A stretch of DNA of 64,000 bases from PVC group bacterium (lineage in GTDB: Bacteria > Verrucomicrobiota > Kiritimatiellia > CAIKKV01 > CAITUY01). The stretch spans positions 1 to 64,000 of the forward strand of contig CAMBRF010000014.1 of NCBI GenBank assembly GCA_945870225.1, given 5' to 3'. Below the pieces are notes generated by a model. That model saw only the letters and a program-made list of their open reading frames with translations. It did not search any database and was not told the origin of the DNA. Each line of letters starts with the position of its first letter. The stretch's first letter is position 1. The position numbers and the translations under genes are program-made. Of the stretch, positions 1-64,000 are shown piece by piece.

Positions 1-9934: not shown

Positions 9935-10774
9935 ATGGATGACCGAAGTAAGTATCTGGCGTTTCGGGATCGGATCAGGGCGGAAGGTTGTTACCGGACG
10001 ATTCCCGGTCGTACGGCGTGGCGTTTCGGCGGGTGGGATCACCTGCGTGCCGCCTGTTTTCATTTCCGGATGGTCTGGATCTATGTGGTTGCCCGGCGGA
10101 TGATCCGGCGCGGGGTATTCGATCTCGAGGCTTATGCGGAACGTTCCTATAAATCGGTGCGTGTGGCGGAAGAGACGGGCGGCCGGATTGAGGTGACGGG
10201 TCTGGAGCATCTGGCCGAAGTGAACGGGCCGGCGGTGATCATCGGGAATCACATGAGTTCCCTCGAGACCATCATGCTGTCGAGTATGATCCTGCCTTTC
10301 CGACAGGTGGCCTTCGTGGTCAAGCAGGCCTTGATCGATCACCCGATCTTTGGCCCCATCATGCGCGTGGTCCACGTGATCCCCGTGGGCCGCACCAATC
10401 CCCGGGAGGACTTGAAGGCGGTATTGACGCAGGGTGAGGCGCTTCTGCGGCAGGGCGTTTCGGTGGTGATTTTTCCGCAGGCGACCCGGTCGGTGGAATT
10501 TGATATCGACGCCTTCAATACGCTGGGGGCCAAACTGGCGGCGCGGGCTGGGGTTCCGGTGATTCCGATGGCGCTTAAGACGGACTTTATGGGGAACGGG
10601 AAATGGGTCAAGGACATTGGACCCATTGATCCGCGCAAGACGATCCATTACGCCTTTGGCCCGCCGATCCACGTTCAGGACAACGGGAAGCAGGCCCATG
10701 AGGCCGTGGTGGAATTTGTCCGGTCACATATCCAGCAATGGGGCGGCACGGTGAAAGGAGCAGGTAAGTCATGA
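9935..10774 (+). CDS. plsC: 1-acyl-sn-glycerol-3-phosphate acyltransferase-like
   Basis: GNHMSSLETIML (Hx4[ED]-type motif), GRTNPREDL, VVIFPQATRS. Confidence 0.85.
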   Translation: MDDRSKYLAFRDRIRAEGCYRTIPGRTAWRFGGWDHLRAACFHFRMVWIYVVARRMIRRGVFDLEAYAERSYKSVRVAEETGGRIEVTGLEHLAEVNGPAVIIGNHMSSLETIMLSSMILPFRQVAFVVKQALIDHPIFGPIMRVVHVIPVGRTNPREDLKAVLTQGEALLRQGVSVVIFPQATRSVEFDIDAFNTLGAKLAARAGVPVIPMALKTDFMGNGKWVKDIGPIDPRKTIHYAFGPPIHVQDNGKQAHEAVVEFVRSHIQQWGGTVKGAGKS

Positions 10775-11190
10775 CTCCCGATCTGCAAATGAGTGTGTTG
10801 TGCGATGATGTGCGTCAGGAGCGGTCGGGAAAATTTATCCTGATCGGCCTGTTTGATGTCATTGGCCTGTCGGCGTTTCCAACCCTGTTTCCCCGGATTT
10901 GCATTGTGAACCGGTGGTGCTGCGGGCAGGGCTCCTTCCGTGAGCGTACAAGGATTGTCGGCCCGGACAACGGCGCGGTGGTGGTGGAGGGGCAGGAGAT
11001 TCTGGTCCGGTTGGCCGACGGGGAATCGTCCGTGACGAATGTCGAGTTCTTCCTCAATGTGAAGATTGAGAAAGAGGGTGTTTACTGGGTGGAGATCATG
11101 ATCGATGGCGATCTCAAATTGCGCTATCCGTTGCGCGTCAACCGCGTGTCGGCACCCCCGCCGCACGGAGCGAACGAGGCTGTGGCTTGA
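10771..11190 (+). CDS. Conserved protein of unknown function (DUF6941-like)
   Basis: Compact beta-rich 139 aa ORF (VLCDDVRQERSGKFILIGLFDVI), translationally coupled to plsC and alr. Confidence 0.65.
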   Translation: MTPDLQMSVLCDDVRQERSGKFILIGLFDVIGLSAFPTLFPRICIVNRWCCGQGSFRERTRIVGPDNGAVVVEGQEILVRLADGESSVTNVEFFLNVKIEKEGVYWVEIMIDGDLKLRYPLRVNRVSAPPPHGANEAVA

Positions 11191-12308
11191 ATAGACCGAA
11201 TGCCTGGCTGGAAATTGATTTGGATGTTCTGCAGGCCAATCTGGAAGCAGCCCGGGCGGTCCTGCCGCCCCAGGCCGAGATCATTCAGGTTGTGAAGGCC
11301 AATGCCTACGGGCATGGCTTGGAGGCGGTGGCTAGGCGCGCCCACCAGAGCGGCGTGCGGTGGTTTCTCGTGGCCCGACGGGATGAAGCCCTTGCCCTGC
11401 GCGCCGTGCTGCCCAAGGCCGGTGTATTACTTCTGGGTGCCGTGTGGCCGGCGGATATTCCGGAACTGCTGGCCAACGCCATCACCCCGGTGTTGGTCAG
11501 CGAGGAACAGGGGCATACCCTTGCGGCAGAAGCCCGCCGTCTTGGATTGACGCTGCCGTGCCACGTCAAGATCGATACCGGCATGGGGCGGTTCGGTTTG
11601 GTTTGGTCCGGTGCCTCCCAGGCGTTGGGTCGTCTTAGGGCGGCGGGCGGACTGGATATTAGGGGCTTGTGCATGCATTTTTCAGCTGTCGCCGGTGACG
11701 GCAAACCCTTTGCCCTTATCCAGCGGGCACGGTTCGCCGAGGTCGAGAAAGCCTGCCGCGCTCAGGGGATGACCGGGCTTTTCATGCATATCTCCAACAG
11801 CGCGGCTTTCCAAGTGCAGCCGGAATGGGATCTGGAAGGCGTGCGGTTGGGTATCCTGACGTACGGATACGGCGGGCGTCAGGCGGGGGGACGAGTTCAG
11901 ACGCGCCCGTTCCTTCAGTGGAAAACCTGCGTGGTGCAGATCAAGCATGTGCCCGAAGGCTTTCCCGTGAGTTATCTGAGCACGCATGTCACTACGGAGC
12001 CCACCACGCTGGCAACGATCGATGTGGGGTATTCCGATGGTTTCTCACGGTTGATGAGCAATCATGGTGAGGTGCTGGTCGCGGGCCGCCGGGCGAAGGT
12101 CGTGGGCCGCGTCACGATGAATTTCACGGTGATCGATGTCGGGCCGCAGGGTGGAGTTGAGGTCGGGGACGAAGTGGTTTTGATGGGTGAGCAGGGCGGG
12201 GCCTCGATCTGGGCCGATGATATAGCCCGCTGGTGCCAGACCATTCCCTACGAAGTCCTGACGAGCATCCGGAGTCAGCCGCTGCCGACGGGCTCTGTCT
12301 CCGCGTAG
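11187..12308 (+). CDS. alr: Alanine racemase
   Basis: VVKANAYGHGLEAVARRA PLP-Lys motif; KIDTGMGRFGL; DVGYSDGF; GRVTMNFTVIDV. Confidence 0.94.
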   Translation: MNRPNAWLEIDLDVLQANLEAARAVLPPQAEIIQVVKANAYGHGLEAVARRAHQSGVRWFLVARRDEALALRAVLPKAGVLLLGAVWPADIPELLANAITPVLVSEEQGHTLAAEARRLGLTLPCHVKIDTGMGRFGLVWSGASQALGRLRAAGGLDIRGLCMHFSAVAGDGKPFALIQRARFAEVEKACRAQGMTGLFMHISNSAAFQVQPEWDLEGVRLGILTYGYGGRQAGGRVQTRPFLQWKTCVVQIKHVPEGFPVSYLSTHVTTEPTTLATIDVGYSDGFSRLMSNHGEVLVAGRRAKVVGRVTMNFTVIDVGPQGGVEVGDEVVLMGEQGGASIWADDIARWCQTIPYEVLTSIRSQPLPTGSVSA

Positions 12309-14116
12309 AGTTGAAGGATGGGTTCCCCCGTATCCCAGCGTTTCAGGCGATTCAGGTCCGTGGTCAGCTGCTGGGCCTGGGCTATGAGTGAATCGTGGGT
12401 GTTCTCATCCGTGCTGGTGGCGGCTTGTTGTTCCAGTTCAAGGCGACGCCGTTGAAGTTCGGTGCGCCAGATTCCCAGAATCAATCCCTCCACGGCTTGA
12501 TGGTGAGAGCCTTCGGCGCCCGCCTTGGAGGGGGCGCTGAGCACCCCGGCCGCAAAGGTTGACAGGGTGCGGTTGTCATCGTCGCGTTGGGTCAGCACCT
12601 CCATGATGTCGACATGTTCGCGGTGACTGAAGACCAGGGCCTCCATGAAGCGCCGGCAGAGTGGATCGGAGACGAGGGTGAGCGGGAGATAGCGTTCCAC
12701 GAGGCCGACCTGATCCTGACCGGCTCCCAGATGTTCGGCGAGCATGACTTCGTGCGCCGGCCGCGCCACCGGCGCCGGTTTTTCCGCCGGGGCTTCCCGT
12801 TGTGCGGGGTGTTTAAGCATGGGGCGCAGTTCGGATTGCAGCGCCGCCACGGAAACATTCAAACGCCGGGCGGCGGTCTGGAGCAGGACATCCCGCTGAA
12901 TCGCATTGGGGGTCTGGCTGATGGTGGCAAGCACGGCCTTGCAGACGCGCATCAGACCGGCCTCCGTCCTCAGCTCCTCGCGGGTCGAGAGCAGGTTGAT
13001 CTGAAAGTCCAGGGCGGGCACCGCCTGTTGCAAGGCGCGTTGAAAGGCTTCGGGCCCCTCCTTGAGAATCAGGGTGTCGGGGTCCTCGCCCGCCGGCAGC
13101 GAGGCGATCCGGACCGCCAAGCCGGATTGCATGAAAAGGGTGGTGGCGCGCAAGGCGGCATTACGGCCCGCCTCATCCGAGTCGAACACCAGGATGACGC
13201 CATCGGCATATCGACGCAGGATTCGGACATGGTCCTCGGTGAAGGCGGTTCCCTGGGCGGCCACGGCGGTTTTGAATCCCGCCTGATGACAACGGATGAC
13301 GTCGATCTGGCCTTCGCAGACAATCGCCTCACGCTTTTCGACGATTTCACGGCGGGCCTTGTCCAGGGCATAAAGGACGTGGCTCTTGCGGAAAAGAGGG
13401 GTTTCCGGACTGTTCACGTACTTGGCGGCCTTTGGGTCCTGCAGGAGGGTGCGTCCGCTGAACGCCACAATCCGGCCCTGCTCGTTCCGGATGGGGAACA
13501 TGACCCGGTTGCGAAAGCGATCGTAGAAAGGCGATGACGGACCGCCTTCGGCCTTTCGCACCACCAGGCCGGCCAACTCCAGTTTATCCATCGGGAAGGA
13601 GCGACTCTTGGCCCAGTTGACGGTGAAATCCCACTGGTCGGGGGCGAAGCCGATCATGAATTCCTCCGCAATCGCGGAGGTCAGTTTCCGTTTTTTAAGG
13701 TACTCGCGCGCCGGTTGGGCGATGGGGTCTTTCATCAGGCAGCGGTGAAACAGGGCGGCAGCCTCTTCGTGAATGGTGATCAGGATTTCCTTATCGCTCG
13801 ACGGTTCGGAGCCCTTGTCGAACTGCAGGATCACACCCGCCTTTTCGGCCAGAATGCGGACGGCGGTAGGGAAATCCACCTGTTCGTACATCATGACGAA
13901 TTTGAAGACATCGCCGCCCGCCCCGCAGCCGAAACAATGGAACATCTGGCGTTGACGATTGACGTTGAACGAGGGTGATTTTTCCTTGTGGAACGGGCAG
14001 AGCGTCTTGACCACCGCCCCTTTGCGGGGGAGGGTGATGTAGGCGTCGATCACATCCGCGATGTCGGATCGGAAACGAATATCATCGAGAACGGTTTTGG
14101 ATACGATGCCAGCCAT
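12275..14116 (-). CDS. dnaG: DNA primase
   Basis: CPFHKEKSPSFNVNRQRQMFHCFGCGAGGDVF zinc finger; TOPRIM segment AIVCEGQIDVI...VFDSDEAGRNAALR. Overlaps the 3' end of alr by 34 bp. Confidence 0.95.
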   Translation of the reverse strand: MAGIVSKTVLDDIRFRSDIADVIDAYITLPRKGAVVKTLCPFHKEKSPSFNVNRQRQMFHCFGCGAGGDVFKFVMMYEQVDFPTAVRILAEKAGVILQFDKGSEPSSDKEILITIHEEAAALFHRCLMKDPIAQPAREYLKKRKLTSAIAEEFMIGFAPDQWDFTVNWAKSRSFPMDKLELAGLVVRKAEGGPSSPFYDRFRNRVMFPIRNEQGRIVAFSGRTLLQDPKAAKYVNSPETPLFRKSHVLYALDKARREIVEKREAIVCEGQIDVIRCHQAGFKTAVAAQGTAFTEDHVRILRRYADGVILVFDSDEAGRNAALRATTLFMQSGLAVRIASLPAGEDPDTLILKEGPEAFQRALQQAVPALDFQINLLSTREELRTEAGLMRVCKAVLATISQTPNAIQRDVLLQTAARRLNVSVAALQSELRPMLKHPAQREAPAEKPAPVARPAHEVMLAEHLGAGQDQVGLVERYLPLTLVSDPLCRRFMEALVFSHREHVDIMEVLTQRDDDNRTLSTFAAGVLSAPSKAGAEGSHHQAVEGLILGIWRTELQRRRLELEQQAATSTDENTHDSLIAQAQQLTTDLNRLKRWDTGEPILQLYAETEPVGSG

Positions 14117-14178
14117 GGGATAGGTGTATCAAAAGCGGGGCGCGGAGTCCAAGCGTGAGGCAAAAAAATGATGCGGCC

Positions 14179-14742
14179 TTATTCTTCCCATTTTTCACGC
14201 TTGCTGGTGTGGGCCGCGCGGGCGTCATTGATTTCGGCCTGCTTTTCCTTGATGCGCGTTTTGATTCTCGCGGCGATTTCCCCTTCGCCCCCCTCGAGGT
14301 GCCGGCCAAACCATGATTCTTGTCCTATACCGGGCGGGCGCAAGTCGGGGGGTAATAGATTCAGCAGGACCAATGCAAGAAACACGAAGGCTACCGCGCT
14401 GGCCATGCCGAACAGGGCGCCTCCCAAGCGATCCAGCCACTTGGTAAAGGTGACTTTAAGCACGTAATCCATCATGCGGTAAATCAGCAGCACCACGATC
14501 ACGGGAACAAACACGACGATCCCGATGGTCATGATCCGGGCCAGTTCGATCGGCAGCGTAAAGTGGGTGATGAGCCAGTCCCGGCAGGGGACATAGCCGT
14601 GTACGGCGGCCGAGAGGACAATGATGCCCGTCAGCAGGAAGGCGATCTGGCCTGTCAATCCCTTGCGGATTCCCGTGATCGTCCAGACCAGAATGATTCC
14701 CAGGGCGATGTAATCCACGACGTTGAAGTCAGGAAGATTCAT
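14179..14742 (-). CDS. CvpA family membrane protein
   Basis: FNVVDYIALGIILVWTITGIRKGLTGQ N-terminus, multiple TMs, WLDRLGGALFGMASAVA. Confidence 0.83.
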   Translation of the reverse strand: MNLPDFNVVDYIALGIILVWTITGIRKGLTGQIAFLLTGIIVLSAAVHGYVPCRDWLITHFTLPIELARIMTIGIVVFVPVIVVLLIYRMMDYVLKVTFTKWLDRLGGALFGMASAVAFVFLALVLLNLLPPDLRPPGIGQESWFGRHLEGGEGEIAARIKTRIKEKQAEINDARAAHTSKREKWEE

Positions 14743-14763
14743 GGTTACACCCTTTTCTTTCCT

Positions 14764-15942
14764 TTACGGATTGTACTTGAGCCAGTTTCGTGCTTCGCGA
14801 GCCGAGGGGCCATCAGGCGCCAGTTCCAGATAGTGGCGGAACGCTTCCTTGGCAAGGTTACGCTTGGCGGGATCGTCCTTGTAGAGTTGCCCCAGAGCAT
14901 GGTGGGCCGGTGCGTAGCGGGGGTTCTTTTCAAGAAGGGTGTTCAGTTCCGCGAGGCAGGCGGCCGGTTCACGCAGGTCACGTAGGACCAGTGCCAGCAT
15001 ATACCGGGCATCGGCCATGCCCGGCGCGATGGCCAGCGCCTGCTGCAACGCCGAGCGGGACTTGCTCAATTCATTGCGGGCTCTGAAGACGAGCCCCAGA
15101 TTGTAGTGGGCATTGGCCATGCCGGGGTCATTCTGAACGGCGCGGCTGTAATCCTGGAGCGCCCGGTCATAATCGCCGGCCATATGACTGCGAACACCTC
15201 GGTTATACGCTTCGGCGGCGGCTTGAGGGTTGTGGGCCACCGGTTTTTCATTAGGCAATGGAGCCGGTTCCTTGACGGGTTCCGGCTTGCGCACGGGAGG
15301 AGGTGTGATGATGCGCGAACTGGCTTCGAGATCAGTCAGGGCGCGGCGGGCCAGAGCCACGCGTTCGGGATCGCGGGATATTTTCAGGTAGCGTTGGAAG
15401 AGAGCTTTCGCCTCGTCGGGATTTTTCAGCCAGTCCTTGTTGAGCAACGCGAGGTTGATGACGGCCGGTGAATAGTTGGGAGCCGTTCCCAGCACGGAGT
15501 CCAGTCGCGTTTTGGCAGCCTGGGGGCCCAGGAACTGGAGTTCGGCGACCGCCAACGCCGTCTGGATCCGGGGGGATTGCGGGTCACGGCGAACCGCTTC
15601 GGTAAGATGACCTGCGGCCAGTTTCCATTGCCCCTGCGCGGCGGCGATAGTGGCCATGAATTCCAGGGGGCGGGGATCGTTCAAGGCCAGGGCAGAGGCC
15701 TTCCTGAAGGCCTCCAGTGCCTCATTTGTCTGGCCCAGCCTGAGATAAGCGATGCCGAGATTGGCGAGGGCTGAAGGATCGCCCGGGTTGATGTCGGCGG
15801 CTCGCTGCAACAGGATCCGGGCTTGTGCGGCATCGCCTTTACCTAGCGCCTGCAATCCCTGTGACAGGGGATCCCGTTGGCAGGCGCCCAGCAGGGCCAT
15901 TCCCAGAACGATCAGAAACATGCGGATGATAGGATTAGACAA
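14764..15942 (-). CDS. TPR-repeat lipoprotein
   Basis: Probable TTG start at 15942 with GGGAGG SD 6 nt upstream; lipobox LLGAC; many TPR units (NPGDPSALANLGIAYLRLGQTNEAL). The ORF-track start at 16317 would overlap rubrerythrin and is unlikely. Confidence 0.83.
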   Translation of the reverse strand: MSNPIIRMFLIVLGMALLGACQRDPLSQGLQALGKGDAAQARILLQRAADINPGDPSALANLGIAYLRLGQTNEALEAFRKASALALNDPRPLEFMATIAAAQGQWKLAAGHLTEAVRRDPQSPRIQTALAVAELQFLGPQAAKTRLDSVLGTAPNYSPAVINLALLNKDWLKNPDEAKALFQRYLKISRDPERVALARRALTDLEASSRIITPPPVRKPEPVKEPAPLPNEKPVAHNPQAAAEAYNRGVRSHMAGDYDRALQDYSRAVQNDPGMANAHYNLGLVFRARNELSKSRSALQQALAIAPGMADARYMLALVLRDLREPAACLAELNTLLEKNPRYAPAHHALGQLYKDDPAKRNLAKEAFRHYLELAPDGPSAREARNWLKYNP

Positions 15943-16043
15943 CGTATTCCTCCCGATAAAGATTGATTTACATATTACAATGCCACAGGAACCTTGGCAA
16001 TTTCGATTCTGAGGGTTTACGGCGTGTGTCCCCGCACACAGCG

Positions 16044-16156
16044 CGGTGCTACATTCCACCCTCACGCTCCAGTCTGATGTAGCACCGATCCGTGATCGGT
16101 GTCCTGGCAGGCAACCGAGTCGCCATGAGCCTCTGCCGGATAGCGGCATAACTCGG
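16044..16156 (+). promoter_or_regulatory. Structured region with overlapping alternative hairpins upstream of rubrerythrin
   Basis: CGGTGCTACAT/ATGTAGCACCG (16044-16054/16077-16087) overlaps CACCGATC-CGT-GATCGGTG (16083-16101); then CCGAGT/ACTCGG (16115-16120/16151-16156) enclosing TGCCG-GATAG-CGGCA (16134-16148). Confidence 0.65.
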
Positions 16157-16247
16157 CACAACTCATGATTGACTTTCTGCGGTAGTGGGGGCAGCCTATT
16201 CACCACGTCACATACTGATACATCATCTAACCAAGGAGAGACCGGAC

Positions 16248-16748
16248 ATGGCAACCATAGACAACCTGAAGGCGGCGTTTGCGGGGGAGAGTCAGGCGAA
16301 CCGGAAGTATCTGGCATTTGCCAAAAAGGCCGAGGCGGATGGCAAGCCGCAGGTCGCCAAGTTGTTTCGGGCGGCGGCCGAGGCTGAGACCGTTCACGCG
16401 CATGCGCATTTACGCGTATTGGGCGGCGTCAGGAGCACAGCCGAAAACCTGACAGAGGCAGCGGACGGAGAAGCCTATGAGTTCCGCAATATGTATCCCG
16501 GCTTTGTGAAGGAGGCGGAAAAGGAAGGGAATGCGGCCGCCCTTACCAGTTTCCGCAATGCCATGGCGGTGGAAGAGATTCATCACGGGCTTTACAACGA
16601 GGCGCTCAAAGCCGTCAAGGGTGGCCAGGATCTTCCGGCGAAAGCGGTTTTCGTCTGCTCGGTTTGCGGTAACACCGTGCATGATAGCGCGCCGGACAAG
16701 TGCCCCATCTGTGGCGTACCGAAGGCGAAGTTTGTCGAAATCAAGTAG
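16248..16748 (+). CDS. rbr: Rubrerythrin
   Basis: GESQANRKYLAFAKKAE, EE...H diiron motifs, C-terminal rubredoxin-like CSVCGNTVHDSAPDKCPICGVP; SD AAGGAG before the ATG. Confidence 0.95.
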   Translation: MATIDNLKAAFAGESQANRKYLAFAKKAEADGKPQVAKLFRAAAEAETVHAHAHLRVLGGVRSTAENLTEAADGEAYEFRNMYPGFVKEAEKEGNAAALTSFRNAMAVEEIHHGLYNEALKAVKGGQDLPAKAVFVCSVCGNTVHDSAPDKCPICGVPKAKFVEIK

Positions 16749-16803
16749 GTCCTTGACCCTCTTGTGATAATGGGCGGCGTAGCGGCAGAAAAGGGGAAAT
16801 CGT

Positions 16804-18201
16804 ATGGGTGGTTTTTTTGGAGTGGTTTCCCGGTCGGACTGTACCAACGACCTTTTTTTCGGGACGGATTATCATTCGCATCTGGGGACGCGCCGCGGCG
16901 GCATGGCGATGACCAATGGAGGGACCTTCAAGCGGTTCATCCACGACATCACCAATTCGCCCTTCAGGTCCAAATTTGAGCATGACTTGAGACGGCTGTC
17001 GGGCCGGGCTGGAATCGGTGTGATCAGCGATTATGAGGACCAGCCTCTGCTGATTGGTTCCCACTTGGGCCCCTATGCGCTGGTCACGGTCGGGGTGGTG
17101 CGTAATGCGGCGGAATTGTGCCGGCGCGCCTACGCCAAAGGCGCCCATTTTTCAGAAATGACGGGCAATGAGGTCAATCCGACCGAGTTGATCGCCATGC
17201 TGATCAATGAGGGACGAACCTTCGAGGAGGGGATTCACCTGGCGCAGGAGGCGATCGAGGGATCCTGCTCGATGCTTGTCCTGACGGAGGCCGGCCTCTA
17301 TGCCGCCCGGGACCGCGTGGGGCGAACCCCCGTCGTCATCGGGCGCAAGGAGGGGTCATGGGCCGCCACGATGGAAACTTGTGCGTTTCCGAATCTGGAC
17401 TTTGAGATCGACCGCTATCTGGGGCCGGGTGAGGTTGTGCGGATGACACCCGACGGGGTTGAGCAGCTTCAGAAGCCAGGGGAACGGCTCCAGATTTGTT
17501 CCTTCCTGTGGGTCTACTACGGGTATCCCGCCTCCAGCTATGAGGGCATCAATGCGGAGGATGTTCGCAACCGGTGCGGTGCCGCTCTGGCCCGGAACGA
17601 TACCGTCAAGGTGGATATGGTCGCCGGCATTCCCGACTCGGGCGTATCGCATGCCCTGGGTTATGCCAATGCCGCCGGGGTGCCCTATCGCCGCCCGTAT
17701 GTGAAATATACCCCCACCTGGCCGCGTAGTTTCATGCCGCAGGATCAGACGATCCGTGACCTGGTGGCCCGCATGAAACTCATTCCCATCCGGGAGTTGA
17801 TCGATGGCAAGAAGATCCTGTTCTGCGACGATTCCATTGTCCGAGGGACCCAGCTGCGTGACCAGGTGCAGCGTTTGTACAAAGCCGGGGCCAGTGAAGT
17901 GCATATGCGCACCGCCTGTCCGCCGCTGGTGTACGGCTGCAAGTTCCTGAACTTTTCGAGGTCCACCTCGGAGATGGATCTGGCGGCGCGCCGGACCATC
18001 AAGGAACTGGGCTGTCATGACTGTGCGGCCTTGAAGGAATACACGCGGACGGGCTCGGAGTCATACTGTGCCATGGTGGCGCGTATCGGAAAGAAATTGG
18101 GATTGAGCTCGCTTCAGTATCAGAAGCTTGACGACCTGGTTGAGGCAATCGGGTTGCCCAAGGAAAAACTCTGCACCTATTGCTGGGATGGAGTGGAGTA
18201 A
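16804..18201 (+). CDS. Amidophosphoribosyltransferase paralogue, glutaminase site degenerate
   Basis: PRPP loop ILFCDDSIVRGTQ intact, C-terminal CTYC; N-terminus MGGFFGV in place of CGIVGV. Confidence 0.88.
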   Translation: MGGFFGVVSRSDCTNDLFFGTDYHSHLGTRRGGMAMTNGGTFKRFIHDITNSPFRSKFEHDLRRLSGRAGIGVISDYEDQPLLIGSHLGPYALVTVGVVRNAAELCRRAYAKGAHFSEMTGNEVNPTELIAMLINEGRTFEEGIHLAQEAIEGSCSMLVLTEAGLYAARDRVGRTPVVIGRKEGSWAATMETCAFPNLDFEIDRYLGPGEVVRMTPDGVEQLQKPGERLQICSFLWVYYGYPASSYEGINAEDVRNRCGAALARNDTVKVDMVAGIPDSGVSHALGYANAAGVPYRRPYVKYTPTWPRSFMPQDQTIRDLVARMKLIPIRELIDGKKILFCDDSIVRGTQLRDQVQRLYKAGASEVHMRTACPPLVYGCKFLNFSRSTSEMDLAARRTIKELGCHDCAALKEYTRTGSESYCAMVARIGKKLGLSSLQYQKLDDLVEAIGLPKEKLCTYCWDGVE

Positions 18202-18210
18202 GGGGGAACC

Positions 18211-18927
18211 ATGAAACGATCTGAAATCAATGCCATCATGCGAGACGGGTTGGCCTTCCTGAAGCGGATGAATTTTCTGATGCCTCCCTTTGCGCATTGG
18301 ACTCCCGCCGAATGGAAACGCAAGGGGCCGGAGTGCCGCGATATCATCGATCAGCAGCTTGGATGGGACATCACGGATTTCGGGTCAGGCGACTTTGATC
18401 GGGTGGGCCTGTTCCTTTTCACCATTCGGAACGGGGGCGCCGCCGGCCTGAAGGGTAAGGACGGCAAGAACTACGCCGAGAAAATCATGATCGTGCGGGA
18501 GAACCAGCTTACCCCGACCCATTTCCATTTCAAAAAAATGGAAGACATCATCAACCGGGGCGGCGGCAATCTGGTCGTCCGGCTGTGGAATTCGACGGCG
18601 CGAGGGCAACTGGCGAAATCACCCGTGACAGTCGCCATGGACGGTGTGCAGGTGCAGGTCAAGGCTGGCGGGACCATTACCCTCAAGCCCGGCCAGTCGG
18701 TTTGCCTGCCGCCGAACCTTTACCACCGGTTCTGGGGGCAGAAGGGGAAGGGCAAGGTTCTGGTGGGCGAAGTGAGCCGCGTCAACGATGACCATGTGGA
18801 CAATCGTTTCTTCGATAAGGTGGGCAGGTTTCCGAAGATCGAGGAGGACGTGCCGCCCCTGCGTCTGCTCTCCTGTGACTACCCGGCCTACTGCATGCCG
18901 AACATCTGTTCCTTAAGGTCCAGATAG
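18211..18927 (+). CDS. D-lyxose ketol-isomerase-like cupin sugar isomerase
   Basis: PTHFHFKKMEDIINRGGGNLVVRLWN metal-binding cupin pattern, SVCLPPNLYHRFWG. Confidence 0.83.
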   Translation: MKRSEINAIMRDGLAFLKRMNFLMPPFAHWTPAEWKRKGPECRDIIDQQLGWDITDFGSGDFDRVGLFLFTIRNGGAAGLKGKDGKNYAEKIMIVRENQLTPTHFHFKKMEDIINRGGGNLVVRLWNSTARGQLAKSPVTVAMDGVQVQVKAGGTITLKPGQSVCLPPNLYHRFWGQKGKGKVLVGEVSRVNDDHVDNRFFDKVGRFPKIEEDVPPLRLLSCDYPAYCMPNICSLRSR

Positions 18928-20009
18928 TAGAGATAGTCCTCCGGCTTGACGTTCGGCGGGCAGCGGTGATCGCAGAACGGAATGAACCCGCCGCGTTCCA
19001 CGAGCGGAACCAGCGTCTTCATATAAGCCTTGATGGCGGCGGGCCCTTTACCCATCTCGATCTTGTCGAATCCACCCATAATGCGCAGATCCTTGCCGTA
19101 TTCCTTCAGTAGTTCAGCCGGGTGTGCGCAGCCGTTGACCTCAAAGGGGAAGAGGCAGTTGCAGCCGCCTTCCATCATGAGAGGCAGGATGGGTCGGACA
19201 TCTCCGTCGCAATCGATCCACCACAGGTTGATGCCGGCCGCCTTGAGGCGCTTGGAGATCCGCTTGTAGCGCGGCATCACGACCTCACGGAAGAAGTCGA
19301 CGGAAACGATCGGCCCATTCTTGAAGCAGATATCCTCCCAGCCCGAGGCGTAGTCAAAGTCAATATGGGGGAGGAGCTGGTCCAGCGCATGCTCCACCAT
19401 TTGACACGAGGTTTCCACCATGTCCTCCACCATGTCGGGGTAGTCGTAGCAGGCGTAGGCCAGTCCCTCGAAGGTCAGCATGTCGCGGACCTTGCCGATC
19501 ATCGACCCGCAACTGATGCCCAGCGGGTAGTCCCGGGTGGGGGGATGCTGCCGGATGATCTTCGCCACATCATACCGGCGGGCGGGATCGTCCAAGCGGA
19601 ATCGCTCCTCCTTGCACCGTTTCCAGTCGTCGGGGGTGACGATGCTGGCCCGCAGGTAGTGGGGGATGGTGTCATGGCCATCCCGGGGCACCTCGGCCAG
19701 CAGACCATCCCCGTTCATCAGGATCTTCGTGGTCGCGGTTTCCTCGATCACCGTGTTCGGGAACGACGGACTCATCCAGACATTCGTGTAAACGGCAGGC
19801 TGGCGGTCGAAGTTAAAGAAGAGGTCGGCGTCCGCGTTGTTGGTGATGCCGTTCTTAACGAAGAGATCCCACTCCTTGAAGTTCTCCTCCCAATAGCCGA
19901 ATTCCATGTTAAAGCACCGGTCGACCGGTTTGTACTGCATCTGGTTGTTAAACCGTTCGCGATCGGTCAGGGTGCCTTTCCACTTCGGGCGGCAAGGGGT
20001 GATGGCCAT
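18888..20009 (-). CDS. Uroporphyrinogen decarboxylase-like family protein (methyltransferase/UroD superfamily)
   Basis: IDCDGDVRPILPLMMEGGCNCLFPFEV, GGFIPFCDHRCPPNV; lacks the HemE N-terminal RQAGRY motif. Confidence 0.82.
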   Translation of the reverse strand: MAITPCRPKWKGTLTDRERFNNQMQYKPVDRCFNMEFGYWEENFKEWDLFVKNGITNNADADLFFNFDRQPAVYTNVWMSPSFPNTVIEETATTKILMNGDGLLAEVPRDGHDTIPHYLRASIVTPDDWKRCKEERFRLDDPARRYDVAKIIRQHPPTRDYPLGISCGSMIGKVRDMLTFEGLAYACYDYPDMVEDMVETSCQMVEHALDQLLPHIDFDYASGWEDICFKNGPIVSVDFFREVVMPRYKRISKRLKAAGINLWWIDCDGDVRPILPLMMEGGCNCLFPFEVNGCAHPAELLKEYGKDLRIMGGFDKIEMGKGPAAIKAYMKTLVPLVERGGFIPFCDHRCPPNVKPEDYLYYLDLKEQMFGMQ

Positions 20010-20045
20010 GGGCGCGATCCTTTCGTTGTCCGAACTTGACCGACT

Positions 20046-21254
20046 CTACTTTTTGGCGATCTTGACGCCTTTGAAGCGGCCAATGACCGGCAGCGGTCCG
20101 ACGATGGGGCGGGCGTAGTCGAAAAACGCCTGCGTGACGTCGTTGCCGCTCTTGTTGATGAAGTTGTCCGGAACATGCCGTGTTTCCTTGGACACGCTGG
20201 CCAACGGAACGCGCTCGAAGTAAACCGCGTATGTCTTGCCGGGCTTGCGGCGGATGGCGATCGAGCCGCTGGGTTCCTTGCCCTTCAGGGCTTCCTTCAC
20301 CGCCAGTGTGCCCACGGTACGGGCTTCCTTGGCGTCCACGGCGCTCACGACGCCGGGGAAGGACCGCTGCAGGTAGCCGAAGGTGTCGGCCCGGACGCGG
20401 GTGATTTTGGTGCGGTTCTTGATTTCCGTGGCCAGCAGGTCGCCGAGTGCACCGGTGCCGCTGAGCTGCACATTGCCGTGTGAATCCACTTCCTTTGAAA
20501 ATTTGGCGGCGATCGCAGTGCCGTCCGCATCCGCAATACCTTCCGAGACGGCGATCACGCAACGGCCCAGTTTTTTGTAAGTGGTTTCGACATCAGCCGC
20601 GAACTGGTCCATGGAGAAGGGGCGTTCGGGCAGGTAGATCAGGTGAGGTCCGTCATCGGGATAGACTCGGGCCAGGGCGGCGGCGGCGGTCAGGAAGCCG
20701 GCGTGGCGGCCCATGATCACGTTGATCTTGACGCCGGGCAGGGCTCGGCTGTCGAGGTTGTCGCCCATGCTGGCGCAAGCCACGAACTTGGCGGCGCTGC
20801 CGAAGCCGGGGGTATGGTCGTTTTCCCGCAGATCGTTGTCGATCGTCTTGGGAATGTGATAACAGCGCAGGTCGTAGCCGACCTGCTTGGCCACCTCGTT
20901 GATGATGTGGGTGGCTTCGGCTGAATCATTGCCGCCGATATAGAAATAATAGCGGATATCGTACTTCTTCAGGATTTCAAAGACCTTGACGCACTCCTCG
21001 TCCGTCGGCTTTTTGCGGGCCGAGCCGAGGGCGGAGGCCGGGGTATTGGCGACCTGCTCGAGGGTCTTCAGGCTTTCCTTGCGGAGGTCAATGAAGTTCT
21101 CCTCGAGAATCCCCTTCATGCCATGCAGGGTTCCGTAAATGCCTCCGATTTCCTTCATCTGCTTGGCTTGCAGGACGGCGCCCACAAGGCTCTGGTTGAT
21201 GACGACCGTCGGGCCGCCGCTTTGTCCGATCAGCATGTTGCCTTTTTTAGCCAT
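20046..21254 (-). CDS. pfp: Pyrophosphate-dependent 6-phosphofructokinase
   Basis: IGQSGGPTVVINQS, GGNDS and PKTIDND (Asp and Lys determinants of PPi-dependence), MGRHAGFLTAA. Confidence 0.92.
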   Translation of the reverse strand: MAKKGNMLIGQSGGPTVVINQSLVGAVLQAKQMKEIGGIYGTLHGMKGILEENFIDLRKESLKTLEQVANTPASALGSARKKPTDEECVKVFEILKKYDIRYYFYIGGNDSAEATHIINEVAKQVGYDLRCYHIPKTIDNDLRENDHTPGFGSAAKFVACASMGDNLDSRALPGVKINVIMGRHAGFLTAAAALARVYPDDGPHLIYLPERPFSMDQFAADVETTYKKLGRCVIAVSEGIADADGTAIAAKFSKEVDSHGNVQLSGTGALGDLLATEIKNRTKITRVRADTFGYLQRSFPGVVSAVDAKEARTVGTLAVKEALKGKEPSGSIAIRRKPGKTYAVYFERVPLASVSKETRHVPDNFINKSGNDVTQAFFDYARPIVGPLPVIGRFKGVKIAKK

Positions 21255-21365
21255 GGCCTGTTTCTCCTTTGATGGTTTTGTTCAGGAATTCTTGAAAAAC
21301 GGGCACAATGTGACACAGCAACCGGAGTGGATCAAGAAGAAAGGGAGTCAGTAGCTTCCCATAAA

Positions 21366-21442
21366 AATCCTAATCGTAATCTTAATCGTAATCGTAATGT
21401 GTTGCCCAAGAATGGATTATGATTAAGATTACGATTAGGATT
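21366..21442. repeat. Large inverted repeat built from TAATCG/TAATCT units
   Basis: AATCCTAATCGTAATCTTAATC (21366-21387) and its exact reverse complement GATTAAGATTACGATTAGGATT (21421-21442). Confidence 0.9.
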
Positions 21443-21593
21443 ATGAGTAAAATTCAAAAATCACAGTTTCTCAAACGTGTCAAAATTATCATCAAATGCG
21501 GGATTGTACTGGCTCCAATTTGAATTTCTTGGCCGGTATTGACGTTTCGGGGGTTGGTGATTACCTTCTGCTTCTCGATCTAAGGAACATACC

Positions 21594-22817
21594 ATGACAA
21601 CAGGCGGTATATCGGTACGCGAATTCGGGGCGAAGGGTGATGGGACGGCGGATGACGGCTCTGCGTTTGAGAAGGCCATACAATCGGGGCGTCGTCCGAT
21701 TTTCGTTCCTGCGGGAACGTACCGGCTGGGCCGTTCGATCAGGCTCTCATCGGGAACACATATTATAGCTCACCCAGAGGCCTTTATCCTGCTGGGCGAC
21801 CATGCGGGTGTCGATACGGACACTTATCTGCTCACGAACGCCGATCACCGGAACGGTAACGAGGACATCCGGGTTGAGGGTGGTATCTGGGACGGCAACA
21901 ACCTGGCCAATCCCCGCGGGCCGGATGCGCCCGGCAGTTACACGGGGGTTCTGGCCCATTTTCGGAATGTCCGGAACCTGACGCTTCGAGATATGATTCT
22001 GCGAAATTCCGAAACGTACAACATTCTGCTCACGGAAACACGGCAGTTCCTGGTCGAGCATATCACCTTCCAATCCACCACGATTCGCAACAATCAGGAC
22101 GGTGTGCATGTTGGCGGGGGGTGCGAGGATGGTCTCATCTGCAACATCCGCGCCCATGGCAGAATGACGCCGAATGATGACGTTGTGCCGCTGGTGGCGG
22201 ATGACGCCCTCCATCGGGCGCAGAATCTCGCTACGACTTGCGGGCCGATCCGGCGCATACGGGTTCATTCAATCAGCGCGGAGGATTGTCACAGCTTCGT
22301 ACGACTGGCCAGCGTGTGGTCGCCCATCGAGGACGTGGAAATCAGCGGTGTTCGAGGCGGATGTGAGGCTTGCGCGGTGAACGCCGACGCCCTGCGCTAC
22401 TGTCGGGTGCCCGTGTTTGACCCGGCCAAGCCGCCCTTTCCGGATGGGGCAGGACTCCTGAAGAATATCCGCCTTTCTGATTTCGAGGTCTGGAAGACGC
22501 TGGGACTGGGAGCCGCCGCTGTGCAGGGCACCCCCTTGTTGCTGCTGGAGACGCGGATGAGTCAATTCAGCATCAAGCGTTTCCGGCGGGTCTGGGCGCG
22601 GGATGCCGGCCCCGAGGTCCCGACGATCCGCATGGCCCATACGGGGGTCAGGGAAGTCGTAATCGAAGACCTTGCTGACGCCGGGAGGGAGAGTCTTTTT
22701 CACACTTCGGCTGACGTCGTCGCTGACACCGCCGGCAAACTGGCGTTATCGCTCCGGCCCGACCAGAAGTTCGCCTCGCACGCCGGTTCATTCAGCCTGC
22801 TGAGCGTCGATCCATGA
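21594..22817 (+). CDS. Right-handed beta-helix (GH28/pectate-lyase superfamily) protein
   Basis: SVREFGAKGDGTADDGSAFEKAI...FVPAGTYRLGRSIRLSSGT; repeated beta-helix coils; VGGGCEDGLICNIRAHG. Confidence 0.84.
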   Translation: MTTGGISVREFGAKGDGTADDGSAFEKAIQSGRRPIFVPAGTYRLGRSIRLSSGTHIIAHPEAFILLGDHAGVDTDTYLLTNADHRNGNEDIRVEGGIWDGNNLANPRGPDAPGSYTGVLAHFRNVRNLTLRDMILRNSETYNILLTETRQFLVEHITFQSTTIRNNQDGVHVGGGCEDGLICNIRAHGRMTPNDDVVPLVADDALHRAQNLATTCGPIRRIRVHSISAEDCHSFVRLASVWSPIEDVEISGVRGGCEACAVNADALRYCRVPVFDPAKPPFPDGAGLLKNIRLSDFEVWKTLGLGAAAVQGTPLLLLETRMSQFSIKRFRRVWARDAGPEVPTIRMAHTGVREVVIEDLADAGRESLFHTSADVVADTAGKLALSLRPDQKFASHAGSFSLLSVDP

Positions 22818-22830
22818 AAAATTCCGACTA

Positions 22831-22871
22831 ACCCATTTGAGAACGACGGGCAAGCCCGCGCCTCAATGGGT
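22831..22871 (+). other. Nested intergenic hairpin (possible terminator or processing hairpin, no strong T-tract)
   Basis: ACCCATTTGAG / CTCAATGGGT with one bulge, enclosing GGGC-AA-GCCC, between the beta-helix and GH29 genes. Confidence 0.6.
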
Positions 22872-22972
22872 GCGTTCGTCCTCCAGCCCCATCCTATTAT
22901 CATCTTGTTGATTGTGTTTCCGCCTCAGGTTTGGCACCTTTCGCCACTGTCTTTCCCCAAGGAGGATATTTT

Positions 22973-24001
22973 ATGGCAATGGATGACAAGGCTGGCGGAC
23001 TGCAACGTTTATCCCAAAACAGGCTCGATCAATTCCGAGCCTTGCAATATGGCATGTTTATCCATTTCGGGATGACCACCTTCCATGGCATTACTTTGGA
23101 TGGCAATGCCCGGCGAATCATTGCCTATGATCGCGCCCCCGTGGAACTCTACAAGCCGACCGCCCTCGACGTCGAACAATGGGTGCGCGTCGCCTCCGAG
23201 GCGGGGATGAAATACCTCGTGTTGACGGCCAAGCACCACACGGGCTTCTGCCTGTGGCCGAGCGCACAGACCGCCTACCACGTCGGCAACAGCGCCGACA
23301 AGACCGATGTCATCGCGGCGTTTGTCAAAGCCTGCCGCAAGTACGGGATGAAGATCGGGCTCTACTATGCCTGCTGGGACGAGTGCAAGGAACACCGGTT
23401 TGGGTCCAAGGTGGTCTCGGATGTGGGGTGGGGACCTGACTATACGACTCATGAATACCGCCAGTTTCAACTCAGGCAGATCGAGGAGCTTTTAACCGGC
23501 TATGGGCCGATCGACGAGTTCTGGATCGATATTCCCCGGTATCTCGGGCCGGAAGGACGGCAGGTTCAGTATGACCAGATCGCACGCCTCCAGCCGGAGT
23601 GCATCATCAGCTATAATCAGGGGTTCAGTTCGGGCGATACCCTCGATACCGTGGAATCATGGCCGACGGATATCTGCACCATGGAGCGGCGTCTGCCGTC
23701 AAACCCCCGAAATCCGGTGCAGAACTATAATGCCATGTGGCATCTTAAAATACCCGGCCAGCCGGAAGGGCTCTATTACATTCCCGGCGAGGTGTGCGAC
23801 ACGATCGGGCGGAGTTGGTTCCATGTCGAGGGCGATGTGCCACGCTCTGATGCCGAACTTCTCGGAATGTACCTGGTCTGCCGTGAGCGCGGCGTGAATT
23901 TCCTGTTCAATGTCCCGCCCGATCAAAGGGGCATCATTCCTGAGATGCACGTTTCCGCGCTGATGCGGTTGAAGGCTAATTTGTCGAAACTGGGCATGTG
24001 A
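22973..24001 (+). CDS. Alpha-L-fucosidase (GH29)-like
   Basis: LQYGMFIHFGMTTFHG, YLVLTAKHHTGFCLWPS, PIDEFWIDIP (nucleophile Asp strand); SD GGAGG before ATG 22973. Confidence 0.87.
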   Translation: MAMDDKAGGLQRLSQNRLDQFRALQYGMFIHFGMTTFHGITLDGNARRIIAYDRAPVELYKPTALDVEQWVRVASEAGMKYLVLTAKHHTGFCLWPSAQTAYHVGNSADKTDVIAAFVKACRKYGMKIGLYYACWDECKEHRFGSKVVSDVGWGPDYTTHEYRQFQLRQIEELLTGYGPIDEFWIDIPRYLGPEGRQVQYDQIARLQPECIISYNQGFSSGDTLDTVESWPTDICTMERRLPSNPRNPVQNYNAMWHLKIPGQPEGLYYIPGEVCDTIGRSWFHVEGDVPRSDAELLGMYLVCRERGVNFLFNVPPDQRGIIPEMHVSALMRLKANLSKLGM

Positions 24002-24010
24002 GGTTTCGAT

Positions 24011-25717
24011 ATGAAACTTGGACTTTCAACCGATTATGGTTCGCCCCATCACTGGGAACGCCTGATTGACTTCGCGGAACGGCATGATGTGGATCGCCTG
24101 GTGTTCTGGGGCGACTACTCGTTTGCCGGCTTTACGCCGCCCTGCCTCTTTTCCCCCTGGCCGGAGGCATTAACTGCGGAACAGAGCCTCGCCCGTCAGC
24201 ACGTTCGGGACCGCATGTCCGATGCGGCGGGGCGGACGGCTGGCTCGGGTCGTGAGTTCTGGTATGTCTTTCAAGTGCTGATGCTCCCGCCGATTGAACA
24301 ATCAAAAAAGGTGTGGCCCGAATTGTTCAACGCGCACGGAGAGCCGGACATGTCACACCCGCTGATCGGGAAGCTTATCAGGCACCAGCTTGAGGATCTC
24401 CTGACCGTGGCACCGAACTTGCATGGCCTTGAACTGTGGATTATGGAATGTGCCAGCATTGTCCTGTCGAATCTCCGCCACCAGTCGATGACCGTGGATC
24501 AGATGGTTGAACGTGTCATCGACATCGTTGACGGGTTCTGCCGTGAGAAGGGCTTGCGGCTGGCGGTGGACCTGCACACGGCTGGCGGACATAAGCCGAT
24601 GCTCGATGCGATTTTGACGGCAGCCGCGCGGCGGCCGCACATGCTGGTTAGCGGCGACAATGTCATTGGCGATTTTCATTTGAAGTTGCCGTTTAACGAG
24701 CATCTTCGGAAGGCGGCGCGCACGAATCCGGTACAGGTTCATTTTGATCTCAACGGTGAATACTGGGGGCGGAATTTCACGCCGACCGTGGCCTTGACTC
24801 AGTATACGGAGCATATTGCCGCCGCCAGGGCTCTTGGAGCCGAGTATCTCGATGGTCGAATTTCCACAGGGCACGACTGCGGAGCGCCGCATGACAATGT
24901 CCTGCCGTCGCGGCGGAAGTTCTATCCTGCGCTTCAGAACTTGCAACCCGGCACCCCGCTGCCGCCGAATATTCAAGTTTGTTGTTTTGATACATTGGGC
25001 GGTTGTAACGCGGAGTATTTTCTTCGCCATGCCCGTGACCCGGAAGTTCAGACTGGCCCCGTGGTTCGGGAATTTCTCGCTACTGAATTCGGGCCGGATG
25101 TGGGGGCGCTGGCGTGGCTGCTGGAAAATCTGGAACCGGTCAATGGTCGGATCTTCTTTACCGACAAGAATTATGCCGGTGCTCAGTCCATGCTTACCCA
25201 TGTCTGGCTTGAGTCGTTTTGGGCAATGGATGTTCACTTTACAGCCCCGGCGGGCACTCCTTTGTCGGCGGTGGAAGCCGCGACAACACGTGATCAATCC
25301 GCTGGCCGGGCGGCGTTTTCCGGTTGGCCGGTGCCGGTGGGGCATCGTGTAGCCGGACCGCAGGCCATCCTCGCCGAGAAACAACTCGCGGTGGCGGAGA
25401 CGCAGGCATTTCTTGAACTCGCGCGGCAGGCGACGGCTCATTTCCCTGTGGCCCAACGTGAGTTCGTTGTGCGCCAGTTCGTTGATCTGGTCAGGCGTGC
25501 GCGTACGGCGGCGGTACTGCAGGAGGCCATGGTTCACTTCTTCCACCTCAAGCGCGGCGTGACCAATGGCGCGATTCCCGATCGGAAGCGGCTGGCTGAA
25601 CTTGTCTCGGAATTACAAGTCCTGTCCGCTGAGTGGCTCCAACACTATCCGGATGACCGGTGGAAAATGGCGGTGGTTCTCCAAGCCTGGCTTAAAACAA
25701 TGCAGCAAGTATCATGA
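24011..25717 (+). CDS. Unassigned probable TIM-barrel glycoside hydrolase-like protein, copy 1
   Basis: Intact 568 aa ORF; motifs LHGLELWIMECASIVLS, LRLAVDLHTAGGHK, VQVHFDLNGEYWGRNFTP shared with its paralogue at 28314. Confidence 0.75.
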   Translation: MKLGLSTDYGSPHHWERLIDFAERHDVDRLVFWGDYSFAGFTPPCLFSPWPEALTAEQSLARQHVRDRMSDAAGRTAGSGREFWYVFQVLMLPPIEQSKKVWPELFNAHGEPDMSHPLIGKLIRHQLEDLLTVAPNLHGLELWIMECASIVLSNLRHQSMTVDQMVERVIDIVDGFCREKGLRLAVDLHTAGGHKPMLDAILTAAARRPHMLVSGDNVIGDFHLKLPFNEHLRKAARTNPVQVHFDLNGEYWGRNFTPTVALTQYTEHIAAARALGAEYLDGRISTGHDCGAPHDNVLPSRRKFYPALQNLQPGTPLPPNIQVCCFDTLGGCNAEYFLRHARDPEVQTGPVVREFLATEFGPDVGALAWLLENLEPVNGRIFFTDKNYAGAQSMLTHVWLESFWAMDVHFTAPAGTPLSAVEAATTRDQSAGRAAFSGWPVPVGHRVAGPQAILAEKQLAVAETQAFLELARQATAHFPVAQREFVVRQFVDLVRRARTAAVLQEAMVHFFHLKRGVTNGAIPDRKRLAELVSELQVLSAEWLQHYPDDRWKMAVVLQAWLKTMQQVS

Positions 25718-25730
25718 TGGCTCGCGCCTC

Positions 25731-25817
25731 CTGCCGCCTTGCGCGGCAGGGGCGAGAGATTGTGGGGAAAGCGAAATTTTCCCCACAATCTGTTCACCCG
25801 CGACACAAGGTCGCGGG
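25731..25817 (+). repeat. Three-hairpin intergenic element, copy B
   Basis: H1 CTGCCGC-CTTGC-GCGGCAG (25731-25749); H2 AGATTGTGGGGAAA/TTTCCCCACAATCT (25757-25770/25778-25791); H3 CCCGCGAC-ACAAG-GTCGCGGG (25797-25817). Confidence 0.9.
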
Positions 25818-25852
25818 GGTTCCTTACGATTGAGGAATAGCTGGAATTATTT

Positions 25853-28291
25853 ATGAGTTCAAACGATATGCAGGTTACGGATGCCGAGCGGGCTGATGTG
25901 ACACGCTGGATCACCGCAAAGATCAAGGGTGAGCAGGAGAGGCCCGAGTATGCGGCAGAATTGGCGGTCATAGCCTCCCAATGGGGGCAGCCGCGCCTTA
26001 ATACTCATCCTTACGGTCATAAGTTAACTGTTTCCGGCCGCACCATGTCGGACGGGCTTTACTGTCATGCCAATTGCCGAATGGCGGTATTGTTGCCGGG
26101 GCGGGCCCGGCGGTTGACCGCCTTGTGCGGGGTGGAGAGCAATCGGGAGACCAGCCCCGGTGGCGGGAATGTGGTGTTTGCCGTCAGTGCCGGCGGGAAG
26201 GAGTATTTCCGCTCTGCCGTACAGCACGAGGGAATGCCGGTCGTTACGGTTGACGTGGCGCTTGATGGCGAGAATCTTATTGTTCTCGAAACCGGCGATG
26301 GCGGATTGGGTATTTCCTACTGCCAGGGTGTGTGGGGGGAAGCCGTGGTCACCCTCGAAGACGGTTCCTCTTTCAGACTAGGTAGTCTTACTCTCCGCTC
26401 CGCTTTGCCCCGGGGTGCTTATGAGGCCGGGGACCCTTTTTCATTCCAATACGGAGGCCAGCCTTCCGGTGCGTTGCTGAAAAACTGGGGCCGCGAGGTC
26501 ACCACCAGCAGGATCGATGACCGGCGGACGCGTCATCTGCTGAAATGGGTTGATCCTGCGACCCGATTGACCGTGCGATGCGAAGGTGTGCAGTATCACG
26601 ACTTTCCTGTTGTGGAGTGGACAACCTACCTCCGCAATGACGGGTCCCGCGATACGCCTCTTATTGAATCGCTGCAGGGACTCGACATGCGATTCGAGCG
26701 TGATGGCGATGGAGACGAGTTTGTTCTGCATCACCATTGCGGGTCACCGAACTCGCCGGCGGACTATGAACCGCGACAGCAGCGGTTGGCGGCGGAATCA
26801 ACTTTCACGCTTGCCGCAGGCGGCGGGCGCGGGAGCAATGCCAACTGGCCTTATTTCAATGTGGCGCGGGGGACGGACGGCGTAATGATCGTGGTTGGCT
26901 GGCCGGGACAGTGGGCGACGACGTTTACCAGGGATCACGACCGCGGGCTGGCTATTACGGCGGGCCAGGAACTGACCCGGTTTGTTCTGCATCCCGGTGA
27001 AGAGGTTCGGACCCCCTTGATGGCGCTGCTGTTCTGGCGGGGCGACCGCATCCGGTCGCATAATTTATGGCGCCGGTGGATGCTGGCCCACAATGTGCCG
27101 CGTGACAACGAAGGCCAGTTGCCCGCCACGCAACTGCTCGCCTGTGCCACCGTTCTATTTCCGAAATTGATCGGGACCCAGGAGGAGGAAATCGCCTGCA
27201 TCAACCGCTATCGCGAGGAACAGATTCCCCTGCAATGGTGGTGGATTGATGCCGGATGGTTTCACAATGAAGGGTGGTGGCCGTATGTGCAGGACTGGGA
27301 TGTGGATCGCAAGCGATATCCGGGAGGTATACGTGCCGTCAGCGACTATGTCCATGCCGCCGGCATGAAGATGGTGCTCTGGTTTGAACCCGAGCGTGTG
27401 TTTGAACATAACTGGCTGGCCACCCAGCATCCGGAATGGAATCTGGGGACGGGGCAGTTCCGGTTGTTGGATCTGGGCAACAAGGAAGCCTGGGACTGGC
27501 TCGTTAATCACGTCGACCGCGTGTTAACGGAGGAGGGGATTGATCTCTATCGTCAGGATTTCAATACGGATCCGCTTGGCTACTGGCGGGAAAATGATGC
27601 GCCGGATCGGCAGGGTATGACGGAGATGCGCTACATCCAAGGGTATCTGGCCTTCTGGGATGAGTTGCGCCGCCGTCATCCCGGGATGTTGATCGACTCC
27701 TGTGCGGCCGGTGGCCGACGCAACGATCTGGAGACCATGCGACGGGCCATTCCGTTGTGGCGCACGGATTACAACTATGAGGAGCCGGTGGGGACCCATG
27801 CCATTACTCATGGCATCTCGATGTGGCTTCCCTACCATGGCGGCGGGGTAAATCAAACGGACACCTATCGATTCCGCAGTTCGATGACGCCGTGGTTCAA
27901 TTGCTTGTTCGATGTGCGGCGCCGCGATGTCGATTATGACCTCATCCGTCGCCAGATCAGTCAGTGGCGGGAAGTGGCTGACTTTTTCCTGGCCGATTTT
28001 TATCCCCTCCTGCCCTACAGTCGCGGCGCAGATGACTGGATGGCGTGGCAGTTCCATAGTCCCGAAAAGGGTGCCGGTATGATCCAGGCCTTTCGTCATG
28101 CGGAAAGTGTCTTTATCCATGCTGTGATTCCCTTGAAGGGGTTGGACCCGGTCGTTCGATATGAAGTGAAGGATCTGGAGACCGGACAAATCCAGATTGC
28201 TGCGGGTTCGGACTTATTGAAAAAGGGATTGCCTGTAATCATTCAGGAACAACCTGGATCTGTGTTGATGTCGTACCGCAAGATTGAATGA
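25853..28291 (+). CDS. GH36-type alpha-galactosidase with N-terminal NPCBM-like domain, copy 1
   Basis: WWWIDAGWF, KMVLWFEPERV, IDLYRQDFNTDP, DSCAAGGRRNDLETMRRAIPLWRTDYN; N-terminal NPCBM-like segment. Confidence 0.87.
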   Translation: MSSNDMQVTDAERADVTRWITAKIKGEQERPEYAAELAVIASQWGQPRLNTHPYGHKLTVSGRTMSDGLYCHANCRMAVLLPGRARRLTALCGVESNRETSPGGGNVVFAVSAGGKEYFRSAVQHEGMPVVTVDVALDGENLIVLETGDGGLGISYCQGVWGEAVVTLEDGSSFRLGSLTLRSALPRGAYEAGDPFSFQYGGQPSGALLKNWGREVTTSRIDDRRTRHLLKWVDPATRLTVRCEGVQYHDFPVVEWTTYLRNDGSRDTPLIESLQGLDMRFERDGDGDEFVLHHHCGSPNSPADYEPRQQRLAAESTFTLAAGGGRGSNANWPYFNVARGTDGVMIVVGWPGQWATTFTRDHDRGLAITAGQELTRFVLHPGEEVRTPLMALLFWRGDRIRSHNLWRRWMLAHNVPRDNEGQLPATQLLACATVLFPKLIGTQEEEIACINRYREEQIPLQWWWIDAGWFHNEGWWPYVQDWDVDRKRYPGGIRAVSDYVHAAGMKMVLWFEPERVFEHNWLATQHPEWNLGTGQFRLLDLGNKEAWDWLVNHVDRVLTEEGIDLYRQDFNTDPLGYWRENDAPDRQGMTEMRYIQGYLAFWDELRRRHPGMLIDSCAAGGRRNDLETMRRAIPLWRTDYNYEEPVGTHAITHGISMWLPYHGGGVNQTDTYRFRSSMTPWFNCLFDVRRRDVDYDLIRRQISQWREVADFFLADFYPLLPYSRGADDWMAWQFHSPEKGAGMIQAFRHAESVFIHAVIPLKGLDPVVRYEVKDLETGQIQIAAGSDLLKKGLPVIIQEQPGSVLMSYRKIE

Positions 28292-28313
28292 AAAAGATAG
28301 GATTGAGACCATT

Positions 28314-30014
28314 ATGAAGCTGGGACTTTCAAGTGATTTTGGATCGCCCCATCACTGGGAGCGGATGGTGGATTTTGCCACGCGGAATAAAGTGGACCGT
28401 CTGGTGTATTGGGGTAACTACTCCGTGCCGGGCGCCACAACGCCCTGTTTATTCACTCCGTGGCCGGCCGCGGTCAGCGCCGAACAGCGCGTGCTACGGG
28501 AGGGAGTGCGGGATTCCATGGCCTATGCCGCACAGCTCACGCACCGTGCCGGCAAGGAGTTTTGGTATGTCTATCAAGTGTTGATGCTTCCTCCGATCGA
28601 GCAGTCGAAGCAGGCCTGGCCGACGTTGTTCAATGAGCACGGTGAACCGGATATGGCGCATCCGCTGGTCGAGGAAATCATCCATTACCAGCTCAATGAA
28701 GCCCTGCGCATTGCTCCGCACCTGCACGGCCTTGAATTGTGGATCTGTGAAGGTGCCAATATCGTGTTGTCAGACCTCAAGCAACAAACGTTGACCTTGA
28801 ATCAGATCATCGAACGGATTATGGGAATTGTCGACGACTTTTGCCGGACAAAGGGGCTCCGTCTGGCGGTGGACCTGCACACGTCCGGCGGGCACAAGGC
28901 GACGGTCGATGCCCTGCTGGCGTCCGCTGCGCGCCGTTCGCACGTGCTGGTCAGCGGCGACAACGTCATCGGCGATTTTCAATTGCATTCGCCCTTTAAT
29001 TCGCATCTCCAGAACGCCGTGCGGACCAATCCGGTGCAGGTGCATTTCGATCTTAATGGGGAATACTGGGGACGTAATTTTACACCCACTGTTGCGTTGG
29101 CTCAGTACACCCGGCATCTGGCTGCCGCCCGTGCGATTCAGGCTGAATATGTCGATGGACGCATTGCCACCATTCATAACATAAACTCGCGGCACGACCA
29201 CGTTCTGCCATCACGGCGGAAGTTCTATCCTGCGCTTCAGAACTTGCAACCCGGCGCTCCTCTTCCGTCGAATATAGACGTCTGTTGTTTCGACACACTA
29301 GGCGGCTTTAACGCCGAGTATTTCCTCCGCCATGCCCGTGACCCGGAAGTTCAAACAGGGCCTGTGGTCCGGGAATTTCTCGCTACTGAATTCGGGCCGG
29401 ATGTGGGCGCGCTGGCGTGGCTGCTGGAAAATCTGGAACCGGTCAATGGTCGGATATTCTTTACCGACAAGAATTATAGCGGAGCCCAGTCCTTGCTCCC
29501 CTACGTGTGGCTGACGGGTTTTTGGGCTCTGGATGTTCATTCTACAGCTCCTGCCGGGACCCCGTTGACGGCGGTGGAAGCCGCCACCACCAGTGGCGAA
29601 GTAGGACCGGCTGCATTTGCGGGTTGGCCGGTGCCGATTGATCATCGTGTGGCTGGACCGCAGGCCATTCTCGCCGAGAAACAACTCGCGGTAGCGGAGA
29701 CGCAGGCGTTTCTTGAACTCGCGCGGCAGGCGACGGCTCATTTCACTGTAGCCCAACGTGAGTTCGTTGTGCGCCAGTTTGTGGATCTGGTCAGGCGTGC
29801 GCGTACGGCGGCGGTGCTGCAGGAGGCCATGGTTCATTACTTCCACCTCAAACGAGGCGTGACTAACGGCGCGATTCCCGACAGGAAGCGGCTGGCTGTA
29901 CTTATGCCGGAATTGCTGGCTTTGTCGGACGAGTGGCTCCAGTACTATCCCGACGACCGGTGGAGCATGTCGGGGTGGCTGAAGGAGTGGCACAAGACAA
30001 TGCAGCAAGTGTAA
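28314..30014 (+). CDS. Unassigned probable TIM-barrel glycoside hydrolase-like protein, copy 2
   Basis: Paralogue of 24011-25717; the start at 28314 matches the MKLGLS start of copy 1. Confidence 0.75.
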   Translation: MKLGLSSDFGSPHHWERMVDFATRNKVDRLVYWGNYSVPGATTPCLFTPWPAAVSAEQRVLREGVRDSMAYAAQLTHRAGKEFWYVYQVLMLPPIEQSKQAWPTLFNEHGEPDMAHPLVEEIIHYQLNEALRIAPHLHGLELWICEGANIVLSDLKQQTLTLNQIIERIMGIVDDFCRTKGLRLAVDLHTSGGHKATVDALLASAARRSHVLVSGDNVIGDFQLHSPFNSHLQNAVRTNPVQVHFDLNGEYWGRNFTPTVALAQYTRHLAAARAIQAEYVDGRIATIHNINSRHDHVLPSRRKFYPALQNLQPGAPLPSNIDVCCFDTLGGFNAEYFLRHARDPEVQTGPVVREFLATEFGPDVGALAWLLENLEPVNGRIFFTDKNYSGAQSLLPYVWLTGFWALDVHSTAPAGTPLTAVEAATTSGEVGPAAFAGWPVPIDHRVAGPQAILAEKQLAVAETQAFLELARQATAHFTVAQREFVVRQFVDLVRRARTAAVLQEAMVHYFHLKRGVTNGAIPDRKRLAVLMPELLALSDEWLQYYPDDRWSMSGWLKEWHKTMQQV

Positions 30015-30030
30015 TAATGGCTCGCGCCTC

Positions 30031-30117
30031 CTGCCGCCTTGCGCGGCAGGGGCGAGAGATTGTGGGGAAAGTGAGATTGTTCCCACAATCTGTTCACCCG
30101 CGACACAAGGTCGCGGG
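30031..30117 (+). repeat. Three-hairpin intergenic element, copy C
   Basis: H1 and H3 identical to copy B; H2 retained with an altered apex (GATTGTGGG...CCCACAATC). Confidence 0.9.
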
Positions 30118-30151
30118 GGTTTTATACAATTGAGGACTAGCAGGGATATTT

Positions 30152-32659
30152 ATGAATTCAAACGATATGCAGATTACGGATGCCGAGCGGGCCGAGGTGA
30201 CCCGGTGGGTTACGGCTAAGTTCCAGGGCAAGCAGGAGCGGGCCGGGTATGCGGCGGAATTGGCGGTCATTTCCTCCCAATGGCGGCCGCCGCGCCTGAA
30301 TACGCATCCTTATGGTCACAAGCTGAAGGTTTCCGGTCGGACCATGTCGGACGGGCTCTATTGTCATGCAAATTGCCGGATAGGGGTGTTGCTGCCGGGG
30401 CGTGCCCGGCGTTTGACCGCCCTGTGCGGCGTGGAGAGCAATCGCGAGACCAGCCCCGGCGGCGGGAATGTGGTCTTTGCCGTCAGTGCCGGCGGGAAGG
30501 AGTATTTCCGGTCTGCCGTGCAACGCGAGGGGATGCCGGTCGTCACGATTGACGTGGCGCTGGATGGCCAGGAACTCATTATCCTCGAAACCAGTGATGG
30601 CGGATTGGGTATTCCCTACTGTCAGGGTGTATGGGGCGAAGCCGTGGTCACCCTTGAGGACGGTTCCTCTTTCAGGCTGGGAAGTCTTCCTGTCAGGCCC
30701 GGTTTACCGCGGGGTGCCCATGAGGCCGGGGCTCCTTTTTCATTCCAATACGGAGGCCAGTCGTCCGGCACGTTGCTGAAAGACTGGGCCAGCGAGGTCA
30801 CCACCAGCAGGATCGATGACCGACGTACACGGCACCTGATGAAATGGGTTGATCCCGTGACCCGCTTGAGCGTGCGGTGCGAGGGGATTGAATACCATGA
30901 CTTTCCGGTTGTGGAATGGACAACCTACCTCCGCAATGACGGGCCCCGTGATACGCCGCTTATCGAATCGCTGCAGGGCCTCGACACTCTTTTTGAGCGT
31001 GATGGAGGGAAGGAAGAGTTTGTCCTGCACCATCACCGCGGTTCGCCCAATTCACCGGCAGATTTCGAGCCGATGCAACGCCAGTTGGAGACGGGCTCGA
31101 CGTTCACCCTGGCCGCAGGCGGCGGGCGGGGCAGCAATGCCAACTGGCCCTATTTCAATCTGGTCATGCCGGGTGACGGAATCATGATCGCGGTCGGTTG
31201 GCCCGGTCAGTGGGCCACATCGTTTGCGAGGGACGATGCCAACGGGTTACGTATTGCGGCGGGTCAGGAATTGACCCGTTTTGTCCTGCATCCCGGCGAA
31301 GAGGTACGGACGCCGTTGATGGCCCTATTGTTCTGGAAAGGGGATCGGGTTCGGTCGCACAACCTGTGGCGGCGTTGGATGAAGGCGCACAATGTGCCGC
31401 GCACGGCAGATGGCGCCTTGCCCAAGCCGCAACTTCTCAACTGCGCCTGCTTTAATTATCTGAATCTGGTCAGCAGTCAGCAGGAAGAAATCCAGTACAT
31501 GGACCGGTTCCTCGACGAAAAGATTCCGTTGAACTGGTGGTGGCTGGATGCCGGGTGGTACGTCAACGACGGCACCTGGACGACGGTCGGGACCTGGGAG
31601 GCGGATCCCAAGCGTTTCCCCGGCGGCATCCGCGCCGTCACGGATCACGCTCACAAGCGCGGACTCAAGTTCATGCTCTGGTTCGAGCCGGAACGGGTTT
31701 CCGCCGGTAGTTGGCTGTTTGAAAAACATCCCGAGTGGCTTCTCGGGAAGGATCGGGTCCGCTTGCTCGATCTGGGCAACCCGGCGGCACGGCAGTGGGT
31801 AACGGATCACATTGATAAGTGTATTGCCGAGTTCGGGATCGATCTGTACCGTCAGGACTTCAACATTGACCCGCTCGATTTGTGGCGCGCGGATGATAAG
31901 CCGGATCGGCAGGGAATGCTTGAAATGGGGCATGTGACCGGATACCTGGCCTTTTGGGATGAGTTGCGGCGCCGGCATCCGGGCCTGCTGATTGACTCCT
32001 GTGCCTCGGGTGGGCGGCGCAATGATCTTGAGACCATGCGGCGCGCCATCCCGTTGTGGCGGACTGATTACGACTTCGGTGATCCTGTCGGCACCCATTC
32101 CATCACACACGGAATCTCCAACTGGCTGCCGTATCATGGCGGCGGGGTGGGGCATACGGATGCCTACCGGTTTTTCAGCACCATGACCTCATGGTTGAAC
32201 TGTGCCTTCCTCGTGGGTGAGATGAAAAAGGGGCCGGACGGGGTGCCGAATATGTACGTTCCGGGTTCGATTGCGAACTCGCCGGTTGATTTCGGGGCGT
32301 TGCGACAGCGGACGGCTCAGTGGTTGGAGGTGGCCGAGTTCTTTCTGGCCGACTTCTACCCGATTCTGCCTTACAGCCGGAATCCGGCCGATTGGACCGG
32401 TTGGCAGTTCCATGACCCCGAGAAGGGCGCCGGAATGGTTCAGTTGTTCCGCCATGCGGCTTCCGTGTTCGATCATGCCGGCATGTTGTTGCAGGGTCTT
32501 GATGCGGCGGCGCATTACACGGTCCGGAACCTGGAGACGGGTGAACAGGTCGAACGGTCGGGTTCGCAATTGATGGAACAAGGGTTGCCGGTGGCGATAG
32601 AGCAGAAACCGGGCGCGGCTCTTTTTGCTTACGCCTGTCATGGCCCTTGTCAGAAATAA
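30152..32659 (+). CDS. GH36-type alpha-galactosidase with N-terminal NPCBM-like domain, copy 2
   Basis: WWWLDAGWY, FMLWFEPERV, IDLYRQDFNIDP, DSCASGGRRNDLETMRRAIPLWRTDYDF. Confidence 0.87.
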   Translation: MNSNDMQITDAERAEVTRWVTAKFQGKQERAGYAAELAVISSQWRPPRLNTHPYGHKLKVSGRTMSDGLYCHANCRIGVLLPGRARRLTALCGVESNRETSPGGGNVVFAVSAGGKEYFRSAVQREGMPVVTIDVALDGQELIILETSDGGLGIPYCQGVWGEAVVTLEDGSSFRLGSLPVRPGLPRGAHEAGAPFSFQYGGQSSGTLLKDWASEVTTSRIDDRRTRHLMKWVDPVTRLSVRCEGIEYHDFPVVEWTTYLRNDGPRDTPLIESLQGLDTLFERDGGKEEFVLHHHRGSPNSPADFEPMQRQLETGSTFTLAAGGGRGSNANWPYFNLVMPGDGIMIAVGWPGQWATSFARDDANGLRIAAGQELTRFVLHPGEEVRTPLMALLFWKGDRVRSHNLWRRWMKAHNVPRTADGALPKPQLLNCACFNYLNLVSSQQEEIQYMDRFLDEKIPLNWWWLDAGWYVNDGTWTTVGTWEADPKRFPGGIRAVTDHAHKRGLKFMLWFEPERVSAGSWLFEKHPEWLLGKDRVRLLDLGNPAARQWVTDHIDKCIAEFGIDLYRQDFNIDPLDLWRADDKPDRQGMLEMGHVTGYLAFWDELRRRHPGLLIDSCASGGRRNDLETMRRAIPLWRTDYDFGDPVGTHSITHGISNWLPYHGGGVGHTDAYRFFSTMTSWLNCAFLVGEMKKGPDGVPNMYVPGSIANSPVDFGALRQRTAQWLEVAEFFLADFYPILPYSRNPADWTGWQFHDPEKGAGMVQLFRHAASVFDHAGMLLQGLDAAAHYTVRNLETGEQVERSGSQLMEQGLPVAIEQKPGAALFAYACHGPCQK

Positions 32660-32674
32660 CTCGCGGAGGCCTCG

Positions 32675-33724
32675 ATGAATCAGCCATTGATCGACACGCT
32701 CGGTGAAGTGGGCAAATCGACGCACGAGTATCATTGCCCGGATGGGACTCAACTACTGTTGCTTCCCCACGGGGGCCGGATCTTGGGGCTTTTTGCCGGC
32801 CCGGGCAGTGAGAATTTCTTCTGGACCCATCCGGCGCTTGGCGTGCCATCCACAGCGGACGGGTTTTACGCGAGCGACCAGTGGCACAACTCGGGTGGCG
32901 ATCGCACCTGGCTGGCCCCGGAAGTCGATTTTTTCTTCCCAAAATTCCCGCAGACCAAGGTCTATTGGCAGCCTCGCCAGCTTGATCCGGGCGACTGGAG
33001 GCTGGACGTACTCTCCGATACGGTACGGATGACCAATCGGTTGACCTGTCGCTTATCGCGATCGCATACGGATGTGGAGGTGGAGATCACCAAGTCGGTG
33101 CTGCCAGCCCCCAATCCGTTACGGAATGATGGCGGGTGGAAGGGCATGGCCGATGTGCAGTATGCCGGCTATACCCTGCGGACGTCGCTCGAGTTGTTGG
33201 GCGACTCATCCGGGCAGAAGGGGCCAGTGGGTCTATGGAACCTGACTCAAATGCCACACGATGGCGACCTGCTGGTGCCAACGTGTGGGCCGAGTGACCC
33301 CAAAATCGTGTTCGGTGACGTGCCGGCACAGGACATCATGGTGGGCGAACGCCTGATCCGCTATGCGATGCGAGCCGGCGGCGCGCAAAAAATATCGATC
33401 CGGGCACTTGCCGCGACCGGGCGAATCGGCTACCGCTACCCAGCCGAGAACGGGCGCTGGGCACTGGTCGTGCGCAACGTGTTTGTGAATCCGTCAGGGG
33501 AGTATGTGGATGTGCCCTTTACTGATGTGGAGGATAAGGGGTATGCCGTCCAGGCCTGCAACGTCCATAATGAGCTGGGCCGCTTTAGCGAGCTGGAATA
33601 CCACTCGCCGGCCATCGGAGCAGGCACCGGACTCTCGCGCAGCGAAGACCTCTCGCAGACATGGGCTTTTCGCGGCAGTCGCGAAGCCATTGACCAGATC
33701 GTGGCGAGATTGCTGACTCCCTGA
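32675..33724 (+). CDS. Galactose mutarotase-like protein (DUF6786/DUF4380-like)
   Basis: LLPHGGRILGLFAGPGSENFFWTHPAL mutarotase-fold N-terminus, GGDRTWLAPEVDFFFP. Confidence 0.6.
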   Translation: MNQPLIDTLGEVGKSTHEYHCPDGTQLLLLPHGGRILGLFAGPGSENFFWTHPALGVPSTADGFYASDQWHNSGGDRTWLAPEVDFFFPKFPQTKVYWQPRQLDPGDWRLDVLSDTVRMTNRLTCRLSRSHTDVEVEITKSVLPAPNPLRNDGGWKGMADVQYAGYTLRTSLELLGDSSGQKGPVGLWNLTQMPHDGDLLVPTCGPSDPKIVFGDVPAQDIMVGERLIRYAMRAGGAQKISIRALAATGRIGYRYPAENGRWALVVRNVFVNPSGEYVDVPFTDVEDKGYAVQACNVHNELGRFSELEYHSPAIGAGTGLSRSEDLSQTWAFRGSREAIDQIVARLLTP

Positions 33725-33770
33725 GCTTTTCCCGGTAGAATGAAAAAACCATTAAAAAAGAGGTTAAATC

Positions 33771-35273
33771 ATGATCAATGCCTATGACCTGACTCGTCGG
33801 ATTTATGATGTGGATCTCTGGTGGGAGCCGCCCCGTCACCGTTTCCGGCGTTGGAGCTCGTACGATCCTGCCGGTAACACGGAACACGATTGTGACAAGT
33901 ACGTGAGTGTGTCCACGGACGGGAAGATCGGCGTTGTGGCCGATACGCAGGAATCAGGTTCCATTGTTCGCATCTGGGCGGCGGGCACCCATCCCAACCG
34001 GCCGATGCGGATGTATCAGGGCGGGAGCAGTGAGCCTTTCCTGGATGCGATGCTGGAGTCAATGTTTGACGGTTCGTTTGACAATCGTAAGAACCTCCGG
34101 ACCGGTGTCGACTTTTCCTTCACGGAGGTGAGGCATTGGCCTTTTGTCAAACCGCTGATGGGGGATTTCCGGCGGGCTTATGTATGTCGCGTTCCCATTC
34201 CGTTCCGAAACGGCTTGCGCATCGATGTGGACCGGCTGCCGGACATTAACGCCGGGTTTTTCTATCATGTGGACTGCATGCTGGCGGACGATCCGCAGGA
34301 GGTGCAGCCTTTTGACGGTCGCTTCAGTTATCGTGATTTCACAGTGCCCCATGCTCAACATATTCATGCGGACCCCTTGAAGTTCTATGGCGACGAAATG
34401 TTGGGGGCACGCCGAGTGACGGCGCAGGGGCATGGTGAGCGGGTGTCGGTATTCCTGGCTGCTGGTGCGGGAATGGTGCGCCGCCTGGTGTTGAAGCTGA
34501 CCGGTGTGGCCCGGGAAGACCTGCATGATCTCCGGCTGACGATTGCCTACGGGAACCGGGCGCCCTCGTTTGATGCGCCGGTAAGTTTGCTTTTCGGGGC
34601 GGCGTTCGAACTACATGCGTTCCGATCCCGCGCTTTGGGTTATGAGGATGGCGTTTTTCAATTCCAGCTTCCGATCCCGTTCCGCGACGGTGTTGAGATT
34701 GCGCTGTACTCGGTTTCCAAACGACCGTTCGGGGTCGAGAGTGAAGTCTATGTTTTGGACCGTGAGCCGCCCGCAGGGGCCCTGCTGCTGCACAGCTATT
34801 CGGCGTTCGACGCCGGGCCTACGCCGTCTCCCTTTGTGTTTGCCGATGTTCAGGCGGCGCAGGGGCGGTATGTCGGCATGGCCTTTTCCTGCAAGCCGTA
34901 CCAGCAGGAGGACAACGAGATCATGGTGGTCGACGGTGAAGTGGTTGCCCGCGGGACCGGTCGCGAGGATTACTTCAACATGTCATGGGGCTTCAAGGAG
35001 TACTGTGAGCCGGACCACGGCTGTCCGGTGCAAAGCGGGGAATACCCCTGGCAGGATTTGCAGTCCGGCCATGGCTACTACAGTGCCTATCGTCTGCATT
35101 TTCTAGAGAGCGTTCCCTTCCGGAAGAGTTTCAAGGCGTTCTTTGAGAAGGATTACGACCCGCACAAAGTCGGACACGGTTGGGCCAGCACGGCATTCCT
35201 GTATCTGGATCGTCCTCAACCGGCTCATGGCATTTCAGCCGACTGGCGTCGCTGGGCGGAGAGCCCTTCCTGA
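33771..35273 (+). CDS. DUF2961 (GH172-like) protein 1
   Basis: Gly-rich sugar-site motifs SIVRIWAAG, VARGTGREDYFNMSWGF. Confidence 0.8.
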   Translation: MINAYDLTRRIYDVDLWWEPPRHRFRRWSSYDPAGNTEHDCDKYVSVSTDGKIGVVADTQESGSIVRIWAAGTHPNRPMRMYQGGSSEPFLDAMLESMFDGSFDNRKNLRTGVDFSFTEVRHWPFVKPLMGDFRRAYVCRVPIPFRNGLRIDVDRLPDINAGFFYHVDCMLADDPQEVQPFDGRFSYRDFTVPHAQHIHADPLKFYGDEMLGARRVTAQGHGERVSVFLAAGAGMVRRLVLKLTGVAREDLHDLRLTIAYGNRAPSFDAPVSLLFGAAFELHAFRSRALGYEDGVFQFQLPIPFRDGVEIALYSVSKRPFGVESEVYVLDREPPAGALLLHSYSAFDAGPTPSPFVFADVQAAQGRYVGMAFSCKPYQQEDNEIMVVDGEVVARGTGREDYFNMSWGFKEYCEPDHGCPVQSGEYPWQDLQSGHGYYSAYRLHFLESVPFRKSFKAFFEKDYDPHKVGHGWASTAFLYLDRPQPAHGISADWRRWAESPS

Positions 35274-35282
35274 AATGAGGTC

Positions 35283-36053
35283 ATGATGCAATCAAGCGTG
35301 TGGGATACGTTGTTATTCGTGAAACAGGATGTGTGGCATGGATTCAACCGTGGCTTTCTCTCGGTCGAGGGCTATTCCGCATGGGTGGTCGCGCCCCGTC
35401 AGGCGCGGCCGGGGAACCCTTGGTCCTGGTGCCTGGAGTTTCCGGATGCTTTCACGGAACGGTGTGCGGCCCTGCGCCTTTTGGAAGAGGGGTTCCATCA
35501 TGTCTATTTCGATAAACACAACAACTTCGGGTCTCCCGAGACTTTGAAGGAGTACAATAGTTTTCATCGAATGCTAACGGGCAGTGGATTGGCCGGGAAG
35601 GCCGTGCTGATTGCCGTCAGCCGCGGGGGACTCTCCGCCTATCGCTGGGCGTCCGAGAATCCGGAGAAGGTCGCGGTGATTTACGGCGACGCGCCGGTAT
35701 GCGATTTCAAGAGCTGGCCGGCGGGAAAAATGAGCAGCAAGGGCAATGCCGGTGATTGGGACCTTTGTCTCCGGGCTTATCGATTCAAGGATGAAGCCGA
35801 AGCGCTGGCGTATCCCGGCAATCCGGTGGACACGCTTGAGCCGCTGGCGCGGGCAGGGATTCCGCTCATTCACGTGGTGGGTGACGAAGATGTGGCTGTA
35901 CCGGTGGCCGAGAATAGCGATATCGTGGAGCGTCGCTACAGGAAGTTGGGGGGCAATATCGTGGTGATTCACAAGCCCGGTGTGGGGCATCATCCGCATG
36001 GTTTGGAAGATCAGACGCCGGTGATTGAATTTATTCTCCGGCATGTTTCATAG
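35283..36053 (+). CDS. Alpha/beta hydrolase fold protein
   Basis: AVSRGGLSAYRWA nucleophile elbow, HVVGDEDVAVPVAENSD, GVGHHPHGLED. Confidence 0.78.
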   Translation: MMQSSVWDTLLFVKQDVWHGFNRGFLSVEGYSAWVVAPRQARPGNPWSWCLEFPDAFTERCAALRLLEEGFHHVYFDKHNNFGSPETLKEYNSFHRMLTGSGLAGKAVLIAVSRGGLSAYRWASENPEKVAVIYGDAPVCDFKSWPAGKMSSKGNAGDWDLCLRAYRFKDEAEALAYPGNPVDTLEPLARAGIPLIHVVGDEDVAVPVAENSDIVERRYRKLGGNIVVIHKPGVGHHPHGLEDQTPVIEFILRHVS

Positions 36054-36084
36054 ACGTGTCACGCGAAAGCAGAAGGACAGAATT

Positions 36085-37596
36085 ATGCAAGGTATTCAGC
36101 CGCTATTCATGACCGAAAAAAATGTGCGATCGGGCCGCGTCAGTAAATTCTACTATGGTGACCGCAACTATAAACCCAATGAGTGGAATGTGATTGCCGA
36201 TCTGGAGGGGCCGGGGTCGATCAATCATATCTGGGTTACGTTTGCCAGTGATGCCCTGCTAGGGCGTCGTGTCCTCCTGCGTTGTTTCTGGGACGACGAA
36301 ACGGAACCAAGCGTGGAAGCGCCGATCAGTGACTTTTTTGGCGTTCCGTTTGGCCTGTTCGGAACGCAATTCGGCAAGATGAGCACGCCCTGGCTTGTGA
36401 TGGCGCCGGAGAATGGTTTCAACTGCTATTTCACCATGCCGTTTGCGCGCCGTGCGAGGATCGAGATTATGCCCGCCGAGGAGGTCAGCCTTATTGGGTT
36501 CTATATTCAGATCGACTATTGTCAGTTCGAGAAGGAACTGCCCCGTGAATGGGCCGACTTCCGTTTTCATGCGCAGTACCGGTTTGAGAACCCGTGCGAA
36601 AAGTACGGGCGGAATTATCTCTTTCTGGATGCAACCGGGAGGGGCATGTTGGCGGGTGTAACCTTCGGGATTGAGATGCACTATCCACAACCTGATCCGT
36701 GGTACCATGGCGGCGGTGACACGATGCTCATTGACGGCGAGTCCCGTCCGGCGGTGTTGCACGGCATCGGGGCGGAGGATTTTATCAGTCACTCACATGG
36801 TGTGCGGGAGTTTCACTCCAACTACGTCGGGACACCGTATGAAGAAAAAGAGGCGGACGGACGGTTGAAGCGTTTGGGGCTGTATCGTTTCTTCATCCAG
36901 GATCCGGTCTTCTTTTCCCGCTCGATTCGCGCTACGCTGGGGGCACTGGGCAATGCCTATTCCAGCGTGGTCTACTGGTATCAGACTGAGCCCCATCGGC
37001 CGTTCTTCCGGGTCCCCTCAGTCGAAGCGCGCATGCCCGGTGCGGAGGCCCGGTATGGACGGTATGACTTGGAAAGTCAGCCGGCTGAGGAATGGCAGAT
37101 TCTGGCGCCGTTCCCGTGTAATCAGAATGAGCCTTTCGAGACGGTGCGACCGTTTGAACAGCTTGAGACGGGTGCCGAGAGCTATCGCTTTCATCCCTCG
37201 GGTTATGCGGGGATCTGCCGGGCTTCGCTGCCGGGTGGAGATAACATTGATGTGAAGTGGAAACCCCAGTTCGCATACCATCATTTTATTGACTTTAATG
37301 TTGTGGCACGACCAGCGATAGGATGTATCTGCCTGGAGACCGAAGTGGTCGGGTACGCCCTGCGCTATGTGGATTCAGCGTCGGATCGAGAGGCGGTTTT
37401 CAGCTTCGCATTCGACGATGAGGCTGTGGTATGGGTAAACGAAGCGCGGTGCTTTAGCGGCAGCCATCCTCATGGGTTGCGTTCGGTTAACTTCACCGCC
37501 CGGTTGCGCAAGGGTCGGAATCGGATACTCGTGAAATTATCCAACCATGACAATGACAACTGGCGCTTCTGGGGCTTCTGTCTGCGCATGGCGTAG
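36085..37596 (+). CDS. DUF2961 (GH172-like) protein 2
   Basis: DLEGPGSINHIWVTF, DDETEPSVEAPISDFFGVPFG, GIGAEDFISHSHG. Confidence 0.85.
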   Translation: MQGIQPLFMTEKNVRSGRVSKFYYGDRNYKPNEWNVIADLEGPGSINHIWVTFASDALLGRRVLLRCFWDDETEPSVEAPISDFFGVPFGLFGTQFGKMSTPWLVMAPENGFNCYFTMPFARRARIEIMPAEEVSLIGFYIQIDYCQFEKELPREWADFRFHAQYRFENPCEKYGRNYLFLDATGRGMLAGVTFGIEMHYPQPDPWYHGGGDTMLIDGESRPAVLHGIGAEDFISHSHGVREFHSNYVGTPYEEKEADGRLKRLGLYRFFIQDPVFFSRSIRATLGALGNAYSSVVYWYQTEPHRPFFRVPSVEARMPGAEARYGRYDLESQPAEEWQILAPFPCNQNEPFETVRPFEQLETGAESYRFHPSGYAGICRASLPGGDNIDVKWKPQFAYHHFIDFNVVARPAIGCICLETEVVGYALRYVDSASDREAVFSFAFDDEAVVWVNEARCFSGSHPHGLRSVNFTARLRKGRNRILVKLSNHDNDNWRFWGFCLRMA

Positions 37597-37649
37597 CGGG
37601 CGCGACGGCTGAACCGAGCTGTGCCGGCTCGAATAAAAAGGGAAGTTTT

Positions 37650-38708
37650 ATGATGAACTCAAAAGAGCGAATGATGGCCGCAATCAACCGGCAGCCGATT
37701 GATCGTATTCCGACGGATATCTGGGCGACCCCGGGTGTTTGGACAAAGATGGGCAAATATTTTGGCGAGAAGGCCGATATTGCTGCGATACTGCACCTTG
37801 ATGGGTTTGCCAGTGTTGCGCCGGAATACATTGGCCCGCCCCTGCCTCAGATGCCTCCGGATGAGGCCGTCAATTTCTGGGGCATTCGCACGAAACGTGT
37901 TCCGCATGAAGGGGGTTACTATGATGAGCAGTCCCTTAATCCCCTGGCGAGTGCCCAGACTCTGGACGATCTGAAAGCTTATCCCTGGCCGGATGCCGGG
38001 TGGTTTGACTACTCGGGAATGCGGGCCAAGGCCGAGGAGGGTGGCAAGACCCGGGCCGTGCAGTGCGGTTATATGGCGCCCTTCTACTATCACAACCTGA
38101 TGCGGGGCCTTGAGCAATCATTGATTGATCCGCTTCTTGATCCCGAATTCACCCACTATCTGATCGGGCGCATTTCTGACTTCTTCTATGATTATCACCG
38201 GCGGATCTTTGAAGCGTGCAAAGGGTTCATCGATGTTGCCCAGGTGACCGATGATCTTGGCAGCCAGACCGGCCCCCTCATCAGTTTGGATTTGTATAAG
38301 GAGTTTTATGCTCCGCACCATAAGCGTTTCATCGATCTCTGCCACGAGTTCGGGATCAAGGTGTTCCATCATGACGATGGTAGTTGCCGTCAATTCCTGC
38401 CGCTATTGGTCGAGATGGGGATCGATATCCTGAATCCGATTCAATGGACCTGCCCGGGTATGGACATGGTCGAACTGAAAGCGGAGTTCGGAAGCCGGAT
38501 CTGTTTCCATGGTGCGGTTGACAATCAACGCATCCTGCCGTTCGGAACGCCTGAGGAGGTTCGCGCCGAGGTCCGTCATTGCATCGACTCGCTGGCCAGC
38601 AATGGCACGGGGTACATCCTTGCCCCCTGCCACAATTTGCAAGTGAACACCCCCGTGGAGAACATCATCGCCATGTACGATGAAGCCTGGAAATACGGGA
38701 AGATGTGA
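37650..38708 (+). CDS. Uroporphyrinogen decarboxylase-like family protein 2
   Basis: KERMMAAINRQPIDRIPTDIW, FHHDDGSCRQFLPLLVEMGIDILNPIQWTC, YILAPCHNLQVNTPVENI. Confidence 0.87.
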   Translation: MMNSKERMMAAINRQPIDRIPTDIWATPGVWTKMGKYFGEKADIAAILHLDGFASVAPEYIGPPLPQMPPDEAVNFWGIRTKRVPHEGGYYDEQSLNPLASAQTLDDLKAYPWPDAGWFDYSGMRAKAEEGGKTRAVQCGYMAPFYYHNLMRGLEQSLIDPLLDPEFTHYLIGRISDFFYDYHRRIFEACKGFIDVAQVTDDLGSQTGPLISLDLYKEFYAPHHKRFIDLCHEFGIKVFHHDDGSCRQFLPLLVEMGIDILNPIQWTCPGMDMVELKAEFGSRICFHGAVDNQRILPFGTPEEVRAEVRHCIDSLASNGTGYILAPCHNLQVNTPVENIIAMYDEAWKYGKM

Positions 38709-38710
38709 TC

Positions 38711-40765
38711 ATGAATCTCCCCGTGCTTGATTCCGGGAAATTTTCGTTCCGCATTAGCACGGCTGTCGGTTTGAATGCTGATTTCTACGGCGTCAAGGCC
38801 GACGACATCTCTTGGGTGGTCGCGGGTCATTCGCCGGTGTTCATTGCCAGTTGCAACGGCCAGTTGCTCACGAGCTCCGATCCGGAATTTCATATCCGGC
38901 ATGTCGGGACGACCCAGCCGGGCGAGGGGATTACCCGGACTACAATCATCACGGAGCGTGAGAATCCGAAGATGCTTGTGGAAACCTGTTTCCAGCTTTA
39001 CCGGGGAACGGGCGTGCTTGAACAGTGGTCCACCATCCGGAACACCGGCAGCTCGGCGTTGGAGATCGGGCGTTTTGATACGTTCTGCAAGAGGATTCCG
39101 GCAGGGAAATATACGCTCCATTATTTCTCCAGCGGGTGGGCGCGTGAATTCACGGCGAGCATTGAGCCTCTGCAAGGCACGAAAATTTTGGAAGGTGTTA
39201 GAGGTCGATCCTCGGGAAACGCCCACCCGTGGATGATGCTTCAGCGTGATACGTGGGGGACATTGACCAGCAGTATTGCCTGGTCCGGGAATTGGATATA
39301 CCGGTTTGAACCGCAGTCTGACGGAACCTATCTGCTCTCCGGTGGAATTAATCCCTGGCTCTTCAGCAAGCATCTGGCGCCAGGGCAGCATTTTGAAGGC
39401 CTGCACGTCGTCAGTGTCCTGAGTGGGTCGGATGATCCGCATGGGGCGGCTGCCGACCTGGCTGAATGGGGCCGCCGATACTGGTATCCCCAAAACGAAT
39501 TATCACGGTCACTGCCGGTTGAGTGGAATCATTGGTGGCCCTATGACGACAGGACAATCAACACCGATACGTTCAAGGCCAATGTCGATGTGGCGGCTGA
39601 AGTGGGCGTGGATGTGTGTACGCTCGATGCCGGTTGGTTTGGGCCTGATGACGAAAAAACGCATTGGTATGACTATCGGGGCGATTGGGACGTGGTCAAT
39701 AGGAAGCGCTTTCCTGGTGGAATAAGGGAACTCTCTGATTATGTTCACGGGAAAGGAATGAAATTCGGACTATGGTGTGAAATCGAGGCGGTCGGAAAAC
39801 ATGCGGCCCTTGGCCGGCAGCATCCTGAATATGTCGCCCTGCGGGATGGGAATAGCCTCGGTTCCCTTTGTCTGGGAAACCCGGCGGCCGAGGAGTGGGC
39901 TTTCAATACCCTTGAGTCGTTGATCCAGGACTATAAATGCGATTGGATAAAACTCGACTATAACATCGATGTCGGGGCCGGATGCAATAGGACGGACCAT
40001 GGACACGGGGAAGGCGACGGCCTGTATGAGCACTATCAGGGCTATTACCGCTTGTTGGCTCGAGTCAGGGCGGCGTATCCGCAGGTTATCCTGGAGAACT
40101 GCTCCAGCGGAGGCCTTCGGATTGATCTTGGATTGGCAAAACACACGCATGTAGCCCATTTAAGTGATCCGGATATGTCTGACCATAGTCTGCAATGCTT
40201 TTGGGGCGCCACCGCGATGTTGGCACCCCGTGCCTGTCTGCACTGGGCCTGGTCGCATACCCATTCGGGATTCGAGCCGTTGGACCTGACGAAGGGTGAT
40301 GTCGACCCCGGGCGGCTGGATTATTACTTCCGCATTGGAATGCTACACGCCTTTGGGATCTCGCATCCTCTGCCGGAACTGCCCGAATCTGTCCGGGAGC
40401 GATTGGCTGCCTGCATCCGTTTTTATAAGGAGACAGTGAAGCCCTATGTGTGGAGTGGCCGATTCTATCGACTTTGCGAACAACCGAAGCGGGCCGGTGG
40501 CGGCTGTCGTTGGAGCGTCTTTCAGTTCGTCATGCCGGACCGTAATCAGTCGCTTGTGTTTGTATTCCGCCTGCCCGGAGCTGGGCCGGAACATACGGTG
40601 CGTTGTGTGGATTTGATCCCGGACGGATTATACAGCGTCGCGTGGGATCAGGCGGATAATGTTGTGGAGCAAAGAACAGGTCGTCAGTTGATGGACGATG
40701 GCATAAGGATTCGAGACCTCACCGAGGAAGGTTCCCTGATCCTGCATGTGGTCCAGGACAACTAA
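38711..40765 (+). CDS. GH36-type alpha-galactosidase, third and more divergent copy
   Basis: CTLDAGWFGP, KFGLWCEIEAVG, CDWIKLDYNID, LENCSSGGLRIDLGLAKHTHVAHLSDPD. Confidence 0.86.
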   Translation: MNLPVLDSGKFSFRISTAVGLNADFYGVKADDISWVVAGHSPVFIASCNGQLLTSSDPEFHIRHVGTTQPGEGITRTTIITERENPKMLVETCFQLYRGTGVLEQWSTIRNTGSSALEIGRFDTFCKRIPAGKYTLHYFSSGWAREFTASIEPLQGTKILEGVRGRSSGNAHPWMMLQRDTWGTLTSSIAWSGNWIYRFEPQSDGTYLLSGGINPWLFSKHLAPGQHFEGLHVVSVLSGSDDPHGAAADLAEWGRRYWYPQNELSRSLPVEWNHWWPYDDRTINTDTFKANVDVAAEVGVDVCTLDAGWFGPDDEKTHWYDYRGDWDVVNRKRFPGGIRELSDYVHGKGMKFGLWCEIEAVGKHAALGRQHPEYVALRDGNSLGSLCLGNPAAEEWAFNTLESLIQDYKCDWIKLDYNIDVGAGCNRTDHGHGEGDGLYEHYQGYYRLLARVRAAYPQVILENCSSGGLRIDLGLAKHTHVAHLSDPDMSDHSLQCFWGATAMLAPRACLHWAWSHTHSGFEPLDLTKGDVDPGRLDYYFRIGMLHAFGISHPLPELPESVRERLAACIRFYKETVKPYVWSGRFYRLCEQPKRAGGGCRWSVFQFVMPDRNQSLVFVFRLPGAGPEHTVRCVDLIPDGLYSVAWDQADNVVEQRTGRQLMDDGIRIRDLTEEGSLILHVVQDN

Positions 40766-40812
40766 AACGATGCTGTTTTTTCGATGATGGATGATGAGCG
40801 TTGGCCGGGTGG

Positions 40813-43428
40813 TCAGCGGGTCAGGTAGCACATGGCCTTCTGTTTGAAGCTGTCGGCATGCAGGTGGATCCGCAGCGTCTCTCCCAGATTACCGCCGTCG
40901 ATCACTCGTAATACATGGGCCAGATGGGCGGATTCCGGCAGCAAGGCAGCAAGTGAGTTGGGGAGTGTTGCCAGAAGATCCGGATTGAGGCTGTGACTTT
41001 TCTTATCGGGCGACACCGCCAGGTAGAGCATGTTCATTTCCACCAGATCATTGAAGAAATGCGTTCCGAGCGAGACGTCGGGAATGAGCCCTTCGTGCAT
41101 GGCCGCAATTTCGCAGATCACCGAGGCAGCATTGATCTCGGCGAACGAGACCGGGATGCCGAGGGCCGGGGTGGAGGTTGCCCAGCGGCCCGGTCCGGCC
41201 AGCATCAGGCACTGATGGGGTCCGGCGGCCGTCAGGCGGTTGAGTTTACCAATGGTTCGGGCCACCGAATAGCGTTCGGAAACCGTCATCCTGCCGTAGA
41301 CCGAGGGAACGATATAGATCAACCGGTCGATATCGGTAGAGGTGCTCTGACCGATGATCGGGCCGGCTGTTTCAAGCAGCATATCCTGCTTCTTGACCGT
41401 GGCGGGGCCCCGGACCCGGGCGACATCGCCGGCAATGCGGACCTGAAAGGGGCGGCATTGCACGATGTTGATGCGGAACGCCCCGTCGGCCGTGAAGTTG
41501 GCCGTGAACTCGATGTCCACGGGATAGGCATAGGCATCCTGGATAACCTTCAGGATCGCCCGCATATCCTGGACAAAATGCGTTTCCTTGACGAGTCGGT
41601 CAAACGTGAGATACCAGTTTGATCCTCCCCCGGGTGTGTCTTCCCGAACAGCAAAAAGGTCAAGCGGCAGGGCTTCGGCGTGCCCGCCCATCACCGTGTT
41701 GAGGGGCTTTGCGGCCATTCGGTTGTGCGGAAGATCCAGAACGTCGGCGTGGTGCTGCGAGAACTTGCGGATATCCTCGGTTGAGGATTCCGGTCGTTTT
41801 TCCGGCGCGTTCAGGGCGATGAGGCGGGTGTAATCGTCGCTGGTGCGGTCCACGGCACGTGTCCCGAGCCCGAAGACCAGACGGAGCATCCCGGCACGGG
41901 GATCAATGTCCTCATTCCAGACATAGGGGTTGAAGGAAAATCCGGCGCCGGCAACCTGGGGAAAGAAGTTTTCGCCGTAGAGTGCGCCTGAGACGCGCTG
42001 GATCAGGAGCGACATTTGTTCATCCTGGTCCAGCAACCCGCGTTGGGACCGGTAGGAAAGGGCTTCCAGGCTCAGGGTGCTGGCATAGACCGTGCGCACG
42101 GCTGACATGAAGGATTCGAGCCGTTGTGCGGGAGTGCCCTGATTGGCGCAGAACACCGTGTCGTATTTTCCCGAGAAGGCGTTACCGTAGCTGTCCTCCA
42201 ACAGCGAACTGGAGCGCACGATGATCGGCGACTGGCCGAAGTAATCCAGCATCTCCATGAATTGACGCTGGATATAGTCCGGGAAGGCGCCGGAGAGCAT
42301 TTTTTGCCGGGTTTCATCGATATGGCTGGTGAGGAAGTTCAGATCGTTGGCCTTGCGGCGCAAATCCCAACAGCGGTTCTGGACGAGATAGGTGTAAAAA
42401 ACATCAGAACCCAGAAAGAAGGAGTCATGGGTTTCAAGTCTTTCTGCGAGATGGGGGGCGTTTTTTCGCAGAATGGCGCGGGCCAGCAGCATGCCGAGGG
42501 ATTTGCCGCCGATCAGGCCGGTGCCGATCATGCGCTGGATGACGGCCATCAGGTCGGACAGGTCGAAATATTTCCTGGCGAGCGGCAGGAACTTCTCGTC
42601 GCGGGTGATGGCACTGCGCAGCAGGCGCTGGAAGGACTCCTGGGTGTCCTGAACCGTGCCGGTCCCGTTCCGCACGTTCTCCAGGGTCTTCTGGGCCTGG
42701 GCGATGGTATTCATCCAGATGCCGGGCCGCGATATCGAGAAATCCAGCCAGGGTTGGGGCGTGCCGGCCAGAATATCCGCGATGGTGGTGCTGGAGGTGA
42801 CCGGCGTGAAATCGTCGTTCTCGCCCCAGACATGCAATGTGTACATCGTGGGGGAGTAACGTTTGTCAACTTTGACCGGCTGGACAAAAAGGTCTTCCCG
42901 GTTGCGGTAGACATCGAGCACGACCTGGGCCGTCTGGTGAATGCTGTCGATGGCATGGAAGGAGTGGTGTTTGTTGAACAGGGCGAAATAGGTGATGGTG
43001 TCCAGCTTGAACAGGAACGGGCAGGTGATCATGAAGAAATTACCCAGCATGCGGTCGCTGTACCAGTCGGCCGCCAGTTCCGAAAGTCCGTCAAACACAT
43101 ACAAGGCACCGCGCCCCTTGCTCTCGATGACATCAAGAATATCGCCGACAAACTTTTCGAAGCCGGCCTCTGGTTCCACGTTGTAAATTTCAACGCCGGG
43201 TGTTTCGGGAATAAGCTGGCGGTGGCTGGCGAATCGAAAATACACCAGGGGCGCGCCGGTGGTCAGGCCGTGACTGACAAAACGGTCCACGAACGGGCGG
43301 TAGTCCTCGATATCGTCTACCTGCCAGACGACGTTATCCCCCGCGATCAATCCATCCAACGTATTGTCCAGCGAGGGGATCCCGGTGCTGAAGGGTGGGA
43401 GCTTCTTCGGTTGCGATGCATTTGACAT
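40813..43428 (-). CDS. PEP/pyruvate-binding (PPDK N-domain) protein with degenerate KaiC/RecA-like N-terminus
   Basis: TGIPSLDNTLDGLIAGDNVVWQVDDIEDYRPFVDRFV (KaiC-like start without Walker A); GGKSLGMLLAR, IVRSSSLLEDSYGNAFSGKYDT, QRVSGALYGENFFPQVAGAGFSFNP. Confidence 0.78.
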   Translation of the reverse strand: MSNASQPKKLPPFSTGIPSLDNTLDGLIAGDNVVWQVDDIEDYRPFVDRFVSHGLTTGAPLVYFRFASHRQLIPETPGVEIYNVEPEAGFEKFVGDILDVIESKGRGALYVFDGLSELAADWYSDRMLGNFFMITCPFLFKLDTITYFALFNKHHSFHAIDSIHQTAQVVLDVYRNREDLFVQPVKVDKRYSPTMYTLHVWGENDDFTPVTSSTTIADILAGTPQPWLDFSISRPGIWMNTIAQAQKTLENVRNGTGTVQDTQESFQRLLRSAITRDEKFLPLARKYFDLSDLMAVIQRMIGTGLIGGKSLGMLLARAILRKNAPHLAERLETHDSFFLGSDVFYTYLVQNRCWDLRRKANDLNFLTSHIDETRQKMLSGAFPDYIQRQFMEMLDYFGQSPIIVRSSSLLEDSYGNAFSGKYDTVFCANQGTPAQRLESFMSAVRTVYASTLSLEALSYRSQRGLLDQDEQMSLLIQRVSGALYGENFFPQVAGAGFSFNPYVWNEDIDPRAGMLRLVFGLGTRAVDRTSDDYTRLIALNAPEKRPESSTEDIRKFSQHHADVLDLPHNRMAAKPLNTVMGGHAEALPLDLFAVREDTPGGGSNWYLTFDRLVKETHFVQDMRAILKVIQDAYAYPVDIEFTANFTADGAFRINIVQCRPFQVRIAGDVARVRGPATVKKQDMLLETAGPIIGQSTSTDIDRLIYIVPSVYGRMTVSERYSVARTIGKLNRLTAAGPHQCLMLAGPGRWATSTPALGIPVSFAEINAASVICEIAAMHEGLIPDVSLGTHFFNDLVEMNMLYLAVSPDKKSHSLNPDLLATLPNSLAALLPESAHLAHVLRVIDGGNLGETLRIHLHADSFKQKAMCYLTR

Positions 43429-43736
43429 GGCGGCAAATCCTCGTAAGATGCGTCATAGTTCAACTTTGACACGCGACATGCAAGCGATTTTGGCCGGGGC
43501 GACCATCGTTACAATAATGAAATGTTTTGGTTCAAAACGGTCCTGTCGCGTATATCAGGGTGACTGATCGCTTTTTAATAAAAACATTACGTGTTGATGA
43601 TGAAGGGGTAACGTCAAGTCCGGATGAAGATGGCATGGTTGCTGCTAAAGATCAGGTCCACCGTGCGAATCCGCTGCGGTTGACGAGAAACGTTGTGAAA
43701 AATGGAACCGGCGATAGATCAAGGAGAATGACGACT

Positions 43737-45857
43737 ATGAACTGTTGCGAAAACAAACCCCTGCAGTCCCTGCCCGAGATGTTCGGGGTCAATGTGTTTA
43801 ATGACGCCGTGCAGCGCGCGCGCCTGCCCAAGAACGTCTACAAGAAACTGATGGCGACGATCGGGGAGGGTAAGGAATTGGACCCCTCGATTGCCGATGT
43901 CGTGGCCAATGCCATGAAGGACTGGGCCATTGAAAAGGGCGCCACGCATTTCTGTCACTGGTTCCAGCCGATGACTGGCATCACGGCGGAAAAGCATGAT
44001 TCGTTTATTTCGCCGACCACGGATGGCCGGATCATGATGGAATTCAGCGGCAAGGAGTTGACTCAGGGCGAGCCGGACGCCTCCTCGTTCCCGTCCGGTG
44101 GTCTGCGCGCCACGTTCGAAGCCCGTGGTTATACGGTCTGGGATTGTACCTCGCCCGTTTTCATCAAGAAGGACGGCGAGAACACCACGTTATTCATCCC
44201 GACCTCTTTTGCGTCATACACGGGAGAGGCGCTGGATAAGAAAACCCCGTTATTGCGGTCCATGCAGGCGCTGAATCTGCAGGCGCTGCGCGTGCTGCGC
44301 GCGCTGGGCAATACGCGCAGCACGCGTGTCACGGCGACGCTGGGCGGTGAACAGGAGTATTTCCTGATCGATCAGAAGTTCATCGAGAAGCGGGCGGACC
44401 TGCGGTTCGCCGGCCGAACCCTGTTCGGGGCCCCGCCGCCGAAGGGGCAGGAGATGGAAGACCAGTACTTCGGCTCCCTGCACGAGCGGGTGGCGTCGTT
44501 CATGGCGGAGTTGAATGAGGAACTGTGGAAACTCGGCGTTTCCGCCAAGACCCAGCACAACGAGGTGGCTCCGGCCCAGCACGAACTGGCGCCGGTCTAT
44601 GCTACGGTCAATATCGGCGTCGATCATAACCAGCTCACGATGGAAATGCTGCAGCGTGTGGCCCGCCGGCACGATTTTGTCTGCCTGCTTCACGAAAAGC
44701 CTTTTGCGGGCGTCAACGGGTCGGGCAAGCATAATAACTGGGCCATCGGTACCGATGATGGCGTCAACCTGCTGAACCCCGGCAACACGCCGCATGACAA
44801 CGTTCAGTTCCTGGTGTTCCTGTTCGCCGTGATCCGCGCGGTGCACAAGTATTCCAGTCTGTTGCGCGCCACGGTGGCCACGCCCGGCAATGATCATCGC
44901 CTGGGGGCCAACGAAGCGCCGCCGGCGATTGTATCGATTTTCCTGGGCGAGCAGCTCACGGATATCTACGAGCAGATCAAGAAGGGGTTTGCCAGCCGGT
45001 CCACCCAGGGCGGGAAACTGATGCTGGGCGTCACCACGCTGCCGTCCATCCCCAAGGATACGACGGATCGGAACCGGACTTCGCCGTTCGCCTTTACCGG
45101 CAACAAGTTTGAATTCCGCATGGCGGGTTCCTCACAGTCGCTGTCCGGGCCGAATTTCGTGCTGAACACGATCGTGTCCGAGACGTTGTGCGAGATTGCC
45201 AACCACATTGAAGGGGCGAAGAACGTCAACAGTCGTCTCCAGGCCCTGCTCCAGAAGTACGCCAAGGAACATGAAGCCATCATTTTCAATGGCGACAACT
45301 ACTCGGAGGCCTGGGTCAAGGAGGCGGCGAAGCGCGGCCTGCCGAATATCCGCAATTGCGTGGACGGCATTCATGCCATGATCGATAAGGAAAACGCCAA
45401 GGTCCTGATCAAGCATGGCACGCTGCCTGCCGGCGAAATCAAGGCGCGGCATGAGATTCTGCTCGAAGGCTATGCCAAGACGATCAATATCGAGGCCAAG
45501 ACCATGTTGTACATGGCGCGGCGTGATATTCTGCCGGCGGTGATGAACTTCGCTTCGGACCTGGCCAGCGGCATCAACGCGATCGAGGTGGCGGGCGCCC
45601 GGCCGGAGGCTCAGATGAAGCTGCTGCAGCAGGTCAACGATGCGGCGGGCGAGATCAGCCAGCGCATCGAAGTTCTGGCGGGTGTCGTGGACATGGCCGC
45701 CGGGGCCGGGCATGCCGATAAAAAGGCCGCCGCCTACCGTGACACGGTGATTCCGGCGATGGTCTCCTTGCGTCAGGCCGTGGACGGTGTCGAGCCCGTT
45801 ATCGGATCGGAATACTGGCCGCTCCCGACCTACGCCGATATGCTGTTCTATCGCTAA
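43737..45857 (+). CDS. glnN: Glutamine synthetase type III
   Basis: About 707 aa from ATG 43737; [58 protein letters not shown]. Confidence 0.95.
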
Positions 45858-45872
45858 GCGCCAACCGACCTT

Positions 45873-45912
45873 GCGGTCCTGCCCGGCCGGGCAGGACCGC
45901 TCTCTTTGTTTG
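45873..45912 (+). terminator. Intrinsic terminator downstream of glnN
   Basis: Perfect 28-nt palindrome GCGGTCCTGCCCGGCCGGGCAGGACCGC (45873-45900) followed by TCTCTTTGTTTG. Confidence 0.85.
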
Positions 45913-46085
45913 CTACCGGGCGAGTGTTTACGGGGCGACGAAATTGTAGCAATAAGGCGTTATGTGTTACATAAATGTATCAAAATGTGGCGATGAGGCG
46001 CAAAAAACAGGGGTTAATTCATCAACTTGTTATTGCCAGCGGATCTTAAAAAAGGCATCCTTGCATCCCATGCATGACTGAAGGC

Positions 46086-46155
46086 GGTTGTGATGTAGCG
46101 CAACCTCCCGAGGCGAAAAATCCTGCCCTGGGGAGGGTTGTGCTTCATCGCAACC
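46086..46155 (+). promoter_or_regulatory. Long imperfect hairpin in the gltB upstream region
   Basis: GGTTGTGATGTAGCGCAACCTCCC (46086-46109) pairs with GGGAGGGTTGTGCTTCATCGCAACC (46131-46155) with two G-U pairs, one mismatch and one bulge; each arm can also fold alone (GGTTG...CAACC). Confidence 0.65.
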
Positions 46156-46172
46156 GTTTCGATTTTGAAGAG

Positions 46173-46189
46173 GGCGGGCATTGCCCGCC
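46173..46189 (+). other. Perfect short hairpin in the gltB upstream region
   Basis: GGCGGGC-ATT-GCCCGCC. Confidence 0.6.
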
Positions 46190-46270
46190 ACGGTCATGTT
46201 CCGGGAGCGCAGGCCGGTGCACGGCGGCAGTCCCGTCCGATTAAAACCGAAAGAAGAGTCGTCGTTGCGT

Positions 46271-49200
46271 ATGCAAAAAAAGGTTCCCCAGTCACTCAAT
46301 GGAATGCCGCCGGCCCAGGGGCTTTACGATCCTGCGAACGAGCATGACAGTTGCGGGGTCGGGTTCCTGGCCAATCTCGACGGTCGACCGTCGCACCGGG
46401 TCGTGACCGACAGCATTGAGGTCCTGAAAAATCTTGTGCATCGCGGGGCCGTGGGCGGCGACCAGTCCACAGGGGATGGTGCGGGCATTTTGATCCAGAT
46501 TCCGGATGCCTTTTTCCGCAAGGAGGCCAAGCGACTGGGGATGGTGTTGCCGGGCGCGGGAGGGTATGGCGTCGGCATGATGTTCATGCCGGACTCCTCG
46601 GCACGCAACTGGTGCATGGCGTTGGTGGCGACCACGGTCGCCGGGGAGGGCTTGGACCTGCTGGGCTGGCGAGAGGTCCCGACTGACGGCAGCGTGCTGG
46701 GGGCGATCGCGCGCCAGGATCAGCCGGTGGTCATGCAGGCGTTTGTCGGCGGCAAGGGGCTGACAGGTGCCGATCTCGACCGGAAACTCTACCTCGTGCG
46801 CAAGCAGGTTCAGCGCGAGGCGTTGGCCATGCTGGGTCCGTCCGATCGCTTCTATATTCCAAGTTTTTCCAGTCGCACCATTATCTACAAGGGGCTGTTG
46901 ACGGGGGGGCAGGTCTCCGGGTTTTACACCGAACTGAATGATCCGGATCTGGCCAGCGCGGTGGCGGTGCTTCATCAGCGATACAGCACCAACACGTTTC
47001 CCTCCTGGGAACTGTCGCAGCCGTTCCGTTTCCTGGCGCATAACGGCGAGATCAATACCCTGCGAGGTAATGTCAACCAGATGCGGGCTCGTGAGAATGG
47101 GCTGGAGTCCCCCCTGTTCGGGGCGGACATCAAAAAAATCATGCCTGTGATCGATCCGGGCGGCAGTGATTCAGCCTGTCTGGATAACGCCTTGGAACTG
47201 CTGGTTTCCGCCGGACGGGCATTGCCACATGCCATGATGATGCTGATTCCCGAGGCGTGGGGCGTGAAATATCCCATGGGACCGGACCAGAAGGGGTTCT
47301 TCGAATACCATGCCGGGCTGATGGAACCCTGGGATGGCCCGGCCACGGTGGCGTTCACCGACGGGGCGGTGGTGGGGACCCTGCTGGATCGCAATGGGCT
47401 GCGGCCGGCGCGCTATACCATCACCAAGGATAAGTTCATCGTGATGGCCTCCGAGGCCGGTGTGCTGGACATTGCGCCGGAACGCGTGCTGGAGAAGGGC
47501 GCCTTGCGGCCCGGCCAGATGTTGCTGGTGGATCTCCAGCGTGGACGGGTGATCAAGGACAAGGAGATCAAGAGCCAGATGGCGCGTCGTCAGCCTTATC
47601 GGCGCTGGGTGGAGGAGAACAAGCTGACGGTGCAGGGCCTGTTTGAAGCCATGGCTCCGGTTGTGCCTCAGGAGAGTACCCTGCTCAGGCGGTTGCGGCT
47701 GTTTGGTTATACGCGCGAGGATATGCAGATCATCCTGGAGGCCATGGCCTCCAAGGCTCATGAACCGGTCGGGTCGATGGGCACGGACACCCCGTTGGCG
47801 GTGCTTTCTGAGAAACCGCAGCTCCTGTTCTCTTACTTCAAGCAGTTGTTCGCCCAGGTGACCAATCCCCCGATCGATCCGATCCGGGAGGAACTGGTGA
47901 TGTCGTTGATGACGTTCATCGGAAATCCCTCCAACATCCTGAGCGAATTGCCGCAGCATGCCCGCCTGCTTAAACTGCGCCATCCGTTTCTGGCGAACGA
48001 GGATCTGGAACGGATCCGCAGTCTCAACCTGAAGGATTTCAGTGCGTGCACGTTGCCGATGGGTTTCCCGGGTTGCGGGTCGGCCGACGGTTTGGAAGAT
48101 GCCCTTGCCCAGCTTTGTCTGAAGGCTGAGGCCGCCGTGGCGAAGGGGCAGAATCTGCTGATCCTCAGTGATCGTGATCTGCCTGAGGCCATGGCACCCA
48201 TTCCGTCCCTGCTGGCGGTGTCGGCGGTGAATCGTCATCTGGTTCGAAAAGGGCTGCGTACCAGTGTGGGCTTGATTGTTGAGACGGGGGAGGCCCGTGA
48301 AGTCATGCACATGGCGTTGCTGCTGGGGTATGGTGCCACGGCCATCAATCCCTATCTGGCCTTTGAGGCGATCGCCAATCTGGCCCTTCAAAAGGAATTG
48401 AGCGTTGAATTGGGCGTCGCGAAGGCGTTGGAGAATTACAGTGCGGCCCTGTGCGAGGGATTGCGGAAGATCATGTCCAAGATGGGAATCTCGACCCTGC
48501 GCAGTTATCGCAGCGCGCAGGTGTTTGAGGCCGTGGGGCTGAACCATGATCTGATTGAAAAATATTTTGAGGGGACGGCTTCGCGGGTTGAGGGGGTGGG
48601 GTTGGCGGCGATCGCTTGCGAGGCGAGCGCACGTTATCGGGACGCACAGAACACGGCGGATGCGCCTCCGATCCTGAGCGCCGGCGGGCAGTATCGCTAT
48701 CGTCATGACGGGGAGAGGCACCTGTGGTCGCCCGAGGCCATCAGTAAATTGCAGCAGGCGACCCGTACGGGTGACGCCAAACTTTATGCCGAGTATGCCA
48801 AATTGATCAACGACCAGGCGGCGCAGCAGTTCACCCTGCGGGGGCTGTTTCGCTTCAAGCCGACGACCCCGGTCCCTATTGGGGAGGTCGAGCCGGCCTC
48901 GGAGATCGTCAAGCGCTTTGTGACGGGGGCCATGTCCTACGGCTCGATCAGCCGTGAGGCGCACGAGACGATGGCCATCGCCATGAACCGGCTGGGCGGT
49001 AAGAGCAACAGTGGTGAAGGCGGCGAGGATCCGGCGCGGTATAAACTCGCGCCAAACGGCGACAACCGGTGCAGCGCCATCAAGCAGGTGGCCAGCGGCC
49101 GCTTTGGGGTAACCGCCGAATATTGTGTCAACTGCCGGGAACTGCAAATCAAGATTGCCCAGGGCGCCAAGCCGGGCGAGGGCGGACAGCTGCCCGGTCA

Positions 49201-50815
49201 CAAGGTCAATGCCGAGATTGCGCGGGTGCGGCATTCCACACCGGGCGTCACCCTGATTTCGCCGCCGCCCCACCACGATATCTACTCCATCGAAGACATC
49301 AAGCAGTTGATCTATGACCTGAAGAACATCAACCGTGAGGCGCGGGTATCGGTCAAGCTGGTATCCGAACTGGGCGTGGGCACCATCGCGGCCGGTGTGG
49401 CCAAGGCGCATGCCGACATGGTTCTGATCAGCGGGTATGACGGCGGGACCGGGGCGTCCCCGTTGTCATCCATCAAGCACGCGGGGGCCCCTTGGGAACT
49501 GGGATTGGCTGATACGCAGCAGACGCTGGTGCTTAACAATCTCCGGGGTCGTGTGAGGCTTCAGGCCGACGGGCAGATCAAGACCGGTCGGGATGCGGCG
49601 GTGGCGGTGCTGCTGGGCGCGGAGGAATGCGGATTCGCCACCACGGCGCTGGTGGTGATGGGCTGTGTGATGATGCGCAAATGCCACAACAACACCTGTC
49701 CGGTCGGCGTGGCGACCCAGGATCCCTGCCTGCGCAAACTGTTTACGGGCAAGCCGGAGCATCTGCAGAATTTCTTTACCTTTGTGGCGGAGGAACTGCG
49801 CGGCTATATGGCTCAACTGGGCTTCCGTAAACTGGACGATATGGTCGGCCGTTCCGATCTGCTGGAAATGAATGACGCCGTCACCTTCTGGAAGGCCAAG
49901 GGGCTCGATTTCAGCAAGATCCTGTACCGTCCCGAGGTAACCGGGCCGGTCCGCTGCGTCGAGGCGCAGGAGCACGAACTCGATCAGGCTCTCGATCTCA
50001 AGTTGATTCCCAAGTTGGCCAAGGCCATTGAAACCGGCAAGCCGGTGACCCTGAAACAGGGGATCCGTAATGTTAACCGCACGGTCGGCACGATGATTTC
50101 CGGACTGATCGCCCAACGGCATGGGCATGCGGGATTGCCCGAGGATACGATCACCCTGGAGTTCAAGGGGTCGGCGGGTCAGAGTTTCGGCGCTTGGTGC
50201 GCCCGGGGGCTGACCATGGTTCTGGAGGGTGAGGCGAACGACTATCTCGGCAAGGGGCTGTCGGGCGGAAAAATCATTGTGAAGCCGTTCAGCGGCATCG
50301 ACTACGATCCCTCGGTCAACATCATTGCCGGCAATGTGCTTCTGTATGGCGCGACCTGCGGCGAGGTGTATCTCAACGGGGCGGTAGGCGAGCGGTTTGC
50401 CATCCGCAACAGCGGCGCTTCGGCGGTGGTGGAGGGCGTCGGCGATCATGGATGCGAATACATGACCGGCGGGCGCGTGGTGGTGCTCGGGCGCACCGGG
50501 GTGAATTTCGGTGCCGGGATGAGCGGGGGACTGGCCTACGTCTACGATGAGGCACGGAGCTTCGACAGCCGCTGCAATCTGGACATGGTGGATCTTGAAC
50601 TGGTAACCAGTTCGCGGGATCAAGCCGAGTTGCGGGGACTGCTGGAGAACCATGTCCGCCATACCGGCAGCCTGAAGGCGCGCCGGATCCTGGATGACTG
50701 GGAGGGGAATCTTTCCTATTTCATCAAGGTCTTCCCCATGGAGTATCGCCGGGTACTGGGGCAGATGATGCAAGAAGACGAGGCGACCGAGCGGGCGGAG
50801 GTGGTCCATGGGTAA
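46271..50815 (+). CDS. gltB: Glutamate synthase large subunit
   Basis: CGVGFLANLDG N-terminal Ntn motif; FMN/Fe-S region SGEGGEDPARY, CMMRKCHNNTCPVGVATQ; GXGXG-type beta-helix C-terminus. Start uncertain (track gives 46181 with TTG). Confidence 0.94.
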   Translation: MQKKVPQSLNGMPPAQGLYDPANEHDSCGVGFLANLDGRPSHRVVTDSIEVLKNLVHRGAVGGDQSTGDGAGILIQIPDAFFRKEAKRLGMVLPGAGGYGVGMMFMPDSSARNWCMALVATTVAGEGLDLLGWREVPTDGSVLGAIARQDQPVVMQAFVGGKGLTGADLDRKLYLVRKQVQREALAMLGPSDRFYIPSFSSRTIIYKGLLTGGQVSGFYTELNDPDLASAVAVLHQRYSTNTFPSWELSQPFRFLAHNGEINTLRGNVNQMRARENGLESPLFGADIKKIMPVIDPGGSDSACLDNALELLVSAGRALPHAMMMLIPEAWGVKYPMGPDQKGFFEYHAGLMEPWDGPATVAFTDGAVVGTLLDRNGLRPARYTITKDKFIVMASEAGVLDIAPERVLEKGALRPGQMLLVDLQRGRVIKDKEIKSQMARRQPYRRWVEENKLTVQGLFEAMAPVVPQESTLLRRLRLFGYTREDMQIILEAMASKAHEPVGSMGTDTPLAVLSEKPQLLFSYFKQLFAQVTNPPIDPIREELVMSLMTFIGNPSNILSELPQHARLLKLRHPFLANEDLERIRSLNLKDFSACTLPMGFPGCGSADGLEDALAQLCLKAEAAVAKGQNLLILSDRDLPEAMAPIPSLLAVSAVNRHLVRKGLRTSVGLIVETGEAREVMHMALLLGYGATAINPYLAFEAIANLALQKELSVELGVAKALENYSAALCEGLRKIMSKMGISTLRSYRSAQVFEAVGLNHDLIEKYFEGTASRVEGVGLAAIACEASARYRDAQNTADAPPILSAGGQYRYRHDGERHLWSPEAISKLQQATRTGDAKLYAEYAKLINDQAAQQFTLRGLFRFKPTTPVPIGEVEPASEIVKRFVTGAMSYGSISREAHETMAIAMNRLGGKSNSGEGGEDPARYKLAPNGDNRCSAIKQVASGRFGVTAEYCVNCRELQIKIAQGAKPGEGGQLPGHKVNAEIARVRHSTPGVTLISPPPHHDIYSIEDIKQLIYDLKNINREARVSVKLVSELGVGTIAAGVAKAHADMVLISGYDGGTGASPLSSIKHAGAPWELGLADTQQTLVLNNLRGRVRLQADGQIKTGRDAAVAVLLGAEECGFATTALVVMGCVMMRKCHNNTCPVGVATQDPCLRKLFTGKPEHLQNFFTFVAEELRGYMAQLGFRKLDDMVGRSDLLEMNDAVTFWKAKGLDFSKILYRPEVTGPVRCVEAQEHELDQALDLKLIPKLAKAIETGKPVTLKQGIRNVNRTVGTMISGLIAQRHGHAGLPEDTITLEFKGSAGQSFGAWCARGLTMVLEGEANDYLGKGLSGGKIIVKPFSGIDYDPSVNIIAGNVLLYGATCGEVYLNGAVGERFAIRNSGASAVVEGVGDHGCEYMTGGRVVVLGRTGVNFGAGMSGGLAYVYDEARSFDSRCNLDMVDLELVTSSRDQAELRGLLENHVRHTGSLKARRILDDWEGNLSYFIKVFPMEYRRVLGQMMQEDEATERAEVVHG

Positions 50816-52256
50816 GGTTACAGGGTTTATGGACTATGAACGCCGGGACCCCGGCTACCGGCCCGTTGACGCGCGGGTGCGGGATTATCGCGCCGTGGAA
50901 TTGCAGTTAAGTGAGGCGGAGGTGGTGGAGCAGGCGGCGCGCTGTATGGATTGCGGCACCCCCTTCTGTCATGGGTGCGGTTGCCCGCTGCTGAACGTGA
51001 TTCCTGAGTTCAACGACCATGTCTATCACGGGCGCTGGAAAGAGGCGCTGGAGATCCTGCTGGCCACGAACAATTTTCCCGAGTTTACGGGGCGGATCTG
51101 TCCGGCACTCTGTGAAGGGGCCTGCGTGCTGGGGATCAACAAGGACCCGGTGACCATCCGGCAGATCGAACTGGCCATCATTGAAAAGGCGTTTGAGTGC
51201 GGTTACATGGAACCCCGTCCGCCGAAAATTCGGTTTGACCAGCAGGTGGCCGTGATCGGGTCCGGGCCGGCCGGACTGGCGGTGGCGGATACGTTGAACC
51301 ACGCGGGCTACAAGGTGGTCGTTTATGACGGGGCTGCCCAGCCCGGGGGCATTCTTCGGTATGGTATTCCGGAATTCAAACTGGAAAAGTCGGTGGTCGA
51401 CCGTCGCATTCGCCTGATGGAAGCCGAAGGGGTCGTCTTTGAGAACGGCGTGAAGGTGGGCGAGGACATTTCCTATCGCTACCTGAGAAGCCGGTTTGAT
51501 GCTGTCTGCCTGTCCGGTGGAGCGCGCGAACCAAGGGATTTGAAGGTTCCCGGCCGGGACTTGAAGGGTGTTCATTTTGCCATGGAGCTTCTGGTCCAGC
51601 AGAATAAGCGTCTCGGCGGGGAGTCGGTGGATCCGGCGGGGGAGATCCATGCGGGCGGCAAGAATGTGGTCATCATCGGCGGCGGTGATACGGGTGCGGA
51701 TTGTCTGGGTACGTCCCTGCGGCAGGGAGCGCGGCAGGTTGTGCAGATGGAAATCCTGCCGGAACCGCCGCCGCAACGGGCGGCTTCAACCCCTTGGCCG
51801 ATGTGGCCGTTGCAGTTGCGGGTTTCAAGCAGCCACAAGGAAGGCGGGGTTCGTCGCTGGAGCGTGGCCACCCGGGAAATTACAGGGGAGCAGGGGGTCG
51901 TTAAGTCGCTCCGCGCCGTTGAAGTCGAATGGATTGCCCCCGCCCAGGGCGGCCGGCCGGTGATGCGGGAAAAACCGGGAACGGAATTTATCGTCGAGGC
52001 GGATCTGGTCCTGCTGGCGATGGGCTTCAGCGGGCCTGGCCGCAATAAGATTGTCGAGGATCTCAAGATCCGGACCGAGCCTTCGGGAACCATCTGGCGT
52101 GATGGTCGGAATATGACCAGCATGCCGGGGATATTTGTGGCCGGCGATATGTCCATGGGCGCGTCGCTTGTGGTGCGTGCGATCACGGATGGGCGGAATG
52201 CCGCCGTCGGCGTGGCCGCCTATCTTGAGGACCAGCGTCGCCAGAAAAAGGAGTGA
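50808..52256 (+). CDS. gltD: Glutamate synthase small subunit
   Basis: CMDCGTPFCHGCGCPLLNVIPEFND, CPALCEGACVLG, AVIGSGPAGLAVADTL; overlaps gltB by 8 bp. Confidence 0.95.
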   Translation: MGKVTGFMDYERRDPGYRPVDARVRDYRAVELQLSEAEVVEQAARCMDCGTPFCHGCGCPLLNVIPEFNDHVYHGRWKEALEILLATNNFPEFTGRICPALCEGACVLGINKDPVTIRQIELAIIEKAFECGYMEPRPPKIRFDQQVAVIGSGPAGLAVADTLNHAGYKVVVYDGAAQPGGILRYGIPEFKLEKSVVDRRIRLMEAEGVVFENGVKVGEDISYRYLRSRFDAVCLSGGAREPRDLKVPGRDLKGVHFAMELLVQQNKRLGGESVDPAGEIHAGGKNVVIIGGGDTGADCLGTSLRQGARQVVQMEILPEPPPQRAASTPWPMWPLQLRVSSSHKEGGVRRWSVATREITGEQGVVKSLRAVEVEWIAPAQGGRPVMREKPGTEFIVEADLVLLAMGFSGPGRNKIVEDLKIRTEPSGTIWRDGRNMTSMPGIFVAGDMSMGASLVVRAITDGRNAAVGVAAYLEDQRRQKKE

Positions 52257-52257
52257 T

Positions 52258-53691
52258 ATGAGTCCTGATTATCCTCGTGAGGCTTGCGGTATTGTCGGCG
52301 TGTTCGGGATACCGGACGCCGCTTTGCTCATCCATGCCGGACTGTTTGCCTTGCAGCACCGGGGTCAGGAGGGTGCCGGGATCGTCACGTCCGACGGCAA
52401 CCAGGTCAAATCCACCAAAGGGCTCGGCCTGGTCAATGATGTTTTCTCCATGAAGACGCTGCGGGGGATGAAGGGGCATCTGGGGATCGGGCATGTTCGC
52501 TACTCGACCACGGGCTCCTCGCGGCTGCAGAATGTGCAGCCGTTGGTCGTCGAGTGCAGTGACGGGATCTGGGCGATTGCCCATAACGGGAACCTGATCA
52601 ATGCCGGCGCCCTGCGCCTCATGTATCAGGAGGCGGGCGCAATTTTTCAGACCAGCACCGATAGCGAGGTGCTGATCCATCTTCTCGCCGACCCCATGTA
52701 CCGGAACCGTCCGCGCCGTGTGGCGCGCGCCCTGGCGGAACTCAAGGGGGCCTTTGCGTTCGTCCTGATGACCAAGGACTGTGTGATGGCCGCGCGCGAT
52801 GCGCTGGGGTTCAAGCCGTTGTCGATCGGCAAACTGGGTGACGGCTATGTGTTCGCGAGCGAGACCTGCGCGTTGTCGCAGATCGGGGCGGAGTATCTGC
52901 GCGATGTCGAGCCCGGCGAACTGGTGGTGGTCGATTCCTCGGGGTTGCACAGCAGCTGGTTCGCCGAGCCGCCCAGCACCGGCCTGTCACATTGCGTGTT
53001 CGAGCATGTCTATTTTGCCCGGCCCGACAGCCTACTGTTCGGACAGAGTGTCCACTCGGTACGAATGAAGCTTGGCATGCGACTGGCCCAGGAGCATCCG
53101 GTGGAGGCCGATCTTGTGACCGCCGTGCCCGATAGCGGTAACTCCGCGGCGCTGGGTTTTTCCCGTCAGAGCGGGATCCCTCTGGACTTCGGCTTCATGC
53201 GGAACCATTACGTGGGGCGGACCTTCATCATGCCGGATGCCGACCAGCGCGCGCGCAGCGTCGATATGAAGCTGGCGGTGGTCAAGGAGGTGGTCAAGGG
53301 CAAGCGGGTGGTCGTGGTGGACGATTCCATTATCCGCGGAACCACGGCGCGGCGGCGGGTGAGCGCGTTAAGGGAGGCGGGGGCCCGGGAAATTCATATG
53401 CGGATCTCGTGCCCGCCCACCATGCATCCCTGTTTCTTCGGGATCGATTTCGCCACGCGGGCCGAGTTGATTGCGTCCAATCGCAGCCTCGATGAAATCC
53501 GGGTCTACACGGGCGCCGACACTCTGGGCTACCTCAGCATCGATGGCTTGCTCTCGCCGTTCCCTAAGGCGCCGGACTATTGTACGGCCTGTTTCTCGGG
53601 ACGTTATCCCCTGGACATCAGCCGGATGGAGGGGAAGGGGGCTCTGGAAACGCTCACCCCGCTCTTGAATTTGCAGGCGAAGAATCACTGA
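52258..53691 (+). CDS. purF: Amidophosphoribosyltransferase (canonical)
   Basis: [50 protein letters not shown]. Confidence 0.95.
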
Positions 53692-53722
53692 ACGAACAGC
53701 ATCCGATCAGGAAAGGCACGTC

Positions 53723-55375
53723 ATGGCCAAAAGAAACGGACCGACACGACATATTTTCGTCACGGGCGGCGTGGTATCGTCACTGGGGAAGGGGTTGACG
53801 GCCGCCTCGCTCGCGTTTCTGCTCAAGCGCCGCGGCTATCGCGTGAAGATGCAGAAACTGGATCCCTACCTGAACGTGGATCCCGGAACGATGTCGCCGT
53901 ATCAGCACGGTGAAGTGTATGTGACCGTGGATGGCGCCGAGACCGATCTGGATCTGGGCCATTATGAACGCTTTACGGATGAGCCTTGCAACCGGAACAG
54001 CAATTACACCTCGGGCAGTATCTATCGCGCGGTGATTTCCCGTGAGCGTGAAGGCGGTTACCTGGGTAAGACGGTGCAGGTCATCCCGCACATCACGGAT
54101 GAGATCAAGGCCGCGATCCGCTCGCTGGACGGTGATGATGTGGATATCGCCATCACCGAGATCGGCGGGACGGTGGGGGATATCGAGTCCCAGCCTTTCC
54201 TTGAGGCGATCCGCCAGTACCGCCATGAGATCGGCCGGCAGAACGGGTTGTACATCCACCTCACCCTCGTACCGTTCATCAAGGCGGCGGGCGAACTCAA
54301 GACCAAACCCTCCCAGCAGTCGGTGGGTATTCTGCGCAGCATCGGCATCTTCCCGGATATCCTCGTGTGCCGCTGCGAACATCCGATGGCCGAGGAACAC
54401 AAGGCCAAGCTGGCTCTTTTTTGCGATGTCGATCGCAACAAGGTGATCGAGGAAAAGGACGTCGAGCACTCGATCTACGAGGTGCCGGTGGAACTGGCGC
54501 GGCAGGATGTGGACGTCTTCATCCTGGAACTGCTCAACCTGCACGTCAACGCCCTGAACATGGATGACTGGAAAACGATGGTCAACACGCTGCTGCACCC
54601 GCAGAATGGCACAGTGGAGATCGCGGTCGTCGGCAAGTACATCAGTCTCAAGGATGCCTACAAGAGCATCTACGAGGCCCTGACGCACGGGGGCATTGCC
54701 AACAGCGCCCACGTGAAGGTGCGCATGGTGGAGTCGGAGGAGATCGAAAAAACGGGCGCCGAGAGCCTCCTGAAGGGCGCGTCGGCCATTCTGGTCCCGG
54801 GCGGATTCGGGGACCGGGGGATCGAGGGCAAGATCCAGGCCATCGGTTACGCCCGCACCCATCGCATTCCCTTTTTCGGTATTTGCCTGGGGATGCAATG
54901 CGCCACGATTGAATTCGCCCGCAATGTCTGCGGCCTGGGCGACGCCAATAGTACCGAGTTCAATGCGGCGACCGGGGCCCCGGTCATCGACATGATGGTG
55001 GAGCAGAAGAAGGTGACGGATAAGGGCGGCACCATGCGGTTGGGCGCCTATCCCTGCACGGTCACGGCGGGAACCCGCGCGCAGCAGGCGTACGGGAAGG
55101 CGGACATCATGGAGCGCCACCGCCACCGGTACGAGTTCAACAACCGGTACCGCGAGCAGATGGCCAAACAGGGGCTGGTTTTCTCAGGCGTATGCCCCGG
55201 GCGCGATCTGGTCGAAATTGTGGAGTTGAAGGACCATCCGTGGTTCCTGGCCTGCCAATTTCATCCGGAGTTTCAGTCCACCCCGTTGCAGGCCCACCCG
55301 TTGTTCCGCGAGTTTGTTGCCGCCGCTCTCAAGTGCCGTGGTAAAGGCGAAAAAAGAGAAGTGAAAAAAGGGTAG
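53723..55375 (+). CDS. pyrG: CTP synthase
   Basis: [66 protein letters not shown]. Confidence 0.97.
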
Positions 55376-55409
55376 AGCGGCTTCCCGAAATCAGTTATGG
55401 TACGCGCCC

Positions 55410-58712
<3,303 letters not shown>

Positions 58713-58758
58713 AGCCGACTATCCATCATCGAATGGACGAATGGGAGAGGGGTATAGG

Positions 58759-59358
58759 ATGCTGTTTTTCAGTCTGTGGATAAAGCTGTTCTTCGTCCTG
58801 ACCCCGTTCTTTGCGCTCACGATGTTTCTCTCCCTGACCGAGGGTTACGAGGAGTCCCGCCGACGGAAGCTGGCCCTTAACGTTTCCGTCACCGTGGCCG
58901 CCGTTTGCCTGCTGCTGTTTTTTGCCGGCCGGCAGATGTTTGCCTTGTTCGGCATCACCCTGGACTCCTTTCGTATCGGTGCCGGTGTGCTTCTGATGCT
59001 GTCAGGGATCGCGCTCGTTCATGGCAAGACCACAACATCCAACCCGGCGGCCGATGGGGATGTTACGGTTGTGCCCATGGCCATACCGATCATTGTCGGT
59101 CCCGCCACCACGGGGACACTTCTCGTTATGGGCGCGGAGATGACCGCGCTGTCAGAAAAAGTCTCAGGCTGTCTGGCCCTTCTGGCTGCCGTGGCCTGTA
59201 TCGCCGCCGTTCTGCTTGCGGGGTCCCTCATCCAGCGCTGTCTCGGAGGCCGGGGCATTTCAATCCTGAGTAAGCTGACAGGATTGATCCTGGCGGCATT
59301 GGCCGCTCAGATGATCATGATGGGAATTCAAAGTTTTCTCGGCATTGTTTCACGATAA
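58759..59358 (+). CDS. MarC family integral membrane protein
   Basis: Six predicted TMs; LFFVLTPFFALTMFLSLTEG, AIPIIVGPATTGTLLVMG. Confidence 0.85.
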   Translation: MLFFSLWIKLFFVLTPFFALTMFLSLTEGYEESRRRKLALNVSVTVAAVCLLLFFAGRQMFALFGITLDSFRIGAGVLLMLSGIALVHGKTTTSNPAADGDVTVVPMAIPIIVGPATTGTLLVMGAEMTALSEKVSGCLALLAAVACIAAVLLAGSLIQRCLGGRGISILSKLTGLILAALAAQMIMMGIQSFLGIVSR

Positions 59359-59374
59359 TGAGGCGAGGGTTGAT

Positions 59375-60637
59375 ATGAAGGCATCCGACCGATTACACCT
59401 GAGGCGTCTTGCCGTTACCTACACGGAATATGCCCTTGGCGACGTCATGGCACGACGCCGGGAGAAATGGAGACTGCACAACAGTTTGCGGCAACGGACG
59501 TTTCCGTTTCACATTGAAGACAATGGCTCCTATCTCCGGGATCTGAGCCCGAACCTGGTGTGCGAAGATCCGGTGCCGCGTCAACTTGAGGCGCGGCTTC
59601 TCAAGGCCATCGTCAGCTACGAGCGCGTCAATGATGACCGGATCATTCCTGATCGTTTCGTCGTCGACTGGGTAACCCGGATCACGCCTTACTGCGAGGA
59701 ACTCCAGTTTGCCCATGCAGACGATGGCCATGGCGCGCATTTTGGATATGAAACCAATAAGCCCATCAAGGATATTGATGGCGACTTCTCGAAGCTGAAG
59801 CAACGAACCCTGACGTTGGATCGGCCGTTGACTCAGGAACATGCTGAACTGGCTGAACTGGTTTTTCAGGGACTGATGCCGGTGGAGGTTGGGCGGTACA
59901 GCTCGTTTTACTCTGATGGCATCGCCAACAAGGCTGTGCACTTGATGGGGATGCAGGACCTCTACCTCCACATGGCCATGACCCCTGAAGCCGTCCATCG
60001 GCTTCTGACCTTCCTTGCCGAGGACAACATCCAACTTGGACGGTGGGAGGAAGAGCAGGGACTGCTCACGCTCAACAACGATGGCTGTCAGGGCTACTGT
60101 TCGGGCAGTTCGCAATTCACGGATGAGTTACCGGGCCGCGAAATCCGTCCGGGGGAGCCTGTCCTTTCCACAGACCGGTACGGGTATCTTGAAGCGCAGG
60201 AAGCGGCCGGGCTGTCTCCGGACATGTTCGCCGAGTTTCTCATGCCTCATTTCCGAAAGATCGCAAAGCGGTTCAAGATGATGAAATTCGGCTGCTGTGA
60301 GCCGGTTCACGGCTTCATGCCCCACCTTCATGAGCTGAATGGACTGCGCAAAGTCAGTGTCACGCCCTGGTGCGATCTGGAGAAACTCGCCGGCATCTGC
60401 CGGAAAGATGTCATCTGGTGCAGAAAGCCCGTCCCGTTAAAACTCTGTGGCTCGGCGTTTGACCCGGATGATTTTACGGCGCACCTTAAGGAAACGCTGG
60501 ACGTGGGCGCCGGGTATTTCATTGAGTTTGTTTTCCGTGATACAAACCGGTTGACCGGTGAAATGGAAGGTAGGGTTGCGGAGGCCTGCAAGATCGTGCG
60601 GGACCTTACCGGGCATCCTGAGGGGGCTAAGCCGTAG
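59375..60637 (+). CDS. Uroporphyrinogen decarboxylase-like family protein 3
   Basis: FGCCEPVHGFMPHLHELNGLRKVSVTPWCDLEKLA; UroD-like C-terminal pattern. Confidence 0.75.
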   Translation: MKASDRLHLRRLAVTYTEYALGDVMARRREKWRLHNSLRQRTFPFHIEDNGSYLRDLSPNLVCEDPVPRQLEARLLKAIVSYERVNDDRIIPDRFVVDWVTRITPYCEELQFAHADDGHGAHFGYETNKPIKDIDGDFSKLKQRTLTLDRPLTQEHAELAELVFQGLMPVEVGRYSSFYSDGIANKAVHLMGMQDLYLHMAMTPEAVHRLLTFLAEDNIQLGRWEEEQGLLTLNNDGCQGYCSGSSQFTDELPGREIRPGEPVLSTDRYGYLEAQEAAGLSPDMFAEFLMPHFRKIAKRFKMMKFGCCEPVHGFMPHLHELNGLRKVSVTPWCDLEKLAGICRKDVIWCRKPVPLKLCGSAFDPDDFTAHLKETLDVGAGYFIEFVFRDTNRLTGEMEGRVAEACKIVRDLTGHPEGAKP

Positions 60638-60676
60638 CCTCTTCGAAAAGTCGACGAAGCTGGCGGAGTTACGCCA

Positions 60677-61354
60677 TCAAGGCGGGCAGGAACCGGGTGA
60701 TGGCTGGCGCGACTTGTGGGGCCTTGAATACGACAGGTAAGCTTCCAGCATGGTGGCCAGTTCATTAATGAATCTTTCCCGGGACATGAGTTGTTCATCG
60801 GGATGAGCCGCGAACCGATGGGTCAGACTCTCTACGGTTTGCACGACCAGTGAACCGGCCTGCTCGAGTTGGGTATGCCGGACCTCCGGATACAGGCGCA
60901 GAAGGCCCGCCACCGTTTTGGCTGCAGTCTGCTCGGCCTCAAGCACAGCCTTGTGCACACGTTCGGGTAATGGCGTTTCCTCGATCAGGATGTGTTGCAG
61001 CCTGGGTCGGCCGGAGTGCATCTCCAGCATTCCTGTCACGTAGTCGTGGAGGGCCGCGCGCAGTCCATGCCGTTCCGCAACCATGTGACCCACCCATTCG
61101 TGAAGGCGGCGGTCGGTGTCGATGATGTGCCGCTCAAGGAGCGCCACGGCGATCGCCTCCTTGCTGGGGAAATACTGGTAGAGGGTTCCAATCGATACTC
61201 CCGCCCGGTCGGCGATACGGTTGGTGGTGCCCGCCGCATACCCGTGCGTTTCGAAAACCTGAGCAGCGGCAGCGAGAATCTCATCCACGGTGGCTTTTGA
61301 TCGCCTTTGAACAGGCGGTTTTATTGGCTCAAGGCGCTGTTTGCGTGCCGTCAT
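60677..61354 (-). CDS. TetR/AcrR family transcriptional regulator
   Basis: TVDEILAAAAQVFETHGYAAGTTNRIADRAGVSIGTLYQYFPSKEAI HTH. Confidence 0.93.
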   Translation of the reverse strand: MTARKQRLEPIKPPVQRRSKATVDEILAAAAQVFETHGYAAGTTNRIADRAGVSIGTLYQYFPSKEAIAVALLERHIIDTDRRLHEWVGHMVAERHGLRAALHDYVTGMLEMHSGRPRLQHILIEETPLPERVHKAVLEAEQTAAKTVAGLLRLYPEVRHTQLEQAGSLVVQTVESLTHRFAAHPDEQLMSRERFINELATMLEAYLSYSRPHKSRQPSPGSCPP

Positions 61355-61455
61355 GGGTTCCTGTCTGAATGCGAGTAGACGTAACCTGAATGTTTACTCA
61401 TAATAGGTCATATTGTCAACCAGCCGATCCGGTTGGTTATTCCGGAGGATTACGC

Positions 61456-64000: not shown

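Follow-up and report, generated by a model that had tools for sequence, protein, structure and literature searches.

Two tandem copies of a cassette for sugar degradation, made of gene A, a hairpin element and gene B, were probably, with a likelihood that we put at about 0.78, partly homogenised by an exchange of DNA between the copies. The support for this exchange comes from a drop of synonymous divergence in the middle of the cassette, from a change of tree grouping within gene A and from an inverted conservation profile in gene B. Recombination between duplicates is a known process, of which this locus is a clear but ordinary case. The window analysed is a stretch of 64,000 nucleotides of contig 14, within a 2.7 Mb source assembly.

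Each unit (unit 1, 24011–28291; unit 2, 28314–32659) encodes gene A followed by gene B, with all features on the forward strand. In unit 1, gene A (24011–25717, 568 amino acids) is followed by the hairpin element (25718–25821), which contains three stem-loops, and by gene B (25853–28291, 812 amino acids). The same order is found in unit 2, with gene A at 28314–30014 (566 amino acids, counted from the ATG at 28314), the element at 30018–30121 and gene B at 30152–32659 (835 amino acids). Over their whole length, the two gene A products share 77% amino acid identity and the two gene B products 72%. The sequence-only reading had described such tandem units of gene A and a GH36 gene, with an uneven identity, and both the alignment and the synonymous profile confirm this description.

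Gene B encodes an NPCBM domain (Pfam, E 6e-19) and a GH36 domain (Pfam Melibiase, E 2e-28) in both units. The motifs YRQDFN and SCAxGGRRND, which we take to hold the nucleophile and the acid/base, are kept in both copies (SCAAGGRRND in unit 1, SCASGGRRND in unit 2). Gene B would thus share both domains and the catalytic motifs with GH36 alpha-galactosidases carrying an N-terminal NPCBM; the nearest NCBIfam model, that of a beta-L-arabinopyranosidase, lies far under its cut-off. For gene A, no match was found at the sequence level in Pfam, NCBIfam or PDB. An AlphaFold2 model of the unit 2 gene A homologue, built from 14 homologues (pLDDT 84.8, pTM 0.88), predicts a (beta/alpha)8 barrel with a helical C-terminal part. 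When this model was compared with solved folds using Foldseek, the best match was a GH67 alpha-glucuronidase (E 4e-11), with GH20 and GH84 close behind. Gene A is thus predicted to encode a GH67/GH20/GH84-like barrel protein. The probable TIM barrel proposed earlier is upheld by the model and the fold matches, which do not by themselves provide a family assignment. Gene A is not placed in GH67, since the likeness is a fold resemblance only (12% identity, TM 0.56), with no sequence-family match and with GH20 and GH84 close behind in the ranking.

The synonymous divergence between the two units is lowest in a single segment at 24913–26722 of unit 1 (about 29216–31021 in unit 2), referred to below as the core. 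Among the codons with an identical residue in both units, the only ones used for this segmentation, 131 of 455 differ inside the segment (29%) and 275 of 500 outside it (55%). The corresponding gain in log-likelihood is 34.0, compared with a maximum of 11.3 among 300 permutations, and a two-state HMM gave identical borders at three switch rates. In windows of the codon alignment, dS is above 1.1 in most of both flanks and between 0.2 and 0.6 in most of the middle. By part, it amounts to 1.38 in the gene A flank, 0.53 in the gene A core, 0.49 in the gene B core and 1.86 in the catalytic part of gene B, which is not the uniform synonymous divergence that would have spoken against a mosaic. The right border of the core lies between the NPCBM domain and the catalytic barrel, at about amino acid 290 of gene B. 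The 5' flank (24011–24912) and the 3' flank (26723–28291), which corresponds to the catalytic half of gene B, are both anciently diverged.

The core had been described from the sequence as differing by scattered, mostly synonymous substitutions. Its low divergence is indeed recovered, but the substitutions are not few, with a nucleotide identity mostly between 0.75 and 0.95 and a trough at 25180–25320, which is not significant inside the core (42 of 500 permutations). Similarly, the C-terminal part of gene A was correctly placed in the region of high identity, except for its final 60 codons, next to the hairpin, which are relatively diverged (amino acid identity 0.67). To speak of one clean tract is to idealise the core, the dS of which is substantial (about 0.5) and somewhat uneven.

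Omega is nearly the same all along the cassette. In gene A, it is 0.162 for the flank and 0.152 for the core; in gene B, it is 0.152 for the core and 0.146 for the catalytic half. Since omega is equal, synonymous and nonsynonymous changes scale together, as expected of parts of different ages. Comparison with L003, a gene A homologue from another Verrucomicrobiia genome, gives further insights. Measured against L003, the synonymous distance of either unit stays level over the three parts of gene A and is saturated throughout (pS 0.65–0.73), unlike the pS between unit 1 and unit 2, which drops from 0.67 to 0.38 on entering the core. The core is therefore not a cold spot. At the sequence level, it is thus age, not constraint, that appears to differ between core and flanks, and the equal omega indicates that both would have been under equal purifying constraint since the exchange. 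An explanation without any exchange, in which the core would be under stronger constraint and the flanks under weaker constraint or diversifying selection, could account for the higher amino acid identity of the core, taken alone. It looks very improbable, given the threefold fall of dS at an unchanged omega of 0.15, the switch of tree topology, and the conservation of the gene B family, which runs in the opposite direction; a constraint-only reading is indeed refuted by the equal omega together with the flat synonymous distance to the outgroup. The diversifying selection on the flanks that had been invoked earlier finds no support in the omega values, which are 0.15–0.16 in flanks and core alike. 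Neither can the divergence of the flanks be ascribed to a different constraint at equal dS, since it is dS that is unequal and omega that is equal.

A change of relationship along gene A was revealed by phylogenetic trees, to be read with the reservations that the AU p-values are moderate and that the segments were picked after the profile had been seen: for amino acids 1–155, unit 2 groups with L003 (support 99/95) and the grouping of the two units is rejected (p-AU 0.016), whereas for amino acids 302–567 the two units group together (98/99) and unit 2 with L003 is rejected (p-AU 0.044). The stretch between amino acids 155 and 302 is transitional, with unit 2 still grouping with L003 (98/94) and a p-AU of 0.059 for the two units together. 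A three-sequence test including L003 gave a maximal descent of 123, reached in none of 20,000 permutations, with a breakpoint at 24904, only nine bases from the border (24913) that had been derived from the two units alone. The same test restricted to third positions is weaker (94 of 20,000 permutations). The mosaic divergence, the equal omega and the switch of relationship are thus demonstrated.

The switch of relationship applies to gene A only, since gene B, which has no close outgroup, displays a change of depth only. The two units are sisters throughout the gene B trees, their catalytic halves being each other's closest relatives (support 98–100). Unit 1 and unit 2 are separated by a path length of 0.17 in the tree of the core and of 0.70 in that of the catalytic part, as compared with 1.96 and 1.19, respectively, to the nearest outgroups. 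The mean identity to ten outgroups of the gene B family is 0.38 in the NPCBM half and 0.50 in the catalytic half, and the comparison of the two units is opposite to this family conservation, with 0.85 in the NPCBM half and 0.65 in the catalytic half. Around amino acids 526–600, the two units are even no more alike than either of them is to the outgroups.

The main rival to an exchange of the core is a replacement of the flanks. The duplication would then be fairly young, with the core dS of about 0.5 as its true age, and diverged homologues from other genomes would have overwritten one unit in both its outer parts, 5' and 3'. Exchange of glycan loci between genomes is common. The 5' flank of unit 2 is indeed close to L003 of another genome (84% amino acid identity), and in the core both units are about as far from L003 as unit 1 is in the flank. 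However, two separate replacements sparing the middle would be needed instead of one exchange of the core, and the base composition of flanks and core is without notable difference. Moreover, because the catalytic halves of gene B are still closest relatives, this scenario calls for a donor that is closely related but unsampled. This replacement of the flanks is thus considered unlikely, and an exchange of the core, which would have taken place within the genome, is preferred. An artefact of the assembly, in which reads of two copies or strains would have been mixed, is hardly credible. The assembly is in 54 contigs and 84% complete, but a collapse would yield identical stretches, whereas the core copies differ by 5–25%, mostly at synonymous positions and with intact reading frames.

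The exchange of the core would thus have followed an old tandem duplication of the whole cassette. Later, in one or a few exchanges, about 1.8 kb of one copy would have been overwritten by the sequence of the other copy, the replaced tract comprising the last 45% of gene A, the intergenic element and the NPCBM half of gene B, with the flanks retaining their older divergence. The product would be the same whether it arose by gene conversion or by two unequal crossovers in succession; conversion is the mode that we infer. With a core dS of about 0.5, the event itself appears old. The outgroups give no signal of the direction of the transfer, the distances to L003, the only near one, being saturated and the gene B homologues being at best about 50% identical. 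Searches of near relatives (58) and of the phylum (388 genomes) yielded no gene A homologue closer than L003, the others being 43% identical, and no gene B homologue above about 51% was found in the collections searched. In its own genome, L003 is a single gene A without an adjoining gene B; its contig also carries a GH36 homologue (49% identical), at a distance of about 10 kb. Counts of derived sites in the core (47 on unit 1, 31 on unit 2) were considered as a signal of direction and dropped, since these sites postdate the exchange.

The hairpin element between the two genes is a REPIN-like dispersed repeat of this bacterial class. In unit 1, its stem-loops lie at about 25730–25750, 25757–25791 and 25797–25818, with a folding z of -7.2. 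Full copies are found on contigs 3, 13 and 17, and shorter ones devoid of the middle stem on contigs 1, 8, 9, 12 and 27. A covariance model detects 15 full-length matches with E below 1e-10 in the same genome, including a variant third copy within the window but outside the cassette (2337–2438, forward strand, 60.7 bits, E 2.9e-12), and its matches are numerous in related genera (G007, G024, G002, G034 and G014). The unit 1 element shares 92% identity with a copy found in a different family of the same order. Between the two units, the element differs at only 4 of 104 sites (100 identical), as compared with 9 of the 30 aligned bases (21 identical) in the remainder of the intergenic region (Fisher p 0.0002). 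The near-identity of the element is thus due to the conservation of the repeat itself, and is no further argument for an exchange. In both units, gene A has its stop codon within the left end of the element, which means either that the element predates the duplication or that it came with the exchange. It was probably present in the cassette before the duplication, and would be conserved for its own reasons.

REPINs are doublets of REP sequences in inverted orientation, which form hairpins (PMC3116915). The element resembles them in its two outer inverted palindromes, which have a common loop, CCTTGYG, on opposite strands and different stems that differ by paired changes, as well as in its dispersed copies with a variable spacer and in the presence of Y1 transposase genes in the genome. 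It differs from them in the third, middle hairpin of its long form, in the outer inverted ends TAATGATGG/CCATCATTA of at least two copies, in that no GTAG tag was seen in the element, and in its RAYT partner, which is only putative. Three genes with a Y1 transposase domain are present in the genome; directly downstream of the one at C7:94270 stand CCTGCCGGACAAGCCGGCAGG hairpins, which make up one half of related composite elements, but not of the cassette copy. Rfam detected no known RNA in the window, and Rfam 15 yielded only chance matches for the element family (ribosomal S15 leader, E 0.054, far under the cut-off), so that nothing points to a known riboswitch or leader. A transcription terminator was also considered, and inspection of the sequence found no T-run after the third stem.

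The sequence-only reading had proposed a local gene conversion centred on this palindrome. The exchange is supported by dS, by the tree switch and by the gene B profile, and the centring stands only as a geometric midpoint. The midpoint of the tract is indeed at about 25817, at the element. One could thus imagine that the exchange begins at the element, where the DNA would be broken by a Y1 nuclease of the RAYT type or by a hairpin-cleaving nuclease, with repair from the neighbouring copy converting both sides. The REPIN-like nature of the element and the three Y1 transposase-domain genes, one of them directly before related hairpins, would fit such a scenario. However, by simple arithmetic, if a 1.8 kb tract is placed at random within a 4.3 kb unit, about 8% of the placements (roughly 1 in 12) bring its midpoint to 100 bases or less from the element. 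In the core, synonymous divergence follows no gradient on moving away from the element (Spearman rho -0.02, p 0.63, with the same outcome on both sides), nor is similarity highest in the codons next to it, of which 8 of 16 differ on the left side. The palindrome is therefore not the centre of a gradient of identity, its own identity being that of a conserved repeat. Furthermore, this is a single tandem locus, with no second one for comparison, and in Salmonella the conversion between tuf genes starts uniformly along the gene (PMC5485169). Initiation at the element is thus quite improbable, with the reservation that a dS of 0.5 accumulated since the event would blur a gradient. It is just as doubtful that the hairpin would be the start point driving a repeated homogenisation of the NPCBM half while the catalytic halves diverge.

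The Salmonella tufA/tufB pair (PMC5485169) is comparable in that two homologous chromosomal copies are alike over a contiguous tract and different in the rest. In contrast, the present copies are in tandem and far more diverged, the tract covers parts of both genes together with the spacer, and the exchange is old. The locus is a clean mosaic duplicate in an uncultured bacterium, with ends and middle of different ages, and whole-protein phylogenies or function transfers at this locus would mislead. The exchange would leave a pair of enzymes whose N-terminal modules are nearly the same and whose catalytic halves differ, which may be seen as a natural experiment in enzyme diversification.

Within the glycan locus, the tandem cassette is accompanied by two DUF2961 proteins (positions 33771-35273 and 36085-37596 of the window; E 2e-34 and 1e-57), separated by less than 1 kb and both preceded by a DUF6786 protein; this pair and the DUF6786 protein belong to the same locus. 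The glycan locus is flanked by two URO-D family proteins, at 18891-20009 (-) and 37650-38708 (+) (Pfam E 3e-8 and 1e-27), which are possibly methyltransferases rather than haem enzymes.

Other inverted repeats are present in the window. A long one, made of AATCGT/ATTACG-like units, stands at 21366-21454 ahead of a pectate-lyase-like gene, and a perfect 28-base palindrome without spacer, GCGGTCCTGCCCGG/CCGGGCAGGACCGC, lies at 45873-45900.

Some copies of the hairpin element (in stretches L126 and L027:640-860) carry outer inverted ends, TAATGATGG...CCATCATTA, a feature reminiscent of miniature transposons. Compared with these copies, those of the cassette have lost the right outer end. The model search gave many matches to the hairpin family in several genera of the class (genomes G007, G024, G002 and G034), the 66 matches in G007 including places that are hit on both strands.

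On contig 7 of the assembly that holds the window, a Y1 transposase gene (L043:784-1788, from contig position 94270 on) is directly followed by tandem hairpins, CCTGCCGGACAAGCCGGCAGG. This REP type makes up one half of composite elements, one of which lies at 2337-2438 of the window and others on contigs 5 and 11.

The same contig holds a single 447-aa frame (L044:684-2027, about 26183-27526 of the contig) in which Pfam detects both shikimate kinase (SKI, E 4e-37) and a Y1 transposase domain (E 7e-7). Palindromes GTAGACGGGGCG.../...GGCTCGTCTAC lie in frame inside it, read as KVDGASRPVSS repeats, and recur in tandem downstream. The SKI-Y1 junction looks like two genes fused through a REPIN insertion.
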